Shown one piece after another: positions 1 to 64,000 of a DNA stretch of 64,000 nucleotides. The DNA lies in contig JAKOUW010000202.1 in assembly GCA_029782365.1 (NCBI GenBank), positions 186,001 through 250,000 on the forward strand. Direction: 5' to 3'. The notes beneath the pieces were generated by a model. That model had not been told where the DNA came from, did no database searches, and saw only the letters and a program-made list of their open reading frames with translations. Both the position numbers and the translations under genes were made by a program. How positions within the stretch are numbered: the first letter of the stretch is position 1; each line of letters starts with the position of its first letter. The stretch is from Chloroflexota bacterium. GTDB taxonomy: Bacteria > Chloroflexota > Anaerolineae > Anaerolineales > UBA4823.

Positions 1-687
1 CAAACCATGAACATGGCCCAGGATCCGGAAGACCCGCGCTCCAACGCGGGGGGCACCATCCTGGAAGCGGTCACCAAAGACCAGTTGAACACTGGCCTGA
101 CCGGGCAAATCCGCTACCGGGTAGCCGAAAGCAACCTTTACGCTTATTTGTTCGGCGCCAAGCGGCCAATTTCACATGTTATGGGCTACTTCGTGTCGGT
201 GCTGCGCGAGCGCATCGCCAGTTTTGAAGCGCCCCAGGCCGCCGGCAGCGATGACACAAGCGCTGTGATTGGCGTGTCGATCAATGACCTGCGCAAGAAT
301 CTGCGCGATCTGAACGAACACATGGAGCGCGAATGCGCTTCATCCGCCGCCCGCTACGGCATGATCCTGGACGCCTCGCTGATCACCGGCATCGATCCGC
401 CGGCGGAGGTCGAATCCGCGCTGGCCGCGATCAACACCGCCCATAACCAGGTGTCTTCGGATATCAGCCTGGCCCAGGCTTCGGCCGACCAGAAAATTGT
501 CCAATCCAGGCGGGCTGTGGAGATCGAGACACTCAATGCACAGGCTGAGGTGGAGCCGTTGGTTGCCCTGGCAGACCAACTGCGCTCGTTGCGTGACAGC
601 GGGCCAAGCGCTCTGCAGTCGTACCTGCGCAACGTACGCCTGAAACTCTACTCGAGCGCTCACAGTATCATCCGGGAGGTGGAGTGA
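1..687 (+). CDS. SPFH/Band-7-like protein, 5' end possibly outside window
   Basis: The frame is open from the left edge, and the first Met codon (7) lacks a visible ribosome binding site, so the true start may lie upstream. The visible 226 residues begin in what looks like the middle of an SPFH (stomatin/prohibitin/flotillin/HflK-C) domain: 'GQIRYRVAESNLYAYLF' followed by a helical stretch. An Ala/Glu/Gln-rich, probably coiled-coil segment follows (about residues 135-200), as is usual after SPFH domains. No membrane segment is visible in this part. The stop codon overlaps the start of the next SPFH gene (TGATG), so the two are probably translationally coupled and form a paired membrane-scaffold or protease-regulator complex like HflK/HflC. 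Family assignment rests on similarity by eye. Confidence 0.6.
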   Translation, partial: QTMNMAQDPEDPRSNAGGTILEAVTKDQLNTGLTGQIRYRVAESNLYAYLFGAKRPISHVMGYFVSVLRERIASFEAPQAAGSDDTSAVIGVSINDLRKNLRDLNEHMERECASSAARYGMILDASLITGIDPPAEVESALAAINTAHNQVSSDISLAQASADQKIVQSRRAVEIETLNAQAEVEPLVALADQLRSLRDSGPSALQSYLRNVRLKLYSSAHSIIREVE

Positions 688-1589
688 TGGACAGTTTTGT
701 TCAATTCTTCATCGGCGCAGCGGTCACCTTTTTTGGCATGTGGTTTGTCATGCCAATTTTCCTGTTCTTCTTGCGCCAGATTGGCTTTTATACCATTGTG
801 GACGAAGGGACGTGCCAGGTATTTGTCTTGTTCGGTAAAGTCATCGGCATTATCCCTGAAGCCGGCCTGCACATCTTGCCAGCTCGCCTGGGGCTGAGCG
901 CCTTTTTGGTGAACTGGCTGGGCAGCCGCAAGGTGCTCGATATGCGGCTCGACCAGCAGTACCTGCGCAGCAACCCGGTCAACTCAGAAGAAGGCGCTCC
1001 GATGGGCGTGGGCATCTGGTACGAAATGTACATCAGCGACCCGGTGGCCTACTTGTTCCGCAACGTTGACCCGCGCGGCTCGCTGGCGGCTAACGTCAGC
1101 AACGCCGTGGTGCGCACGCTCAGCAACCTGCCGCTGGACAAAATGCTGGTCAACCGCCACAGCATGAGCCGCATGGTGCGCGAGGAAGTCTCACCCCGCT
1201 CGCATGAGTGGGGTTACAAACTCGGCTCGGTGTATATCCGCAAGGTGCATTTCCGCGATACCGGCATGATTAAGCAGATCGAGGCCAAGGTGGTCAACCG
1301 CCTGCGCCAGGTGACCTCAGCTATCAAGCAGGACGGCGCTAACCAGGTTAACATCATCACCAGCACGGCTGAACGCCAGGCCGCCATCGAATTCGCCAAG
1401 GCTGCCGCTATCCGGCCAAAGATTGTCGGCGAGGCGATGCAGAAGATCTCGGCCGACGGCGAGGTCGCTTCGGCCATGTTTGAAATCCTGGAAACGCAGA
1501 AAATCCTGGAAGGCAAAAGCCAACTGACTCTTGTACCCAACGAAGGCACCCTGCTCAGCCAGCTCTTAGCCGCCCAAAAACACACCTAA
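687..1589 (+). CDS. SPFH/Band-7 domain membrane protein
   Basis: This protein of about 300 residues has an N-terminal hydrophobic segment (about residues 5-30), then an SPFH-like region ('VDEGTCQVFVLFGKVIGIIPEAGLH' type start, 'WYEMYISDPVAYLF', 'VVRTLSNLPLDKML') and a C-terminal helical tail. Family members are membrane-anchored and form large rings that scaffold membranes or regulate proteases such as FtsH. I place the start at ATG 687 rather than the in-frame GTG at 684, because GGAGGT at 675-680 is correctly spaced and the ATG overlaps the upstream stop. The gene is coupled to the SPFH-like gene before it. A strong hairpin follows at 1601-1634. The exact substrate or partner cannot be seen. 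Confidence 0.7.
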   Translation: MDSFVQFFIGAAVTFFGMWFVMPIFLFFLRQIGFYTIVDEGTCQVFVLFGKVIGIIPEAGLHILPARLGLSAFLVNWLGSRKVLDMRLDQQYLRSNPVNSEEGAPMGVGIWYEMYISDPVAYLFRNVDPRGSLAANVSNAVVRTLSNLPLDKMLVNRHSMSRMVREEVSPRSHEWGYKLGSVYIRKVHFRDTGMIKQIEAKVVNRLRQVTSAIKQDGANQVNIITSTAERQAAIEFAKAAAIRPKIVGEAMQKISADGEVASAMFEILETQKILEGKSQLTLVPNEGTLLSQLLAAQKHT

Positions 1590-1600
1590 ATAAAGCCAGC

Positions 1601-1634
1601 GGGTCGCCCGGTACAGCACAATGCCGGGCGACCC
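1601..1634. terminator. Bidirectional hairpin between convergent genes
   Basis: A perfect 11-bp stem (GGGTCGCCCGG at 1601-1611 with CCGGGCGACCC at 1624-1634) and a 12-nt loop sit between the convergent SPFH gene and the redoxin lipoprotein gene. The T-run is weak (TTCATT), but position and symmetry fit a shared intrinsic terminator. Confidence 0.7.
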
Positions 1635-1638
1635 TTCA

Positions 1639-2184
1639 TTATTCATTCAATAGAGCCTGGATAGCCGCTTCTGTTTCATCGTAATCCCCTTCGCCAATGT
1701 GCACATAGCGGATATTTCCTTGCTTGTCGATCAAGTAAATGGTCGGCCAATACTGCGATTTATACGCCAGCCAGGTATCACCGTTGTTGTCCTGGGCAAC
1801 CGGGTACGGCACATCCAGGTCGGCAATTGCCCGCTTCAGGTTGGCTAGATCGGCTTCGTAGTTAAATTCGGGGTAATGGTTCCCGATCACCACCAGCCCC
1901 TGGCTGGCATACTGCTCGTACCACTTGCGCAGTGAGGGGATGACATGCTGGCAGTTGATGCAGTCGAACGTCCACATGTCTAACAGCACCACCTTGCCGC
2001 GCAAATCGGCCAGGCGCAGCGCGGCGGGCGTGTTCAGCCAGACCTGGTTGGTTAGTTCTGGGGCCTTACCCAGGCTTGGGTACCTCCCTGCATCCGCGAC
2101 AGACCCCAATGCAGGCGCCTGGCTGCAGGCAACCATCACCAGGCTGATCAGCACGCATCCAATACCAGATACCAATAAACGCAT
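1639..2184 (-). CDS. TlpA/redoxin-family lipoprotein with CINC active site
   Basis: This 181-residue exported thiol-disulfide protein has an N-terminal signal ending in a slightly degenerate lipobox (MVA-C20). A thioredoxin fold follows with the redox motif C75-I-N-C78 in the context 'WTFDCINCQH', and the cis-Pro region 'YWPTIYLID'. Family members reduce or oxidise extracytoplasmic thiols, for example in cytochrome c maturation or peroxide defence. The FDCINC context resembles the thioredoxin domain found in DipZ/CcdA fusion proteins. I chose ATG 2184 because GGAGGTG precedes it closely; the upstream in-frame ATG at 2199 has no such site. It is the last gene of an operon behind a response regulator and histidine kinase, so it may be part of the output or sensing of that system. 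Confidence 0.8.
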   Translation of the reverse strand: MRLLVSGIGCVLISLVMVACSQAPALGSVADAGRYPSLGKAPELTNQVWLNTPAALRLADLRGKVVLLDMWTFDCINCQHVIPSLRKWYEQYASQGLVVIGNHYPEFNYEADLANLKRAIADLDVPYPVAQDNNGDTWLAYKSQYWPTIYLIDKQGNIRYVHIGEGDYDETEAAIQALLNE

Positions 2185-2208
2185 TTTCACCTCCAGCATG
2201 AGATGACT

Positions 2209-3453
2209 TCATTTCGGCAAAATACAGGTAAAGACCGTTCCAATTCCCGGCTCACTCTGCACGCTGATCGTCCCGCCGTGCGCCTCAACGATGCCGCGGG
2301 CGATCGCCAGGCCCAACCCGGCGCCGCCGCTGAACCGGCTGCGGGCTTTGTCGCCTCTGTAAAAGCGTTCAAATATGTGCGGCAGGTCTTGCGGAGCAAT
2401 GCCTTCACCGCTGTCGCTGACCGTGATAATTACGCCACCCAGGGCAAGCGCGGCATGGATGCTCACCTTGCCGCCAGCCGGGGTATGTCGCAGCGCGTTG
2501 CCCGTCAGATTATTAAGCACCCGGCCCATGCGCTGTACATCCATGCGCACAGGGTCGATGCCCGCCTCGGCGGAGCCTTCAAGGGTCACCGACTGGCGGC
2601 CGGCCAAGCCCGAGAAGCTCTCAAGGGTGTCTGAAATCAGATCCGAGAGGGAAGCCGGCTCCAGGTGTAACGGAATCCCGCCGGCGTCGAGTTGAGATAC
2701 CTGGAACAGGTCTTCCACCAGTTCTGACAGATGGTCCACCTCTTTACGCGCCTGCAGCAAATACTGTTGGGCGGTCTGCGGGTCTTCGACAATGCCATCT
2801 GCCAGCGCTTCCACCAGCAGGCGAATGCTGGAAAGAGGTGTGCGCAGATCATGCCCGGCCCAGGCTACCAGATCGCGGCGCAAGGCGTCGAGCTGTTTCT
2901 GCTGTTGATCAACCACCTCCAAGCGCCCCGCCATCTGGTTGAAAGCCTGCGCCAGCGCGGCGATTTCATCTCGCCCGCTGTCGGCGACCCGCGCAGCCAG
3001 GTGGCCCCCGGCGATGGCGCGGGCCGCCTTCTCCAGGCGAGCGACTCGCTCTGCCAGGGCGTTGGCGAAAAAACCACCCAACATCACCGCAATGCCGCCT
3101 GCAAACAGCAACAGGATCGTCGCCAACAGCAAATCATGCTCGCTGGCGAACATCAGACGGGCCGTCAGCCAGACATTCAAGAAAGTCAATCCACTCGCCA
3201 ACAGGTAGGTGCCGACCAACGACCAGCGCAGCGAGGCGGCGCGTTCCAACCAGCCCAGGCGATAGGCCCCGTAGCCAGCGGCAGCCGAGATGAGCGCGGT
3301 GAAGGAGAGGAACTGAGCCATGTGCTCCAGGTCGCTCATCGGTGGGCGCATGAGGCCGTAAAACACCGCCAGCGTGATCAGCAGCACCAGCACAATGCCG
3401 CTGGATAGCAGGAACGTTCGCGAAATCGGCTTGCGGTCCGGCTCAGGGTTCAA
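2209..3453 (-). CDS. Membrane sensor histidine kinase
   Basis: This 414-residue protein has about four hydrophobic segments (residues 14-34, 46-66, 78-100, 107-130). A HAMP-like linker (about 131-185), a HisKA domain with phospho-accepting H201 in 'AGHDLRTPLSS', and a HATPase_c domain follow. The ATPase shows the N box 'NNLTGNALRHTP', G1 'DSGEGIAP' and G2 'GAGLGLAIA'. It autophosphorylates and passes phosphate to its cognate regulator. The start appears to be TTG at 3453, overlapping the last 11 bases of the response regulator; no better Met precedes the first membrane segment. The periplasmic loops are short, so the stimulus is probably sensed in the membrane. The ligand is unknown. Confidence 0.88.
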   Translation of the reverse strand: MNPEPDRKPISRTFLLSSGIVLVLLITLAVFYGLMRPPMSDLEHMAQFLSFTALISAAAGYGAYRLGWLERAASLRWSLVGTYLLASGLTFLNVWLTARLMFASEHDLLLATILLLFAGGIAVMLGGFFANALAERVARLEKAARAIAGGHLAARVADSGRDEIAALAQAFNQMAGRLEVVDQQQKQLDALRRDLVAWAGHDLRTPLSSIRLLVEALADGIVEDPQTAQQYLLQARKEVDHLSELVEDLFQVSQLDAGGIPLHLEPASLSDLISDTLESFSGLAGRQSVTLEGSAEAGIDPVRMDVQRMGRVLNNLTGNALRHTPAGGKVSIHAALALGGVIITVSDSGEGIAPQDLPHIFERFYRGDKARSRFSGGAGLGLAIARGIVEAHGGTISVQSEPGIGTVFTCILPK

Positions 3454-4126
3454 ACTTGTACCCCACTCCCCAAACTGTGCATAGACGCAGTGGGTTGCCA
3501 GGATCTGGCTCGATTTTTTCGCGCAGGCGGCGGATATGCACCGTCACCGTGCCTGGATCGATATAGTCAGAGAGTCCCCAAACGCTTTCTAAGAGTTGGT
3601 TGCGGCTGAATACCTGACGTGGATGGCAGGCCAGGTAATAAAGCATGTCAAATTCTCTGGCCGTCAGAACGATCTCATGCCCAGCCAGGGTGACCAGACG
3701 CGCCTGAGGGGCAATTACCAAATCACCAAACACCAGTGTGCCGCCTGCTGTTCCGTCCAGAGAACCACGCGCCCGCCGCAGCACTGCTCGCACCCGGCTG
3801 ACCAGTTCCTGCGGGCTAAACGGTTTGACGACGTAATCATCGGCGCCTATTTCCAGCCCGGCGATGCGGTCGTGCTCCTCACGCCGCGACGTGAGCAGGA
3901 TGATCGGCACATCACCGCGGCTTCGCAGGTGGCGCGTCAGGCTGAAGCCATCCATCCCAGGCAGCATGATGTCAATAATTGCCAGGTCAGGCGGCTGGCG
4001 GGTGATGGCTTCGAGCGCCTCGAGGCCATCGGCATAAGTGGTCACCGTGTAACCACTACGTCTGAGGTACAAACGCACGACTTCACTGATATTCGGCTCG
4101 TCTTCCACAACGGTAATGTGCGACAT
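3443..4126 (-). CDS. OmpR-family response regulator
   Basis: This 227-residue regulator has an N-terminal receiver domain with acidic pair E8/D9, phospho-acceptor D52 in 'AIIDIMLPG' and the conserved Lys in 'VVKPFSP'. The C-terminal OmpR/PhoB winged helix shows 'LTAREFDMLYYLACHPRQVFSR' and 'VTVHIRRLREKI'. I place the start at ATG 4126 (MSHITVVEDE), where the receiver domain begins; an in-frame codon further upstream would add an unrelated leader. It is the first gene of a three-gene operon with the histidine kinase and the CxxC lipoprotein, and is divergent from clpB across about 150 bp. Confidence 0.9.
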   Translation of the reverse strand: MSHITVVEDEPNISEVVRLYLRRSGYTVTTYADGLEALEAITRQPPDLAIIDIMLPGMDGFSLTRHLRSRGDVPIILLTSRREEHDRIAGLEIGADDYVVKPFSPQELVSRVRAVLRRARGSLDGTAGGTLVFGDLVIAPQARLVTLAGHEIVLTAREFDMLYYLACHPRQVFSRNQLLESVWGLSDYIDPGTVTVHIRRLREKIEPDPGNPLRLCTVWGVGYKFEP

Positions 4127-4199
4127 AAATTGATTATAAGCGCAAAAAATTACACAATTCTTAACCTGCTCTGAGCTTTTATATACCTCCAACATTCTG

Positions 4200-4231
4200 T
4201 TGACATAAATCTAACGCTCTCTGGATAGAAT
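4200..4231 (+). promoter_or_regulatory. Possible clpB promoter
   Basis: TTGACA at 4200-4205 and TAGAAT at 4226-4231 precede clpB. The spacer is 20 bp, longer than ideal, so the pairing is tentative. No CIRCE-type inverted repeat (HrcA site) is visible. Confidence 0.35.
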
Positions 4232-4280
4232 GCAAGCGGGTTTATCCCAATTCTCTTCTATTTGCAGGTTGGAGAAGCTT

Positions 4281-6872
4281 ATGAAACTCGATAAATTTAC
4301 CCAAAAATCGCAGGAAGCGATCTTCCAGGCTCAGGAACTGGCGCAAGAGCTTGAACACCAGGCGATCGAACCGTCCCATTTACTGGCGGCGCTGCTTGGA
4401 CAGGAAGAAGGCGTTGTGCCGGCGCTGGTCACGAAGGTAGCTGGCGGGGCCCAGGCCCTGCTCAGTGAAGTGCAAAACGAGCTGGACAGCCGCCCAAAAG
4501 TGCGCGGCGGCAACGTTGAAATTGGCCTGGCGCAGTCCACTATCGATGTGCTTGGTGCCGCCGAGCGCTTTGCCAAAGGTATGCAGGATGATTATGTCTC
4601 CACGGAACATCTGCTGCTTGGCCTGACGGAATCGATCGAAAGCCGCCGCCTGGCTGCTTTCGGCCTGACAAAGGATTCTATCTTGCTGGCGCTTAAATCG
4701 GTGCGCGGCTCTCAGCGCGTCACCACGCCCGATCCTGAGGCAACATACCAGGCTCTGGAAAAATATGGCCGCGACCTGACTGCTGCAGCGCGCAAAAATC
4801 AACTCGACCCGGTGATCGGGCGAGATGAAGAGATCCGGCGCGTCGTTCAAATTTTGTCCCGCCGCAGCAAGAACAACCCGGCGCTGATCGGCGAGCCCGG
4901 TGTGGGCAAAACAGCTATTGTCGAAGGGCTGGCGCAGCGCATTGTCAACGGGGATGTGCCAGAAGGTTTGAAGAAGAAACGCCTGGTGCAGCTCGATATG
5001 GGCGCCCTGGTGGCAGGCGCCAAGTACCGCGGAGAGTTTGAAGAGCGTTTGAAAGCGGTGCTCAAAGAGATCACCGAATCAAGCGGCGAAATCATCCTGT
5101 TCATTGATGAAATGCACACGGTGGTCGGCGCCGGTAAAGCCGAAGGCGCCATGGACGCGGGCAATATGCTCAAACCCATGCTGGCGCGCGGCGAACTGCA
5201 CATGATCGGCGCCACCACATTGGACGAATATCACAAGCACATTGAAAAAGACCCGGCGCTGGAACGGCGTTTCCAGCCTGTGATCATTGGCGAGCCCAGC
5301 GTTGCCGATACAATCTCAATCTTGCGCGGATTAAAGGAACGATATGAAGTGCATCACGGGGTGCGCATCACCGATGCTGCCGTGATCGCTGCCGCCAGCC
5401 TGAGTTATCGCTATATCGCTGACCGTCACCTGCCGGATAAAGCGATTGACTTAATTGATGAGGCCGCCGCCCACCTGCGCACAGAGATCGATTCTAAGCC
5501 GCAGTCGTTAGATGAGGTGGACCGCCAGGTGATCCAGCTTGAAATCGAGCGCCAGGCGCTGCGCAAAGAGAAAGACAAAGCATCAAGGGAGCGCCTGGAT
5601 AAACTGGAGCAGGAACTGGCTGGCCTGAAGGAAAAATCCCAGGCGTTGACCGCCCGCTGGCAAAACGAAAAACAGGTGATCAGCAGCCTGCGGTCTCTTA
5701 AAGAGCGGTTGGAACAAGCCCGCCAGGAAATGGAGCGCGCCGAGCGCGCCGCAAATTATGAACAGGCCGCCCGCCTGCGCTACGGCGACCTGCGCCAGAT
5801 CGAAGATCAAATGCGCTCGGCGGAAGCGCGCTTGAAGGCCATCCAGGCACAGGGTGCGCTGTTGAAAGAAGAGGTGGATGCCGAAGAGGTGGCCGCCATT
5901 GTCGCCCGCTGGACGGGCATTCCCGTGACACGCCTGCTGGAAGGCGAAACCGCCAAGCTGCTGCACATGGAGCAGGGGTTGAGCGAACGGGTGGTGGGGC
6001 AGGATGAAGCCCTGCGGGTGGTGGCCAATGCCGTGCGACGAGCGCGCGCTGGTCTGCAAGATCCTAACCGCCCGATCGGCTCGTTCATATTTCTCGGCCC
6101 AACCGGTGTGGGCAAGACAGAGCTGGCGCGCGCCCTGGCCGAATTTTTATTCGACGACGAGCGCGCTATGATCCGCATCGATATGAGCGAATACCAGGAA
6201 AAACACACCGTCAGCCGCCTGATCGGCGCGCCCCCCGGCTATGTCGGTTATGACGAAGGCGGCCAGCTCACCGAGGCAGTGCGCCGGCGCCCGTACTGCG
6301 TGGTGCTGTTCGATGAAATCGAGAAAGCGCATCCTGAGGTCTTCAACGTTTTGCTCCAGCTCCTGGATGACGGCCGGCTGACCGATGGGCAGGGGCGCAC
6401 GGTGGATTTCCGCAACAGCGTGGTAATCATGACCTCAAACCTGGGCAGCCAATTGTGGGAAGGCGGCCGCCAGGCGGAACGAGAGGATATCGCGCGCCTT
6501 CTGCAGGGCTATTTCCGTCCGGAGTTCCTTAACCGCATCGATGAGATCGTCACTTTCCATTCATTGGGCCGTGAGCACCTGATGAAAATCGTGGATATCC
6601 AACTGCGCCGAGCCGCCCACCTGCTGGCTGAAAAAGGGTACGATCTGGAAGTCAGCGAAGCGGCGCGCGAATTCCTGGCCGAAATGGGCTTTGACCCAGC
6701 CTTCGGCGCCCGCCCACTCAAGCGCGCCATTCAGCGCGAACTGCAGGATCCATTGGCGCTGAAGATGCTGGCCGGCGAATTCAAAGACGGCGACACAATC
6801 CGGGTTGAGCGCAGTTCAGATGAAGGATTGGTCTTCAGCAGCGCGCCGAACCTGGAGAACCAACCCGCATAA
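4281..6872 (+). CDS. clpB: ClpB disaggregase, AAA+ chaperone
   Basis: This 863-residue cytosolic ATP-driven disaggregase works with DnaK to rescue aggregated proteins. It has an N-terminal Clp repeat domain, a first AAA+ module (Walker A 'GEPGVGKTA', Walker B 'ILFIDEMH'), a long coiled-coil middle domain (roughly residues 390-530, rich in Glu/Lys/Gln), and a second AAA+ module (Walker A 'GPTGVGKTE', Walker B '[13 protein letters not shown]'). A C-terminal ClpB D2 small domain follows. The length matches ClpB and the middle domain separates it from ClpA/ClpC. I chose ATG 4281 ([11 protein letters not shown], the typical family start), preceded by GGAGAAG. The gene is monocistronic, followed by a strong terminator. 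Confidence 0.97.
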
Positions 6873-6903
6873 AAGGATGGGCGGTTTGCCGCCCATCCTT
6901 TTT
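6871..6903. terminator. Bidirectional intrinsic terminator after clpB
   Basis: A perfect hairpin (AAAGGATGGGCGG / CCGCCCATCCTTT, TTTG loop) is flanked by A-runs on the left and T-runs on the right, so it can serve both clpB and the convergent FeS-protein gene. It overlaps the clpB stop codon and the stop of the opposing gene. Confidence 0.88.
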
Positions 6904-7870
6904 AGTTGTTCCTGGCCTGGTTCATCAAGGTAAAGATTTCAAGCGGCTCGCCTCTAGCTGGTGCCGGCACCAGTTTGATTGCCCCTTCAGGGCATTGGCC
7001 AGCGCACACACCGCAACCCATGCAGATATCCATATTGACCCGGCTGTACAGGTCGATGCTCAACGCCTCAAACTGGCAGTGTTCCTGGCAGGTGCCGCAT
7101 GCCTGGCAAAGTGCTTCGTCCACCTGGGCGACATACCCCGACGAGGTCAGCATGGGAGTGTTGTTGCGCTGCGCCTGCATGGCCCCGCAGCAGCAAGCGC
7201 AGCAGTTGCAGATGGCATAGAAACGGCCCAACATGGCATCCTTGAAAAAAGCATGATGCACATGGCCACGCTTGTCTTCAGCCTCCAAGATCTGTGCTGC
7301 TTCTGCCTGGGTAATCCAGCGCGCCCGATCAGTTTGGTGTTCGATGATATAACTCGCAAAAGGCTCGCCTATGATCAGACAGACATCCAGGGGCAGACAG
7401 GGGTGCGCACGCGCCGCCCGGCACGGGCATTCCAGGGCAACGATATGGTCAGGGTTCTTCAAGATAATATCGCGTGCCAGGGCGTATGGAATGATTTTTT
7501 CCAGGTTCTCGATTCGCACATCTTCCCGCACGCTGACCAACTGGCGGGCAGCCGGCAGCGGCACTACCTTGCCGTGGTATGTATCTGCGAAATTCAGGTG
7601 ACCGTCCGGTCCAACCGGCAAGTGACGGTCTGGCGTCGGCGCTTGTAGCAGCCGGTCTGTCGGCGTTGAAGCGGATGTGCCGATCAGCTTGCTGACTAAA
7701 CTGGCCAATTGGGCGCCCCATCGCCTGGCCAGAGGGTGCTCTCCGGTGCCGATGCTGATGTACAGGTACGGAAAGCGGATATACAGCCAACCGTGCAGGA
7801 ATTCTTTCCAGCCAAAATTCTTGGAGCGGCGGGCTTCTTGTAAAAAGGCAAAGAAGGATGGCTTAATCAT
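6902..7870 (-). CDS. 4Fe-4S dicluster ferredoxin-like protein
   Basis: This 322-residue soluble protein has a C-terminal 2x[4Fe-4S] ferredoxin domain (CQACGTCQEHC and CMGCGVCAGQCP, about residues 255-300). Two further Cys clusters lie upstream, 'ECPCRAARAHPC' around residue 146 and 'CNCCACCCG' around residue 220. The latter could hold extra metal or FeS centres. Such proteins act in anaerobic electron transfer or as regulatory/maturation factors. No partner oxidoreductase lies beside it, and it is transcribed alone, convergent with clpB. The specific electron donor or acceptor cannot be inferred. The start ATG 7870 has only a weak Shine-Dalgarno sequence. Confidence 0.75.
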   Translation of the reverse strand: MIKPSFFAFLQEARRSKNFGWKEFLHGWLYIRFPYLYISIGTGEHPLARRWGAQLASLVSKLIGTSASTPTDRLLQAPTPDRHLPVGPDGHLNFADTYHGKVVPLPAARQLVSVREDVRIENLEKIIPYALARDIILKNPDHIVALECPCRAARAHPCLPLDVCLIIGEPFASYIIEHQTDRARWITQAEAAQILEAEDKRGHVHHAFFKDAMLGRFYAICNCCACCCGAMQAQRNNTPMLTSSGYVAQVDEALCQACGTCQEHCQFEALSIDLYSRVNMDICMGCGVCAGQCPEGAIKLVPAPARGEPLEIFTLMNQARNN

Positions 7871-7964
7871 ATGAAAATTATGGCTGCTTCAGCAGGTCGG
7901 AGCAAGTGTCAAGTTACACTGATGTTTGTCACATCCTGAATCATTCTCTTGCGCAGATAGTTGG

Positions 7965-7994
7965 TTGACTTTGCCCTAAATTTGTTGCTACAAT
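7965..7994 (+). promoter_or_regulatory. Sigma-A-type promoter for the C25 protease gene
   Basis: TTGACT (7965-7970), an 18-bp spacer and TACAAT (7989-7994). The start of transcription would be near 8001, giving a leader of about 190 nt. Confidence 0.6.
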
Positions 7995-8000
7995 GAAATT

Positions 8001-8191
8001 AACAAATGCTGCATTTCCCGGTTACTTCCGCAGCATTTTGCAGGCTGCAGCCCGCTTTTCGGGTCATAACGTCTGCTCTGTCAAGCTGCCCGAGCCCCGT
8101 CATTCGAATCCAATCCCGATCGCGGGCATCTGTGTACCGTTCTTTCATTCGAACCGGTGGCTTTTCACCTAGATCGAAAGAGGAGGCTCTT
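8001..8191 (+). other. Long structured 5' leader of the protease gene
   Basis: This gene-free stretch begins at the predicted transcription start. Its first element is a 9-bp perfect stem (8004-8012 with 8030-8038, 17-nt loop). The octamer CATTCGAA occurs twice (8101-8108 and 8146-8153). The leader ends in a strong Shine-Dalgarno sequence (AGGAGG) before ATG 8192. I do not recognise a known riboswitch class. Confidence 0.35.
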
Positions 8192-10993
8192 ATGCACATG
8201 CTCCGCAAGTTTCTCATCACCCCGCTGGTAACCGGCCTGGTTTTATCCATGCTCATCGGTGACCTCATACCGTTCAGCGCCGCAGCCCAGGTTCTACCGG
8301 ATCCGGTGCGTACTTCCTACAGTGTATTTCCATCTCGCCCACCAACCATCAACGGCCAAATCAGCCCCAACGAATGGGCAGATGCCCTGGTGTACAACTT
8401 GCCCCACGGCACAGTATCGATACTCAACGACGCCATCAATGTCTACTTTCTGTTCAACATGACCGCCGATACCGATGCAACCGGGTTGGATTATTTCTGG
8501 CTGGCTTTCGACGCCAACCTGGATGGCGCTATCACCCCCAACGTCGATGTCTTATACAGCCCTCTATCCTCCACCCAGCTCTGCCGGCAGTCTTTCCTCG
8601 GCCCAGACAGTTGGAGTGTATGCAAACCTACCGACTCCCAGGTATCCGTGGGCTTTGGCGGCGCCATCAACGCCACGCCGAACCACCGCATCTATGAGGT
8701 TGCTATCAGCCAGGCGGAGTTGAACACAGCTCCCGGCGGGCAGTTACGGATTGGAGTACGAGTTTATTCTGCGGCGCCGTCCTTTAAGGATGAAATGCCG
8801 GTCAACCTTTCCTCAGATATGAGCAGTTATGCACTTTTTTCCCTGGATAAACACGAAGTGCTGCTCTTGATCTTGGCTCATCCCGAATTCCTGGATGCCC
8901 TGCAAACGTTGAAAAACCATAAAGATTACACCGATATGCCGGCGTATGTCCAGTCCTGGACGGATCTCAATGCCAGCCTGCGGTCTCTGGGCTGGGATAC
9001 ACCGGAGCGCATTAAGCAGGGCATTGTTCGTTATCAAAAATACAGCCAGACGCAGTATGTGCTGCTGGTGGGTGACGCCGATCATTTCCCTATGCGCTAC
9101 ACAATCACAGACCGCGCTGACACAGCCGCTTTTAACCGCGCTTATTATGCCACAGACCTGTATTATGCCGATTTGTACGAAAGCGCCACAACCACATTCG
9201 AGAGTTGGGATGCCAATCACGATCACTATTACGGCGAGCTGCACGGGGAGACTTACACGGGTGTTGTCAATGTAGACCAGGTGGATTTGATCCCCGACGT
9301 CTCTGTTGGGCGCATCCCCGCCGACACAGTGGCTGAAGTCACCAATTACATCAGCAAAGTGATTGCGTATGAAAACAACGCTTACAAGTCCGCCTGGACC
9401 TCCCATGCGCTGGAAATCGCTTCGCACGATTGGGTGCACGATGCCTGCAGCACCGCTCAAACCATCGCCGCCGATTACCTGACTGGCTTCAACAACCGGA
9501 AGCTGTTTGAATCTGGCAACCCCTGCGCAGTGACCGACCCACCCAGCAGTGCCAATATCCTGGCGGACCTAAACGATGGGGCGCGCTACGCAGTGTATGT
9601 CGGCCACGGCGGCCCCGAAGGCTGGGCAATCCCCGGCGATTGGTTTGAGTACGGCGACCTGGCGGGGCTGACCAACGCCAGCACCCCGGCGATCGTCTTC
9701 TCCGCCGGATGCAGCACATCGCGCTACACCACCGAGCCGCCCTATTCGCCGTACACCGATGTCAGCGGCGTGCACCATATTGGCACCGTGGCTGGCGAAA
9801 TCTTTACCACTGTGCCTCCTATACCTGACGCCTTACAAGTAGCCGATAATCCGCGCACTTTTGGAGAAGCTATGACAGTCGAGAGTCTCACCGGCGCAGT
9901 TGCATACCTTGGCTTCTCCACCGGCTCTCAACCACCCGCGATCGACCTGGCGCGACTGTTTTACGAATCCCTGGATTACGGCGCGACCACCCTCGGCCAC
10001 ATGTGGCGCTATATGATTTACCATTATTACCAGCTCCATCCTATACCCGCCAGCCTCGGCTCCCCGGATTGGGTGGTAGTGGCGACCGCCCACCAACCCT
10101 GGAAACTACCGCTCTTCGGTGATCCATCTCTGCGCATCAACGGAATATCCCACTTCCAGAAATCCGATTTCGCCAGTACCTATGAAATGAATCACGATGG
10201 TTGGCCGGGCACGCTGTCGCTGGCACCGGTGCGCGGCAGTTATATCGAAAACATACCCAACATGAGCGGCTGGTATTCCGGCGTCACCGGGCTGGTCTCG
10301 GCCAGCGGACTGGTGCGCTCCTGGGATTACCCCATCCCCGAAGCCGGCTGGCCTGACCATAAGATACGCCTGCGCATCGATTTCGCCAATACTCCCCTGA
10401 ACTACTCCGACGATCAAAACTTTGATGCTTACCTCTTCAGCCAGACGCGCAGTATGATGGCAGGGATCACCTGGTGGAACAGCACACCGTTCGGTTTTTA
10501 TGCCCGCAAGATGCCCAACGTCACCTCGAACGATCCCTTCGATCTCAGCGGTTGGGGAGCGCTGCAGTATGAAATTTACACGCCAGGTTCGGTCGCCTTC
10601 ACCAAAGCTGATTTTAGCGGTTTTTATGACCTATCGTACGATGGCTGGAAGGCCATTCTTAAGCTGTACGCCGTCCCTGATAATTTCGCCGCTCACTCGC
10701 CCAACCTGCTGGGAGAACTGACCTGGCCGAATGGCGTGCGCCGCAGCGTCTATGGCTATGTGCGCACCCCTACCTACCCACTCGACGTTTCTTTCGGCCC
10801 GGATCACACCATCCTGTTCTACGTTGATTTTCCCAACACCCCGGCTAACACCGCTGACGATCAATCCTTCACCGGTTACCTGTTCACCCAGACGAAGAGC
10901 GCCATCGCCGGCACAACGGATTATCACGGGACGAATTTCGGCTTTGCCGCCATCAAGCAAAAGGCCGTGTATATCCCACTGTTGAAGAAATAA
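8192..10993 (+). CDS. Secreted C25 (gingipain-like) cysteine peptidase
   Basis: This 933-residue exported protein has a signal peptide at residues 1-32. Next comes a region resembling a carbohydrate-binding/DOMON-like sandwich ('PTINGQISPNEWADALVYN', 'YFLFNMTADTD', about 45-215). A caspase-fold peptidase follows with the C25 dyad: H472 in 'YVGHGGPEGW' and C507 in 'FSAGCSTS', a His-Cys distance close to that of gingipains. Two tandem C-terminal repeats ('YDLSYDGWKAILKL' and the earlier 'YEMNHDGWPGTLSL', each ending with a 'DDQxFxxYLFxQT' segment) make up the rest. It ends in 'VYIPLLKK', a tail type I associate with exported Chloroflexota proteins. I chose ATG 8192 because AGGAGG precedes it directly and it opens the signal peptide; the longer upstream frame has no signal. 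It is transcribed alone. Confidence 0.82.
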   Translation: MHMLRKFLITPLVTGLVLSMLIGDLIPFSAAAQVLPDPVRTSYSVFPSRPPTINGQISPNEWADALVYNLPHGTVSILNDAINVYFLFNMTADTDATGLDYFWLAFDANLDGAITPNVDVLYSPLSSTQLCRQSFLGPDSWSVCKPTDSQVSVGFGGAINATPNHRIYEVAISQAELNTAPGGQLRIGVRVYSAAPSFKDEMPVNLSSDMSSYALFSLDKHEVLLLILAHPEFLDALQTLKNHKDYTDMPAYVQSWTDLNASLRSLGWDTPERIKQGIVRYQKYSQTQYVLLVGDADHFPMRYTITDRADTAAFNRAYYATDLYYADLYESATTTFESWDANHDHYYGELHGETYTGVVNVDQVDLIPDVSVGRIPADTVAEVTNYISKVIAYENNAYKSAWTSHALEIASHDWVHDACSTAQTIAADYLTGFNNRKLFESGNPCAVTDPPSSANILADLNDGARYAVYVGHGGPEGWAIPGDWFEYGDLAGLTNASTPAIVFSAGCSTSRYTTEPPYSPYTDVSGVHHIGTVAGEIFTTVPPIPDALQVADNPRTFGEAMTVESLTGAVAYLGFSTGSQPPAIDLARLFYESLDYGATTLGHMWRYMIYHYYQLHPIPASLGSPDWVVVATAHQPWKLPLFGDPSLRINGISHFQKSDFASTYEMNHDGWPGTLSLAPVRGSYIENIPNMSGWYSGVTGLVSASGLVRSWDYPIPEAGWPDHKIRLRIDFANTPLNYSDDQNFDAYLFSQTRSMMAGITWWNSTPFGFYARKMPNVTSNDPFDLSGWGALQYEIYTPGSVAFTKADFSGFYDLSYDGWKAILKLYAVPDNFAAHSPNLLGELTWPNGVRRSVYGYVRTPTYPLDVSFGPDHTILFYVDFPNTPANTADDQSFTGYLFTQTKSAIAGTTDYHGTNFGFAAIKQKAVYIPLLKK

Positions 10994-11013
10994 GCATCGA
11001 CTTTCATGCATTC

Positions 11014-11051
11014 GAAAGGCGGATTGGCTCAAATGAGCAAACCCGCCTTTC
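11014..11051 (+). terminator. Hairpin after the protease gene
   Basis: GAAAGGCGG (11014-11022) pairs with CCGCCTTTC (11043-11051), with an inner GCTC/GAGC stem. The 3' T-tract is short, so efficiency as an intrinsic terminator is uncertain. Confidence 0.55.
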
Positions 11052-11057
11052 TTCAGA

Positions 11058-11063
11058 TATAAT
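11058..11063 (+). promoter_or_regulatory. -10 box placing transcription start at the ATG (leaderless)
   Basis: A perfect TATAAT ends 7 nt before ATG 11071, and no Shine-Dalgarno sequence precedes that ATG. This spacing puts the transcript start at or next to the start codon. No good -35 box is visible. Confidence 0.45.
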
Positions 11064-11070
11064 AGTCAGC

Positions 11071-12789
11071 ATGGAAAGAACAGTACCCAGCACCGCTTCC
11101 GAAGAAGTGGAACTTTATTTGCGCACATATTATTCCCTGCTGCGTTCCACGGCGGAAGTGCAGATCCGCACCCTGGAAGAGGTGCACGCCGGGATGAACT
11201 CCCTGCTCCACCCGGATGCGCGCCTGACCAAGCCTGATATGTCTGCTTTCATTTACAGCCTGCTGCGCTTGCCAACCTGCATGAACGAGGTACAGCGAGT
11301 GGTGCTTGGCCAAAGCGAGGATGTTTTCATCAGAGGTGGCCATAACCTCATGGCCGGTTGGGAGCCGGTCAGCGCAACGGCCCGCCGGCGGCGCTGTTTT
11401 TTCAACGGAAGTGATACACTGGCTTGTTTTATCGCCAGCCGCACCGACATCGACGATGTCATCCCGATCCTGACGGCCTACCAGATCGAGTGGAACAAAA
11501 TCCACAATCTGCTTCAGCCGCACCACGGCTTCGACTTCGCCTCGCTGGAGCACAAAGCCGGCGCTCAGCAGAAGCTGGCCCAGGTATTACAGATCAGCCT
11601 GGATGACCTGGCCCGTCTGCGCTCGATCTGGGGGAGTGACTTCGGGCACAACCTGCAGAAGATTTCCGAAAACTCACGCCGACTGCGCGTGCAACTGCTC
11701 AGCGGCTCGCTCAGTGAGTACCGCCGGGCGACCAATATCTGGTGGGAAAATATTGAACATGTTTTCTCCTCAGTTTCGCAGCGCCCGGTGTACTTTATTT
11801 CCAGCAATACTCACAGCCTGGCCAACCTGCTCTCTGGATTTGCCGAGGAAAAGCAGCCCGAACTGATGGAATTTATAAAGAGGCCTGAAAACGCCTCGCT
11901 CAAGGCGAACTGGCGGGAGATTACGGATGGTCTGGTGCCAACCAGCCGCGAGAATTTCATGTACTATCTGCTCAAAAAATACCAGGGCGTTTATCCCGAA
12001 TGCATCCAGGAACAGCATGCGGCTGAAAAACGCTCTGGCTTCTGGCGCATTCCCAGCGAACACAGCTTTGACCTGGAAGCCCAGGTGGTCGATCTGAACT
12101 GCCTGGACGTCTCACGGCTGGACCCGCGCTTACTGAATGGAACCAAGAATATCCAGGCTGAGGCGCTGCAAGAAGCCCTGGCTGCCAGCGACGCATTGAT
12201 CTTGAATATCGATTACCCCCTGGGCTTGGCGGCCTACAACATCTTATCTGAGGTGTCTGACCAATCCGGGCGGGTGTTGGGTGTATATGTGATCGGCAAA
12301 TCGGCCAGCTTGAACGCCGTGGTGGGCGATATTCTGATACCCAACGTGGTGCACGATGAGCACTCCAAGAACACGTTTTTATTCTCCAATTGTTTCGTCT
12401 CCGCTGATGTTTTCCCATACTTGAATCACGGTGCAGCGTTGGATAACCAGAAATCCGTCACAGTGCGCGGCACTTTCTTACAAAATACCCACTACATGGA
12501 TGTTTTTTATCGCGAGGGTTACACAGATATCGAGATGGAAGCCGGGCCATACCTAGCGGCAACGTACGAAATGTACCGTCCCCAGCGCCATCCGATGAAC
12601 GAAATAGTCAATCTCTACGGCTTGCCGTTCGACCTGGGAATCCTGCACTACGTTTCTGACACCCCGCTCAGCAAAGGTCGCAACCTGGGCTCAGGCAGCC
12701 TTTCTTATTATGGTATGGACTCAACCTACGCCGCAACTGTGGCCGCTCTGCGCCGAATTTTTCAGCAAGAAATCCTGCGCTCAAAATAA
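11071..12789 (+). CDS. Large protein with nucleoside-phosphorylase-like C-terminus
   Basis: This 572-residue soluble protein has no signal peptide. The N-terminal half (about 1-300) appears helical and matches nothing I can name. The C-terminal half carries features of the nucleoside phosphorylase/5'-methylthioadenosine nucleosidase fold: 'GRVLGVYVIGKSASLNAVVGDILIPN' (about 405-430) and 'YTDIEMEAGPYLAATYEM' (about 485-505), the latter like the substrate-binding Glu-Met-Glu segment. The end, 'GSLSYYGMDSTYAATVAALRRIF', resembles the C-terminal helix of the fold. From memory it resembles a DUF family (DUF6909), which I cannot verify. It is followed 14 nt later by a VOC-protein gene, probably cotranscribed. 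A role in nucleotide or nucleoside metabolism is inference. Confidence 0.6.
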   Translation: MERTVPSTASEEVELYLRTYYSLLRSTAEVQIRTLEEVHAGMNSLLHPDARLTKPDMSAFIYSLLRLPTCMNEVQRVVLGQSEDVFIRGGHNLMAGWEPVSATARRRRCFFNGSDTLACFIASRTDIDDVIPILTAYQIEWNKIHNLLQPHHGFDFASLEHKAGAQQKLAQVLQISLDDLARLRSIWGSDFGHNLQKISENSRRLRVQLLSGSLSEYRRATNIWWENIEHVFSSVSQRPVYFISSNTHSLANLLSGFAEEKQPELMEFIKRPENASLKANWREITDGLVPTSRENFMYYLLKKYQGVYPECIQEQHAAEKRSGFWRIPSEHSFDLEAQVVDLNCLDVSRLDPRLLNGTKNIQAEALQEALAASDALILNIDYPLGLAAYNILSEVSDQSGRVLGVYVIGKSASLNAVVGDILIPNVVHDEHSKNTFLFSNCFVSADVFPYLNHGAALDNQKSVTVRGTFLQNTHYMDVFYREGYTDIEMEAGPYLAATYEMYRPQRHPMNEIVNLYGLPFDLGILHYVSDTPLSKGRNLGSGSLSYYGMDSTYAATVAALRRIFQQEILRSK

Positions 12790-12803
12790 TTGGAGATGAA
12801 TCA

Positions 12804-13187
12804 ATGAACTCACATGTGGCCGTAATCAGTTTGTATGCCGACGACCTGGAACAGGCAGTGCATTTTTACAAGAATATTGTTGGGCTGTATTTGATATCAT
12901 CGGGAGGCGGCAGTGAAGGGCATCACCGGCCGCATTTCCGTCTGGCCGATGTATACCTGGTGCTGCTCAACGGCAAACCGCAGCCGCCTGTTTGTGAGAA
13001 GCCGGTGCGCTTCCCTTCTCTGGCCATCGCTGTAGATGACCTAGATGGAGCGGTTGCTCGCCTGAGGGCGAATGAAATTGAGCTGCCCTGGGGGATCGAA
13101 GCAGACGCGCGGGCGCGCTGGGTGATGTTTTATGATCCAGCCGGAAACCTGATCGAGCTGGTGCAGTCGGCGCGCGGCGTGATCTAA
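12804..13187 (+). CDS. VOC (glyoxalase/bleomycin-resistance) family protein
   Basis: This 127-residue protein has two betaalphabetabetabeta modules typical of the vicinal oxygen chelate fold: 'ISLYADDLEQAVHFYKNIVGL' and 'LAIAVDDLDGAVARLRANEI', ending 'MFYDPAGNLIELVQ' with the usual metal-ligand Glu. VOC proteins act as metal-dependent lyases, dioxygenases or drug-binding proteins; the substrate is unknown here. The start has a GGAGATGAATCA-type site and lies 14 nt after the upstream stop, suggesting one operon. Its C-terminal 'LPWGI...RW..FYDP.GNLIEL.Q' is closely matched by the VOC protein at 46380-46754, so the two are paralogues. It converges with aroQ. Confidence 0.85.
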   Translation: MNSHVAVISLYADDLEQAVHFYKNIVGLYLISSGGGSEGHHRPHFRLADVYLVLLNGKPQPPVCEKPVRFPSLAIAVDDLDGAVARLRANEIELPWGIEADARARWVMFYDPAGNLIELVQSARGVI

Positions 13188-13196
13188 TCGGCGCTT

Positions 13197-13637
13197 TCAG
13201 GCGTCGGGGCGCAGGCTTTCCACCAGGCCGCGCAAGGCCAGGATGTACGAACGCCAGCCAAAACCGGCGATCGTCGCTTTACACACCGGGGCGATCATTG
13301 AGCGGTGACGGAATTCTTCCCGCGCCTGAATGTTGGAAAGATGGACTTCGATCGTGGGCAGCGCCACTGCAGCGATCGCGTCGCGCAAGGCGACCGAGGT
13401 GTGGGTGTAGCCGCCCGGGTTGATGATCACACCGTTAGCCCAAAGCCGCGCTTCGTGCAGCCAATCAATCAGCTCACCTTCGTGGTTCGACTGGCGAGCT
13501 GTCAGCTCTACCCCCAGTTCGGATGCCTGAGCTTCCAACCGGCGGTTGATCTCTTCGAGCGTCATTCCCCCGTAAACTTCCGGTTCGCGCCATCCCAATA
13601 GATTTAAATTCGGCCCGTGCAGTGCCAGTATTTTCAT
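13197..13637 (-). CDS. aroQ: Type II 3-dehydroquinate dehydratase
   Basis: This 146-residue cytosolic enzyme converts 3-dehydroquinate to 3-dehydroshikimate, step 3 of the shikimate pathway. It starts '[13 protein letters not shown]', has the catalytic Tyr in 'REPEVYGG', '[16 protein letters not shown]', the active-site His in '[17 protein letters not shown]' and length typical of the dodecameric type II family. Its ATG overlaps the stop of aroKB by four bases (ATGA). It is the last of 14 genes in the trp-aro operon and converges with a VOC gene 10 bp away; no clear terminator is visible between them. Confidence 0.95.
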
Positions 13638-15214
13638 AATACCTCCAGAATCAGTGCGTCGTCAACTTCGACGCCTGTCACCACCTCACCGATCTGCAGG
13701 GGCAAGACAAACTGCACCCGCCCCCCTCTCCGTTTTTTGTCCACGTGCATAGCCTGGACGATTGCTCTCTTGTCCAGGTTCGCTGGTACTGCCGTTGGCA
13801 GGCCGATCTGTGCAAGGCGCTGACTCAGTTCTTCGCTCAGCCCATTGTGGGCTGTGCGTCCCAACCGTTCCGCCAGGCGCGCCGCCACCACCATTCCGAT
13901 GGCCACCGCCTCGCCATGGCGCAGCGCAAACCCGGAGACCAGCTCCAGCGCGTGCCCCGTGGTGTGGCCCAGGTTCAGCGCCGCCCGCCGGCCTTTTTCA
14001 TACGGATCTTCCTGAATGGTCTGAATTTTCACAGCTATCGCCCGGCGCACGATCTCGGCCAGCGGGCCGGCCAGTTGTCCACTCTTTTCTTGCAGCGGCA
14101 GCTCGGCCAGCAAGTCGAACAACCCTGGGTCGGCGATCACAGCGTGCTTGGCCACTTCAGCCAACCCGCTGCGCAGCTCAACCAGCGGCAGGGTCGCCAG
14201 CGTGCGAGGGTCTGCCACCACCAGGCTGGGCGGGTGAAATGCGCCGATCAGGTTTTTACCCTGCGGCAAGTCGGCGCCGGTCTTGCCGCCCAGGCTGGCG
14301 TCCGCCATCGCCAACAGCGTGGTTGGCAAGTTCACCCAGCGCACGCCGCGCAGGAACGTCGCGGCGGCAAAACCGCTCAGATCCCCGGTCACTCCGCCGC
14401 CCAACGCCGCCACGCTGCTGCTGCGCTCGATGCCGGCTGCCAAAAATCCCTGCCAGATGCGCATCACCGTTTCGATGGTTTTAAAGCTCTCACCCGCCGG
14501 GATAACGATTTGCCGGACGGCAAACCCGCCAGCCTTCATGCTGGCTGCCACCTGGGCGCCATACAGTCGCCCGGTGTTTTCATCGCATACCAGGGCCAGC
14601 GGGCTCCGCAACCCATGAGCTTTCAGCAGGTCTCCCAGGCGCCCAAGTGCTCCTGGCTCCACCATCACATCGTAAGGTTCGCCCATGCCAGAGACGCGAA
14701 AACGTCCCAGGCAAAGCTGGGCTTGCCAGACCGCCCTGGGCGTGTCCATGCCGGTTGTGTCCAGGCTGGTGGGAAACGAGGCATAATGCTCGGCGCGCCG
14801 CGCCAACAGGTCATTCAAACGCAGGCGCAGATCGCCCGCCAACAGGGGGCGTACCCCGATGGTGCTGGCAGGCGCGGCCGTCAGGCGGTGTTCGAGTGTG
14901 TCCAGGCTGGCGGTCAGGCGCAGAATGATGCCAGCGCTTTCCGCCAGGCGGCGATTTTCTTGGACGGTCAGAGTGCCGCCGCCCAAAGCCACCACGCCCG
15001 GCTCTTCCTGAAAAAGCTGTTTCAGCGTCTGCTGTTCGCGGGCTCGAAAACCGGATTCGCCCTCGGAGGAAAATATCTCCGGGATGGTTTTGCCCGCCTG
15101 CAGTTCCACATTGTGATCCAGGTCATAAAAGGGCAGACCGAGCTGTTCGGCCAGCGGCCGCCCGATGGTGGTTTTCCCCGAGCCAGGAGGGCCGTACAAC
15201 AAGATAAATTCCAT
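13634..15214 (-). CDS. aroKB: Shikimate kinase - 3-dehydroquinate synthase fusion
   Basis: This 526-residue bifunctional protein has an N-terminal shikimate kinase (about 1-165; P-loop '[12 protein letters not shown]', 'DLDHNVE', 'ALGGGTL', lid with 'GVRPLL'). A C-terminal dehydroquinate synthase follows (about 175-526; '[20 protein letters not shown]', metal-ligand region '[12 protein letters not shown]', '[11 protein letters not shown]', 'HGEAVAIGM'). It thus covers steps 2 and 5 of the pathway. I chose ATG 15214 ([16 protein letters not shown]), preceded by GGAGG; the longer frame is the aroC gene read in another phase. It sits one base after the aroC stop and overlaps aroQ by four bases. 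The domain order is kinase first. Confidence 0.95.
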
Positions 15215-15215
15215 C

Positions 15216-16391
15216 TCAGGCCTCCGGCCAAAAAGTGAGCTCACCGCCATCCATGCCCAGGTCCTCCAGCCGCGCCTGGCGCAGCGCGGGGTAGCGCGAC
15301 TGCATCTCTGCCAGGGAATCGCCACCCAGCTTTTCCAGCAGGGCATCGGCCAGCACAAAAGCCGCCATAGCTTCCAGGATCGGCACAGCGCGCGGCACCG
15401 GGCAAAAATCCGAACGCTCGTAGCGCGTGGGGGCCGGCTCGCCGCTGGCCAGATCGACTGTTTGCTGCGGTGTGAGTGTGGTGGCGATCGGCTTCATGGC
15501 GGCGCGCATCACCAGGGGCTGGCCGTTGGTGATGCCGCCTTCCAACCCGCCTGCCCGGTTGGTCGGGCGGGTGAGCGCCTGGCCCTGCAAGGCGATCGCG
15601 TCGTGCACCTGCGTGCCCGGCTGATGGGCATTTGCGAATGCCGGCCCAAACTCGACGCCTTTGATCGCCGGCACGCTCAAGAGAGCAGCGCCCAGACGTG
15701 CCTCCAGCTTGCGGTCCCACTGCACATGCGAGCCCAGGCCTGGAGGCAAGCCGAGCGCCAAAATTTCCAAAATGCCACCCAGCGTGTCCCGCTCGTCCAT
15801 CACCTGGCGAATGCGCTGGCGCATGGCCGCTCCGGCCTGCTCGTCTGGACAGCGCACATCGCTGGCTTCAGCAAGCTGCAGGCGTTCATCCAGCGCGATG
15901 GCCTGCACATTGGCTTCGATCTCGCCGATAGCGACCACATATCCGCCCAGCCGGATGCCAAACTGGCCCAATAAATGCCTGCACACCGCGCCGACAGCCA
16001 CGCGCGCCGCCGTCTCGCGGGCCGAGGCGCGCTCCAGCGCAGGTCGCAAATCGCGGTAACCATACTTCACCGCCGCCGTCAGGTCGGCATGTCCGGGTCG
16101 CGGGGCGGTCATTGCAGGGATGGCCTTGCCGCGCCACTTGCTGTGATCCACGTTTTCAATCTCCAGCGCCAACGGCGCGCCGGTCGTCTGGCCTTGCATC
16201 ACGCCGCCCAAAATGCGGACGGTGTCCTGCTCTATCTTCATGCGCGGCCCGGCGCCGTAACCCTGCTGGCGGCGGACCAGCTCAGCATTGATCACTCCAG
16301 GGGGCAGGGGCAGACCGGCCGGCAGGCCTTCTAATATGGCCAGCACAGCAGGGCCATGCGATTCACCAGCGGTCAGGAAACGGAGAGGCAT
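15216..16391 (-). CDS. aroC: Chorismate synthase
   Basis: This 391-residue FMN-dependent enzyme makes chorismate from EPSP, the last common aromatic step. Family signatures include 'LTAGESHGPAV' near the N-terminus, 'RRQQGYGAGPRMKIEQDTV', 'APRPGHADL', 'RASARETAARVAVGAV', 'NRAGGLEGGITNG' and 'RSDFCPVPRA'. The two active-site His (SHG and GHAD) are present. The length is normal for the bacterial monofunctional enzyme, so FMN must be reduced by a separate reductase. It lies within the trp-aro operon, 32 nt after aroE. Confidence 0.97.
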   Translation of the reverse strand: MPLRFLTAGESHGPAVLAILEGLPAGLPLPPGVINAELVRRQQGYGAGPRMKIEQDTVRILGGVMQGQTTGAPLALEIENVDHSKWRGKAIPAMTAPRPGHADLTAAVKYGYRDLRPALERASARETAARVAVGAVCRHLLGQFGIRLGGYVVAIGEIEANVQAIALDERLQLAEASDVRCPDEQAGAAMRQRIRQVMDERDTLGGILEILALGLPPGLGSHVQWDRKLEARLGAALLSVPAIKGVEFGPAFANAHQPGTQVHDAIALQGQALTRPTNRAGGLEGGITNGQPLVMRAAMKPIATTLTPQQTVDLASGEPAPTRYERSDFCPVPRAVPILEAMAAFVLADALLEKLGGDSLAEMQSRYPALRQARLEDLGMDGGELTFWPEA

Positions 16392-16423
16392 AAATTATCT
16401 CGAAGAATGAAATGGCTGCCGCC

Positions 16424-17269
16424 TCAACCCGGCAGCAGTTGGCGTTGTAAAGCGGCCTGCATCACAAGCCGCGGCGCGCTGGCGCCTGTCCAGCGCTCGA
16501 AAGCCAACGCAGCCTGTTCAACCAGCATTCCCATGCCGTTGGTGCAGGCCAGTCCGCTTAGAGCAGCGCGCTGCAGCAGGCGCGTTTGAGGTGGGTTATA
16601 AATCAGATCATAGATTCGCGCTCTGTAAGGCAGCGGCAGGTCTGCCGGCCAGGGGCAGCCATCTACCGCCGGGTGCATCCCCAGGGGAGTGGCGTTGACC
16701 AGCAGTTCACACACGCCTGCACTGGCCAGGTCTGCAGGTGCCAGCTCCAGGATGCGGCTGGCGCCCAATTGGCGAAACGGCTCGGCCTGCTCCAGGCGGC
16801 GGGCAGCCAGGCTGACCTCCCAATGCCCGGCCAGGGCATAGACGACCGCTCGCGCCCCGCCGCCTGCTCCGAGCACCAGTGCCCGTCCAGAGGCGCCAGG
16901 CGCAAACTTCGCCAGGTCGGCCAGGAAGCCGGGCGCATCGGTGTTATCACCCCACAGTCGGCCGGCCTGCATATAGATTACATTAACCGCTCCAATCGAT
17001 CGCGCCGCAGGGGTCAGCTCGTCCAACAGAGGAATAACCGACTGCTTGTGCGGGATGGTGACATTCAATCCGTGGATCTCACCCTGGCGCACGCGTTCGA
17101 GCAAGTCGCGCAGCAGTGTCAGGCCGTCGGGCAGGGGTGGCACGGCGAACAAATCATAATGGCCCGCCAGGCCCTGTGCTTGCAGCGCGGCGTTTTGGAT
17201 GGCGGGTGAGCGGCTGTGCCCTACCGGGAAACCTATCAGGCCCAGGGCAAATGACCTTCCAGTGCTCAT
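16424..17269 (-). CDS. aroE: Shikimate 5-dehydrogenase
   Basis: This 281-residue NADP(H)-dependent enzyme reduces 3-dehydroshikimate to shikimate (step 4). It has 'GFPVGHSRSPAIQNAAL' at the substrate site, the catalytic Lys in 'NVTIPHKQS', Asp in 'GDNTDAPGF', nucleotide-binding 'VLGAGGGARAVVYAL' and 'LLVNATPLGM'. The start overlaps the aroA stop by four bases (ATGA). The length and motifs are those of AroE rather than the quinate-using YdiB group, though that distinction is not certain by eye. Confidence 0.95.
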   Translation of the reverse strand: MSTGRSFALGLIGFPVGHSRSPAIQNAALQAQGLAGHYDLFAVPPLPDGLTLLRDLLERVRQGEIHGLNVTIPHKQSVIPLLDELTPAARSIGAVNVIYMQAGRLWGDNTDAPGFLADLAKFAPGASGRALVLGAGGGARAVVYALAGHWEVSLAARRLEQAEPFRQLGASRILELAPADLASAGVCELLVNATPLGMHPAVDGCPWPADLPLPYRARIYDLIYNPPQTRLLQRAALSGLACTNGMGMLVEQAALAFERWTGASAPRLVMQAALQRQLLPG

Positions 17270-18621
17270 CCGGAATTCCCTGAAAGCGCCTGGCCGTTGG
17301 AGGATACGTACGCGCCCAGCTTCCTCAAAGCTTCTATAAAGCCGGGAAATGACTCGTAGGCCATCTCTGCACCGCTGACTGCCAGCGGAGATTCAGAAGC
17401 CAGGCCGGCTATCGCCAGCGACATCGCCAGGCGGTGATCGCCGTGCGCTTCGGCGTGCCCGCCGCAGGGCGGGGTTTTGCCGGGCAGGCGGAAACCATCC
17501 GGCGTTTCTTCGATCTCCACACCTACCCTGCGCAGTTCCTGGCACAGCGAGCTGATGCGATCGGATTCTTTGTAACGCAGTTCCTCAGCGTTGCGCACCA
17601 TTGTCGGGCTGTTGGCATAAGCCGCCGCCACAGCGAAGATCGGAAATTCATCGATCATGCGCACCACCAGATCGCCGCTGACCTCTGCACCGTGCAGCTT
17701 GCTGTAGCGCACGCGCAGGTCACCTACCTGCTCGCCATTTTGTTCGCGGCTCGAGAAGACAATATCGGCGCCCATTTCCAGCAGCACATCCAGCAGGCCG
17801 GTGCGGGTGGCGTTCAAGCCGATATTGCGCAGCATCAGCTCGGAGCCAGGGGTGATCAGCGCAGCGACGATCAGGAAAGCCGCTGCAGAAAAATCGCCGG
17901 GCACGGTAAACGAGAGCGGCGCCAGGCCATCGACTGGTGGCGTCATACGCACGGTATTGCCTTCTACCTGGACCAGCGCACCCATGCTGGTGAGCATGCG
18001 TTCGGTGTGGTCGCGCGATGGGCCAGGCTCATGAATGGTGAGCGTTTCTTTACCGCCCAGCCCAGCCAGGAGAAGGCAAGATTTCACCTGGGCGCTGGCA
18101 ACAGGCAGGGTATATTCAATGCCATTCAACGGCTGTTCGGGCGGGCGGTGGCCCAACACCAGCGGAGCCGTCTGGTTCGGGCTGGCCTGGATGGGGACAC
18201 CCATTTTTTGCAGAGGCAGCACGATGCGGTCCATCGGACGGCGGCGCAGCCCAGGGGTGCCATCCAAAACGGCGGACACACCCGCCGCAGACAGGGCGCC
18301 CGCCAGCAAACGGATGGTGGTTGCCGAGTTGCCGCACTCCAGCGGCGCGGCAGGCTCTGAGAAGCCGCCTAACCCGCGCCCCTGCACCTGCAGCCGGGTG
18401 CCATCCAGGCGCCAGGACACTCCCAAGGCAGTCAGCGCGTTCAATAATGGTCTGGTCACCCCGGCAACCAGCAGGTTATCGATCTCACTGGCGCCGCGCG
18501 CCAAGGCGCCTAATAAGATGGCACGGTGTGAGATGGATTTATCTCCTGGCAGCAGCGGGCTGCGCACTTCCCCACGCAGTGCGCTTCCAGGCGTGACCTT
18601 GATCATCACCGGTTTATCCAT
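17266..18621 (-). CDS. aroA: EPSP synthase (3-phosphoshikimate 1-carboxyvinyltransferase)
   Basis: This 451-residue enzyme joins shikimate-3-phosphate and PEP (step 6). Motifs: 'LPGDKSISHRAILLGALARG', 'RRPMDRIVLPLQKMG', 'RYKESDRISSL', 'HGDHRLAMSLAIAGL'. The PEP-site loop reads 'ECGNSATTIRLLAG', with Ala100 at the position of E. coli Gly96 and Leu in place of Pro101. Ala at this position is the change associated with glyphosate-insensitive enzymes such as CP4, so the protein may be naturally tolerant (inference). It starts 3 nt after the aroF stop and overlaps aroE. Confidence 0.96.
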   Translation of the reverse strand: MDKPVMIKVTPGSALRGEVRSPLLPGDKSISHRAILLGALARGASEIDNLLVAGVTRPLLNALTALGVSWRLDGTRLQVQGRGLGGFSEPAAPLECGNSATTIRLLAGALSAAGVSAVLDGTPGLRRRPMDRIVLPLQKMGVPIQASPNQTAPLVLGHRPPEQPLNGIEYTLPVASAQVKSCLLLAGLGGKETLTIHEPGPSRDHTERMLTSMGALVQVEGNTVRMTPPVDGLAPLSFTVPGDFSAAAFLIVAALITPGSELMLRNIGLNATRTGLLDVLLEMGADIVFSSREQNGEQVGDLRVRYSKLHGAEVSGDLVVRMIDEFPIFAVAAAYANSPTMVRNAEELRYKESDRISSLCQELRRVGVEIEETPDGFRLPGKTPPCGGHAEAHGDHRLAMSLAIAGLASESPLAVSGAEMAYESFPGFIEALRKLGAYVSSNGQALSGNSG

Positions 18622-18624
18622 TGT

Positions 18625-19635
18625 CTAGCTCCTTCCAAGGACAGCGGCCAGCCGGCGGGCTTGCTGTACCAGTTCAAAAAACTGCTCCGGGCGCAGCGAC
18701 TGTCCGCCGTCCGAAAGGGCGCGGTCTGGGTCGGGATGCACCTCAATAATTAACCCATCCGCCCCGGCAGCGACTGCCGCGCGGGCGATTGCCGCAACAT
18801 AAGTGCGCTGTCCGGTGCTGTGGCTGGGGTCGAGCAGCACGGGTAAATGAGTAAGTGATTTTAACACTGGAATCGCATTTATGTCAGTGGTATTCCGCGT
18901 AATTGTTTCAAATGTGCGGATGCCGCGCTCGCAAACCGCCACGCGCCGGTTGCCGTGCGAGAGAATATACTCTGCCGACATCAACAGCTCTTCAAGCGTG
19001 GCACTCATGCCGCGCTTGAGCAGCACCGGGTGCTGACTTTCACCAACCGCATTCAGCAGATTGTAATTCTGCATGTTGCGTGCCCCAATTTGCAGCATGT
19101 CAGCGTATCGCACAACGAGCGCCACCTGCTCGGGCGCCATCACCTCAGTCACCACTGGCAGCCCGGTCTCGGCGCGCGCTTCCGCCAGCAGTTCCAGGCC
19201 AGCCTCGCCCATTCCTTGGAAGGAATACGGCGAGGAACGCGGCTTATATGCTCCGCCGCGCAGCATCTGCCCACCTGCTTCTTGAATGGCATGGGCTGTC
19301 TCCATCATCTGCTGGCGGCTTTCCACCGAACATGGCCCGGCGATGATGGTCAGTGCGGGTCCGCCAATGGCAACGCCGCCCACATGGACTACCGAGCCCT
19401 GGGGGTTGACATCACGTGATGCCAGCTTATAAGGCCGGACAATTGGCGCTGTGTCGAACACGCCCGGCATCACGCGTATGACGTCACCCTGCAGGCGACC
19501 AGCCTCGCCGACGACTACAATCACCGTGCGTTCCGTGCCGCGTATCAAATGGGCTTTTAAACCCTGGTTTTCAACTTCGCCAACCACAGCGCTGATTTCT
19601 GCCTGGCTGGCATTGGTAGACATGGTGACAATCAC
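18625..19635 (-). CDS. aroF: DAHP synthase, type I-beta
   Basis: This 336-residue enzyme catalyses the first committed step, PEP plus erythrose-4-phosphate to DAHP. The first about 75 residues form a ferredoxin-like (FL) regulatory domain, then the (beta/alpha)8 barrel shows '[14 protein letters not shown]', '[17 protein letters not shown]', '[13 protein letters not shown]', '[12 protein letters not shown]', 'DPSHSTGQR' and '[13 protein letters not shown]'. The FL-type N-terminus marks the I-beta subgroup, in which this domain mediates feedback inhibition. The start is taken as GTG 19635 (MIVTM), with GAGG upstream, because the FL domain begins there. It lies 25 nt after trpA, joining the tryptophan and common-pathway parts of the operon. 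Confidence 0.95.
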
Positions 19636-19660
19636 ATGCGACCTCGTTGAGAAAAGATAG

Positions 19661-20563
19661 TTAGCATCCTAAAAATCCGGGATAGGGTTCGTCACCGACC
19701 GGCAGGCCGTTAGCTTTGGAGACAGCCTCAACGGTGCTCTTCAAGGCGGCTGGCGCGGGTTCCAGGGCGCGGCGCAGGCTGCCGATAAATTCAGCGGCAG
19801 CCTGCGCCGGGTTGTCCAGGCGGCGGTCAACCGCATTGATCAGAGCCGAACCGACGATCACACCGTCTGCCAGCCTGCCCACCGCCTGCGCCTGCTCGGG
19901 CGTGGCAATGCCAAAACCAACCGCCACTGGTTTATGGGTCGCCTGGCGGACTCGCTCCACGAAATCAGCCAGCCCGGGCGGCAGTCCCTGGCGGGCGCCG
20001 GTCACGCCGATGAGCGAAACCAAGTACAGGAAACCGCTGGCCTGAGCGGCGGCGGCAGCGATGCGCTCGGCGGTCGAGGTAGGCGCCAGCATAAAAACCA
20101 GGGCCAGGCCGGCAGCCCGGGAGGCTGCCAACAGTTCGCCGGCCTCTTCGAGCGGCAGGTCAGGGATGATCAGCCCATTGGCGCCAGCTTCCGCTGCTGC
20201 CTGGCAAAAGCGTTCCAACCCATAGCTCAGCAGCGGATTGTAATAGCCCATCAAAATCAGCGGCTGCCTGACGCCGCGCTGGCGCAGCGCCTGCGTCATC
20301 TCCAGGCAGCGCGTCAGAGTCATACCCTGCTCCAGCGCCACCTGGGTGGAGCGTTGGATGCTCGGGCCGTCGGCCAGTGGGTCAGAAAAGGGCAAGCCTA
20401 ATTCCAACAGATCCGCCCCACTGCGCGCCGCGCTTTCTATGATTGCTAACGAGGTGTCCGGCGTGGGATAACCGAGGGTGTAATAAGGCATCAGGGCCGT
20501 CCGCCCGGCAGTGCGTGTCTCAGCAAAGACCTGTTCAATTTCTGTCAGAGGTTTCTTACTCAT
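19661..20563 (-). CDS. trpA: Tryptophan synthase alpha chain
   Basis: This 300-residue alpha subunit cleaves indole-3-glycerol phosphate and channels indole to TrpB. Signatures: catalytic Glu in '[19 protein letters not shown]', catalytic Asp in '[11 protein letters not shown]', and the phosphate site '[10 protein letters not shown]' and 'GVIVGSALI'. It is about 30 residues longer than the usual 265-270. The extra length is a C-terminal tail ('[32 protein letters not shown]') of no known function. The start overlaps the trpB stop by eight bases, typical of coupled alpha/beta subunits. Confidence 0.96.
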
Positions 20564-21803
20564 TTTTTTGCTCCAAAGCCTTGATGACCGTGTCCAGGTC
20601 TTTATCGCCGCGGCCCGACAGGTTAACCAGGATGAGCTGGTCGGGGCGCATGCCCGGCGCTCGCTGAATCACATCGGCAATCGCGTGCGCCGATTCCAGC
20701 GCCGGCAAGATGCCTTCCAGGCGGGCCAACGCCTGAAATGCTTCCAGGGCCTGCTCATCAGTCACATAGGTATATTCGGCTCGGCCGGTCTCGCGCAAAA
20801 AGGCGTGCTCCGGGCCGACTGCGGCGTAATCCAGCCCCGCAGAAATGGAGTGAGTGTTGGCGATCTGGCCATCCGGGTCTTGCAGCACGTATGTGTACGT
20901 ACCGTGCAGCACACCCGGACGGCCGCGCAGGCTGGCCTTGAGGTCAGGGGTTTCGGCGAAACGGGCGGCGTGTTTCCCGCTGGCGATGCCCTCACCGCCG
21001 GCTTCTACCCCCACCAGGCGCACCCGGACATCGTCAAGAAAGGCATGGAACAGACCAATGGAATTCGAACCGCCGCCAACGCAGGCTACGCACACATCGG
21101 GTAGGCGGCCAGCCTGCTCCTGAATCTGTTGGCGGGCCTCAATGCCAATCACTGCCTGGAAGTCGCGCACCATGGTCGGGTATGGGTGCGGTCCCAGCGC
21201 CGAGCCGAGCAGGTAATGCGTGCTTTCGACGTTGGTAACCCAATCACGGATGGCTTCATTGATGGCGTCTTTAAGCGTGCGGGTGCCGCTCTCCACCGGG
21301 CGCACTTCTGCCCCCAGCAGGCGCATGCGCAGCACATTGGGCTGCTGGCGGGCGATATCCACTGTGCCCATGTACACCACGCACTCCAGGCCTAAGAGGG
21401 CGGCCGCGGTGGCGCTGGCCACGCCGTGCTGACCGGCGCCGGTCTCGGCGACGATGCGGCGCTTGCCCATACGCTGCGCCAACAGCGCCTGGCCCAGCGC
21501 GTTGTTAATCTTGTGGGCGCCAGAGTGCGCCAGGTCCTCGCGCTTCAGGTAGATTTGCGCCCCGCCCAGGCTGGCGCTCAGGCGACGGGCGTGACTGAGC
21601 GGCGTGGGCCGCCCAACATATGTTTTTTGCAAGAGCGTTAGTTCCGACAGGAAGGCGGGGTCGAGACGCGCCGCCTTGTAAGTCTCCTCTAACTCCGCCA
21701 GGGCAGGCATCAATGTCTCGGGGACAAATTGCCCGCCGTAACGCCCAAACTTGGCCGGCAGGGCCGCCGGTGCTGTTTTTTCTACGCTCAAGACTGTTGG
21801 CAT
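20556..21803 (-). CDS. trpB: Tryptophan synthase beta chain
   Basis: This 415-residue PLP enzyme condenses indole and serine. It starts near '[17 protein letters not shown]' and has the PLP Lys in '[14 protein letters not shown]', '[14 protein letters not shown]', the glycine-rich phosphate cup '[17 protein letters not shown]' and the C-terminal '[14 protein letters not shown]'. The motifs are those of the TrpB1 type that pairs with TrpA. GGAGGTAAAAGTT precedes ATG 21803. It lies 12 nt after trpS. Confidence 0.97.
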
Positions 21804-21815
21804 AACTTTTACCTC

Positions 21816-22820
21816 CTAACGGTTGAAGCGCACACCTACCGCTTTGCGCACTTTGCGCATCAGCGGGGCGCCCATGGCGCGCGCCCGCTCGGCGCCATCC
21901 AGCAGCATTTTTTCCAGGTAAGCCCGGTCTTTGCTGAAGGCCTCATAACGGTTCCGGGCTGCATCAAAATTGCGCTCCAACACATTGAACAATTCTTGCT
22001 TAACCTCGCCATAGCCGAAACCGCCGCGCAGGTATTTCTGCCGCATGGCTTCCACTTCTTCGGGCAAGGCAAAATGGCGGTAAATATTGAAGATGTTATC
22101 TTCATCCGGGTTCTTGGGCTGCTCGGGTGGGCGCGAGTCGGTTACGATGCCCATCACGCGCTTGCGTACCTGGCTGGCCGGGGCGAAGATCGGGATGACA
22201 TTATCATAACTTTTGCTCATCTTGCGCCCATCGATGCCGGGGATGGTTGCTACCGACGGCTGGATAAAAGCCTCGGGGATGACCAGGATTTCACCGTAGT
22301 TGTTGTTAAACGCCATGGCAATATCGCGGGTAATTTCGATATGCTGGCGCTGGTCTTCGCCGACCGGCACGATGTGGCTGCCGTACAGTAAGATATCTGC
22401 CGCCATTAAGACGGGGTATGTGTACAACCCGGCATTGATGCCTTCATCGGGGTCGCGCTCCGCCTTGACATTGATATCCACAGCGGCTTTATAAGCGTGG
22501 GCGCGATTCAACAGGCCCTTGGCTGTGAAGCAGGCCAGAATCCAGGTCAGCTCGAACAATTCTGGCACATCTGATTGCCGAAAGAAGATGACCTCTTCCG
22601 GGTTCATGCCCAGCGCCAGCCAGACCGCCGCCACATCATACGTCATGCGTTCAAACTCTTTGCCATCGCGCACGGTGGTAAGGCCGTGGTAATCGGCTAT
22701 GAAATACAGCGCTTTATAGGTTTGGGCCAGCTCCAGGCCAGGCTTGATCAGCCCGAGATAATTGCCCAGGTGCGGCGTGCCGGTTGGCTTGATGCCAGAC
22801 AACGAAATTTTTCGCTCCAT
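21816..22820 (-). CDS. trpS: Tryptophanyl-tRNA synthetase
   Basis: This 334-residue class I synthetase charges tRNA(Trp). It has a HIGH-like motif in 'PTGTPHLGNYLG', the KMSKS motif in 'DGRKMSKSYDN' and normal bacterial TrpRS length. I prefer ATG 22820 (MERKISLSG) over the upstream TTG at 22835, because GGGAG lies just before it. Having trpS inside a trp operon governed by a T-box that reads tRNA(Trp) charging means the synthetase is induced together with biosynthesis when uncharged tRNA(Trp) accumulates. Confidence 0.95.
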   Translation of the reverse strand: MERKISLSGIKPTGTPHLGNYLGLIKPGLELAQTYKALYFIADYHGLTTVRDGKEFERMTYDVAAVWLALGMNPEEVIFFRQSDVPELFELTWILACFTAKGLLNRAHAYKAAVDINVKAERDPDEGINAGLYTYPVLMAADILLYGSHIVPVGEDQRQHIEITRDIAMAFNNNYGEILVIPEAFIQPSVATIPGIDGRKMSKSYDNVIPIFAPASQVRKRVMGIVTDSRPPEQPKNPDEDNIFNIYRHFALPEEVEAMRQKYLRGGFGYGEVKQELFNVLERNFDAARNRYEAFSKDRAYLEKMLLDGAERARAMGAPLMRKVRKAVGVRFNR

Positions 22821-22848
22821 GATTCTCACTCCCAAAAAAGATAGACTC

Positions 22849-23493
22849 TCAAATCGCCTTGGCGGCGCGGATAAACTGGCGGATCTTGTGTGGATCTTTT
22901 ACGCCCGGCGCCGATTCTACCCCAGAAGCTACATCCACTCCCCAGGGTTGCACCTGCTCCACAGCCTGCGCCACGTTTCTGGCTGTCAGGCCGCCGGCCA
23001 GCAGAAGGCTCACCCGGCGCGCCAGCCCGGCGGCCAGGGACCAATCGCCGGTCTGCCCGGTGCCGCCAAACAAAGCGGGATGGTAAGCATCCACCAGCCA
23101 GGCCGGGACGGCCGCTGGCGGCAGGTAAGCCGCCAGCGCTTGTTCCAATTCGCCAGCGCTGGCCGGCCGCAAGCCTTTGAAAGCGCGCCCGGCCAGCGCT
23201 GTCAGCAGTTCGGGGGATTCGGCGCCGCTGAGCTGAGCCAGGTCGAGGCCGCATCTTTGCAGCGCATCTTCTACTTCAGCTAGGCTGGGGTTAACAAACA
23301 CACCTACCAACCTGACGGTTACGCCGCGCTGTCGCAGAGCCTGGCAGATGCGGCGGCATTCTTCTACGGAAATGAAGCGCGGGCTGGGCGGGTAAAAATT
23401 AAAACCGAGCAAATCGGCGCCAGCCTCCACAGCCGCCAGGGCATGCTCGAGGGTCTTTAACCCGCAGATCTTCACCCGCAAAGCGCTACTCAT
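22849..23493 (-). CDS. trpF: Phosphoribosylanthranilate isomerase
   Basis: This 214-residue (beta/alpha)8 enzyme isomerises PRA to CdRP. It has 'KICGLKTLEHALAAVEAGADLLGFNFYPPSPR' at the N-terminus with the catalytic Cys in KICG, the catalytic Asp region 'WLVDAYHPALFGGTGQTGDW' and 'LLAGGLTARNVAQAV ... GVDVASGVESAPGVKD'. The start overlaps the trpC stop by four bases (ATGA). Confidence 0.95.
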   Translation of the reverse strand: MSSALRVKICGLKTLEHALAAVEAGADLLGFNFYPPSPRFISVEECRRICQALRQRGVTVRLVGVFVNPSLAEVEDALQRCGLDLAQLSGAESPELLTALAGRAFKGLRPASAGELEQALAAYLPPAAVPAWLVDAYHPALFGGTGQTGDWSLAAGLARRVSLLLAGGLTARNVAQAVEQVQPWGVDVASGVESAPGVKDPHKIRQFIRAAKAI

Positions 23494-24296
23494 CCCGCCT
23501 GCTCCTTTTTGGCCAGACCGGCCAACTCACGCACTTTCGCAGCCGGGTCAGGGTTGGCGACCAGCGCTTCTCCCACCAGGACAGCCTGGATGCCGGCCGC
23601 GGCCAGTCGTTCGACATCGCTGCTCTGCCGGATGCCGCTCTCGGCAACCTTGCAAACGCCCGCTGGCATGAGCGCCGCCAGTTCCAGGCTGGTTTCCAGG
23701 CGGACAGTGAAGGTGTGCAGGTCGCGGTTGTTGATGCCCACTAGGCTGGCCCCGTTTTGCAGAGCATGCTGCAGCTCAACCTGGTCGTGCACTTCCACCA
23801 GGGCAGCCATGCCCAGCTCGCCCGCCAGGCCGAGCAGTTCTTGCAGTTGCGCAGGCGCCAACCCGGCGACGATCAGCAGTACCGCATCGGCGCCTGCGGC
23901 GCGCGCCTCGTAAACCTGGTAGGGATCGTAGATGAAATCCTTGCGCAGCAGCGGTATGCCCGGCAGTCGGCGGCGCACCTGCCGCAGGTAATCGAGGCTG
24001 CCCATGAAATACCGCTCGTCGGTCAGCACGCTGATCGCCGCTGCGCCGTTTTCAGCGTACAGTGCAGCCAGCTTGAGTGGGTCAAAATCGACGGCGATCA
24101 AGCCGCGCGAGGGCGAGGCGTGTTTGATCTCGGCGATCAATCGCACCCCGCCGCCAGAAGCGCGCAGGGCGCCCCTGAAATCCAGCGCCGTGGGCAGGTC
24201 TGAGGCGCTCGCCCGCAGATCGGACAGCGGAACGGTCTGGCGAGCTTGCTCCACTTCCAGGCGCTTATGGGCGAAAATCTCAGCCAGGATCGACAT
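23490..24296 (-). CDS. trpC: Indole-3-glycerol phosphate synthase
   Basis: This 268-residue monofunctional TrpC converts CdRP to indole-3-glycerol phosphate. Signatures: 'LIAEIKHASPSRGLI' with the catalytic Lys, 'AISVLTDERYFMGSLDYL', 'LLRKDFIYDPYQVYEARAAGADAVLLI', 'LVGINNRDLHTFTV' and 'VAESGIRQSSDV'. It lies 4 nt after the trpD stop and overlaps trpF. Confidence 0.96.
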   Translation of the reverse strand: MSILAEIFAHKRLEVEQARQTVPLSDLRASASDLPTALDFRGALRASGGGVRLIAEIKHASPSRGLIAVDFDPLKLAALYAENGAAAISVLTDERYFMGSLDYLRQVRRRLPGIPLLRKDFIYDPYQVYEARAAGADAVLLIVAGLAPAQLQELLGLAGELGMAALVEVHDQVELQHALQNGASLVGINNRDLHTFTVRLETSLELAALMPAGVCKVAESGIRQSSDVERLAAAGIQAVLVGEALVANPDPAAKVRELAGLAKKEQAG

Positions 24297-24300
24297 GCGG

Positions 24301-25344
24301 TTACCCTTCCGCTACGATCTGTTGGCTGTAAGAGACCAACCTATCCAGGCGTTCGAGCGCCGCGCCGCTTTCCAACGAATGCCTCGCCTGCTCCAGGCCG
24401 TGCGCCAGGTCGCCGTCTTCGGTAGCCATGGCAGCCGCGGCGTTCAATAATGCCACGTCACGCCGCGGGCTTTCATCCTTGCCGGCTAAAAGCTGGCGCA
24501 GCAAGCGAGCATTTACGACTGGCTCGCCGCCGTGCAAATCTTCTTTGCTGGCCGGGCGCAGGCCCAGGCTGGCTGCCTCGAACTGGTAAGTTGAGACGGA
24601 GCCGTCCTTCAGAAAACTGACCTGATTGGCGCCGCTGGTAGTCAACTCATCCAGCCCGCCGCTGCCATGCACCACGAAGGCCGCTTTGCCACCCAAGTCG
24701 CGCAGGACTTCGGCCAGCGGTTCGGTCAGGTCTGCATCGTAAACGCCAATTAACTGGTGCGTGGCGCCTGCCGGGTTGGTCAGCGGGCCGAGCAAGTTGA
24801 AAATCGTGCGCTGGCCGATCTCGCGGCGCGGTCCGATGGCGTACCGCATGGCCGGGTGGAAGCGCGGCGCGAACAAGAAGCCGATGCCTACCTCACGGAT
24901 GCAGGCCGCTACTTGCTCGGGAGCCAGTTCCAGGTTGACACCCAGGGCGCCGAGCACATCTGCCGAACCGCACAACGACGAGGCAGCCCGGTTGCCGTGC
25001 TTGGCCACGCGCCGCCCGGCGCCAGCAATGATGAAGGCGGCCGTGGTTGAGATATTGAAGGTGTGGGCGCCATCGCCGCCTGTGCCGGCGGTGTCCACCA
25101 GCGGGCCGCCATCGCTGGCCAGGTTGACATGATTGGCCTGGGCGCGCATCGCCCGGGCGCTGCCGGTGATCTCATCGACTGTCTCGCCTTTCATGCGCAA
25201 ACCGGTCAGGTATGCGCCGATCTGCGCCTGGGTAGCCTGGCCGGTCATGATGATGTTCATCGCCTCTTCCGCTTCCGTCACGGTCAAAGAGCGGCGCTGC
25301 ATCACGCGGGCAATGTATGGTTTGAGCAAATCGGGGTTTTCCAT
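24301..25344 (-). CDS. trpD: Anthranilate phosphoribosyltransferase
   Basis: This 347-residue enzyme transfers phosphoribose from PRPP to anthranilate. It has the PRPP motif 'DTAGTGGDGAHTFNISTTAAFI', the 'KHGNRAASSLCGSADVLGALGV' anthranilate/PRPP site, 'FLFAPRFHPAMRYAIGPRREIGQRTIFNLLGPLTNPA' and 'VVHGSGGLDELTTSG'. It is a stand-alone TrpD, separate from TrpG. AGGAGCGCTT precedes ATG 25344. Confidence 0.96.
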   Translation of the reverse strand: MENPDLLKPYIARVMQRRSLTVTEAEEAMNIIMTGQATQAQIGAYLTGLRMKGETVDEITGSARAMRAQANHVNLASDGGPLVDTAGTGGDGAHTFNISTTAAFIIAGAGRRVAKHGNRAASSLCGSADVLGALGVNLELAPEQVAACIREVGIGFLFAPRFHPAMRYAIGPRREIGQRTIFNLLGPLTNPAGATHQLIGVYDADLTEPLAEVLRDLGGKAAFVVHGSGGLDELTTSGANQVSFLKDGSVSTYQFEAASLGLRPASKEDLHGGEPVVNARLLRQLLAGKDESPRRDVALLNAAAAMATEDGDLAHGLEQARHSLESGAALERLDRLVSYSQQIVAEG

Positions 25345-25352
25345 AAGCGCTC

Positions 25353-25958
25353 CTATGTGTGCGCCAGGGCGCCGGGCAGCGTGCTGCGGTTGGCCTGCCC
25401 GACAGCCAGGAAATTGCGCAGGAGGTGTTTGCCGTGGGCAGTCAGGATCGATTCGGGGTGGTACTGCACTCCATAGACGGGGTGCTGGCGATGGCGCAGA
25501 CCCATCACTTCACCTTCCTTGGTGAAGGCGGTCACCTCTAAAACGTCAGGCACCGGCTCAGCAACGATCAGCGAATGGTAGCGGGTGGCTTCAAACGGAC
25601 TTGGAATGCCCACATACAAGTCTTCGCCGTAATGGTACACCGGCGAAACTTTGCCATGCATCAGGCGCGGGGCGCGTACCACTTTGCCGCCAAAAGCGGC
25701 CCCAATGCACTGGTGTCCCAGACAGACTCCCAGCAGGGGATGGCTCGGACCCAGGCGCAAGATGACCTCGTTCGAGATGCCCGCCTCGCTCGGGTCGCCC
25801 GGCCCAGGCGAGATGACGATGTGGCTGGGTGCAAGCTTATCGATCTCCTCCACGCTGACCGCGTCGTTGCGAAAGACCTGCACCTGTGCCCCCAGCTCTC
25901 CCAGGTACTGCACCAGATTATAGGTAAACGAGTCATAATTATCGATGATAACAATCAT
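25353..25958 (-). CDS. trpG: Anthranilate synthase component II (glutamine amidotransferase)
   Basis: This 201-residue class I glutamine amidotransferase supplies ammonia to TrpE. It opens '[15 protein letters not shown]', has '[13 protein letters not shown]', the nucleophile Cys in '[11 protein letters not shown]' and the His-Glu pair in '[10 protein letters not shown]'. AAAGGAG precedes ATG 25958. It follows trpE by 23 nt. As in many bacteria, it could also serve as PabA, but no pabB is adjacent. Confidence 0.95.
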
Positions 25959-25981
25959 GGCATACTCCTTTTAAAAACCGC

Positions 25982-27493
25982 TCACAGGCCCTGTTCGGCG
26001 CGCTCCACCGCCACGGCCAGGGCGCGCGCCTTGTTGAGCGTTTCCTGATATTCACCATCTGGATCCGAATCGGCGACTATACCAGCGCCAGCCTGCACGC
26101 TGATGCGTCCATCTTGCATGACCAGTGTACGAATGGTGATGCAGGTATCGGACGAGCCGTCGTACGAAAAATACCCCACAGCGCCGGCATATGGGCCGCG
26201 CGGACCGGCTTCCAGCTCGTGGATGATTTGCATGGCGCGGATCTTAGGAGCGCCACTGACTGTGCCAGCCGGGAAGGTGGCGCGCATCAGGTCGAAGGCG
26301 TCCAGGCCCCCGCGCAGTTCGCCCTCTACGTGCGAAACGATGTGCATCACATGCGAATAGCGCTCGATGACCATCTGCTCAGGAACGCGCACACTGCCGT
26401 AGCTGCACACCCGACCCAGGTCGTTGCGCGCCAGGTCTACCAGCATTACATGCTCGGCGCGTTCCTTGGGGTCGGCCAGCAATTCACGCTCCAGTTGGGC
26501 ATCCTCAGCGGGCGACTGGCCGCGCCGGCGTGTGCCAGCGATCGGGCGGATGGAGGCGGTGCGGCCTTCCAGGCGCACATGCATCTCGGGCGAAGCGCCG
26601 ATCAGGTACAAGTTGGGTTGGGGATTGCCAGGCTGGCTGGCCAGTCCGTCGAAGTCAAAGAAATACATATACGGCGAAGGGTTCAGGCGGCGCAGGGCGC
26701 GGTAGATGCTGAAAGGCGCGGCGCCGGTGGCGCGCTCCAGCCGTTGTGACAGCACCACCTGGAAAATATCCCCGGCGGCGATGTGCTCCTTGGCTTTGAG
26801 CACAGCCTGCATGTATTGGGCGCGGCTCATATTGGAGCGCAGCTCGCTGGCTAGCGGTGAAATCGGTTGGATGGCGCGCTCAGCAGGCGGCAGCGGGCCA
26901 GACAGGCGCTGCTGAATCTTATCCAATCGCGCCTTCGCTTCAACCCGAGCGGCCGCTTCGCCGTCCTGCAGGCTGACATTGGTCAGCAGCAGCATCCGGC
27001 CAAAAGCGTGGTCAAATGCCACCAGGGTGTCGGCCAGCAGGAAGAGAGCCTCGGGCAGGTTGGGGTGGGCATCCAGGTTCAGGGATGGTTCAAAACGCCG
27101 GGTCATCTCGTAAGCCAGGTAGCCCACCAGCCCGCCAGCAAAACGCGGCAGTCCAGGCACCGCCACCGGGCGGTGTAGTGCCAGCTCAGCGCGCAGCGCG
27201 CCCAGCGGATCCTGGCTGGCGAGAATCTCTACACTCGCGCTGCTCTTGCGTAGTAGCTGGCCATTTTGCAAAACGTAAGCTGCGCTTGGGTTGATACCGA
27301 TAAACGAATAGCGCGCCACCTGCTCGCCGCCGCTGACCGATTCGAGTAAGAAAGATGGCCCGCTGCCCGCCAGCTTCAAATAGACTGATACCGGCGTTTC
27401 CAGGTCGGCGGGCAGCTCACGCAGCACCGGCAGTAAATTTGCCGGGGCGGCTTGCTCTGCAGTGATGGTAGGGGTCGAGTATGGTTCGATCAA
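25982..27493 (-). CDS. trpE: Anthranilate synthase component I
   Basis: This 503-residue enzyme converts chorismate and ammonia to anthranilate. It has the tryptophan feedback-binding motif 'LLES' (in 'SFLLESVSGG'), so inhibition by Trp is expected. The chorismate-binding core shows 'FQVVLSQRLE', 'SPYMYFFDF', 'GASPEMHVRLEGR', 'PIAGTRRRG', 'ERAEHVMLVDLARND', 'GTVSGAPKIRAM' and 'GAVGYFSYDG'. The start is taken as TTG 27493: GGAGG lies six bases before it, and the longer frame would run into the T-box terminator. It is the first gene of the operon. Confidence 0.95.
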   Translation of the reverse strand: MIEPYSTPTITAEQAAPANLLPVLRELPADLETPVSVYLKLAGSGPSFLLESVSGGEQVARYSFIGINPSAAYVLQNGQLLRKSSASVEILASQDPLGALRAELALHRPVAVPGLPRFAGGLVGYLAYEMTRRFEPSLNLDAHPNLPEALFLLADTLVAFDHAFGRMLLLTNVSLQDGEAAARVEAKARLDKIQQRLSGPLPPAERAIQPISPLASELRSNMSRAQYMQAVLKAKEHIAAGDIFQVVLSQRLERATGAAPFSIYRALRRLNPSPYMYFFDFDGLASQPGNPQPNLYLIGASPEMHVRLEGRTASIRPIAGTRRRGQSPAEDAQLERELLADPKERAEHVMLVDLARNDLGRVCSYGSVRVPEQMVIERYSHVMHIVSHVEGELRGGLDAFDLMRATFPAGTVSGAPKIRAMQIIHELEAGPRGPYAGAVGYFSYDGSSDTCITIRTLVMQDGRISVQAGAGIVADSDPDGEYQETLNKARALAVAVERAEQGL

Positions 27494-27510
27494 AGAACAC
27501 CTCCGTACAA

Positions 27511-27857
27511 ATAAAAAAAATCTCCTCGCCGCGAGCTGATGCTCGCAGGGGCGGGAGATTTCCCGTGGTGCCACCCTGGTTAGGCGGTTTGCTTAAACAA
27601 AAACCCTGCCGGTGATGCGACAGGGGATAAAAGCCAGCCTCACTCTTTCCGGGTACGCACAACCCGTAGTTGTTGAATACCCTGGTTCGCTAACGGGAAC
27701 TCCCGGTTCGAGCTACTCAGCAACATCCACCTTTCTCTCGTACAGCTCCAAGGTCCATTCCGCTCCAGCGTCCGGGCAAGACTTTCACCTGCGCTTGCTC
27801 TCTGTGCCGGCGTTTCGAAGCGTACTCGTCCTCTTCACAGCCTTTGGATTTAATTGT
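27511..27857 (-). ncRNA. T-box leader, tRNA(Trp)-sensing, upstream of trpE
   Basis: Read on the minus strand, the leader of about 360 nt carries GAGTA of the 5' side of the specifier loop (about 27825). A candidate specifier codon TGG (Trp) sits at 27757-27755 in the context GGAATGGACC. The conserved T-box core AGGGTGGCACCACGGG lies at 27577-27562. An intrinsic terminator follows: the stem at about 27561-27541 pairs with 27536-27515 and ends in a run of eight Ts at 27520-27513. Uncharged tRNA(Trp) is expected to pair with the specifier and the T-box bulge, favouring the antiterminator and letting transcription enter the 14-gene operon. Exact ends are estimates. Confidence 0.92.
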
Positions 27858-27863
27858 GGTGTA

Positions 27864-27892
27864 TTTATATCAAGATTCGGCGCAAATGTCAA
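27864..27892 (-). promoter_or_regulatory. Promoter of the trp-aro operon
   Basis: On the minus strand, TTGACA (27892-27887), a 17-bp spacer and TATAAA (27869-27864) form a near-consensus sigma-A promoter. Transcription should begin near 27857. Confidence 0.82.
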
Positions 27893-27978
27893 GTTTTTTA
27901 AGGTTGGCAGGATTCTATTCCATGCTTCGGGTATAATTTTCCTCCAAACCGGGTTCGGCGGCGAGAGAGGAGCAAGCA

Positions 27979-28494
27979 GTGTTCAAACGTAAAGGTGTTG
28001 ATGAACGTCACGTGCGGGAATTAGAGAAAGAGGCGTCGGCATGCGTGGCGCATGGCCAGTATGCTGAGGCGGCTGAGGCTTACAACCGCGCGGCAGCGGC
28101 CTACCTGGAGGAAAACGTCCTGATCTACGCCAGTTACAGCCACCAGGCATTCCACCAGTGGCTGAAAGCAGGGGATGCGCCGCGCGCCGCCAGCCAGGCG
28201 AACCAGGTTTTCCAGGTTTTGGATGACGCCGGTTGGTTGGGTAAATCCATGGAAAAAGTGATTGATTTAATCCTTATGATCAGCGAACTGAAAGCAGCCG
28301 GATATCCGGATGAGGCCCAGGCCTTCGCCGAAAAGATGGATCACAAGTTGGCAGAGTTCGGTCTGATGCTCAAACCGGCGTCCGGCGCCGCCTTACCAGC
28401 CAACTGCCCTTCCTGCGGGGCCGCCCTGCCTACCGTTTTCGGCGCAAGTGAGGTGAAGTGCTCATTCTGCGGTTGGAGCGGCCGCGCTGCTTGA
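27979..28494 (+). CDS. TPR-like helical protein with C-terminal zinc ribbon
   Basis: This 171-residue soluble protein has an N-terminal part of helical pairs rich in Ala ('YAEAAEAYNRAAAAYLEENV', 'FHQWLKAGDAPRAASQANQVFQVL') that resembles TPR/MIT-like repeats. The last about 35 residues hold CPSCGAALP and CSFCGW, a rubredoxin-type zinc ribbon. The start is GTG 27979 with GAGAGGAG just upstream. It is divergent from the trp operon promoter; a TATAAT at 27932-27937 may serve it but has no well-spaced -35. No function can be assigned. Confidence 0.7.
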   Translation: MFKRKGVDERHVRELEKEASACVAHGQYAEAAEAYNRAAAAYLEENVLIYASYSHQAFHQWLKAGDAPRAASQANQVFQVLDDAGWLGKSMEKVIDLILMISELKAAGYPDEAQAFAEKMDHKLAEFGLMLKPASGAALPANCPSCGAALPTVFGASEVKCSFCGWSGRAA

Positions 28495-28520
28495 ATTTCG
28501 AACCATAAAATTTTCACCGG

Positions 28521-28542
28521 GCGGCTGACCGTAAGCAGCCGC
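28521..28542 (-). terminator. Possible terminator of the VOC gene
   Basis: GCGGCTG (28521-28527) pairs with CAGCCGC (28536-28542). Read on the minus strand it follows the VOC gene stop, and AAAATTTT occurs about 10 nt beyond it. The hairpin lies between convergent genes. Confidence 0.4.
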
Positions 28543-28560
28543 TCGATGAGGTGGATGAAC

Positions 28561-28929
28561 TCAGGCTGCGCTGCTGGCGAACTGGATGCGATTGCCATCC
28601 GGGTCATAAAATGTGCCGTACATGATGACCCCAGGAATGTTGACGGCGTCGTCGCAGCGCACACCCCGGGCGCGCAGCGCCTCGGTGACGGCGGCGGCAT
28701 TGTCCACCGCCAGCACCAGGGTCGTGCCGCCACCCACGGGCACTGGACCGGGGCCTTGCCAGCGGTTGATCGACACATGGGCTTCGCCTTCTTTGCCCCA
28801 TTCGATCCAGCCGATCTGATCATCGGCGTAGGCAATGGGCCATTCCAACACTTCGCTGTAAAATTTCTTGGCGCGCTCCCAATCGGTGACATCGAAGGAG
28901 ACAACATTGACATTCTTGAACAGGGACAT
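28561..28929 (-). CDS. VOC family protein
   Basis: This 122-residue protein shows the vicinal oxygen chelate fold pattern: 'VVSFDVTDWERAKKFYSEVLEWPIAY' and 'LVLAVDNAAAVTEALRARGV', ending 'GTFYDPDGNRIQFAS'. The ordinary metal Glu of the last strand appears replaced by Gln ('RIQF'), so metal binding may differ. AGGAGG precedes ATG 28929 (CAGGAGGTTGCC). It is divergent from a DinB-like gene across a region with a consensus-like promoter and a palindrome. Substrate unknown. Confidence 0.82.
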   Translation of the reverse strand: MSLFKNVNVVSFDVTDWERAKKFYSEVLEWPIAYADDQIGWIEWGKEGEAHVSINRWQGPGPVPVGGGTTLVLAVDNAAAVTEALRARGVRCDDAVNIPGVIMYGTFYDPDGNRIQFASSAA

Positions 28930-28967
28930 GGCAACCTCCTGTATGGGTGAAATGGATTGATTTCTAA

Positions 28968-28996
28968 AATATAGAACATAAGTTCTATTTCGTCAA
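28968..28996 (-). promoter_or_regulatory. Promoter with embedded palindromic operator
   Basis: On the minus strand, TTGACG (28996-28991), a 17-bp spacer and TATATT (28973-28968) form the promoter of the VOC gene. The spacer is nearly filled by an inverted repeat, ATAGAAC-N4-GTTCTAT (28971-28988), a likely repressor site between the -35 and -10 boxes. Confidence 0.65.
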
Positions 28997-29067
28997 GGGT
29001 GATTTTCAATGATAAAATCAACGCGCAGCGCCGAAAATTGAATTTCACGGAAAGGGATGAACAGGTT

Positions 29068-29556
29068 ATGCACCTTGATAAACACCAGATCATTGCTGAT
29101 TTAGACAGCGCCCGGGCTCGCCTGGATGCAGCCATCGCCAGCCTGGACTCGTCCGAGATGATCTACCCACGTTGGCGTTTAAAAGAACTGCTCGACCATA
29201 TTGCCGGCTGGGATGATGCGGTGCTGACAGCTCTGCGCTCGCACGCTGCCGGTGAGACGCCGGTCGTATCGGCGCCGCGCGGCATCGATTATTACAACGC
29301 CCAAACCGTTTCGAGGCGCGAGACCATTCCCTTGGAGCACACGCGCCGCGAATATGAAGTGACGCGACGCCTGCTCAAACAAATCATCCTGGAAATGGCG
29401 GATGAAAGATTCTCTCAACCGCTGGTTTACCCCTGGGGGCCAAAAGGCACTGTCTGGCAAATGATGGAAGTGTTCGTTGAGCACGAGCACGAACACGCCG
29501 AAGACCTGGAAAAGTTGGTCACCAGCCATTCAAATTACACCGCTGCGGCTGGCTGA
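29068..29556 (+). CDS. DinB/YfiT-like metal-binding hydrolase family protein
   Basis: This protein of about 162 residues forms the predicted four-helix bundle of the DinB superfamily. It has 'LKELLDHIAGWDDAV' with the first His, and 'VEHEHEHAEDLEKLV' with the clustered His residues that bind divalent metal. Family members include mycothiol- and bacillithiol-dependent S-transferases and many uncharacterised proteins. I place the start at ATG 29068 (MHLDKHQII), although the ribosome binding site is not ideal; an in-frame GTG at 28999 would add 23 residues. It is divergent from a VOC gene. The thiol partner or substrate is unknown. Confidence 0.72.
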   Translation: MHLDKHQIIADLDSARARLDAAIASLDSSEMIYPRWRLKELLDHIAGWDDAVLTALRSHAAGETPVVSAPRGIDYYNAQTVSRRETIPLEHTRREYEVTRRLLKQIILEMADERFSQPLVYPWGPKGTVWQMMEVFVEHEHEHAEDLEKLVTSHSNYTAAAG

Positions 29557-29567
29557 CCTTCCCGACA

Positions 29568-30746
29568 ATGCCCGCCTTCCTCGCCCCACCGCTCTCCACT
29601 GCCCAGGTGGGCAGCTTTGCCCGCGAGACACTGCTGACGCGCCTGCCTGAAATCGGGCGGCGCACCCTGGCGGAAGGGCGTTTCGATTTCCAGGCGGCTT
29701 CCCGCCTGCAAGAGCTGTTCGCCAGCCTGCCAGGCGGCGGTATCCGTTCGCTGATGGACACCCAGGCTCCCGATTGGTCTGCCTGGAATACATGGGTGGA
29801 ATTTTATGCCGGACAATCCTGGCAGGAGACGCCCTTCTTTTTTTGTGAAATGTATTTCTACCGCCGTTTGCTGGAGGCCAGCGGCTATTTTTCAGCCGGG
29901 CCTGGTGCGCGGCAGGACCCTTTTGCCCCGCAAAAACGCCTGGCTCTGAATGAAGCCTGCCTGGCGTTAGACAGCTATTTCGCAGGCCCGCCGGCGCCCG
30001 ACCTGTCATCCCTGCTGCACCTGGTGTTGTGGGGCAACCAGGCCGATCTCAGCCTGTGGCCGTCGGGATCCGAGCGACCAGCAAGCGGCGCGGCCGAGCG
30101 CCTGTTGAGCGACCAGGCAAGTGAAGCGGCTGCGGCGTTGACGGCCAATCCCGGGGGAACGGTGGAGATCATCCTGGACAACGTCGGCGCTGAACTGGCC
30201 TGCGACCTGCTGTTGGCCGATGAACTACTGGGCAGTGGGCGGGCGCGGTGCGTGAGACTGTGGGCCAAAATTCACCCAACCTTCGTTTCCGATGCCATCG
30301 AGGCGGACATCACCCAAACCCTCGATCACCTGGTGGGCTGCGGCCAGGAGACGACGCGGCATTTGGCAGGGCGCCTGGTTGAAGCGCGCCAGTGCGGCAG
30401 CCTGCAGATCGCCAGCCACCTCTTCTGGACTTCGCCGCTGCCCGGCTGGGAAATGCCTGCCAGCCTGCGCCAGGAAATGGCCGGTGCGAGCCTGGTGATC
30501 AGCAAAGGCGATGCCAACTACCGCCGCTGGTTAGGCGACCGCCAGTGGCCGTTCGACCTCGCTTTGAAAAAGGTTCTGGATTACTTGCCGGCCCCCCTGC
30601 TCCTGCTGCGGGTGATGAAATCCGAATTGGCCGCCGGTCTGCGCACCGAGCAAATTGCCCGGTTGGCGGCCGATGAGCCGCGCTGGATGATCAACGGGCG
30701 CTGGGGCCTGATCCAGTTTATGCCTGCAACGGATCAATACCACTGA
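29568..30746 (+). CDS. ARMT1-like (DUF89) damage-control phosphatase
   Basis: This 392-residue protein carries the metal-phosphatase motifs of the DUF89/ARMT1 family: 'LDNVGAEL' (D204, N205, E209), 'SKGDANYRR' (K313, D315, N317) and the C-terminal 'RVMKSE'. Members are metal-dependent phosphatases that remove damaged or overflow sugar phosphates and related metabolites. The length and layout fit the single-domain bacterial/eukaryotic ARMT1 type. It lies 11 nt after the DinB-like gene. Its 3' end overlaps the 3' end of the convergent radical-SAM gene by 29 bases. Confidence 0.82.
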   Translation: MPAFLAPPLSTAQVGSFARETLLTRLPEIGRRTLAEGRFDFQAASRLQELFASLPGGGIRSLMDTQAPDWSAWNTWVEFYAGQSWQETPFFFCEMYFYRRLLEASGYFSAGPGARQDPFAPQKRLALNEACLALDSYFAGPPAPDLSSLLHLVLWGNQADLSLWPSGSERPASGAAERLLSDQASEAAAALTANPGGTVEIILDNVGAELACDLLLADELLGSGRARCVRLWAKIHPTFVSDAIEADITQTLDHLVGCGQETTRHLAGRLVEARQCGSLQIASHLFWTSPLPGWEMPASLRQEMAGASLVISKGDANYRRWLGDRQWPFDLALKKVLDYLPAPLLLLRVMKSELAAGLRTEQIARLAADEPRWMINGRWGLIQFMPATDQYH

Positions 30747-31290
30747 AAGTCACCTGGCCGTCCACGCCGATGATCAGCTCAGCCTCGGGCAGATCGGCAA
30801 AATCGGCCGGAGTGTAACGACCGCTTAGGAACAGCAGGCGCTTGTTAGCCGAACCAAGCAGGCCGCGCGCCATGCGCTGCTCCGCCCGGTAGCGCCCGCT
30901 GATCAGCACATCCACGCAGGCCAACAGATCACCAATGCCGGGCTGGCGGTGCAGTTCGGCCTCTTCAAACCCGGTGAACACGATCACCGACAGGCTGGTC
31001 TGGCGGCGCACACTGCGCAAAAGCGCGCCCAGCGCCTTCGTCTGCTGCAGCGGTTCACCTCCGCTGATGGTAAGGCCCTCCAGATTGTCCTGCCATGTGG
31101 CCAGCCGATTGGCCAATTCATCCACCTCCACCCATTCCCCGCCCTGCGCCGGGTGTGTCTGCGGGTTAAAGCAGCCTGGGCAGCCCAGGCTGCAGCCCTG
31201 CAGCCAGATGACCGCCCGCCGCCCTGGGCCGTTGGCCTGGCTGTTCTCCAAAACAGCATGCACCCTCAGGCGGGCGCCATCTCCGCTCAT
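30718..31290 (-). CDS. Radical-SAM 4Fe-4S activase-like protein (NrdG-like)
   Basis: This 190-residue protein has the radical-SAM cluster motif C33-x3-C37-x2-C40 in 'QGCSLGCPGCFNPQTH' close to the N-terminus, followed by 'LTISGGEPLQQ', the SAM-binding GGE. Its small size and missing auxiliary clusters place it with the glycyl-radical-activating/4Fe-4S single-cluster group that includes NrdG. No glycyl-radical enzyme is adjacent, so a role as NrdG is unlikely. It is the last gene of the operon and lies 13 nt after the DUF2997 gene. Such small radical-SAM proteins recur next to DUF1257/DUF2997 genes in my memory, but their target is unknown. Confidence 0.82.
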   Translation of the reverse strand: MSGDGARLRVHAVLENSQANGPGRRAVIWLQGCSLGCPGCFNPQTHPAQGGEWVEVDELANRLATWQDNLEGLTISGGEPLQQTKALGALLRSVRRQTSLSVIVFTGFEEAELHRQPGIGDLLACVDVLISGRYRAEQRMARGLLGSANKRLLFLSGRYTPADFADLPEAELIIGVDGQVTFSGIDPLQA

Positions 31291-31303
31291 GGCTGCTTTA
31301 GCT

Positions 31304-31516
31304 TTAATTCCCCGTCTTGCGGCGCAGGCGTTCCTGCAATTCGTTCGGGGCGCCTTCTTGAGCTTCGGGGGTCAGTTCGCGGTTTTCCACCTGGCCTCCC
31401 AGTGCAGCCTCCAACCCAGCCGTCAGGTCCAAGCAGGCTGCGCCCTTCACGCCGCGCACCTCAATGCGCACCTTGCCGTTCTTATCGATAAAGACTTCAA
31501 CTTCTTGCATGTCCAT
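31304..31516 (-). CDS. DUF2997 family small protein
   Basis: This 70-residue protein begins 'QEVEVFIDKNGKVRIEVRGVKGAACLDLTAGLEAALGG', the typical DUF2997 pattern: a beta-hairpin, one conserved Cys (position 28) and a helix. A variable charged tail follows. GGAGGTATCC precedes ATG 31516. It lies 11 nt after DUF1257 and 13 nt before the radical-SAM gene. The function of the family is not established. The conserved single Cys and radical-SAM neighbour make it a candidate substrate or carrier peptide, which is inference. Confidence 0.78.
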   Translation of the reverse strand: MDMQEVEVFIDKNGKVRIEVRGVKGAACLDLTAGLEAALGGQVENRELTPEAQEGAPNELQERLRRKTGN

Positions 31517-31527
31517 GGATACCTCCG

Positions 31528-31911
31528 CTAAGCCATGCGGCGCATGGTCAGGTGAATCTGGCCGTCTTTTTGGGTTTCATCGGCCACCAGGCTGAAACCC
31601 TGCTCAGTCAGCATACCCAGGGCAGCGCGATAGGCGTAGCGCTGCATCAGGTTGTATTGAAACTCCTCGCGCACTTTGGCAGGCAGGCCCCACCAATCTG
31701 CCACGATCTCATACTGCTCATCCATCTTGCGAAAACCGACCTCACGGCCGAACATTCCCAGCCGCACCTTGACCTCCGCCGCCTGGCGTCCCCCTCCCAC
31801 AGCATGCACCGTCAGCTCGCCTTCTTCTGCTGTATATCCCAGGTCTTTCAAAGCCTGCAGCAGGTAGTTTTTTTTCACAATTTGAGTTCTTAAACGAGTA
31901 AAGTGAGACAC
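31528..31911 (-). CDS. DUF1257 (Ycf35-like) protein
   Basis: This 127-residue protein begins 'MSHFTRLRTQIVKKNYLLQALKDLGY', the characteristic DUF1257 start. It contains 'VRLGMFGREVGFRKMDEQYEIVADWWGL' and ends 'HLTMRRMA'. Homologues exist in cyanobacteria and plastids (Ycf35), where function is unknown. It sits between the Hsp70-like gene (38 nt upstream) and DUF2997 (11 nt downstream). The AAA+ ATPase that I recall often accompanying DUF1257 is absent from this operon, its place apparently taken by the chaperone pair. Confidence 0.82.
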   Translation of the reverse strand: MSHFTRLRTQIVKKNYLLQALKDLGYTAEEGELTVHAVGGGRQAAEVKVRLGMFGREVGFRKMDEQYEIVADWWGLPAKVREEFQYNLMQRYAYRAALGMLTEQGFSLVADETQKDGQIHLTMRRMA

Positions 31912-31949
31912 ACAATCTCCTTTCAGGAATTTCTTACCAAGTCACACAT

Positions 31950-33605
31950 TCAGGACAATTTAACCACAGGATAATCCCGGTGAGTAGTTTTGTTGGTATT
32001 TAAATCACGCGCCGTCAGCAGCAGGCGCTTATTGGCATCGATGTTGAACACCACCTCGAAGCGCGGCTCGCCCAATGCTGCCGGCGGATCGGCTTTTAAG
32101 AAAGTGGGTTGATTCTCATTCATCCAAAAAGTTGCGCGGCGCTCCTCCTCTTCGGGAGCCAAGGCGCTCAAACGGGCTGCGCCCGAGGGGTCGAAAACCA
32201 GTTCGACGCGTTCGCCGGAGCGCGCCGCCAACCGCTGCTCGCCCAGCTCGAAAATCGCCAGTCCGAGCTGAGTTTGCCCGTCATACGTGGCTTTGATTGT
32301 CAGGCGGGCGATAGGCTCATGGGTCGGATACGGCGTCCCGCGCGGCACCAGCACCCGGAAGTCGTACTCATTGCGCGCCCGGTTGACGTAGCGGATGGCA
32401 TAATCGTGTTGGATATGATCGTAAAAATCCAGGCCAGCGATAAAAGAGGCCGCACCGCGGGCAATGGCATCCAGCGGGCGGTCGTGCATCACGCGCTCTT
32501 TGCCAAAAATCCGTCTCAGAGTCTGTCCCACCGCCGGGATCTGGCTGCTGCCGCCCACCATCAGCACGGCTTTGATGTGCTCTTCGCTGTAGCCGCGCTC
32601 GCGCGAAGCATTCAGGGCGCGCCGGATGGTGCGGTCGATATCTTCAAAGGCGTTGTGCTCATCGAGCAGACTCTCGAAGGCGGACCGGCTGAACTCAGCG
32701 TAGAGCGCGGCGCCGCTCTCCGGATTGACCACGCTCAGGCTGGCCTGCTCGTGCCAGGAGAGCTGCTCTTTGAGGCGCTCGCACTCCACCAGCAAGGCGC
32801 CGCTGATCGGGCGGATATCCTCATCTGCATCGGTGCGCCCGTTGCGCTTGAGCACTGCCTGGAACAGCCACTGATCGATCGTCATGCCGCCCAGTTCCAG
32901 GCCGGCCTTACCCAGCACCCGGCAGCGCCGCCCGGAAGGCAGGGCCGGCCCAGCGCCGTCAGACGGATGCGCCCCTTCCGCCTCGATCAACACCACCGCC
33001 ACATCCAGGGTGCCCCCGCCGAAGTCAAAGATCAGATACACATCGCCGGGCTGGATGTGCGCTCCATAACCCAGGGCGGCCGCAGAAGGCTCATCGATCA
33101 GACGGAAGCGCGATATACGTGCTGTTTCCACCGTTTGCTCCAGCCAGTTCTCATAATGCTCGAAAGATTCCACAGGCACCGTGAGGGCGATTTCTTCATC
33201 GCCTGCAGCCAGCCCAGCCCCAACGGGCGTAGAAGCCGCCGCCAGCAGCACGCTTGTCACCAGGTCGCGCCCGGCGTCGAGCGGTGAAATGCGCCGCCCT
33301 TCCACCAGCTTGTACAGCGGGCTGCGGTTGATGATATAGCGCTTCATCCAGCGAAACGTTTGGTTGTTATGATACAGGCCGCGTTCCAACACCTGGTTGC
33401 CGATCCACATCCGACCGCTGCCGACGCCCGGCTCGGGCGCGCCATAATGCACCAACGACGGCACAACTGAGATTTCCTCCTCGCCCTGCAGCACCAGGCG
33501 TCCATAATCGGGGATGGGTAAGGTTGCGCTGGCGCGGCGCGTTTCATCCCAGACGGCCACAACGGAATGTGAGGTGCCGAAATCGAATGCCAGGCGGCCG
33601 GTCAT
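31950..33605 (-). CDS. Short Hsp70/DnaK-like chaperone
   Basis: This 551-residue protein has a complete actin-fold ATPase: 'FDFGTSHSVVAVWD' (phosphate 1), 'LIDEPSAAALGYG' (connect 1), 'FDFGGGTLDVAVV' (phosphate 2) and 'MVGGSSQIPAVGQTL' (adenosine). A beta-sandwich-like segment follows (about 420-551; 'LTIKATYDGQTQLGLAIFELGE', 'FNIDANKRLLLTARD'). The alpha-helical lid of canonical DnaK and the C-terminal EEVD/acidic tail are missing, so it is about 60-90 residues shorter than DnaK. Its start overlaps the GrpE-like gene stop by four bases. It is probably a specialised chaperone dedicated to the products of this operon (inference). Confidence 0.88.
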   Translation of the reverse strand: MTGRLAFDFGTSHSVVAVWDETRRASATLPIPDYGRLVLQGEEEISVVPSLVHYGAPEPGVGSGRMWIGNQVLERGLYHNNQTFRWMKRYIINRSPLYKLVEGRRISPLDAGRDLVTSVLLAAASTPVGAGLAAGDEEIALTVPVESFEHYENWLEQTVETARISRFRLIDEPSAAALGYGAHIQPGDVYLIFDFGGGTLDVAVVLIEAEGAHPSDGAGPALPSGRRCRVLGKAGLELGGMTIDQWLFQAVLKRNGRTDADEDIRPISGALLVECERLKEQLSWHEQASLSVVNPESGAALYAEFSRSAFESLLDEHNAFEDIDRTIRRALNASRERGYSEEHIKAVLMVGGSSQIPAVGQTLRRIFGKERVMHDRPLDAIARGAASFIAGLDFYDHIQHDYAIRYVNRARNEYDFRVLVPRGTPYPTHEPIARLTIKATYDGQTQLGLAIFELGEQRLAARSGERVELVFDPSGAARLSALAPEEEERRATFWMNENQPTFLKADPPAALGEPRFEVVFNIDANKRLLLTARDLNTNKTTHRDYPVVKLS

Positions 33606-34150
33606 TGGACAGATTGGTCGGCGCCAGCTTCCGGCTGCACGCCCGCTTTCACCAGGCGCTGGACACCCTGGCCGCTCTTGCGGTACACCAGCCCCGGCGT
33701 GCGCACCAGCACAACCTGACCAGACTGTGCCATGTGGTTTGCGCCCAACAAATGATGGTTGTCGGGGTTATATGCCACCGTTTCACCGGGCTCTTCGCTC
33801 ACCTCGACGCCGACGTTGCCCAGTACCCGCAACAGGCTGCGGGCGATGGCCAGCGTATCGCGTGCCTGGATCTCTTTCCCCTGCTTTTCCAGCAGGTAAA
33901 TCTGAGTCAGGAATTGGGCAGCGGGCGAGCCCAGCTCAGCCAACAGAGCCGTGAAGCGTGCCTGCAGCGAGGCTGCCTGTTCGTTGGCCTGGCCAGACTG
34001 CTGGTGCAACAGGGCCTCCTGCAGCCGCTTGACCTGGGTTTGAGCCTGTTCCAGGTCGAGACGCAGGCGCTGGTTTTCAGCCTGCAAAGCTAAAATATTT
34101 TCTTCGGATTCCGGTTGGGAGTGGAGCTTGTTTAAAAACAACTTAAACAT
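33602..34150 (-). CDS. GrpE-like nucleotide exchange factor (divergent)
   Basis: This 182-residue protein has an N-terminal coiled coil (about 15-70; 'ILALQAENQRLRLDLEQAQ', 'VKRLQEALLHQQ') and a helical middle. A small beta domain (about 105-170) follows, containing 'GVEVSEEPGETVAYNPDNHHLL' and 'GQVVLVRTPGLVYRKSGQGVQRLVKAGVQ'. This matches the GrpE pattern of 'Np..H.a' followed by a short barrel ending in 'R.a.V.V'. It directly precedes and overlaps an Hsp70 gene. The assignment rests on architecture and context; sequence identity to GrpE is low. A TATAAA lies 7 nt before its ATG. Confidence 0.7.
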   Translation of the reverse strand: MFKLFLNKLHSQPESEENILALQAENQRLRLDLEQAQTQVKRLQEALLHQQSGQANEQAASLQARFTALLAELGSPAAQFLTQIYLLEKQGKEIQARDTLAIARSLLRVLGNVGVEVSEEPGETVAYNPDNHHLLGANHMAQSGQVVLVRTPGLVYRKSGQGVQRLVKAGVQPEAGADQSVQ

Positions 34151-34157
34151 ACATAAA

Positions 34158-34163
34158 TTTATA
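34158..34163 (-). promoter_or_regulatory. Possible internal -10 box, leaderless start of GrpE-like gene
   Basis: TATAAA on the minus strand ends 7 nt before ATG 34150, with no Shine-Dalgarno sequence in between. No convincing -35 is seen. It may drive the chaperone half of the operon separately from the membrane-protein half. Confidence 0.35.
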
Positions 34164-34204
34164 CCACAACTGCAAAATTCTGTTGAATTGATGAGAATTT
34201 TTGC

Positions 34205-36865
34205 TCAGAACCTGAACTTCTGTAGAAAGCTCATGAATAGCCTGGACAGTCGAGTGGCAGCGCGACTGCGCAGGATGACCGTCAGGTAGAGTACAATGCC
34301 GAAATTAAAGAAACTTGCCCCGCGCAGGTCGGGCACCGCCCCGATGTTGACGCCTTTTGGCCACAACAATGCCAGCAGGGCGGCAAATTGTGGAATGAGC
34401 ACCTTGTCGTAACTGACGATCAGCACCGCCCCGATAATCACACCACTCACGCTGCCAACACCCCCCAGGATAACCATCGCCAGGGCCATCACCGAGATAT
34501 GAAATGCGGCTGCGCCAGGATCCATGTAACCCAGGATGCTGGCCTGCAGCGCGCCGGCTGCCCCGGCCAGCAGGCCGCTGAACACAAACGCCAGCTGGCG
34601 GTACCCGCCGGTATAGATGCCGCTGGCCTGCGCCGCCGTTTCATCGTCGGCCGAAGCCAACCAGGCCCGCCCGATGCGCGAGTTCGCCAGGCGCCGACTG
34701 AGGGCCGCCGCGACCGCCAGCGATAACAAAACCAGGTAATACTTGGCGCTCGGATCGCTAAGCGTGAGACCCAGCAAGCGCGGAGCGGGGATGGCGCCGA
34801 TGCCGCTGGCGCCGCCCGTCAGCGGCCGCGCGATAACGATGACTTTCTGGGCCAGCAGGCCGAAGGCCAGCGTGGCTGCTGCCAGCGAATTATTGTGCAG
34901 ACGGCGTGCCAGGCCGCCCTTGAGCAGCCCCACTGCCCCGCCCAGGGCAGCGCTGGCTGCCAGCAGAAAGCTGAAGTCAATTTTCGGCCAGGCGCCGGCC
35001 AGCCACGCCGCGGCATATCCACCCATGGCAAAACTCGCAGCGATCCCTAAGTCGAGCGCGCCTGCCAGTCCAAGGGGCAAATTCAATCCCAGGGCCAGGA
35101 TGGCGAAGATGCCGATCCCCGCCAGGATGACCTGCCCGCCCATCCCGCTGGCAGAGGCAACGAGCGGGTAGAGCAGCAGCGCCGCTCCTCCCGCCAGTTT
35201 CAACCAGGTTGCACCGCGGCCGACTGGCGCACTTTCTGCCTTCAATTTGGCTGCAGGATCGTCGGCCGGCAGAGCTGCCGGTCTGTCCGCCGGTTCGCTA
35301 AGGCCCGCGTCTTCTTCCACTTCCGCGCCGCCGCCCAACCCGCCCGGGTAAAGCGCCAGCAGGATGATCAAGATTGACAACAACAGCACAGGCGTCCAGG
35401 CGGCGTTGATGAAATAATCGCTGAAAGCCCCCAAAACACCTAACAGCAGGCCGCTGATCAACGCCCCGAGCGGGTTGCCGATGCCCCCCAGCAGGGCGGC
35501 GGCAAAGGCCACCAGGCCGCTCTGCGCGCCGGCGTCGCCAAACGGGCGGGCATAATACAACGCAAAAATAAATGCCGCTGCGCCGGCCAGCCCGCCGCCC
35601 AGGGCAAAAGCCAGGCGCATCGTTCTTTGCCCGTCGATGCCGATCACCTGCGCCAAGAGGGGATTCTCTGCGTAGGCTCGCAGCGCTTTCCCTCCCTTGC
35701 TGTGCTTCAGGTACTGGCTGACTCCAACGGCAAACGCCAAAGCGAGCATGATCACCAGCAGGTCGTTGAAGCGCAGGGCCAGCGGAACACGCCAGCCCAG
35801 GCGGCTGAAAATGTCAAAGTTTGGCAGGAGATCGGGAATGCGGTCGGTCGGCACTTCGGGCAGGCCAGGCACACTGCGGTGCTCACCTGGGATCCAACTG
35901 TGTTGAAAGGTGCGCCAGACCAGCGCGGCCTGAAATAAAATGAACGACAGCCCCAGGGTGGCGATCAAAGGTAAAGCAGAGGCCGAACGCAAGCCCCCAT
36001 TTGCCTGGCCAGGCTGGCGGAAAGGCCGATAAGCCAGGCGCTCGATGAGCACACTGAGCAGGGCACTGAAAGCCACAGCCGCCAGGCAAACCAACCCCAG
36101 GCTGGTCGCCAGCGGCAGGGCGCCCCAGGCTGGCTGGATGGCGAAACCGTTCACCAGGCTGGTGACTAACGCCGTTGTCAAGGCAAAGACATCGCCGTGA
36201 GCCAGGTTTAAAATACGCACGGTGCTGTAGATCAGCGTGATGCCGGTGGCTATCAACGCCAGCACCGCCCCGTTGGAGAGCCCGAGGATGAGCAGCTGGC
36301 CGAACAAGGCCAGGCAGTTGACGCCCACACCGCACAGGCCGGCCGGGCGCGCTGGCTGCTCCAAGGCCCCGCCAGCATTCGGCGTTCCAGGCAGGCGGTG
36401 GGCGGTCCAGCCAGCCTGCAGGGAGGCCGAGCAGGAAAGTCGCCCCTGCCAGTTGATGGTTATGTCACCCGAAGCCTGCCGGGTGCCGCTGAACACGCCC
36501 TGGATAGTCAGGTCGCTGCCCGGCCTGGCGCTGAAACGGTCGCCATCGATGCGCGGCTGGTCCGACACAGGGATTGAAAGGTGGTCAATCCGTGAACAAG
36601 GCAGGCCTGCCAGGCCGCGGTAGCTGTACCCCAGGCTGATGATGCGCCCGGCGGCCACTTGAAAGGTCACGGTGATGACCCGACCAGATTGAGTCTGGCC
36701 GCCGCCCTGCCAGCTGCCGTCCAGCGGCGTTGCCGGTTGGTTTGGGCTGGGGGTTGGGGTGGGCTTGGGAGCGCCTGGCTGCATACCGCAGCCTGCAGCC
36801 AGGCTGGCAATCAAAAGCCCAACACCGGCCAGGATCAGCAAAATGCGCAGGCGCTGGTAATTCAT
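34205..36865 (-). CDS. Lipoprotein-LivH-LivM triple fusion ABC permease
   Basis: This 886-residue protein joins three parts. Residues 1-26 are a lipoprotein signal with lipobox LAAGC (Cys26), followed by a Pro/Thr linker and a small extracytoplasmic beta-rich domain (about 45-170). Residues about 185-505 form a LivH-type permease ('LSNGAVLALIATGITLIYSTVRILNLAHGD', 'ALLGGIGNPLGALISGLLLGVL'). After a charged linker (about 505-550), residues about 555-870 form a LivM-type permease ('LALGLNLPLGLAGALDLG', 'ILGGVGSVSGVIIGAVLI'). In ordinary branched-chain amino-acid transporters LivH and LivM are separate and the binding protein is free. No LivG/LivF ATPase or LivK is seen in the window. It follows the HEAT/WD40 gene by 8 nt. 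Confidence 0.85.
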   Translation of the reverse strand: MNYQRLRILLILAGVGLLIASLAAGCGMQPGAPKPTPTPSPNQPATPLDGSWQGGGQTQSGRVITVTFQVAAGRIISLGYSYRGLAGLPCSRIDHLSIPVSDQPRIDGDRFSARPGSDLTIQGVFSGTRQASGDITINWQGRLSCSASLQAGWTAHRLPGTPNAGGALEQPARPAGLCGVGVNCLALFGQLLILGLSNGAVLALIATGITLIYSTVRILNLAHGDVFALTTALVTSLVNGFAIQPAWGALPLATSLGLVCLAAVAFSALLSVLIERLAYRPFRQPGQANGGLRSASALPLIATLGLSFILFQAALVWRTFQHSWIPGEHRSVPGLPEVPTDRIPDLLPNFDIFSRLGWRVPLALRFNDLLVIMLALAFAVGVSQYLKHSKGGKALRAYAENPLLAQVIGIDGQRTMRLAFALGGGLAGAAAFIFALYYARPFGDAGAQSGLVAFAAALLGGIGNPLGALISGLLLGVLGAFSDYFINAAWTPVLLLSILIILLALYPGGLGGGAEVEEDAGLSEPADRPAALPADDPAAKLKAESAPVGRGATWLKLAGGAALLLYPLVASASGMGGQVILAGIGIFAILALGLNLPLGLAGALDLGIAASFAMGGYAAAWLAGAWPKIDFSFLLAASAALGGAVGLLKGGLARRLHNNSLAAATLAFGLLAQKVIVIARPLTGGASGIGAIPAPRLLGLTLSDPSAKYYLVLLSLAVAAALSRRLANSRIGRAWLASADDETAAQASGIYTGGYRQLAFVFSGLLAGAAGALQASILGYMDPGAAAFHISVMALAMVILGGVGSVSGVIIGAVLIVSYDKVLIPQFAALLALLWPKGVNIGAVPDLRGASFFNFGIVLYLTVILRSRAATRLSRLFMSFLQKFRF

Positions 36866-36873
36866 CCTGCCTA

Positions 36874-39297
36874 TTATACAATTTCGATATCGAATTCGCC
36901 GCTCTTGATTTCTGGTGCAGCTTCAATTTCGATCTCATGGCGCAATCGATGCTGAAGAAGCAAAACGGCAACAGTCACCGCCTGCTGTCCGGCCGGGGTG
37001 AGCGCAGGTGGTCCAGCGACAACCGGGCGCTGCAGAGCCTGCAGGATAGCCAGTTGGTTGGGCGTGGCTTCGATCAGCGGCCTGCTGAACAATTCTGGCA
37101 GTTCCTGGATGCGCAGATCCCACAATGACAGGGTGTTCTCAGCATGGGCGACCGCCAGGAACGACTCATCCGGCGAGACATGCAGTGACTGTATGGGCTC
37201 ACCTGCGGCGCCCAACTGCCCGCTGGCGCGCCGGCCAGGCCAGCTCATGAACTGCAGCAGGCCATCCGAGCCGGCGCTGATTACCAGCGGGTATCGCCGC
37301 AGCGCGGCCAAGCCAACCACCCGGCCGTTATGGCGCAGCGGCTTCAGATCCTCAGGCTTGCTCAGGCTGGCTTTGCGCCGGGTGATCAGCACACTCTGTC
37401 CATTCAATTTACCCAGCAGAAGATCGTCGCTGCCCGGGACAAATGTCCCGCAGCTCACCATCTGGCGGGTATCGCGCTCAGGTGTGAGAGCCTGCAGCTC
37501 GGGCAGCGTGATGAGCAGAGCGCCGGAATGCAGCAGGGCTGCCAGCGGGCGCTGCGGATGGACGCAGGCAGCGCGCGGCCAGAAAGGAAACACCTTTCGC
37601 AGAACCTGGGTCGGCGCGCCGTCCATCTCGAAGAGCGTCACGAACTGGCTGCGGCCAGTCAATAGAAAACCGGCTGCGCTGACCGGTTCCAGGGCAGTGA
37701 CTGAGCCGGTTTCGTTATAGATGGCCTGGATTTCGCCCTCGCGGTAGGCATAGACCTTACAATGCTCCTTGTCGTTGTTGGTGCGCTCGGCAAACAGCAG
37801 GTCACCTCGGCGCGTGTAGGTCACTTCGCCGATTGAATGGCTGAAGCTGGCCGACCCAGCGCTTTTCAGCGTCAGGTGCGGCTGGCCAACCTGGAAATCC
37901 CACACCACCACCCGCCGCCGCGATGTGCCCAAGGCAATGTGCGGCTGGCCAGGGGCAAAGGCCAGGTCGTTCAGGCGGCCGTGCACCAGGCGCACACGGG
38001 CGCGCAGCACGGCTGGCGTCATGTTTACGCCGATATCCGCGCTGGCAGCCAGCGTTGCCTCGTCCGATAATGAGACGATCCGGCGAAAGACTGCCTGCTC
38101 CTCTTCGTCCGGCGGCTGCCAGCCCGCCGACTGAAGGGCGCGCAACGCGCGCAAAGCATAAGCCAGGGGCAGCTTGAGCGCCAGGCCCCACAGGCGCGAC
38201 CATTGGCGGTCGGACTGAAGAAGCTGCAGCATCAGTTCGATCTCTGTCGTACTCATCTGGCGCAGGCGGCTTGATTCATCGCCGCCCACCAGGATATTCA
38301 GGTAGCCCGGGCGTCCGGCCCGTCGTAAACGGCTGTTGATGCGCTCGCGCAGCGCTGGCTCAGCCGCATCGTAGATCGCGCGCAGCAGGCTGTGATCGAA
38401 ATCCAGGCTTTCATAGCGTTCCAACTGTTCGGTGATGAAGAAGAAGAGGGCGCGTTGAGGCAGATCAGCCGGCAGGTAACCGCCGGCCAGCACCGCCTGG
38501 CGCAGGGCAGGATCATCAAGCTGAATAGCGAGCTGGCAGACGGCTTCCTGCGACTGGCGCCTGGTCAGACCGGCGAGCGCCAGGCTGGCTTGTGGGCCAA
38601 CCTGCGGGTCTGGCAGGAGGTCAACCAACGCGCTGACGATCTCTGGACCATCCTGCTGCAGGGCGGCTGGGTTGGCGCAGTGCAGAGCGGTCAGAGCGCG
38701 CGTCTCGGGCGGCCGGCTGGCGATATATTTTCCCATCGCCAGCGCTTGATCGAGAGGGTGGGAATACGCCGCCGCCTCGGGTTTTCCGTGGCGCGCAGCC
38801 ACCCACCAGCCAGCCAGGGCATCGATCGTTGTCTGATCGGTCAGTTTTGCCAGGCAGGCCTGCGCGCGTTGGGCAAGCTGAGCGTCTCTGTCCAGACTGG
38901 CGTGCAGCAGGGCATCCAGTCCGGCGGGGGAGACTCCCTGAGCAATTTCCAGGCGCCCGGCCTGCAGTGCAGAGTAAACCAGCGCCTCGGGCGGGGCTGA
39001 AGCGACCCAGGCGCGCCGGGAGATCAACCGCGCCAGGTTCACAGAGCGAGTTTTCAACCAGGCGCGGCAGGCGGCGTCCACCTGGCGCTGGCTTTGAAAC
39101 AACTCAATAGCCTGCAAAATAAACGCCTGGCTTTGCTGGTCGGGCATACGATCCAAGCCCGAAGCGAGCGTTTCCAAGGCCAGAAGCGAGCCATCAGCAG
39201 CCAGCTCACGCAGGGCGCGCCTGCGCAGCCAACTGCCAATAAGCGGCAGGCGGCTGAACATCCAGGTTGACAGGCGTTTGACGGTTTTCTCATCCAT
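36874..39297 (-). CDS. HEAT-like/WD40-like repeat protein
   Basis: This 807-residue cytosolic protein has an N-terminal two-thirds (about 20-480) of degenerate helical repeats of the HEAT/armadillo kind ('LLDALLHASLDRDAQLAQRAQACLAKL', 'IVSALVDLLPDPQVGPQASLALAGL'). The last third (about 500-760) is a beta-propeller-like array ('FAPGQPHIALGTSRRRVVVWDFQ', 'HVSPDESFLAVAHAENTLSLWDLRI'). Both modules mediate protein-protein contacts. I place the start at ATG 39297 (MDEKTVKRL); the longer frame reads through the AT-rich intergenic region. It is the first gene of a seven-gene operon with permease, chaperone and radical-SAM genes. No enzymatic motif was seen. Confidence 0.75.
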   Translation of the reverse strand: MDEKTVKRLSTWMFSRLPLIGSWLRRRALRELAADGSLLALETLASGLDRMPDQQSQAFILQAIELFQSQRQVDAACRAWLKTRSVNLARLISRRAWVASAPPEALVYSALQAGRLEIAQGVSPAGLDALLHASLDRDAQLAQRAQACLAKLTDQTTIDALAGWWVAARHGKPEAAAYSHPLDQALAMGKYIASRPPETRALTALHCANPAALQQDGPEIVSALVDLLPDPQVGPQASLALAGLTRRQSQEAVCQLAIQLDDPALRQAVLAGGYLPADLPQRALFFFITEQLERYESLDFDHSLLRAIYDAAEPALRERINSRLRRAGRPGYLNILVGGDESSRLRQMSTTEIELMLQLLQSDRQWSRLWGLALKLPLAYALRALRALQSAGWQPPDEEEQAVFRRIVSLSDEATLAASADIGVNMTPAVLRARVRLVHGRLNDLAFAPGQPHIALGTSRRRVVVWDFQVGQPHLTLKSAGSASFSHSIGEVTYTRRGDLLFAERTNNDKEHCKVYAYREGEIQAIYNETGSVTALEPVSAAGFLLTGRSQFVTLFEMDGAPTQVLRKVFPFWPRAACVHPQRPLAALLHSGALLITLPELQALTPERDTRQMVSCGTFVPGSDDLLLGKLNGQSVLITRRKASLSKPEDLKPLRHNGRVVGLAALRRYPLVISAGSDGLLQFMSWPGRRASGQLGAAGEPIQSLHVSPDESFLAVAHAENTLSLWDLRIQELPELFSRPLIEATPNQLAILQALQRPVVAGPPALTPAGQQAVTVAVLLLQHRLRHEIEIEAAPEIKSGEFDIEIV

Positions 39298-39345
39298 AAA
39301 TATTTGTATCTCGGCAGGATTAATTTTCGATAATTTGGATAAATT

Positions 39346-39376
39346 TTGACACTTTTTTGCCTTTAATACGTTTAAT
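39346..39376 (+). promoter_or_regulatory. Possible promoter of the secreted-protein gene
   Basis: TTGACA (39346-39351) and TTTAAT (39371-39376) have a 19-bp spacer. A short inverted repeat TTAATC-N7-GATTAA (39372-39390) overlaps the -10. The region lies between divergent genes. Confidence 0.35.
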
Positions 39377-39423
39377 CTACAAGTGATTAATTCGACTTTT
39401 ATTTTATCGAAAAGGACAAGAAT

Positions 39424-40803
39424 ATGAATACATTGCATCTCTCACGAATAACAGGCTGGTTTCAATATGCACGGATTATATTCCACCTGAGCATTTTATC
39501 CGTTTTAATATTTACCCTGCTTTTCTCAACCAATAACACATTGGCCGCCGGAGGCCAACTGCCGGGGGCGCCTGGCGCCTCAGCAACCATCGACCAATGC
39601 CGCAACGGTACTTTTGCTTCCCCAGCCAACTGCGATGACAGCGGCGGTGGGAACAGCGGCTGGGTCAATGGCAATGCCAATGCCACCCAATCCCATTGGT
39701 CCGAAGGCCAATCTCTCCCCGAACGCATCAAAATTACCGGTTTGTCAGCCGGCTCTCACTCCCTTCGTTTCACGTACGACTATACCACCACCTCGGGCGG
39801 TGAACACGCCTTCGATTACCTGACCACCTACAACCGCAGCTACCCGGCAGATGTGTGCGGGTCATTTCTGTCGCCTTGCCCTTCTCCCAGCACGTTCCCC
39901 ATTCCGCCCGATCCGGTGCTGCCTACCTGTGATTCTCCCCAGCACTCGGCTGGCACAGGGGGTATTCCGGAGGTTCCTGGTGACTTCACAATTTACAACG
40001 GCACTATCACCGGCGCGGCTTATGTGCCGCCCCTGCATACCTGTCACGGCGTCAGCAAGGCAGTGACCATGGTCATCACCTTTACCAGTACTACGCTGAA
40101 CGTCGCCATCGCTTTTGGGGCGCATATCGCTGGCGAGTTCGATTGGGGCAACGGGCAGAGTGCCCATGCCATTAATGGCTCGCCCTATCACATTTATCTA
40201 AACAGCCTGGATGGTGCATCAACGGGCAGCCAGGATAACCAATTGATGGCCGCCGCGGTATACTCGACCGATATCGCCACGAGCGTCTCCGCCACCAACC
40301 TGACCGCCTACTCGCCGGTGCATGATACTGCCTCGATCAACGGCATGTTTGGCAGCAATGTATCTACTACCCCGCCGATTGCAGGCATGCTGAATTTCTA
40401 TCTGTGCGCCGACAATACGATCCCCTTCGGTCCACCAGATCCCAACGGCTGTGATCACTCCGACCTGAATGCTGTCTTACTGACCAGCACTCCGATCACC
40501 GTCAACGGTAATGGTTCATACGACTCACCTACCTATACGCCTTCTAAGAACGGTTATTACTGCTTCCGAGCCGAGTTTACCCCAGATATCAACTCACCCT
40601 ACCCATTTGCTCGTGAATCGAATGCCCTTACAACCGGCGGCGCCGCTGAATGTTTCCTGGTGCAGAATCCCAACGCGGTCCACCTGACCAGCTTGCGCGC
40701 CGTGGGCGATGCCCATCCCAATCCGCTCGTGCTGGCAGCTGCGGCTGCCCTGCTGTTAAGCCTGGGAGCTCTCGCTCTGCGCCTGCGTTCGATGAGCAGG
40801 TGA
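39424..40803 (+). CDS. Secreted surface protein with C-terminal membrane anchor
   Basis: This 459-residue protein has an N-terminal signal (hydrophobic stretch about 18-38, cleavage near 'TLAAGG') and a mature part rich in Ser/Thr/Asn/Gly with several Cys (C58, C69 and others). The C-terminus is a hydrophobic segment (about 431-452) followed by a basic tail (RLRSMSR), an arrangement typical of surface anchoring. The segment 'YTPSKNGYYCFRAEF' resembles Ig-like or collagen-binding-type repeat domains seen in surface proteins. AAAGGAC precedes ATG 39424. It is transcribed alone and followed by a strong terminator. The function is unknown; adhesion or envelope architecture is a guess. Confidence 0.7.
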   Translation: MNTLHLSRITGWFQYARIIFHLSILSVLIFTLLFSTNNTLAAGGQLPGAPGASATIDQCRNGTFASPANCDDSGGGNSGWVNGNANATQSHWSEGQSLPERIKITGLSAGSHSLRFTYDYTTTSGGEHAFDYLTTYNRSYPADVCGSFLSPCPSPSTFPIPPDPVLPTCDSPQHSAGTGGIPEVPGDFTIYNGTITGAAYVPPLHTCHGVSKAVTMVITFTSTTLNVAIAFGAHIAGEFDWGNGQSAHAINGSPYHIYLNSLDGASTGSQDNQLMAAAVYSTDIATSVSATNLTAYSPVHDTASINGMFGSNVSTTPPIAGMLNFYLCADNTIPFGPPDPNGCDHSDLNAVLLTSTPITVNGNGSYDSPTYTPSKNGYYCFRAEFTPDINSPYPFARESNALTTGGAAECFLVQNPNAVHLTSLRAVGDAHPNPLVLAAAAALLLSLGALALRLRSMSR

Positions 40804-40818
40804 CTCTGCGCGGTCTAA

Positions 40819-40854
40819 CAAAAACAGCCACCTCAATCCGGGCGGCTGTTTTTG
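40819..40854. terminator. Bidirectional intrinsic terminator
   Basis: An 11-bp stem (CAAAAACAGCC at 40819-40829 with GGCTGTTTTTG at 40844-40854) has A- and T-runs in its arms. It lies between the secreted-protein gene and the convergent phosphofructokinase gene. Confidence 0.85.
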
Positions 40855-40867
40855 TTTGCCTAAAAAA

Positions 40868-42070
40868 TCACTCGCCGGTCATGATGAACAGCGGCATCAT
40901 CTCAAATTTCTCGTAGCGCGGGCGCAGGCGTTCAATGTTGTAATAGCGGTTGATATCGACCACTTTCTTTGTGCTGGTTACGACTTCGATTGGCAGGTTG
41001 TCGTAGCGACCGTTCTTCAGCACAACCACGCGGCCGTGAATTTTTTCCAGGATCAAATCCAGAGCCAGGTTGCCGTACGCCATCGGCACGATCGAATCGA
41101 TGGCATCGGGATCGCCGCCGCGCACCATGTAACCGAGTTTCTGGTTGATGATGTTGATCGTTTTGCCGTTGTTGTAATTGGGAGTCAGATCTTTGATGCG
41201 CGCCGAAACCAGATCGCCTATACCGCCCAGCTTGGCATGGCCATAGGCGTCGGTGGTCATATCTTGGAACACCATGTCGCCGCCCTGGAACATGGCGCCC
41301 TCAGAGATCAGGACGATCGAGTAGCGCGATGGGTTGCGGTTGCGATCGTACACCAGCAGTTCGGTGAGCTGATCGATGCTGAATTTATGCTCTGGAATGA
41401 CACAGCGGTTGGCTGCCCCGGCCATGGTGGGCAGCATTGCGGTGAAGCCGGCATAACGCCCGAAGACTTCCATCACCAGGATGCGCTCGTGTGAGCCGGC
41501 GCTGGTGCGCAGGCGGTTTGTCATCTCAATCGTGCGTGTCACGCAGGTGCTGAAGCCGATACAGTAATCGGTGCCGGGTACATCGTTGTCCATCGTCTTG
41601 GGAATGGCAATCACTTTGACGCCTTCCTGGTAAAGACGAACGCCATAACTGAGGGTGTCATCGCCGCCAATGGGAATCAAGTAATCCACACCCAGGTAGT
41701 CCAGGTTTTTCAGGATTTCAGAAGTCAGATCATTGGCGGAATCCTTATACGTCTCACGCAAATGCATCGGAACTTCTTCTTTTTTGACCTTGCTGGGGCG
41801 GGTGCGGGAAGTGTGCAGGAAAGTGCCGCCTGTGCGGCCAGCGCGGTTGACCACTTCTTCGGTCAGCACCTGATAGTTTTCGGAATTGTCCGCTTCAGGG
41901 TCGCGGATCAATTCCATAATACCCGCCCAACCGCGGCGCAGGCCGATCACCTGGTAGCCCTCGCGCAGGGCGCGGATGGTAACAGCGCGGATGGCCGGGT
42001 TCAGGCCTGGGACATCGCCGCCGCCGGTTAAAATGGCGATAACGCCTTTGGTTTTCTTGATGACTGTCAT
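40868..42070 (-). CDS. pfkA: 6-phosphofructokinase, probably pyrophosphate-dependent
   Basis: This 400-residue PfkA-superfamily enzyme phosphorylates fructose-6-phosphate in glycolysis. It has 'LTGGGDVPGLNPAIRAV', 'GGDDTLSYG' (D138), 'PKTMDNDVPGTDYCIGF' (K158, catalytic D161) and 'VMEVFGRYAGFTA'. In ATP-dependent enzymes the positions of D138 and K158 are Gly (E. coli Gly104 and Gly124). Asp plus Lys is the signature of pyrophosphate-dependent PFK, which works reversibly. I therefore infer PPi as phosphoryl donor. GAGGTCAAGTT precedes ATG 42070. It lies 47 nt downstream of the mutase gene and may be cotranscribed with it. Confidence 0.88.
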   Translation of the reverse strand: MTVIKKTKGVIAILTGGGDVPGLNPAIRAVTIRALREGYQVIGLRRGWAGIMELIRDPEADNSENYQVLTEEVVNRAGRTGGTFLHTSRTRPSKVKKEEVPMHLRETYKDSANDLTSEILKNLDYLGVDYLIPIGGDDTLSYGVRLYQEGVKVIAIPKTMDNDVPGTDYCIGFSTCVTRTIEMTNRLRTSAGSHERILVMEVFGRYAGFTAMLPTMAGAANRCVIPEHKFSIDQLTELLVYDRNRNPSRYSIVLISEGAMFQGGDMVFQDMTTDAYGHAKLGGIGDLVSARIKDLTPNYNNGKTINIINQKLGYMVRGGDPDAIDSIVPMAYGNLALDLILEKIHGRVVVLKNGRYDNLPIEVVTSTKKVVDINRYYNIERLRPRYEKFEMMPLFIMTGE

Positions 42071-42117
42071 AACTTGACCTCGTATAAAAAAAATTATGGC
42101 TCACAGGGCCGCTGGGT

Positions 42118-43797
42118 TCAGACCCAGGTCGGCTCTTCGTAAATCCCGAACACATCTTTCATTATACCGACAATTTCGCCAAGTGTAGCATACGAGCGCA
42201 CCGCGGCGAGCAAGTAGGGCATGGTATTTTCCGTGCCCTGGCAGGCAATGCGCAGGCGGTCGAGAGCCTGGCCTACAGCCCCAGCATCGCGCGTTTGGCG
42301 CAGGTTGGCTAGGCGCTGCGCCTGGCGCTGGTAACCCTGGGGATCCATCTCAAGGATGGGAATGCCGGCCCGAGAATCATCCTGGTAAGCATTGACCCCC
42401 ACAATGTGCCGCTGGTGGGTATCGATCTCGCGCTGGTAGCGGTAGGCCGCCTCGGAAATTTCGGTCTGAAAGAAACCTTTATCAATCGCCGGCAGCACCC
42501 CGCCCAATTCATCGATGCGCCGGAAGTACTCGTAGGCTGCGGCTTCAATATGATTGGTCTGTGCTTCCACAAAAAATGAGCCTGCCAGTGGATCGACCGT
42601 GTTTGCCGCGCCGGATTCTTCAGCGATCACCTGTTGGGTGCGCAGAGCGATGGTCACGGCGTGCTCCGAGGGCAGCGCAAGAGCTTCGTCCATGCTGTTG
42701 GTGTGCAGCGATTGTGTGCCGCCCAACACCGCTGCCAGAGCCTGAATAGCAACACGCACAATATTGTTTTCCGGCTGCTGGGCAGTCAGCGAGACGCCGG
42801 CGGTCTGTGTGTGAAAGCGCAGCAGCCAGGAACGCGCCTGCCTGGCGCCAAACGTGTGGCGCATCTCGCGCGCCCAAATGCGCCGGGCCGCGCGGTATTT
42901 GGCGATCTCTTCGAAGAAATCGTTGTGCGCGTTAAAGAAGAACGACAAGCGCGGCGCGAAGGTATCAATATCCATACCGCGCCTCAGTGACCAGCGCACA
43001 TATTCCATGCCATCCGCCAGGGTAAACGCCAGTTCCTGGGCAGCAGTCGATCCGGCTTCGCGAATGTGATAGCCAGAGATGCTGACGGTATTCCACTGCG
43101 GAACACTCCTGGCGCCGTGTTCGATGGTATCGATCACCAGGCGCATGGAAGGTTCGGGCGGGAAGATATATTCTTTTTGGGCGATATACTCTTTCAGAAT
43201 ATCGTTCTGCAAGGTGCCGCGCAGTTGGTCGGGGCGCACACCCTGTTTTTCGGCGGCGACAATGTACATCGCCCAGATCACCGCGGCCGGGGAGTTGATA
43301 GTCATGCTGGTGGACACTGTTTCCAGCGGGATATCGCGCAGCAGGATTTCCATATCTTGCAGAGAAGACACCGCCACGCCGCACTTGCCAAACTCGCCAA
43401 TGGCTTCGGGAGCATCGGTGTCATAACCCATCAGCGTGGGCAGGTCAAAGGCGACCGACAGGCCGGTCTGCCCCTGCTCGAGCAGGTAATGAAAGCGGCT
43501 GTTGGTTTCTTCTGCTGAACCAAAGCCTGCGAACATGCGCATTGTCCACAGTTTGCCACGGTGCAGCGTAGGATGCACACCGCGCGTGAAAGGATACTCT
43601 CCGGGCATGTTCAAGTCGCGCAGGTAATCCATGCCCGCCACATCCAATGGCGTGTACAGGCGGTCGACCTGCTCGGAAGAGGTGGTCATGAATTTATCCT
43701 GGCGCTCCGGCAGGCCCGCCAGGGTGCGCTGCAAGCTGGTTTCTTCCCATCGTTCCAAGGCCTGTCTCAGACGCTCAAGTTCTTGAGGATCGTACAT
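42118..43797 (-). CDS. Methylmalonyl-CoA mutase family large (catalytic) subunit
   Basis: This 559-residue acyl-CoA mutase catalytic domain has '[32 protein letters not shown]', '[20 protein letters not shown]', '[16 protein letters not shown]', '[13 protein letters not shown]' and '[20 protein letters not shown]'. The length equals the catalytic part alone, so the cobalamin-binding domain must be a separate protein, as in archaeal-type enzymes; it is not in this window. The usual reaction interconverts methylmalonyl-CoA and succinyl-CoA, but the Phe in 'MFAGFG' (Tyr in classical enzymes) leaves other acyl-CoA substrates open. I chose ATG 43797 (MYDPQELER) with AGGAGA upstream. Confidence 0.88.
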
Positions 43798-43891
43798 TGA
43801 ATGGCAATCTCCTGTTGGCATAATAAAAAACGCTCGCCGCTGTGGGTGTTAGCCTGGCATTTCACCAACAAAAAATTATAGCATGAAACAT

Positions 43892-43920
43892 TTGACGAAG
43901 CAGAGTCGTAGTGGTAGAAT
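43892..43920 (+). promoter_or_regulatory. Promoter of tRNA-Glu
   Basis: TTGACG (43892-43897), a 17-bp spacer and TAGAAT (43915-43920) place transcription start around 43927, just before the mature tRNA at 43933. Confidence 0.75.
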
Positions 43921-43932
43921 GCTTCCGCTATT

Positions 43933-44005
43933 GCCCCCATCGTCTAGAGGCCCAGGACGGAGCCCTCTCAAGGCTCAAACAGGGGTTCGAATCCCCTTGG
44001 GGGCA
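43933..44005 (+). tRNA. tRNA-Glu (anticodon CTC)
   Basis: The acceptor stem GCCCCCA/TGGGGGC, D-arm, anticodon stem GAGCC/GGCTC with loop CTCTCAA (anticodon CTC) and T-arm GGGG-TTCGAAT-CCCC all fold properly. The 3' CCA is not encoded. It is a single tRNA gene in a 100-nt setting with its own promoter. Confidence 0.96.
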
Positions 44006-44037
44006 CACATAATGTTTTATAGCTTTATCGCAATAGG

Positions 44038-44085
44038 ATAAGCGAAACTCACCCGAAAAGAATTTTTCGGGTGAGTTTCGCTTAT
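44038..44085 (+). repeat. 22-bp perfect inverted repeat downstream of tRNA-Glu
   Basis: ATAAGCGAAACTCACCCGAAAA (22 nt) at 44038-44059 is followed, after a 4-nt loop, by its exact complement at 44064-44085. The stem is unusually long and perfect. There is no T-run afterwards, so intrinsic termination is uncertain. It could terminate tRNA-Glu, or be a small palindromic element. Confidence 0.7.
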
Positions 44086-44346
44086 TCCAAGTAAATCGAT
44101 TGGTTACGCGCTCTCTGTATGCCTCCCAGTCAGCATTATGGCAACCCCAATGCGAAGCACCTTACCGCTTCGTCTGGGAAAAGCCATTTTTAAATTCAAA
44201 GAGGTGCAGTATGAGCCGGGGGGTTCACACGCCACATCTGATCCGGACTTCTATGCAGAGGCCGATATTCAGGATGTAACGGAAAGCCCGAAAGACCCCT
44301 GGACGGAATTAATCAGCGTCACTGGCTTCCCCAAGAAACTCGAGGA
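44086..44346. other. Gene-free interval, possibly remnant
   Basis: Between the inverted repeat and the LacI remnant there is no convincing gene. An open plus-strand frame begins at 44138 (MATPMRSTLPLRLGKAIF) but has no ribosome binding site, runs antisense into the LacI gene and matches nothing I recognise. Given the deletions immediately to the right, the stretch may be a leftover of lost genes. Confidence 0.4.
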
Positions 44347-45396
44347 TCAATTATCAGGCTGTTTGTTCAGCATCACTCTGCGCAGAGATGTATTGCGTTC
44401 GAATTGCCGAGTGGTTTTATGGTGCACACCCGCTCCGCAGGTATCGCGGATGATCAACTCTCCCTTCACTTTGACTTCGTCATTTTCACGGGTGCCGTCC
44501 GAGATTTGCTGCAAAAGAATTTCAGCAGCAATCATGCCCATTTCATAAACCGGCATGACCACCGTGGTTATATTGGGCCGAGCGATCCAAGTGAATTCGC
44601 GATTATCATAACCCACCACGGCAATATCCTGGGGAACACTCAGGCCGTTATCCTGAATAGCATAAATAGCGCCTAACGCCATCAGATCGTTAGCTGCAAA
44701 AATGGCAGTCGGCCGGTGCAATAAATGCAAAAGGCTTCTAGCAGCCCGGTATCCTCCCTCAATTTCCCAATCTCCAGCCTGAATCCATTCTTCCACAAGC
44801 GGTACGCCGTACTTTTCGAGGGTGATTTTATATCCTTCCAGACGTTCTTTAGAATTATGCCAGTTTTCCAAACCGCTGATGTAAGCAATCGAACGATGAC
44901 CCAGGTGAATCAGATGCTCCACAGCCAGGCTGGCGCCGTAAATGTCATCAGGCACAACCGAATTTTTGATCGATGTGCCAAACAGGCGGTGAACAAACAC
45001 ACCAGGTTTATTGGCATTGGACAGCGCCTCGCTGCTGGTCAAATGGGAATATTCTACAAAGATAATACCGTCCACCGGCCGGCTTAAAAGCGAGACAATA
45101 CCTGCCCGCTCTTGTTCGAGGTCCCAATCGGAATTAACGATCAGGCTGATGAAATTGTTTTCTTTCAGCTGGTCTTGAATACCGCGCACCACTGGCGGAG
45201 TGAAGGGACTGAGCAGGTCATCCACGAGGATTCCCACAGTTTTGGTCTGCTCAGTTCTCAAGCTGCGGGCAACCAGGTTGGGCTGGTAACCCAGGGCATG
45301 GGCGGTTTCCAGGATCTTCTGGCGCACCGCGGCCCTGACGGGGTAAGTGCTGTTGGTCAGCACCCTGGAGACGGTGGCAATAGAAAAGCCGGATTC
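44347..45396 (-). pseudogene. LacI-family regulator lacking its N-terminus
   Basis: The frame carries a LacI-type sugar-binding regulator: 'SIATVSRVLTNSTYPV' (second half of the helix-turn-helix and hinge), 'RSLRTEQTKTVGILVDDLLSPF', 'HLGHRSIAYISGL', 'AIFAANDLMALGAI' and 'DIAVVGYDNREFTWIARPNITTV'. Homology upstream stops at 'ESGFSIAT' (about 45396), where about 12-15 residues including the first DNA-binding helix and the start codon should follow. Instead the DNA switches directly into a GH51 gene on the other strand. Without the first helix, DNA binding should fail, so I call it a pseudogene. Before the deletion it may have regulated the adjacent arabinoside genes. Confidence 0.75.
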
Positions 45397-45398
45397 TA

Positions 45399-46034
45399 TG
45401 GAATGTCTGGTACCACTCGACTGAACAAGACCGGCAGATCCTGGCGCAAAACCGCTGGGGGCAGGCTCTGCCTTTATTAGAAGATGTGTACAATTTCGGC
45501 GATGCTCTCCTGGCCGGAGGCATGCTGATAACCCTGCTGCGCAATGCCGACCGGGTAAAAATCGCCTGCCTGGCCCAGCTTGTCAATGTAATCGCTCCGA
45601 TCATGACCAGCGAGCGGAGTTGCTGGGCCCAGACGATCTATTGGCCTTTCCTGCATGCTTCGCAGTATGGGCGCGGCGCCAGTCTGCAGCCGATGATCAA
45701 CTCCCCCAAATATAGCTCAACGGACTATGATGATGTGCCTTTCATCGACGCGGCGGCTGTATTGGGCGACGATGACTCCCTGAATATCTTCGCTCTGAAC
45801 CGCTCCGCCGACAGCGATTTCGAGCTCGCCTGTGATTTACGAGCGTTTGGAAACATTCGATTCAATGAGCAAATCGTACTTTATCATGAAGATGCAAATG
45901 CCGTTAATTCAGAAACCGAACCCAACAAAGTCATGCCTGCGGTTCGTCATGAGTGCGAAGCTGAGAAAGGGAAATTGATTATTCGACTGCCTGCTTTGAG
46001 CTGGAATGTGTTGAAATTTTCGGGATACAATTGA
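45399..46034 (+). pseudogene. GH51 alpha-L-arabinofuranosidase, C-terminal remnant
   Basis: The plus frame opens with 'WNVWYHSTEQDRQILAQNRW', then 'LEDVYNFGDALLAGGMLITLLRNADRVKIACLAQLVNVIAPIM', and ends with a beta-sandwich 'LPALSWNVLKFSGYN'. This is the C-terminal part of a GH51 arabinofuranosidase, with homology beginning at the residue after the catalytic nucleophile Glu (normally in 'DEWNVWYH'; here Leu precedes Trp). About 300 N-terminal residues, the promoter and the start codon are missing. The break lies at 45396-45399, where a truncated lacI begins on the other strand. It cannot be active. An assembly join is an alternative explanation. Confidence 0.8.
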
Positions 46035-46075
46035 CAAATCCCGCATTTAATGTTACATTGTTACCAAGTTACCAA
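46031..46075 (+). promoter_or_regulatory. Promoter and tandem-repeat operator of the RHH-VOC-MerB operon
   Basis: TTGACA (46031-46036), a 17-bp spacer and TACATT (46054-46059) form the promoter. Three tandem 8-mers follow in exact register: GTTACATT (46052), GTTACCAA (46060) and GTTACCAA (46068), covering the -10 and predicted transcription start. Tandem sites with near-helical-half-turn spacing are what ribbon-helix-helix repressors often bind, and the first gene of the operon looks like one. Confidence 0.6.
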
Positions 46076-46096
46076 TTAACGAGCGAAAAGAAATCT

Positions 46097-46375
46097 ATGT
46101 CTCCCAAATCGGATTCACACACATTAAAAATCGCACGTATCCAGACAGGCGTGCGCATGGAAGTAAAAATGTTGAAAGTGCTCAAAGCCCTGGCGGAATA
46201 CCTGGATGTTTCGCTCGGTGATTTACTAGAAGGAATCATCGCTCATGCTTTTGAAAACAAGGCTCCTTTCAGCGCCTCAACCCTCGAAAAAATCGCCATG
46301 TTGAAGAATATTTATGGGATGAATTACGGGGCTGAAGGCAGTCACCAGCTCGTCGAAGAACATCCGCAGGAGTGA
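46097..46375 (+). CDS. Small ribbon-helix-helix-like protein
   Basis: This 92-residue protein shows 'LKIARIQTGVRMEVKMLKVLKALAEYLDVSLGDLLEGIIAHAFENK', a beta-strand followed by two helices, the layout of ribbon-helix-helix (CopG/Arc-type) DNA-binding proteins. A C-terminal extension (about 60-92) contains another short helix. I place the start at ATG 46097 (MSPKSDSH), about 30 nt after the predicted transcription start; the Shine-Dalgarno sequence is weak (AAAAGAAA). A VOC gene follows after 4 nt and a MerB-like gene after that. It is probably the operon's own regulator (inference from fold and from the tandem repeats at the promoter). Confidence 0.6.
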   Translation: MSPKSDSHTLKIARIQTGVRMEVKMLKVLKALAEYLDVSLGDLLEGIIAHAFENKAPFSASTLEKIAMLKNIYGMNYGAEGSHQLVEEHPQE

Positions 46376-46379
46376 TCAA

Positions 46380-46754
46380 ATGGCAGAATTTCCACCCAGC
46401 GGGCTTGCTGTAGTCAGTGTGCGCACCCATCATCTCCACGAAACGCTGATATTTTACCGAGATGTGGTAGGGTTGAATGGGCTGGTTCATCATGGGCACC
46501 AACCCGCCTTCGAGCTGGGGAATGGCGCCTTCCTGGTCATCGTCGAGGCCCACGAGGATGCCCCTCCAACAACCCCGGAGCCGCGCTTTCCTTTGCTGGC
46601 ATTCGCCGTCCAAGATTTGGATGAGGCTGTGGCGCGGCTCAAGTCCCATCGAATTGACCTGCCCTGGGGAATTAACAGCAATCCGCAAAGCCGCTGGGTA
46701 GAATTCTACGATCCCGGCGGAAACCTGATCGAATTGGCGCAGTTTATCCACTGA
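46380..46754 (+). CDS. VOC family protein in the MerB-like operon
   Basis: This 124-residue vicinal-oxygen-chelate protein shows 'AVVSVRTHHLHETLIFYRDVVGL' and 'LAFAVQDLDEAVARLKSHRI', ending 'WVEFYDPGGNLIELAQF' with the metal Glu. It contains no cysteine at all, so it is unlikely to be an ArsI-type C-As lyase. It is clearly paralogous to the VOC protein at 12804-13187 (shared 'LPWGI' and 'FYDPxGNLIELxQ'). AGGAGTGATCAA precedes ATG 46380; the gene lies 4 nt after the regulator and 6 nt before the MerB-like gene. It may act on the same compounds as the lyase. Confidence 0.85.
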   Translation: MAEFPPSGLAVVSVRTHHLHETLIFYRDVVGLNGLVHHGHQPAFELGNGAFLVIVEAHEDAPPTTPEPRFPLLAFAVQDLDEAVARLKSHRIDLPWGINSNPQSRWVEFYDPGGNLIELAQFIH

Positions 46755-46760
46755 GGGTCT

Positions 46761-47519
46761 ATGGAAGATAAGATTTTAATGGGGCTGGGCAGCCTTATTC
46801 AGGCTGCATCATCAGCGCAATGGGAACAAAGCCTTTCAGCCGTTCCCCTTCACAGCCAGGTCAGGTTGAATTTCATGACAGAAATCCATCATCGTACCAG
46901 GTATTTTGTCGTGAGCGAATTGGTCAAAAGCCAGCATCCCATTTCGCCAAAATGGATCTCCAAAGCCCTCGACATTCCCAATCAGCAAGTGGAAAACATT
47001 CTGGGGGATTTGGAGCAAAACCTGTTTTTCCTGGTGCGCAATGAAGAGGGCTGTGTGACCTGGGCATTTCCATTCACCGTCCAACCGACAGCGCATTCGC
47101 TAACATTCAGCAGTGGAGAGCGCTTATACGGCGCTTGAGCAGAAGACGCAGTGGCGTCGTCCTTCGTGCAAGGACGGTTACTTAACAAGCAGCTTGCGGT
47201 GGAAATTTCTACGGAATGCGAGCACTGCGGCCAAAGTCTTCATCTCACAGTGGACAGAGATTTGCAGGTGTTCGTGCGCGAAAACAAGGCAAGGCCTTTG
47301 ATCTTCCTGCCTGATGTGACCTGGAGTACTTTCACAGAGCCCAACATCATTCACGCTTACTGAATGAATTCATTGTTCTTCTGGTCAGAAGAACACGCCA
47401 GGGAATTCAGGCAAAACTCTAGCCAGGTCAACGGCATTTACCTGACATTGGAGCAGTGCGCTTTGCTGACACCCATCACCCAGGGTGGGCTTTTTGCCTT
47501 CAATCGGTTGAGACCTTAG
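46761..47519 (+). CDS. MerB-like organometal lyase with two in-frame UGA (Sec) codons
   Basis: One frame of 252 codons, ended by TAG at 47517-47519, contains exactly two internal UGAs, at residues 126 (47136-47138) and 201 (47361-47363). Reading UGA as selenocysteine gives a full alkylmercury lyase-type protein: an N-terminal winged-helix-like region, 'WAFPFTVQPTAHSLTFSSGERLYGA-U-AED', 'VEISTECEHCGQSLHLTVDRDL', 'NIIHAY-U-MNSLFFWSEEHAREF' and 'GIYLTLEQCALLTPITQGGLFAF'. MerB uses Cys96, Asp99 and Cys159. Here U126 and D129 keep the Cys96-Asp99 spacing, and U201 lies before 'xxxLFFxS' as Cys159 does. Family members cleave carbon-mercury bonds. Hairpins follow each UGA. Sec machinery is not in this window and must be encoded elsewhere. 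TGA ends other genes normally, so the code is not altered. Confidence 0.85.
47139..47158 (+). promoter_or_regulatory. Candidate SECIS hairpin after first UGA
   Basis: Six nucleotides after UGA 47136-47138, GACGC (47145-47149) and GCGTC (47154-47158) form a perfect stem with loop AGTG, containing the G-U typical of bacterial SECIS loops. It is shorter and closer to the UGA than the second hairpin, so it is the weaker candidate. Confidence 0.55.
47374..47395 (+). promoter_or_regulatory. Candidate SECIS hairpin after second UGA
   Basis: Ten nucleotides after UGA 47361-47363, TGTTCTTCTG (47374-47383) pairs perfectly with CAGAAGAACA (47386-47395). With realistic loop size the stem is nine pairs with apical loop GGTC, the same GGUC found in the apical loop of the E. 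coli fdhF SECIS. Distance and loop fit SelB recognition. Confidence 0.75.
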
Positions 47520-47574
47520 CAAATTATTTATCATTCACATCCTGACCAGGGACAGGCTATTACCAGAGTATGAT

Positions 47575-48093
47575 ATGAATCCGACCACAATCTTTTTCTC
47601 CATAATTCCTGTTTTTCTTGGAATGTTTTTCTTTCTCGTCGGGGGATTGGTTTGCTTTTCCGGCGTGCGGTCGCGCCAATTGGAGAACGCCTCGCGCTCT
47701 TGGCCCTCGATTCCCGGGCAAGTGACGAGCGCTGAGATGAAAGTGGAGACGATCAATTTCCGCACGCGCCTGGGCGGTCCAAGCACCGATTATCGGCCGC
47801 TGATCCGGTATGAATATGTGATCGAGGGTATCCGTTACCAAAATGACCAGATCACCTTCGGCGCAATCAAAATGGACAAGGCTAACGCCGAGGCAAAACT
47901 TGCCAGTTACCCGGTGGGTTCAACGGTAACTGTGTACTACAACCCCAAAAAGCCGGACCAGGCAGTACTGGAGCACACAGATACCGGTTCGATATTATTT
48001 ATCCTCGTAGGTGCAGTTGGCCTGGTGATAGGATTGTGCGTAGTCTGCTTCGGGATTGCGCTGATTGCCTCATTCCTCAACACAGCCAAATAA
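47575..48093 (+). CDS. DUF3592 membrane protein
   Basis: This 172-residue protein has an N-terminal membrane segment (about 5-30) and a C-terminal one (about 140-165). A DUF3592 domain lies between ('SWPSIPGQVTSAEMKVETI', 'YRPLIRYEYVIEGIRYQNDQI', 'LASYPVGSTVTVYYNPKKPDQAVLE'). The domain is common, probably extracytoplasmic and of unknown function. It follows the MerB-like gene by 55 nt on the same strand, so cotranscription is possible but not certain; a TATGAT directly before its ATG may be a separate -10. No Shine-Dalgarno of note. Confidence 0.8.
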   Translation: MNPTTIFFSIIPVFLGMFFFLVGGLVCFSGVRSRQLENASRSWPSIPGQVTSAEMKVETINFRTRLGGPSTDYRPLIRYEYVIEGIRYQNDQITFGAIKMDKANAEAKLASYPVGSTVTVYYNPKKPDQAVLEHTDTGSILFILVGAVGLVIGLCVVCFGIALIASFLNTAK

Positions 48094-48211
48094 GAGTGAA
48101 CCTTTTTCAAAGTCATTCTCTCTGCAAGATGCAGCGACTTTTTTCGCCTTCTGCCCCCAATTGATTATTGCTCTTTCGACCCGGATGTGGCGCCTTTGCC
48201 AGCGGCGGATG

Positions 48212-49133
48212 TCACCTGAGGAGTCCAGCCAATTTCAGCTGCGCGCCCGCCCATGCCTGCCGTGAATCAAAGCCAACCCCGTGATCTTCGATATCCATCC
48301 ACGCAGGTTTGCCGAGGTGGAGCCGGATGGCAGCCTGTGAAACGCCGGCGTGTTTGATGATGTTATTCAACGTTTCCTGGGCGATGCGGAAAAGGCGGGC
48401 TTCTTCTGTTGGGTTGAGCGGCTGGCGCCGTTCCTGCAGGTGGCGCTGCAGAGAGGCGGCGACATCTCCGCCCACAACCATCTGGGGTGCCAGGTGCGAG
48501 ATCAGTTCCTGCATTTCTCCCAACGCGCTCTGGGCGAGCTGTTCCAGCCAGTCGAGCTGCCCGGCAACCTGCCTGCGGTCGCGCTCCAACAAGAGCAGCG
48601 CCGATTGGGTGGTCAGAGTCATACTGAAAATGGTTTGTGTAACCGAATCGTGCATTTCGAGCGCCAATCGCTGGCGTTCGCGGCTGGCGGGCATGGAACT
48701 TAAGCTGTTGGTTGACCCGCTGCAGTTCTGCCACCACGCGCGGCGAATAGAGCTGCATGGCCTGCATGCCCAGGATGGTAAAGCGAAAGGAAAAAAAATC
48801 CAGCTCGCTGGTCAGGAGCAGGAACAGAATCAAGGCGGTTTCCAGGGAGAGGAAAACGATGGCTGTCCAGGGCAGGAGGCGAGTGAGCCAGGCATTTCCG
48901 GCGAACAAAAACAGGCAGGCTGCCAGGGCAAGCAGGGTTTGGCTGATCAGCGGCTGAACTTGGAAAATGATCACCGCGCGCAAAACCGCCGCCAGGAACA
49001 TGAAACCGGCAGCCAGGTAATAGATCCAGCGGTGCAGCCAGATGCCGGTCAATTCTTTGTGCGGGACCGAGATGTTGTTGGAGGCTAAGTGGATTCCCTT
49101 TGTGTAAGCCTCGCGCGTACGTCTCGATATCAT
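48212..49133 (-). pseudogene. Histidine kinase (NarL-partner type), frameshifted and truncated
   Basis: Two overlapping frames together encode one kinase. The first frame (from 49133) gives about six hydrophobic segments and 'VVAELQRVNQQL'. The second frame (from about 48694) continues 'SSMPASRERQRLALEMHDSVTQTIF', the HisKA_3 dimerisation/phosphoacceptor motif, and 'RIAQETLNNIIKHAG' of the ATPase. The frame must change between about 48695 and 48710. The ATPase also stops early: after 'DHGVGFD' the usual G2 'GLGL' and about 35 residues are missing and a stop occurs at 48212. It is therefore probably inactive. No response regulator is adjacent. Confidence 0.75.
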
Positions 49134-49173
49134 TCGAGTTCAGATTCTACGTCAATGATCCAGGTATTAATTC

Positions 49174-49204
49174 ATTATATACTACCTGTCGAATTGAGTC
49201 TCAA
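49174..49204 (-). promoter_or_regulatory. Possible promoter of the broken kinase gene
   Basis: On the minus strand, TTGAGA (49204-49199) and TATATA (49181-49176) are 17 bp apart; the adjoining TATAAT is 19 bp away. The rest of 49134-49300 shows nothing else recognisable. Confidence 0.4.
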
Positions 49205-49300
49205 GCATCTCGCAAGTTGTGCGGTTTATTGTACAAAATCGCATTGTTCTATTGCAAAAGAGCACCCAGATGAAGCAATCCTATTGCAATGAACGACGAT

Positions 49301-51853
49301 CTAAGCGGTCATCTCGAACGTATGCCTGCCGCTTTCCACCCGGTAGGTTTCCTGACCTGGCATAACCACCGTGGCAGCACAATTGCCCGGAATTGTCACT
49401 TCCAGCAGGAACAAGCCATCTTTCCGTTCCCAGCGCGCCACCACCTCGCCAAAAACACTTTCATACCTGGCGCTCGCTTCATTTAGGCTGCCGCCGAAAT
49501 GCGGCGCAATCAAAAACTCGTTTTCTCCGGCGACATTCAGGCCGCCCACTGTATTGAACAGCCACTCGCACACCGCACCAAAGGCATAATGATTATGCGA
49601 GGCCTTGGGATGCCCGTCTTTGTCATAACCTTCCCAGCTTTCCCAGATGGTGGTCGCGCCATGGCCGGGCTCGTACAGCCAGCCGGGACAATCTTCATTC
49701 TCCAGCACCTTGAAGGCAGCTTCCAATTTGCCAGCGGCTGTCAGCACCGGCAGAATAAACGGCGTTGACAAAAAGCCTGTGCCGATGCGCCAATAATTTT
49801 CGGCAAGCGCCTGTTCTAGCCTGTTTTCAACATTGGTTTTGGTCTCTCCTGCCAGCAAGCCGAGGGCCAGCGGGCGCACCAGCTTGGCCTGGCGACTGGT
49901 GTTGGCCGTACCGTTCTTGACGAAGAGGAAGTTGTAAGCCTTTTTTGCTCCTTCAGCATATTCTGAGTACCGCTGGTGGTCTTCTTCCAGGCCCAATGCT
50001 TTCGCCGCCTCGCTCATGCACTGCATCTGATAGCTGAAATAAGCCGTCGCTTCCTCAGGCTTGGGCAAAATTATGTTGACGATAAAATTGCCTGGTTCAA
50101 CCCCTGCCGGTTCCAGCCACTCGCCGAAGTGCTGGTAACAATCATACGTATATTTTTTATACGGATTTTGCTTGAACCAGTTGGTGATAAACGTCTTTGA
50201 GGCGCGGCGGATCGAAAATTCAGCAAAGGCCTTCATCGATGGATAACAGCGGCGGATAAATTCAATATCGCCGTATATTTTATAACAGCGAAAGGGCACA
50301 AAAATCGAGGCATCCCCCCACCCCACGCCGCCGTCCATCGCCTGGATGTAAGCGTCATTGCCAACGGCCGGGACAATGCTGTGCGCCTTGCCATCTTTCG
50401 TTTGCCGGTCAGCGAGGTCCTGCAGCCATTTGCGGAAAAAGGGTGCGGCGTTCATCAGGTAATTCGCAGTGTTGCAAAAAATTTGCGCATCGCCCGTCCA
50501 ACCGGCGCGCTCACGCGTTGGGCAGTCGGTGGGTACATCGGCGAAATTGCCCTTCATCGACCAGCGCGTGTTCCTGACGAGTTGGTTAACCAACTCGTTC
50601 GAACAAGTGAAATCGCCTGTCTCTTCCAAGTCTGAATAGACGGCAACCGCCCGGAAATCATGCGGGTTAACGGCATCCAGGCCGTCCACCAGCGCGTAGC
50701 GGAAACCAAAGATGGCAAATTTCGTCCGGTAGAAGTCATCATGGCCTGAACAGATGAACTCGACCTTCTGGGCGATATACTCCTTTGCGCCGCACTGGAA
50801 GTTTTCTTGAGTAAATTCGCCGTGGTCCAGAGCCTCGCCCATTTTCAATGTGACCTTCTGCCCGGCTTGTCCTTGCATATGGAATTCAACAAAACCGGCA
50901 ATATTCTGCCCGAAATCGAGAATCTGGCTGCCATTTGGCGAGATGATGAGCGCAGGCGCAAATCTTTCGTGTTGTTTCACCTTGACGTTGTTCGACGCGC
51001 CTGGAATGACGGCGTATTTGTCCAGCCTGGCCTTGCCAGCATAACTCGGGCTCAACCTGGAGTCAACAATCTCCCCGTTTTTCAGATCCGCATAGCGGAT
51101 TGCCCCGTCATTGCTCCAGCCAAAACGCTCATCAGACCCAATCGTTTCCTTCGTCCCGTCCTCAAAAATAAGTTCAAGCTGGCATAACAGCCGGGTGCGC
51201 GTGCCGAACACGTTGCGGTAGCTCATGGCGCCGACACAGCCGCGATACCAGCCATCTGCCAGCGAAAGTTCAAGGGTGTTCTCGCCTTCCCCTGCCATCC
51301 CGGTGATATCATAAGTCTCGTACTGCAGGCGCTTGTTGTAGTCGGTGTACCCTGGAGTCAGTTCGGCATCGCCTACTTTTTCGCCATTCAACACAGCTTC
51401 GTACAGTCCACAGGCGGTGACGTACAACCTGGCATACAAGACTGGCTTATGTATCTCGAAAATCCTTTTGAAACAGTCAACTGGATAACGCAGTTTCTTG
51501 TCGATTGCGCAGTTTGCAGTGATCCACTGCCCCGACCAATCGGATGGTTCGAGCAGGCCCATCTCAAAGAATGCCGAGGATTCGGTGCCGGGTTCACCAT
51601 TCTCATCCCACAGCCTGATAGACCATTCCACGCGCTGGCGGCTGCGCAGTTCCCTGCCTGCATATTCGGCGCGCATGCTGCTCGATTGGACCTTTCCACT
51701 CTGCCAGGTTACCTCGCCATCGATTTTGGCGATTATGCTGTACGCCGTTTGTTTGTTGGCGCCGGACACATTCCAAAAAAGGCGCGGTTTAACAATGTCG
51801 ATCCCAAGAGGGTTGACCAGGTATTCAGTCTTCAGGTGTATCGGGGTAATCAT
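49301..51853 (-). CDS. GH78 alpha-L-rhamnosidase
   Basis: This 850-residue multidomain glycosidase has N-terminal beta-sandwich domains (about 1-330; 'EYLVNPLGIDIVKPRLFW', 'YVTACGLYEAVLNGEKVGDAELTPGYTDYNKRLQY'), an (alpha/alpha)6 catalytic barrel ('DVPTDCPTRERAGWTGDAQIFCNTANY', 'GDASIFVPFRCYKIYGD', 'ATTIWESWEGYDKDGHP', 'SHNHYAFGAVCEWLF') and a C-terminal beta-domain. The DCPTRERAGWTGDAQ motif holds the acidic catalytic residues of GH78. There is no signal peptide, so it should act on imported rhamnosides in the cytoplasm. I chose ATG 51853, preceded by CGGAGAAAG. It is the third gene of a cassette with a GPH symporter and GH3. Confidence 0.93.
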   Translation of the reverse strand: MITPIHLKTEYLVNPLGIDIVKPRLFWNVSGANKQTAYSIIAKIDGEVTWQSGKVQSSSMRAEYAGRELRSRQRVEWSIRLWDENGEPGTESSAFFEMGLLEPSDWSGQWITANCAIDKKLRYPVDCFKRIFEIHKPVLYARLYVTACGLYEAVLNGEKVGDAELTPGYTDYNKRLQYETYDITGMAGEGENTLELSLADGWYRGCVGAMSYRNVFGTRTRLLCQLELIFEDGTKETIGSDERFGWSNDGAIRYADLKNGEIVDSRLSPSYAGKARLDKYAVIPGASNNVKVKQHERFAPALIISPNGSQILDFGQNIAGFVEFHMQGQAGQKVTLKMGEALDHGEFTQENFQCGAKEYIAQKVEFICSGHDDFYRTKFAIFGFRYALVDGLDAVNPHDFRAVAVYSDLEETGDFTCSNELVNQLVRNTRWSMKGNFADVPTDCPTRERAGWTGDAQIFCNTANYLMNAAPFFRKWLQDLADRQTKDGKAHSIVPAVGNDAYIQAMDGGVGWGDASIFVPFRCYKIYGDIEFIRRCYPSMKAFAEFSIRRASKTFITNWFKQNPYKKYTYDCYQHFGEWLEPAGVEPGNFIVNIILPKPEEATAYFSYQMQCMSEAAKALGLEEDHQRYSEYAEGAKKAYNFLFVKNGTANTSRQAKLVRPLALGLLAGETKTNVENRLEQALAENYWRIGTGFLSTPFILPVLTAAGKLEAAFKVLENEDCPGWLYEPGHGATTIWESWEGYDKDGHPKASHNHYAFGAVCEWLFNTVGGLNVAGENEFLIAPHFGGSLNEASARYESVFGEVVARWERKDGLFLLEVTIPGNCAATVVMPGQETYRVESGRHTFEMTA

Positions 51854-51934
51854 CGTCTTTCTCCGGTGCGCAATTATGTTGATTGGTTCTTGCAAGGAAC
51901 GAGCATGATTGAAGGAAATGTTGAGCGCTGTTTC

Positions 51935-53362
51935 CTAATCGATCTGCACCATTTCTTGTTTTGCCCTGCCAATTTCGGCATACATCTCATCGCGACTGGT
52001 CTTCTTGAGGAGTGGGTAGAAGACCATTATTCCTATTGCCAGCAGACCGAATACAGCCGGAATGGCGAAAAGGACCAACCCCAACCCGCTGAACAATGAA
52101 GCCGGGATCGTCGCCGCATCTTTGTAAAGCTCAGCGTCATAGCCCACTCCGACCAATACGACGCCAGTCAAAGCGGAAGAAATGGCTGCCTGCAGTTTCA
52201 GGACCATCTGACCAACAGCATTGACCATCCCTTCCATGCTCTTCCCCATCTTGTATTTGTTGTAATCCATGCACTCCATGTTGATGAGCGTCCCCGGGAT
52301 GTACCCCATCCCCGATCCGACCAGTGTGACGAACAACAGAGGGTAGAGAATCGCCACCTGGCGAATCGGGCCTGCCAGGTTGATCAACCACAAAACTGCC
52401 AGGGGCACAATGGTAATCATATTTGCGACGATTGCGCCTACACCGGGAGTGACATATTTTTGCACAAATTGTGCCAGGAAAGTGCCTGCCGCCAGGCCAA
52501 AGAGGATGCTCAGGCCCCAGATCATCGACTGTGTGCCCAGGTTTTCTGCGCCGAAAGAGTATTTGATATAGTATGTGATGGCGGCCATGATGAAGGAAAA
52601 CACAAATCCGCCAAACAGGCCGGACAATGACGAAACCAGCAAGGGTTTGTTTGCTTTGAACATTTCCACCACATCTCGAATATTGACCGCTTCTTCGTCG
52701 GCATTGCTGTTGCCCTCTTTGATCAAGGTAACACCAAACATAGACAATACGGTGAAAGGCACCATGAACAAGATTACCGCCAGTCCAATATTGGGCGTCA
52801 CTCCATCCCGTCCCAGTGCAATGGCAATTGCCATAAAGAAAGACATCAGGATGGATAAAAACGTGATGATGATTCTCGGCGCCACCAGCAGTTTCGTCCG
52901 CACGACGGCGTCATTGGAGAGAGACTGCACCAGCGGATTCATCGGCAAGAGGGTAAAGGCGGTATCGAATATGATGTACAGAATATAAACCAGGGCCACT
53001 TTAGTAACGTCCGACAGGTTGGCGGGTATATTGAACAGGGCGATAATCAGGATGGTCGAGGCCAGCGTTCCCCAGAACATGAACGGTTTGAACTTACCCC
53101 ATTTTGTGCGTGGACTGCGATCCATCACAAAGCCCAGGATGGGATCATTGATCCCATCCCACAGGCGCCCCACCAGCAGCATCAGCGTCGCCACCTGGGC
53201 GGCTTTCCCGGCGATGCCAGTATAAATACCCGCATAGTCGGTGATGTAGATCATGAGAAAGCCAGTAATGAGCGAGTTGGCGATCATCTGCGAAATGCCC
53301 ATTGTCGAGACGCCAAACATTGTTTTGAAATCCAGCGGGTACTCTTTCTTCTCTTTGCTCAT
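51935..53362 (-). CDS. GPH-family sugar:cation symporter (MFS)
   Basis: This 475-residue membrane protein has about 12 hydrophobic segments and glycoside-pentoside-hexuronide symporter features: 'LVGRLWDGINDPILGFVMDRSPRTKWGKFKPFMFWG' in the first loop, 'GSGMGYIPGTLINMECMDYNKYKMGKSMEGMVNAV' in the second half, and a cytoplasmic start 'KEYPLDFKTMFG'. It imports a glycoside, likely a rhamnose- or glucose-containing oligosaccharide or its aglycone-linked form, with Na+ or H+. AAGGAGAATTTATT precedes ATG 53362. It lies between GH78 and GH3 genes in the same orientation. Confidence 0.9.
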   Translation of the reverse strand: MSKEKKEYPLDFKTMFGVSTMGISQMIANSLITGFLMIYITDYAGIYTGIAGKAAQVATLMLLVGRLWDGINDPILGFVMDRSPRTKWGKFKPFMFWGTLASTILIIALFNIPANLSDVTKVALVYILYIIFDTAFTLLPMNPLVQSLSNDAVVRTKLLVAPRIIITFLSILMSFFMAIAIALGRDGVTPNIGLAVILFMVPFTVLSMFGVTLIKEGNSNADEEAVNIRDVVEMFKANKPLLVSSLSGLFGGFVFSFIMAAITYYIKYSFGAENLGTQSMIWGLSILFGLAAGTFLAQFVQKYVTPGVGAIVANMITIVPLAVLWLINLAGPIRQVAILYPLLFVTLVGSGMGYIPGTLINMECMDYNKYKMGKSMEGMVNAVGQMVLKLQAAISSALTGVVLVGVGYDAELYKDAATIPASLFSGLGLVLFAIPAVFGLLAIGIMVFYPLLKKTSRDEMYAEIGRAKQEMVQID

Positions 53363-53442
53363 AATAAATTCTCCTTGGTTCTTAATTTGTGATCACCAGC
53401 CAGTCATGCTGCTTTCATAACGTCATCTTTTGAAAATTCAAT

Positions 53443-55860
53443 TTACTGATCGACCTTCGAGCCAGCTTTTCTGGATATCTCCCGGATCCCTTGCAAAAAT
53501 TCCCCATTCGCCAGATGCACCAGGCCCGTAGTCACATTCCTGGGCATGCTGTCTGGGCTGACCAGGCTAAGGTTTTTCAGCGGAGTGTGCGTAGAGCTGG
53601 ACATGATCATCTTGAAGGTAGGGTTGTTATAATCCACGCCGCCCAATCCTTTTCCGACGCTGCGCTCGATGCCTTTGACCACCTGCTGGATGATGAAACT
53701 GGACTGCATATCGTTGAAAGAGCAGTCCAATGTGTATTCACCCTTTTTCCACAGCTGGGGCGGCTCAATTTTCCAGCCCAACAGTGATTCGAAATCGGCC
53801 TGCGTGGGTTTTCCCTTGGGATGGGTATACCATTCCGAAACTTGCCCTGATTCCATCTTGAACTCTGCCCCTTGAATAAACACTTCGCCCTGCAAGCGGA
53901 TATCCTGGCTGGAAGATCCTATCAATATGCGGTACGTCCCGCCTGGTACGCTCCACCCGCCCCTTGCCGCGTCATAAATAGCGAAGGAGCGGGCGTCCAA
54001 AGTGAACCTTGCTGTTTTGGCTTCGCCCGCCCTGAGCAACACCTTGGTAAATTCCTTCAATTCTTTCTGCGGCCGAAAAGTGATCGATTCAAGCGCTTCG
54101 ACATATATCTGGATTACTTCTGCCCCCTCGACATCGCCAGTATTTTGGATGTGCGCTGAGACGCTCAACGCATACGGTGAATGAAGTTCGGTTGGTGAGA
54201 TCTCCAGGTCGCTGTACTCAAATCTAGTGTATGACAGGCCATGCCCAAATGGGAAAAGAACAGGTTTGTCGGCTTTATCGTAATAACGGTATCCGACATA
54301 AATTCCTTCCCGATACTGCGCCTGTTTTCCGCCGGTTTCATACAGTCCCGCTGACGGCACATCCGCATAACACAGTGGATAACTCTCCGCCAGCTTTCCG
54401 CTCGGGTTAACCACGCCTGCCAGCAGCTCTGCCACAGCCAGCCCGCCGGCCTGGCCTGCCAGGTACATGTTCAGCACTGCTTTTACTCTCGACAGCCAGG
54501 GCATTTCCACCGGGGCGCCGCCGGACAGCACCACCACCGTATTTGGGTTTGCATCAGCCAGGCCGGCAATGAGCCGGTTGTGGCTGTCAGGCATCGCCAG
54601 ACTGTCGCGGTCAAAACCTTCAGATTCATATTCATCCGGCAAGCCGGCGAATACCACCACAATGTCAGACTGCCGCGCCGCTGCAACGGCCTCCGCCAGC
54701 AGTTTTTCATCGCCCGGCCCTTTGAGCGGGTAGCCTGGGTAATAGATATAATCCAGGCCCAACGTGTTAAAACCATCCAACGCGTTGGACATCTGTGTGG
54801 GCTGGATATGCGAGCTGCCCGCGCCCTGATAGCGCGGCTCTTTCGCCAGCGCGCCGACCAGGGCAATCTTCTTCCCTTTGGGGATAGGGAGGATGCGACC
54901 TTCGTTTTTGAGCAAAACGGCTGAGTTGGCGGCGATTTTTTTGGCCAGTGCATGATGATCGGCCGCGTTGTAGCGATAACCGTTTTTTCGCCTGATGGCT
55001 GCTGTGAAAACCAAATCCAGCAAGCGTTGCACGCATTCGTCCAGGCGGGCCTCATCCAATTCTCCACGGCGGATCGCTGCGATCACCATATCATCGAAGT
55101 ACCCTTTGCTGCCAGGCATCTCCAGGTCCAGCCCGGCGTCCAGCGCTTTCAGGCGGTCGTTCAGCGCACCCCAATCGGTGACCAGGATACCGTTGAAGCC
55201 CCATTCCTCGCGCAAAATTTCTCTCAACAAATAATGATGATCGCTGCAGTAAACACCGTTCAATTTATTGTAAGCGCACATCACCGCGGCGGGCCTGGCG
55301 CTCTGGATCGCTTTCTCGAAAGCGGGCAAATAAATTTCCCTCAGGGTTCGCTCATCCAGGATGCTGTCTGAGGCCATGCGCTCGTTTTCCTGATTGTTGG
55401 CGGCGAAATGCTTCAGCGCTGCCCCTACCCCCTGGCTCTGCAGTCCCTTGATCCAGCTTGCCGCCATCTCGCCCGCTAGAAAGGGATCTTCAGAGAAATA
55501 CTCGAAGTTCCGTCCGCACAACGGGCTGCGCTTGATATTAGCGCCCGGGCCTAAAACAATGGATACATCCTCCTGCAGGGCTTCTTCACCGATGGCGGCG
55601 CCCAATTCAAACAACAAATCCCGGTCCCAGGAACAGGCGCTCAGGCTGGCAGTCGGGAAGCTGGTGGACGGGACGCTGCGGTTAATGCCCAGTTGGTCGG
55701 CGGCTGCCAGTTGTTTGCGCAAGCCGTGCGGTCCATCCGCCATCCGGATGGACGGAATCCCGTATTTCTCGAAGGCTTTGGTCGTAAAGAAGTCGGCACC
55801 CGAACACAGGGCGACTTTGTCTTCCAGGGTCATTTGGTCAATGATGGTTGAGAAATACAT
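53443..55860 (-). CDS. GH3 family beta-glucosidase
   Basis: This 805-residue enzyme has the (beta/alpha)8 domain ('MADGPHGLRKQ', 'ANIKRSPLCGRNFEYFSEDPFLAGEMAASWIKGLQSQGV', 'LKHFAANNQE') with the nucleophile Asp in 'GILVTDWGALND' (about D229). The second domain ('RYQGAGSSHIQPTQ', 'PLCYADVPSAGLY', 'REGIYVGYRYYDKA', 'PVLFPFGHGLSYTRFEYSDL') and a fibronectin-III-like C-terminus ('NTGDVEGAEVIQIYV') follow. There is an extra C-terminal segment of about 100 residues. No signal peptide is present, so it is intracellular. ATG 55860 is preferred over TTG 55866. It heads the GH3-GPH-GH78 operon, divergent from an AraC-family gene. Confidence 0.92.
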   Translation of the reverse strand: MYFSTIIDQMTLEDKVALCSGADFFTTKAFEKYGIPSIRMADGPHGLRKQLAAADQLGINRSVPSTSFPTASLSACSWDRDLLFELGAAIGEEALQEDVSIVLGPGANIKRSPLCGRNFEYFSEDPFLAGEMAASWIKGLQSQGVGAALKHFAANNQENERMASDSILDERTLREIYLPAFEKAIQSARPAAVMCAYNKLNGVYCSDHHYLLREILREEWGFNGILVTDWGALNDRLKALDAGLDLEMPGSKGYFDDMVIAAIRRGELDEARLDECVQRLLDLVFTAAIRRKNGYRYNAADHHALAKKIAANSAVLLKNEGRILPIPKGKKIALVGALAKEPRYQGAGSSHIQPTQMSNALDGFNTLGLDYIYYPGYPLKGPGDEKLLAEAVAAARQSDIVVVFAGLPDEYESEGFDRDSLAMPDSHNRLIAGLADANPNTVVVLSGGAPVEMPWLSRVKAVLNMYLAGQAGGLAVAELLAGVVNPSGKLAESYPLCYADVPSAGLYETGGKQAQYREGIYVGYRYYDKADKPVLFPFGHGLSYTRFEYSDLEISPTELHSPYALSVSAHIQNTGDVEGAEVIQIYVEALESITFRPQKELKEFTKVLLRAGEAKTARFTLDARSFAIYDAARGGWSVPGGTYRILIGSSSQDIRLQGEVFIQGAEFKMESGQVSEWYTHPKGKPTQADFESLLGWKIEPPQLWKKGEYTLDCSFNDMQSSFIIQQVVKGIERSVGKGLGGVDYNNPTFKMIMSSSTHTPLKNLSLVSPDSMPRNVTTGLVHLANGEFLQGIREISRKAGSKVDQ

Positions 55861-56005
55861 CTTCAATTCATCCTTCAGGCGATCATCAATTTATTTCTCG
55901 TAGAATGAGATAGAATAAATTTACCGGTTTTGCCGCTGGCAGTCTATCAAAAACTGGAATTTTCTTTAAAAATTAGGCGGCTTATTTCAATCAGGCAGGT
56001 ATCCC

Positions 56006-57205
56006 ATGACGCTGGCTCCGTTTACGCAAATCTGCGATATGTTTTATGAAGTCTCCTACCTTCCCCTGACGGTGTGCCAACCGCAGGGTAAGCCGCAGTA
56101 TTGGGCGCCTCGCCTCGAGTCGCCCGATGAATCTCAAGAGGCCAACCAGGCGTTGATTAATACTTTTGCCCAGGCATCTCCTGACCAAAACAACCCCTTT
56201 GTGGAAATTTCAAGCCCAGCGTTTTTCTTTTCGGTGATCAAGCTGAACAGCGGAGAGTATCTCATCATCGGGCCGGCCTCACCACACAAGCATGCCCCCG
56301 CGGAAATTCACCAACTAACGATTCTACGGGGAGTGCCCGAGGAGAAACGCGCCGCTTATACTGAGCGCCTCGAACGCATCCCCGTTTTTTCGTTCCGCCA
56401 GTTCCTGACCACCATCTGCCTGGTGCATTACATGTTCAACGGCAGGCTGGTTTCCCCGGAAGATATCCTGCTCTCCCGATCGCCGATCCCCGCAAAAGTG
56501 GATGATCAGTTAGCACAGGCGATCTTCAATGCGCGGGAAAACCAGGTCATCCACACGCCTGCCAGCTTCGAACACTACATTTTACAGGCGGTCAGCGACG
56601 GCAATTTGCCCAAGCTGAAGCAGGCCCTGCTCTCGCCGGTATCCGGTTCGATCGGTAAAATGTCCGACGACCCTATCCGGCAGGAAAAATACACCTTTAT
56701 CTGCTTCGTCACCCTGGTCACCCGGGCTGCCATCGCCGGCGGTCTGAACCAGGAGCTGACCTTTTCATTGAGCGATATTTACTGCCAGAGAGTCGACCGC
56801 CTGCAAAATATCTCCGACATTGCCAGGCTCTCCTGGGAAATGTGCATGGATTTCACCCAAAAAGTGGAGGCGGTCAAATGGAAAAACAAACCATCCCCCG
56901 GCGTGATGCAGTGCTGTGAGTACATTAGCCTCCATTTGCATGAAAACATCGACCTGACCCAACTGACAAACCTGGCGCGCACCAGCTCGAAAACGCTTTC
57001 GAAAAGGTTTCGCAGCGAAACCGGCCTGACGATCAACGACTATATTCATCGGGAGAGGATCAAAGAGGCGCAGTCGCTGCTGAAATACACCGATTATTCG
57101 ATTTCAGAGATCGGTTATTACCTGCAGTACAATTCGCAGAGCTATTTTTCGTCCATTTTCAAGAAATTCAGCGGTCTGACGCCGCAGCAGTACCGCGAGG
57201 AGTAG
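56006..57205 (+). CDS. AraC-family transcriptional regulator
   Basis: This 399-residue protein has a long N-terminal ligand-type region (about 1-300) and a C-terminal AraC double helix-turn-helix (about 300-399). The latter shows 'CCEYISLHLHENIDLTQLTNLARTSSKTLSKRFRSETGLTINDYIHRERIKEAQSLLKYTDYSISEIGYYLQYNSQSYFSSIFKKFSGLTPQQYREE'-type features in order: first HTH, 'YIHRERI' linker and 'GLTPQQYR' end. It is divergent from the GH3-symporter-GH78 operon across about 145 bp, which makes it the likely activator. CAGGTATCCC precedes ATG 56006. The inducing sugar is unknown. Confidence 0.9.
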   Translation: MTLAPFTQICDMFYEVSYLPLTVCQPQGKPQYWAPRLESPDESQEANQALINTFAQASPDQNNPFVEISSPAFFFSVIKLNSGEYLIIGPASPHKHAPAEIHQLTILRGVPEEKRAAYTERLERIPVFSFRQFLTTICLVHYMFNGRLVSPEDILLSRSPIPAKVDDQLAQAIFNARENQVIHTPASFEHYILQAVSDGNLPKLKQALLSPVSGSIGKMSDDPIRQEKYTFICFVTLVTRAAIAGGLNQELTFSLSDIYCQRVDRLQNISDIARLSWEMCMDFTQKVEAVKWKNKPSPGVMQCCEYISLHLHENIDLTQLTNLARTSSKTLSKRFRSETGLTINDYIHRERIKEAQSLLKYTDYSISEIGYYLQYNSQSYFSSIFKKFSGLTPQQYREE

Positions 57206-57319
57206 GAAAGTAACATCCTTGATAAGATGCTTGCCTTTTCCAAACAGAGCTTAAGCATAGATGGATCATTTCTCACTCCGGGTTTACACAAGAAATTATT
57301 GCATTGTCAGGACTATAAG

Positions 57320-58150
57320 TTATTTTTTTCGAAAGGCGCTTTCAAACGGCCCGATAAACCTGCGCTCTTCCGACCAATCCACAATTGCAAAAATGACCTG
57401 CCGAAAAGCGCCCTGGAAATCGCCGGCCAGCGCCTGGTAGAACCATTGGCTGACCAGCCTGCCATCATTGCCGAACGCGCCGCAACCCCAGGCCCCAAGA
57501 ACAAGGGAGTCATGATGATGCTCTAAGCCAATCCACAGCACTTTTGCGATCCGCTGGCGAAAGGTCTGCTCGATCTCATTTGCCCGGCTGGCAGGCAGGT
57601 GGCTGGCAAATGGCGCTGCGGCGGTGATGATCGCAACTGGGTACGGTTCATCGAGAAGCGCGCCATCATCCGCTCGGAAGACCGGAACAGCGGGAGAATA
57701 GAGCATGTAGCTGGTATAGATCGGGTCGCTCTGCTTCCGGTTAAAGGCATACATCGGCTGGTCTTTCAAACAGGCATACAGCCCTGAAGAGCGCGCCAGG
57801 TATTCCTCCTGCGCCCGGGCGCCGTCCAGGAATCCCCCACCCGGATGCGTTGCCGAGGCGAAATTCAAGACAGCCGGGGTCATTCCCTGATTCAACAGGC
57901 GCCGGGCAGCCGAGAGTGAGGTTTCGTTTTCCACTTCGATATGCGTTGCATAAAGACCAGGATGCTGGCTGACATACACAAACTCAGGCGGATAGGCAGC
58001 CGTTCCTCTGACGGCGTTTGTGATGGCGGCAGCCAGCTCCACCCGCTGGCCGGCAGGGCTGATGTAAGCTCCCTGCTGGATTATTTCAACGGTTTCCAAG
58101 CCGTACTTTTGAGCCAGATTTCTGGATATATGAGCGTTATAAGTAGTCAT
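57320..58150 (-). CDS. Bacterial-type poly(ADP-ribose) glycohydrolase (TIGR02452-like)
   Basis: This 276-residue macrodomain-like enzyme has the PARG signature: 'NFASATHPGGGFLDGARAQEEYLARSS' with G104-G106 and the catalytic Q114-E115-E116 in the order GGG-x7-QEE. It also has 'CGAFGNDGRLVSQWFYQAL' near the C-terminus, which fits the ADP-ribose pocket. The length matches the DUF2263/TIGR02452 group. It removes ADP-ribose from modified proteins or poly(ADP-ribose). It lies 17 bp downstream of the UvrA fusion in the same direction, so ADP-ribose and DNA-repair functions may be coordinated (inference). Confidence 0.88.
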   Translation of the reverse strand: MTTYNAHISRNLAQKYGLETVEIIQQGAYISPAGQRVELAAAITNAVRGTAAYPPEFVYVSQHPGLYATHIEVENETSLSAARRLLNQGMTPAVLNFASATHPGGGFLDGARAQEEYLARSSGLYACLKDQPMYAFNRKQSDPIYTSYMLYSPAVPVFRADDGALLDEPYPVAIITAAAPFASHLPASRANEIEQTFRQRIAKVLWIGLEHHHDSLVLGAWGCGAFGNDGRLVSQWFYQALAGDFQGAFRQVIFAIVDWSEERRFIGPFESAFRKK

Positions 58151-58166
58151 GGTGGACAGCCTTGCA

Positions 58167-61100
58167 TTATGCCTTCACCCCCACCACTTCCCTTAAAAAC
58201 TGCCCCGTGTAACTCTCTTCCACCTCTGCCACCTGCTCGGGCGTGCCTTCGGCTACAATGGATCCGCCCTTCTCGCCGCCTTCCGGCCCCATGTCGATGA
58301 CCCAATCGGCCGTCTTGATCACATCCAGGTTGTGCTCGATGACGATCACCGTGTTGCCGGCGTCCGTCAGGCGGTGGAGCACGTCGAGCAGGCGCTGGAT
58401 GTCGGCGAAGTGCAGGCCGGTAGTGGGCTCATCCAGGATGTAGATCGTGTCGCCGGTTGAGATGCGGCTGAGCTCCTTAGCCAGCTTGACGCGCTGCGCC
58501 TCCCCGCCCGAGAGGGTCAGGGCCGACTGGCCCAATTTCATATAATCGAGGCCGACGTCGTGCAGGGTCTGCAGGATGCGGCGGATGTCGGGGTAATTCT
58601 CGAAGAAGCCGAGCGCCTCCTGCACATCCATGTCGAACACATCGGCAATAGTCTTGCCTTTATAGGTGACGCCCAGCGTCTGGCGGTTAAAGCGTTTGCC
58701 GTCGCACGCCTTGCACTTGACCCACACGTCCGCCAGGAAGTGCATTTCGACTTTTTTGAAACCGTAGCCCTGGCATTCCTCGCAGCGCCCGCCTTTGACG
58801 TTGAAGCTGAAACGCCCGGCGCCGAAGCCCAAGGCGCGCGCCTCGGGTGTGGAGGCGAAGACTGCCCGGATCTCGTTCAGCACGCCGGCGTAGGTGCCCG
58901 GGTTGGAGCGCGGGTTGCGCCCGATCGGTTCCTGGGTGATATTGATGACCTTGTCCACCTGCTCCAGGCCGTCGATGCCATCGTGCGGGCCGGGGACGGT
59001 CTGCGAATCGTGCAGGGCGCGCATCAGCGCCGGGTAAAGCGTCTGGGCAATCAGGCTGGACTTGCCCGACCCTGAGACGCCCGTGACGCAGACCAGGTTG
59101 CCCAGCGGGAAGCGCGCCGTGATGGTCTTCAGGTTGTGCAGGCGGGCGCCGCGCACAGTCAGCCAGCCGCGCGCTTCGCGACGCTGGGCGCCGTTCGGCG
59201 CGGCCACGACGAGCTCGCCGGACAGGTATTTACCGGTCAGCGAGCCGGGGTTGTGCATCAGGTCTTCCGGCGTTCCAGCCGCCACCAAATCCCCTCCCAG
59301 GATGCCCGGGCCGGGCCCCAGGTCCAGGATCCAATCGGCCTCCATCATCGTCGCCTGGTCGTGTTCCACCACCAGCACGGTGTTGCCGATGTCGCGCAGG
59401 TGCGCCAGGGTGTCGAGCAGGGCGCGCTGATCGCGGCTGTGCAGACCAATGGACGGCTCGTCCAGGATGTACAGCACGCCCACCAGGCCGCTGCCGATCT
59501 GGCTGGCCAGGCGGATGCGCTGGCCTTCGCCGCCGGAGAGCGTTGGCGCTGGCCGGTCGAGGGTCAGGTAGTGCAGGCCGACATTGCGCAGGAAGCCCAG
59601 CCGCTGGCGGATCTCGTTGACCAGCTCCAACCCGACCTGGCGCTGCTCGTCGTCCAGGTGCAGGGCCAGGCTGCCGATCCAATCGTGGATGGCTTCGATG
59701 CTCCAGGAGGTCAGCTCGGGCAGGCGTTTGCCATCGATGGTGACGAAGCGCGCCTCGGGGTTCAGGCGCTCACCGCTGCACTTGGGGCAGGGCTTCTGGC
59801 TCATGAAGGACACGTACCAGCGGCGGGTGTATTCCGACTTGGTCTGGCGGAAGAGACGGTTGATGTGGTGGACGATGCCCTTGACGTCGCGCTCACTCTC
59901 GCCGCGCCAGTTACCGTCGCTTGTTTCGACATCAAATTCGAAGTGGACCTTCTCGCCGCCCGAGCCGTAGAGGATCACATGGCGAAACTTCTCCGGCAGT
60001 TCGTTCCAGGGTTTTTCGATATCCACGCCGTAGTAACGGCCAATCGAAGCCAGGTTGCGCCTCTGCCAGGCATTCTCGTCCTTCTTACGCAGGTCGCGGT
60101 ACCAGCGCGAAGCGCCATCCAGCAGCGATTTATCCGGGTGCTCGATGATCAGGTCGGGGTCTACCTGCAGCTTGACGCCCAGGCCGTTGCACTCATCGCA
60201 CATGCCCAGAGGGGAGTTAAATGAGAACAGGTGCGGTTCCAGCTTCGGGAAGGAAATGTCGCAGTTCGGGCAGGCGTTGTGCTCGCTGAGCATGATCTCT
60301 TCCTGGGCGAACCAGACGATCAGGACGCCGCTGCCAGCGCGCAGGGCTGTCTCAACGGAATCCACCAGGCGCGTCAGGTATTCCACCTGGCTGTGATCTC
60401 CAATCTCAGGCTGCTGGGACGGGGCGATGAAACGGTCAACCACCAGCTCAATGGTGTGCTTCTTGTCCTTGTCCAATTCTGGCAGGCCGTCCGCCAGTTC
60501 TACCAACTGGCCATCCACGCGAGCGCGCGGGAAGCCGTCTTTGAGCGCCTGGCGCAAGGCGGCAGCGTGCGCGCCTTTGCGGCTGCGCGCCAGCGGGGCC
60601 AGCAGTTGAAAGCGCGTCCCGGCGGGCAGGCCAGCCAATTGGTTGGCAATTTGCTGGGCCGATTGTGGCTGGACGGCGCGCCCGCACTGCGGACAGTGCG
60701 GCGTGCCCAGCCGGGCATACAGCACCCGCAGGTAGTCGAGTATCTCGGTGACGGTGCCCACGGTGGAGCGCGGATTGCGGGCGATGGTCTTTTGTTCGAT
60801 GGCGATGGCCGGGCTCAGGCCGGTGATCTGGTCAACCTGCGGCTTTTCCATCTGATCCATGAACTGCCGGGCGTACGAAGACAGGCTCTCCACATAGCGG
60901 CGCTGGCCTTCGGCATAAATGGTGTCGAAAGCCAGGGAAGATTTCCCCGAGCCGGATACGCCTGTGACCACCACCAGCTTGTTGCGCGGGATGCTGACTG
61001 TAATGTTCTTGAGGTTATGCTGGCGGGCGCCGCGCACCACGATGGCTTCCATGCCGGGCGGCAGAGCAGCCTGTTGATTGGCAGGGTGGCTGTCTGGCAG

Positions 61101-62102
61101 ATCCTCGTCATCAGGCAGCAGGAGGCGGGTGGAAACGGCGGCGCGGCCGCCTGCCTCGCTGAGGATGGCGAGCCGCTGCGGGCCTGAGAGCTGTAAAGCG
61201 CCAGGGTTGGCCAGTTCGTCTTCGCCGATCACCCCCAACTGGCGCAGTTTGGCGTAAATGCGCCGGGTGCGCGGCAGGCTGTCGAAACAGGCGCGCAGCT
61301 CATCGAAGTTCGCCTCCGGGTCAATGGTCAGCAGTGCGATTTGGTCGAGCAGCGCCTTTTCCTCCACCGTCAGGCTGGCTTCTGGCTTGGTGTGCAGCTC
61401 ATCCCAATAATCAAACAGCCCCAGTTCCAGGCGGTTGAGCGCCTGGAAGTCATGCAGCAGGTTGCCGCGCATGCAGGGGAAACCTTTCCAGCGTCCACTG
61501 TAACGGAAGAGATCAGAGCGCACCTTGCCCAGGCGCGCCAGCCGCCAGGCAGAGCCAGCAACAAAGAAATCGTGGTCGCGGCGCAGGTCAAACAGGTTGC
61601 AGGTGATTTTGCCGCCAAGCAGCTCACGCGGCACGCCGCCCACATCCGGGTCAACCAGCACCCAGCGCGCTCGCGCTGCGTCCCAGTACTCCGTAATCCA
61701 GTGGTCCGTTTTATAGTCCTGCTCGTCGGACAGGTAGTCGGCGAAACCGACTCGCATGCGCGCCGGAATCTGCTTGTGCCGCAGCAGCGAGACCAGGAAG
61801 ACGGCAAAGTCGCGGCACATGCCCACCGTGCGCTGCCTGGGTTCACGCGGCGCGTTCAGCGGCTCCGGCGAGAGCGCCACGATGCGCTCCAGGCGCTGCT
61901 GCATGGTGCGCAGATGCTGTTCGCCGCGCGCGGCAGGCGCCAGGTCTACGCCGTACAGCGCGGCTGCCTTGCGGTGCATCATCTGCCCCTGGATCAGGCG
62001 CACCAAACCCGGCAGATCATCCGGCAGGTTTTCATAAAGATGGATATAAGGCCCCGGATCGGTGATCGGGCTTTGTTCAAGATAGTAGGAAGTGGTATCC
62101 AT
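58167..62102 (-). CDS. uvrA: Transglutaminase-like domain fused to UvrA
   Basis: This 1311-residue protein joins two activities in one frame. The first about 350 residues include a transglutaminase-like papain fold with C96 ('[12 protein letters not shown]'), H134 ('TDHWITEYW') and D151 ('[10 protein letters not shown]'). From about residue 351 (codon at 61052, [17 protein letters not shown]) a complete UvrA of about 961 residues follows: Walker A '[14 protein letters not shown]', two signatures '[12 protein letters not shown]' and '[12 protein letters not shown]', second Walker A '[14 protein letters not shown]', and zinc fingers ([36 protein letters not shown]). UvrA starts nucleotide excision repair by detecting damaged DNA. 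No Shine-Dalgarno precedes the internal Met, so separate translation seems unlikely. The start ATG 62102 is uncertain. Confidence 0.92.
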
Positions 62103-62260
62103 AGGTTGGATGGCTGCACACCCTCGGGACCAAGTCTCTTCGGTCGATAATTCGTACACTTGTTCTATAAACTATTGTATCACGGAGTGGCCCAAGAAAA
62201 AATTAGATTTTTCGTGGCTGCCGGCAAGCGCGCTCCCAGGCTGTATTGTCTTTTTAGCCC

Positions 62261-62947
62261 CTATTCGCTGGCTGGTTTGTATTCTCCCGCTTCGATCCGC
62301 TTCTGGTCCTTTCGCAGCTTGGCGAAAGCGATTTCGCGCACCGCCAGGGGAATGCGGGTCACTTTTCGCTCGGTGGTCAGCGCTAACAGGTAAGCCACGG
62401 CGCACTTCTCCAGCACCTCCACATTGTGGACAGCGCGTTCCATGTCGTGGCCCAATACCAGCGCGCCGTGGTTTTGCAGCATGTACGCATTGTGGTGATT
62501 ACGCACATGTTTGGCGATTGTATTTGCCAGGAAGGAGGTGCCCGAGGGGGCATAAGGAATGATCTCCACGCTGCGCCCCAGGAAGCGCACCTGCTCATCA
62601 AAAAGCGCCGGGATCGAGGCTTTGACCAGCGCCAGCGCGCTGGTGTACACCTGGTGTGTATGCACGATAGCATTGACGTCGCCCCGCGCCTGGTAAACTG
62701 CGGCGTGCATGCCCGCTTCTACCGAAGGCGCCAGCCTGCCTTCGATCACCTGCCGGTCGATGGCCAGAATGCACACATCTTCAGGCGTCATTTTCATGTA
62801 ATCATAATTGGAAGGGGTGATGGCAAAAGCATTCTTCCCGGGGACGCGCAGCGAGAGATTGCCGCCGGTTGCCATCAAATAGCCCTTGCCAACCAATAGT
62901 TGGGCTGTCTGGACGATCAATTGTTTGCAGTCATCGTATTGTCCCAT
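62261..62947 (-). CDS. Class II aldolase (fuculose-1-phosphate aldolase-like)
   Basis: This 228-residue enzyme has the class II aldolase/adducin fold: 'ATGGNLSLRVPGKNAFAITPSNYDYMKM', the catalytic Glu in 'PSVEAGMHAAVY', zinc His pair 'IVHTHQVY' and a third His in 'LQNHGALVLG'. Members cleave L-fuculose-1-phosphate, L-rhamnulose-1-phosphate or L-ribulose-5-phosphate (epimerase). Given the rhamnosidase cassette nearby, a deoxy-sugar phosphate is a reasonable substrate, but this is inference. GAGGTGAGT precedes ATG 62947. It is controlled by a consensus promoter with two palindromes and is divergent from a TetR gene. Confidence 0.85.
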   Translation of the reverse strand: MGQYDDCKQLIVQTAQLLVGKGYLMATGGNLSLRVPGKNAFAITPSNYDYMKMTPEDVCILAIDRQVIEGRLAPSVEAGMHAAVYQARGDVNAIVHTHQVYTSALALVKASIPALFDEQVRFLGRSVEIIPYAPSGTSFLANTIAKHVRNHHNAYMLQNHGALVLGHDMERAVHNVEVLEKCAVAYLLALTTERKVTRIPLAVREIAFAKLRKDQKRIEAGEYKPASE

Positions 62948-62963
62948 ACTCACCTCACAGCGC

Positions 62964-63013
62964 AATCTTTACACTGTAAAGATTATAGAAGATTATCTTG
63001 ACGGTGTCAAGAT
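62964..63013 (-). promoter_or_regulatory. Consensus promoter with two palindromic operators
   Basis: On the minus strand, TTGACA (63010-63005), a 17-bp spacer and TATAAT (62987-62982) form a perfect sigma-A promoter for the aldolase gene. Palindrome 1 (62964-62984, AATCTTTACA-C-TGTAAAGATT) overlaps the -10/start. Palindrome 2 (62995-63013, ATCTTGAC-GGT-GTCAAGAT) covers the -35 box. Both are likely binding sites for the divergent TetR-family repressor. Confidence 0.8.
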
Positions 63014-63032
63014 TTGAAAGTAGCATTGGGAT

Positions 63033-63689
63033 ATGGCAGGCAAAAAGTACCACCACGGCGATCTGAAGAATGCCCTGATCCGTGCTGGATTGGAGATCCT
63101 GGCGCGCGACGGCATCGACGGTTTGAGCCTGCGCAAAGCCGCCCAGGAAGCCGGCGTCAGCCACGCCGCGCCGTACGCCCACTTCACCGACAAACAGGCA
63201 TTGGTTGCCGCCATCTCCGCCGAAGGCTACCGCCTGCTATTCAATCAGCTAAAAGCCGTGCGCGAAGCATTTCAGGATGAGCCTCAGCGCCAGTTGGTCG
63301 AGGCAGCCTGGGCTTACGTGCAGTTCGCGCAGTCCGACCCGGCGCATTTCCGGGTCACGTTTTCAAGCACAGTGAAGCAGGAGAAGGATTACCCCGCCCT
63401 GGTCGAGATCACCGCCAAATGTTTTGAACAGGTGGTAAGCATCATCGCGTCCTGCCAGGCGGCAGGCGTGCTGCGCCCAGCCCCGCCCGAGGCCATGGCG
63501 GTCAGCATTTGGAGCGCCGTGCATGGATTCGCCTCTCTGCTCATCGAAGGGCAAATCTCGCACCAACTGCTCGACCAAATGACCATCCGCCAGGCGCTGG
63601 TCTTCACACTCGATCAGTTAACCCTGGTTGCCCTCGCGCAAGGCGATTTCTCCGGCGATCAACCGGCAGCTTTGCGGCGCCTCGCATAA
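63033..63689 (+). CDS. TetR-family transcriptional regulator
   Basis: This 218-residue protein has an N-terminal TetR helix-turn-helix: 'LIRAGLEILARDGIDGLSLRKAAQEAGVSHAAPYAHFTDKQALVAAISAEGYRLLF'. A ligand-binding helical domain with 'FRVTFSSTVKQEKDYPALVEI' and 'AVSIWSAVHGFASLLIEGQI', similar to the WHG-type C-terminal domain, follows. It probably represses itself and the class II aldolase gene through the palindromes between them. ATG 63033 has little Shine-Dalgarno; TTGACG-N17-TAGCAT (62998-63026) would start transcription right at the ATG. Its 3' end overlaps a convergent TPR gene by 31 bases. Confidence 0.9.
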   Translation: MAGKKYHHGDLKNALIRAGLEILARDGIDGLSLRKAAQEAGVSHAAPYAHFTDKQALVAAISAEGYRLLFNQLKAVREAFQDEPQRQLVEAAWAYVQFAQSDPAHFRVTFSSTVKQEKDYPALVEITAKCFEQVVSIIASCQAAGVLRPAPPEAMAVSIWSAVHGFASLLIEGQISHQLLDQMTIRQALVFTLDQLTLVALAQGDFSGDQPAALRRLA

Positions 63690-64000
63690 AGCGCAGCTTT
63701 TTCAGGGTCGTTCAGCCCACGATACAGCAGTTCCAGCTCTTCGAAGACAAACGTGTCGGGCTCGCCGGCTTCATCACATTCTTTTTCAAGGCACAGTTGA
63801 ATGGCAAGTGCTTCGTCCAGACGGCCCAGGGAGCGCAGCGTCCAGGCGACCATCCAATGCGCAATGCGGATTTGTTGGGCATTGCCGTGGCGCTCAAAAT
63901 AGGCAAGCGCCAGTTCGAATTCAACCAGCGCTTCTTCATACCGCCCAAGCTCGTGCAGCGCATAACCGGTGTTGTTGCGCAGCGAGCCCTCCCATTTTTT
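63659..64000 (-). CDS. TPR protein, C-terminal part (continues beyond the window)
   Basis: The frame is open from the right edge to a stop at 63659, giving about 113 C-terminal residues of a tetratricopeptide-repeat protein. Repeats read 'NNTGYALHELGRYEEALVEFELALAYFE', 'IAHWMVAWTLRSLGRLDEALAIQL' and 'LELLYRGLNDPEKAALYARRRKAAG'. TPR arrays serve as protein-binding scaffolds. The N-terminus, and therefore the partner domain, lies outside. The 3' end overlaps the TetR gene by 31 bases tail to tail. Confidence 0.8.
   Translation of the reverse strand, partial: KKWEGSLRNNTGYALHELGRYEEALVEFELALAYFERHGNAQQIRIAHWMVAWTLRSLGRLDEALAIQLCLEKECDEAGEPDTFVFEELELLYRGLNDPEKAALYARRRKAAG

Follow-up and report, generated by a model that had tools for sequence, protein, structure and literature searches.

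A putative MerB-fold protein with selenocysteine predicted in place of both catalytic thiols

The window analysed here, a stretch of 64,000 nucleotides taken as a whole, contains a gene whose product is best read as a double selenoprotein with the fold of MerB, the enzyme that cleaves mercury–carbon bonds, with selenocysteine (Sec) predicted at both positions of the catalytic cysteines. In the reading that we favour, and that we consider quite probable without being assured, the two UGA codons would be decoded by SelB and tRNA-Sec, and the protein would likely carry out a MerB-like reaction and probably act as a detoxification or salvage enzyme. It is probably an organometal(loid) lyase, its reaction and its substrate being inferred. 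A MerB-fold protein with Sec for both catalytic thiols had been put forward in the initial annotation of this DNA, and the proposal is now supported by the homologues, by the exchange of Cys and Sec among them, by two hairpins in the mRNA and by the Sec machinery of the genome. The coordinates of the features are collected in Table 1.

Table 1. Position of the double-UGA gene, its key codons, the predicted hairpins and the two genes upstream
Feature	Position in the window	Strand	Evidence and remarks
Small putative RHH-like protein, no Cys	46097..46375	+	RHH_4 20.1 bits, below the cut-off of 25
VOC/glyoxalase-family protein	46380..46754	+	Pfam Glyoxalase 37.3 bits; 6 nt gap to the double-Sec gene
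Double-selenocysteine MerB-like protein (predicted)	46761..47519	+	252 residues, TAG stop; homologues, MerB profile, predicted fold
UGA codon 126, predicted Sec, at the MerB Cys96 position	47136..47138	+	UGA in 81/84 close relatives, Cys in 3/84; profile alignment
GAC codon 129, Asp, at the MerB Asp99 position	47145..47147	+	Invariant in 72 aligned members; profile alignment
SECIS-like hairpin 1, UCCUUCGUGCAAGGA	47160..47174	+	Starts 24 nt from the U of UGA126; five stem pairs, frozen synonymous sites
UGA codon 201, predicted Sec, at the MerB Cys159 position	47361..47363	+	UGA in 84/84 close relatives; profile alignment
SECIS-like hairpin 2, UUCUUCUGGUCAGAAGAA, GGUC apical loop	47376..47393	+	Starts 15 nt from the U of UGA201; seven stem pairs

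Translation with UGA read through gives a single frame of 252 codons broken by UGA solely at codons 126 and 201, as the initial annotation had described, and ending at a TAG; the motifs quoted for the two regions, ERLYGA-U-AED at site 126 and HAY-U-MNSLFFWSEEH at site 201, are present as well. The argument that two UGA codons falling on the catalytic sites would be improbable by chance has gained weight, as 81 distinct homologues, the window gene included, carry the same UGA pair. Among the 84 distinct close relatives found in public genomes, these 81 are accompanied by three genes with Cys126 and UGA201 (L078, L107 and L126) and by no all-Cys form, and two extra members with both UGA codons, outside the 84, came from the phylum-level search. 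The residues at 126 and 201 are exclusively Cys or Sec, with none of the unrelated residues that would have spoken against the proposal. At codon 125, which precedes UGA126, GCC (39/73) and GCT (34/73) are used and GCA or GCG never, a bias that is possibly a context effect on Sec decoding.

The close relatives share about 36–58% identity with the window protein, and three of them, from the same taxonomic family (42–57% identity), have two TGA codons each. Homologues were searched at the family, order, class and phylum levels and in GTDB r220 contigs; a single-sequence query of genome contigs returned no relatives, which were retrieved from the contigs with an alignment as the query. One of the contig search patterns required Cys at the first site, so that the contig scan did not disfavour Cys forms there. 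Judged from record titles, the gene occurs in Chloroflexota, Acidobacteriota, Desulfobacterota-type lineages, KSB1, Nitrospirota, Rokuibacteriota, Binatia and others; these labels are the titles of metagenome bins and individual assignments may err, all named records carrying the gene being metagenome-assembled. A plasmid copy of the gene was looked for and none was found. The protein 3′ of both UGA codons is conserved across phyla, with an invariant FFWSEEH block, and Asp129 is invariant in the 72 aligned members. On a quick tree the three Cys126 forms are scattered among the double-Sec members, a pattern consistent with separate Sec-to-Cys changes. In more distant MerB relatives from Chloroflexota that lack TGA, both sites carry Cys wherever the alignment leaves no ambiguity (L145, L146, L151 and L152). 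In one of the three relatives from the same taxonomic family (genome G029) two TAG codons are additionally found close to the C-terminal end, and in another genome (G143, loci L015 and L025) the match covers only the C-terminal part of the double-Sec homologue, UGA201 included, possibly because a remnant of the gene is all that is left or because the assembly or the frame is broken there.

Each UGA has its own downstream SECIS-like hairpin, predicted from the pairing and from the synonymous sites and positioned as bacterial SECIS elements are. Hairpin 1 lies at codons 134–138, 3′ of UGA126, with the family form CCCUUCGUGCAAGGG and the window version UCCUUCGUGCAAGGA, and hairpin 2, UUCUUCUGGUCAGAAGAA, at codons 206–211, 3′ of UGA201, its GGUC loop resembling the SECIS loop of E. 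coli fdhF. All five stem pairs of hairpin 1 are intact in 81/81 genes and all seven of hairpin 2 in 84/84, and in four genes, that of the window among them, the stem of hairpin 1 shows a double change from C-G to U-A. The relative synonymous entropy at the hairpin codons is 0–0.42 (73 genes with standard spacing), whereas 40 other conserved degenerate columns average 0.87 and none of them falls below 0.50. Hairpin 1 is lost and hairpin 2 kept in two of the Cys126 genes (L078 and L107), the third (L126) retaining both. By minimum-energy folding alone, site 1 stands out (mean z –1.3) and site 2 hardly does (–0.2); for this reason synonymous-site constraint and pairing were used instead.

The genome also encodes the means for decoding UGA as Sec: the initial annotation had called for a check of selA, selB, selC and selD, and all four are present, the tRNA-Sec (selC) with 71.5 bits and an ARAGORN call of tRNA-SeC. 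The selD gene of this genome (G000, C30:150842-151777) contains one in-frame TGA, in keeping with the Sec-containing SelD that is already known. The genome bin has an estimated contamination of 8.67%; the double-UGA gene lies on a contig of 303 kb and its homologues repeat the pattern. A tRNA-Sec with E < 1e-10 was found in 17 of 20 gene-bearing genomes, and the other three, where no clear match was obtained, are fragmented assemblies. In the whole class the figure is 248 of 297; as tRNA-Sec is about equally common with the gene and in the class, the co-occurrence is uninformative and only permissive.

Two other readings of the UGA codons have to be set against this evidence. Standard annotation would end the protein at codon 126, leaving an ORF of 125 amino acids, and UGA could accordingly be a true stop, the gene encoding a short N-terminal protein of 125 residues or being a decaying pseudogene. 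It is hard to see, in that case, why the protein should be conserved across phyla after both UGA codons, down to the invariant FFWSEEH, why 81 genes should have the identical UGA pair and why synonymous sites should be constrained after each UGA, and we give this reading almost no credence. Equally negligible, in our judgement, is the decoding of UGA as a residue other than Sec, by a reassigned code or by Trp or Gly read-through, for which nothing speaks beyond the UGA read-through itself. TGA serves as a normal stop elsewhere in the window, for instance at the end of the VOC gene upstream (46752-46754), and the genetic code is thus not reassigned; moreover, Cys is the replacement wherever UGA is replaced, selABCD are present and SECIS-like hairpins follow the codons. 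Decoding of UGA126 and UGA201 as Sec is strongly supported on these comparative grounds, with no expression, 75Se or mass-spectrometry data.

The assignment to the MerB fold rests on profiles and on a predicted structure. Pfam MerB (PF03243) matches the window protein with 52.8 bits (cut-off 27) and was matched by 72/72 scanned members, and the family profile finds MerB2 (5c17, E 2.7e-7) and MerB (3f2g, E 8e-5) in the PDB. The AF2 model of the protein (pLDDT 93.6) gave 11 Foldseek hits with E < 1e-3, all to MerB or MerB2, the best with a TM of 0.80 by target length. In the profile alignment codon 126 corresponds to MerB Cys96, D129 to Asp99, C153 to Cys117 and codon 201 to Cys159, so that the correspondence of U126, D129 and U201 with Cys96, Asp99 and Cys159 inferred in the initial annotation agrees with both alignment and fold comparison. 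The catalytic role of these three MerB residues is established (PMC8261052; PMC4525700), and the two predicted Sec residues and Asp129 would stand in their places, a placement that depends on model and alignment. The cut-off of the canonical MerB model NF009710 was not reached (38.4 bits, cut-off 193). Compared with MerB and MerB2 (PF03243; PDB 3f0o, 5c17), the window protein thus has the same fold and the same thiol and acidic positions, including C153 at the Cys117 place, but both catalytic Cys would be Sec in its family, a conserved FFWSEEH block is present, identity in the structural alignments is only 16–19%, and neither a mer operon nor a canonical MerA accompanies the gene.

The RHH-like and VOC genes precede the double-Sec gene within a few bases, and the VOC gene is likely co-transcribed with it; the RHH-like protein is a possible regulator. 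Whether the upstream VOC protein might be ArsI, a C-As lyase of the VOC family, was also considered; the idea was abandoned, the protein being without Cys. A conserved operon was sought around the homologues, but their neighbours vary and only small regulator clusters recur, with a lone regulator of the MerR type at six loci, of the MarR type at four and RHH-like at three, the window included; RHH-like homologues are upstream of the gene also in L060 and L071. The expected metal-binding cysteines are absent from the regulators adjoining the homologues, and the MerR-type protein of L102, with 43.8 bits, does not reach the mercury-MerR cut-off of 150.85. No mer operon genes were found near the gene and its homologues. 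A canonical MerA was not found in the genome, where the matches fall below the cut-off. MerA should end in a C-terminal Cys pair, which none of these MerA-like matches shows; they resemble dihydrolipoamide dehydrogenase or flavoproteins related to it. Elsewhere in the window a T-box leader was detected (27544-27847, – strand, 100.6 bits).

In the mechanism that we propose, SelB and tRNA-Sec would decode UGA126 and UGA201, each steered by its own hairpin. The resulting selenolates would attack or bind a soft metal or metalloid, and Asp129 would protonate the departing carbon group (protonolysis). The metal would stay bound to both selenolates and be taken off by small thiols or selenols, by analogy with the product release computed for MerB (PMC4525700). 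The outcome would be the detoxification or salvage of a soft organometal(loid); some lineages have a one-gene regulator beside the gene. Mercury is a possible substrate and remains unproven, and organotin or any other compound is likewise an inference. Where MerA is lacking, it is already puzzling how MerB keeps turning over and what becomes of Hg(II) (PMC8261052); two selenolates would make this worse, and mercury may therefore not be the substrate.

The initial annotation had mentioned a computational proposal of MerB-like proteins in selenium-dependent organometal metabolism; such a proposal exists, and concerns SaoL of the SAO system (PMC13188914). In an inventory of 119 prokaryotic selenoprotein families (May 2026), SaoL is the sole MerB-like entry, with one Sec, and a differing Sec position is ranked as a separate subfamily (PMC13188914). 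Like the window family, MbdU (NF045648) and MduS have two Sec per protein (PMC13188914, Table 1), but the domains of these known double selenoproteins are unrelated and none is listed with a MerB domain. NCBIfam release 20 has no model whose cut-off the family reaches. SaoL, an organometallic lyase of the SAO system that resembles MerB, was reportedly described by Haft and Gwadz in 2023. No paper on a double-Sec MerB was found in a literature search that did not extend to two key papers, and we judge that the family is apparently not yet catalogued and is a new variant of the MerB fold. A distant single-Sec Chloroflexota branch (L016-L019 and L056) carries UGA at the Cys159 position, and a SECIS-like hairpin with comparable spacing comes after it, the GGUC loop being present in 4/5; it differs in having Cys at the Cys96 position, in lacking FFWSEEH and in its identity of about 24–31%; its three scanned members are far below the SaoL and MerB cut-offs, and the branch may be another unlisted selenoprotein family.

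The window protein could itself be SaoL, which is likewise MerB-related, is predicted to be a selenoprotein (PMC13188914) and, through the model NF040728, provides the best NCBIfam match, the other 71 members also matching this model (best E 2.5e-16). The match of the window protein, however, reaches 46.3 bits with a cut-off of 140 and is limited to residues 39-167, SaoL is listed with one Sec instead of two (PMC13188914), and no SAO partner is seen with the family, SaoB having given no match in 22 genomes in a search without positive control; identity with SaoL is therefore very unlikely. More serious, if still improbable, is a MerB-fold double selenoprotein without turnover, which would bind or sequester a soft metal(loid) or act on a non-metal substrate. 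No MerA or mer operon partner is found, and the neighbouring VOC, MerR, MarR and RHH-like genes lack metal-sensing cysteines. From general chemistry, a bis-selenolate metal complex is expected to be very stable, and a product that is possibly very hard to release argues against turnover. Against this stands Asp129, at the place of MerB Asp99 and invariant in 72 members, as is expected of a catalyst, and the lyase remains the reading that we prefer. More tentatively, as a conjecture that falls somewhat short of probable, the lyase may represent a multi-phylum enzyme family with a bis-selenolate and Asp site that cleaves a natural metal(loid)-carbon bond other than that of methylmercury, outside the mer and SAO systems.

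The family is easily overlooked because standard annotation truncates the protein at the first UGA, and it occurs in several phyla, mostly in uncultured bacteria. It is apparently the first family of the MerB fold with Sec for both catalytic thiols, an unusual replacement that hints at a selenium-based chemistry of metal–carbon compounds not studied so far, and the gene offers a natural two-SECIS system with built-in Cys controls. The family makes it testable whether dual selenium ligands alter substrate range, rate and product release, and it bears on the organisms that have MerB-like proteins but no MerA, a question already raised (PMC8261052). If the wider conjecture is true, it would mean a selenium-dependent organometal metabolism apart from the mer and SAO systems.

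Follow-up and report, generated by a model that had tools for sequence, protein, structure and literature searches.

Does the reading frame at 46761-47519 of the window, the 64,000-nt stretch of Chloroflexota DNA that we analyzed, encode a single protein with two selenocysteines (Sec), and what might such a protein do? The initial annotation of this DNA had singled out one UGA codon in the frame and read the hairpin that follows it as a SECIS element, but named neither the MerB family nor the placement of UGA on two catalytic cysteines. Here we describe the gene, the hairpins that follow both of its UGA codons (Table 1), the fate of these elements across homologues, and the chemistry that the predicted protein may carry out.

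Table 1. Coordinates of the MerB-family locus and its putative SECIS elements within the window
Feature	Position	Strand	Basis
VOC-family (glyoxalase/dioxygenase) gene	46380..46754	+	Pfam Glyoxalase, 37.3 bits; ends 6 nt before the MerB-family start
MerB-family selenoprotein gene (predicted)	46761..47519	+	Open frame with TGA = U; 252 aa, Sec126 and Sec201, TAG stop
First in-frame UGA (Sec126), MerB Cys96 position	47136..47138	+	Alignment to solved MerB structures; UGA in 78 distinct homologues
Hairpin 1, CGTCCTT-CGTGC-AAGGACG, putative SECIS for first UGA	47158..47176	+	26 nt from UGA to loop start; 5-bp core in 78/78
Second in-frame UGA (Sec201), MerB Cys159 position	47361..47363	+	Alignment to solved MerB structures; UGA in 78 distinct homologues
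Hairpin 2, TGTTCTTCT-GGTC-AGAAGAACA, putative SECIS for second UGA	47374..47395	+	Perfect 9-bp stem; 7-bp core in 78/78

A MerB-family gene with UGA at both catalytic cysteine positions

With TGA read as Sec, a single 252-residue frame extends from the ATG at 46761 to the TAG at 47517, and U126 and U201 follow Ala125 and Tyr200, respectively. The UGA at 47361 is the second in frame, as first annotated, with the UGA at 47136 upstream of it. Divergence per codon position is much alike before, between and after the two UGAs, in keeping with the earlier statement that the hairpin lies inside a conserved coding region.

The product matches the Pfam MerB family (PF03243) at 52.8 bits, well above the gathering cut-off of 27. 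When the family profile is aligned with solved MerB structures, U126, D129 and U201 fall on Cys96, Asp99 and Cys159, three residues reported to be essential to MerB and to be strictly conserved there (PMC8261052); the window protein keeps the aspartate and has UGA, interpreted as Sec, at both cysteine positions. The family alignment shows no variation at D129, and C153 and C156, which form a CxxC motif with C153 at the MerB Cys117 position, are near-invariant. The AlphaFold model (pLDDT 93.7, pTM 0.89) matches Hg-bound MerB2 with a Z score of 22.2 over 206 residues at 2.7 Å, sufficient to assign the MerB fold, and MerB crystal structures with Z scores of 19-20; unrelated winged-helix proteins score about 10. 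The model thus predicts a MerB-like fold for the window protein.

Hairpins follow both UGA codons

The hairpin after the second UGA is laid out exactly as it had been annotated: a 10-nt spacer (47364-47373), the arms TGTTCTTCT (47374-47382) and AGAAGAACA (47387-47395) and the GGTC loop between them (47383-47386), with all 9 bp perfect and 19 nt from UGA to loop. RNA folding of 47361-47410 yields the same structure (-14.6 kcal/mol, z -2.5), with only 2 of 200 shuffles as good. Among the 2,006 TGAs on both strands of the window, only this one has a GGTC loop 16-37 nt downstream that sits on a perfect stem of at least 7 bp, and 0.0 TGAs of this kind are expected in shuffled sequence, which led us to reject a chance palindrome. 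The comparison with the E. coli fdhF element made in the initial annotation holds for the apical GGUC and for its distance from the UGA (18 nt in fdhF, GGTTGCA-GGTC-TGCACC), but not for the helix. The fdhF helix carries a bulged U, whereas hairpin 2 is a continuous 9-bp helix with an A/U-rich stem and no bulge.

The bSECIS model calls for an apical loop of 3-9 nt on a stem of 4-16 bp, a G within loop positions 1-2, in most cases with G or U after it, and 16-37 nt between the UGA and the apical loop (PMC13188914). Both elements satisfy it in loop and stem size (4 nt on 9 bp for hairpin 2, 5 nt on 7 bp for hairpin 1), in loop sequence (GGUC and CGUGC) and in spacing (19 and 26 nt). The folding energy of hairpin 1 is unexceptional (z about -1), so the case for this element rests on its conservation and on the reversions described below.

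Homologues across about ten phyla

A family-level search returned three relatives with 42-57% identity and two in-frame TGAs in each; a scan of a genome collection yielded 80 further loci, and a phylum-level search added three more with two TGAs. Among the aligned loci, 78 distinct sequences carry both UGAs; they represent about ten phyla. By record title these are Chloroflexota, Acidobacteriota, several former Deltaproteobacteria, Nitrospirota, KSB1, Rokubacteria, Binatota, Bacteroidota, Abyssobacteria and one actinomycete, although every homologue with a named record is a metagenome-assembled genome (MAG) and the phylum labels are MAG labels. The scan was unbiased as to codons because its patterns were back-translated to all synonymous codons, but its queries were two peptides, FFWSEEH and another close to the N terminus, and cysteine homologues without FFWSEEH are under-sampled. 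Four loci depart from the double-UGA pattern: L048, L077 and L096 have Cys then UGA, and in L034 the two sites read Ser and Cys. Both are Cys in distant MerB relatives.

MerB relatives with a single TGA occur across the phylum sample (P0002 and L118-L134). One of them, P0002 (L011:1306-1983, contig C14), is a second MerB-family selenoprotein gene in the genome of the window; its first site is Cys, and its second is a UGA followed by the hairpin TTCTTCC-GGTC-GGAAGAA. These relatives share the second-site UGA and the GGTC hairpin with the window gene, but they have Cys at the first site, form a separate clade on the tree and close the hairpin with C-G rather than T-A.

The hairpins are maintained with the UGAs and mostly lost with them

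Absence of the hairpin from closely related homologues that carry the UGA would have refuted the initial SECIS reading. Instead, the helix at site 2 is found in every one of the 78 double-UGA sequences, and that reading stands, though without SelB binding data. In synonymous shuffles of these sequences with gene-based codon usage, the 7-bp core of hairpin 2 survived in a mean of 24.6 (maximum 32) and the 5-bp core of hairpin 1 in only 6.9 (maximum 15), against 78 observed for each. The codons under hairpin 2 are TTC TTC TGG TCA/TCG GAA GAA with almost no exception, while elsewhere in the double-UGA genes TTT makes up 43% of Phe codons and TCA and TCG together only 33% of Ser codons.

Compensatory changes in homologues, proposed at the outset as a check, were found in hairpin 1, where C-G to T-A double changes occur in four loci, including the window, and a few have T-A, A-T or C-G in place of the outer G-C pair. 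Within the double-UGA set, hairpin 2 hardly varies. When the single-UGA sister family is included, the closing pair is C-G in place of T-A in 17 of 98 loci and the outer pair is C-G in seven, and these pair changes alter the protein (Trp to Arg and Phe to Leu). A 5-bp helix with a GGTC loop is present in 97 of these 98 loci with UGA at site 2, and hairpin 2 is absent from all 12 loci with Cys there.

Three of the four loci that reverted to Cys or Ser at site 1 (L048, L077 and L034) have lost hairpin 1, and all three are nested within the double-UGA clade. The sister loci L048 and L041 are 76% identical; L041 has both UGAs and both hairpins, whereas L048 retains only the second of each. L034, the sole site-2 reversion, has also lost hairpin 2; it carries neither UGA nor either hairpin. 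It is placed in the window gene's own subclade, and its genome still encodes SelA. Only L096 (826-1581) has Cys at site 1 with hairpin 1 still intact, perhaps reflecting a very recent Sec-to-Cys change or a second role of the element. On the tree, four of five independent site-1 pairs and three of three site-2 pairs agree with an association between Sec and hairpin and none speak against it, but there are too few independent events for a sign test to reach significance.

Conservation and covariation thus support double-Sec insertion. In the absence of a protein or selenium measurement, we are still close to certain that the UGAs at 47136 and 47361 both encode Sec. We also hold with high confidence, under the same reservation, that the hairpins are SECIS elements of a double-Sec protein with a MerB fold, a judgment that does not extend to the substrate.

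Selenocysteine machinery and the meaning of UGA

The genome of the window encodes tRNA-Sec, SelA, SelB and SelD, which, together with the alignment of UGA to Cys of homologues, meets the sequence-based criterion for a selenoprotein gene. The selD frame (L143, contig C30:150842-151777) itself has one in-frame TGA, and hence the selenophosphate synthetase is probably a selenoprotein too. SelA was detected in 24 of 25 homologue-bearing genomes; because it also scores above the cut-off in 321 of the 400 genomes sampled from the phylum, its presence is supportive, not decisive, and was set aside as weak discriminating evidence.

Could the two UGAs be ordinary stops, in a pseudogene, through sequencing errors or between three separate short proteins, with a palindrome that arose by chance? 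The standard code does cut the frame twice, and the assembly is a draft with 8.67% estimated contamination. However, 78 distinct sequences share these UGAs and hairpins, which are conserved across species, coding constraint persists beyond each UGA, and shuffled sequences contain no such hairpin, leaving this the hardest explanation to credit. Alternatively, UGA might be read in another way, through reassignment (to Trp or Gly, for example) or near-cognate suppression, with the hairpins merely aiding read-through. The frames would open with any sense codon at these positions, but relatives have Cys where the UGAs align, the genome holds the full Sec machinery, and the hairpins come after the UGAs and disappear with them. 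Moreover, the true terminator is a third UGA in 37 of the 78 double-UGA genes, and therefore the codon is not simply reassigned. We regard alternative decoding as very improbable as well, and retain selenocysteine as the meaning of both codons.

Relation to MerB and SaoL

The known selenoprotein closest to the window protein is SaoL (NF040728), which belongs to the Sec-assisted organometallic (SAO) system as its MerB-like organometallic lyase (PMC13188914). Both are selenoproteins of the MerB superfamily, and SaoL gives the best NCBIfam match. That match, at 46.3 bits, is far below the 140-bit cut-off, and the two Sec residues of the window protein follow Ala and Tyr, whereas SaoL is listed with a single Sec, within a CU motif. 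A further difference from SaoL is that homologues of the window gene showed no conserved operon. The MerB equivalog models NF009710 and NF033555 score 38.4 and 37.7 bits against the 193 or 200 required, and members of a 37-sequence family alignment match only the SaoL and MerB models (three NCBIfam models) at E 0.001. Compared with MerB itself (PF03243; PDB 3f0o and 5c17), the window protein shares the fold (Z about 20-22), the catalytic aspartate and both metal-binding positions, but has Sec for both catalytic cysteines, the extra CxxC, extra N-terminal residues and only about 16-18% identity.

The only MerB selenoproteins that we found in the literature are SaoL and a table line in an earlier review, where a predicted selenoprotein 'MerB2' is given without detail (PMC7435645). 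A 2026 inventory of prokaryotic selenoproteins has one MerB-like family, SaoL, with a single Sec in a CU motif (PMC13188914), and a MerB with two Sec appears neither there nor in NCBIfam 2026, although an earlier mention in the SAO or selenoprotein-neighborhood literature of Haft is not excluded. Single-Sec MerB-like proteins were thus already known; we found no prior report of a MerB whose two catalytic positions are both Sec.

Proposed chemistry

In the mechanism that we propose, SelB, with tRNA-Sec and hairpin 2, would decode the UGA at 47361 as Sec, and the hairpin at 47158-47176 would serve the UGA at 47136 in an equivalent way. The two selenolates of U126 and U201 would then bind R-M+, a soft cation such as methylmercury or a similar organometal, D129 would deliver a proton so that R-H leaves, and the metal would pass to thiols, perhaps via C153/C156. 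Working as MerB does is the most likely mode for this protein, although lyase activity, substrate and metal hand-off are all inferred. Computations on MerB have product release proceeding through external thiols or thiolates, with Asp99 helping in some pathways (PMC4525700); by inference, the extra CxxC near the Cys117 position could act at this step. In model studies of organomercurial lyases, selones reportedly react faster than their sulfur analogues (PMC11639659). It may also be, again by inference, that two selenolates hold Hg(II) tightly enough to hamper turnover.

When ORFs lying up to 6 kb from about 80 loci were grouped into clusters, no mer gene or other partner emerged as a conserved neighbor; a MerR-type regulator, shared by seven loci, and a MarR-type regulator, shared by three, came closest, and one MerR example, judged by eye, has no evident Hg-binding cysteine set. 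The lack of mer neighbors, the distance from MerB in sequence and the atypical CxxC would all fit a MerB fold repurposed as a metal- or metalloid-binding or redox selenoprotein, with a Sec-Sec pair and CxxC and no lyase activity. This possibility overlaps with the double-Sec MerB-fold reading and was judged separately. We think it unlikely, though it deserves to be kept in mind: all three positions (Cys96, Asp99 and Cys159) are kept as U, D and U, and a plain redox pair would not need the invariant D129. We lean toward an organometal lyase, with the activity inferred. As for its natural substrate, mercury is plausible but unproven, given that neither a mer gene nor any other conserved neighbor was found, and we place somewhat less than even confidence in it; other organometals are possible.

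The known chemistry of this fold is cleavage of the carbon-mercury bond, and here selenium would replace sulfur at both metal-binding catalytic positions. Standard gene calling ends at residue 125, directly before the first catalytic residue, and the family is for this reason probably absent from merB inventories. A double-Sec MerB could be part of the reason why some anaerobic microbes can degrade methylmercury-like compounds and, if active on methylmercury, would provide a testable demethylation gene in Chloroflexota, Acidobacteriota and Desulfobacterota MAGs. More tentatively, a widespread selenium-dependent demethylase of organometals with a Sec-Asp-Sec site could account for part of the anoxic, mer-operon-free breakdown of methylmercury; merB surveys would have missed it because each UGA ends a gene call before a catalytic residue. 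The family also offers a natural experiment on SECIS function: each gene carries two elements, independent reversions have for the most part removed just the hairpin that belongs to the reverted site, and UGAs serve as real stops in the same genes.

Genomic neighborhood

The VOC-family gene immediately upstream probably shares a transcript with the MerB-family gene, but the pairing is not conserved: no VOC cluster was found among the neighbors of homologues. Two genes upstream, 46097-46375 encodes a small ribbon-helix-helix-like protein with Pfam scores below cut-off, and a similar small protein lies upstream of the double-UGA gene in two homologue loci, including L041. On the reverse strand, a histidine-kinase-like coding sequence (48212-49133) is divided between two overlapping frames, 48363-49133 and 48212-48694, which, judged from the translations, suggests a frameshift or an assembly error.
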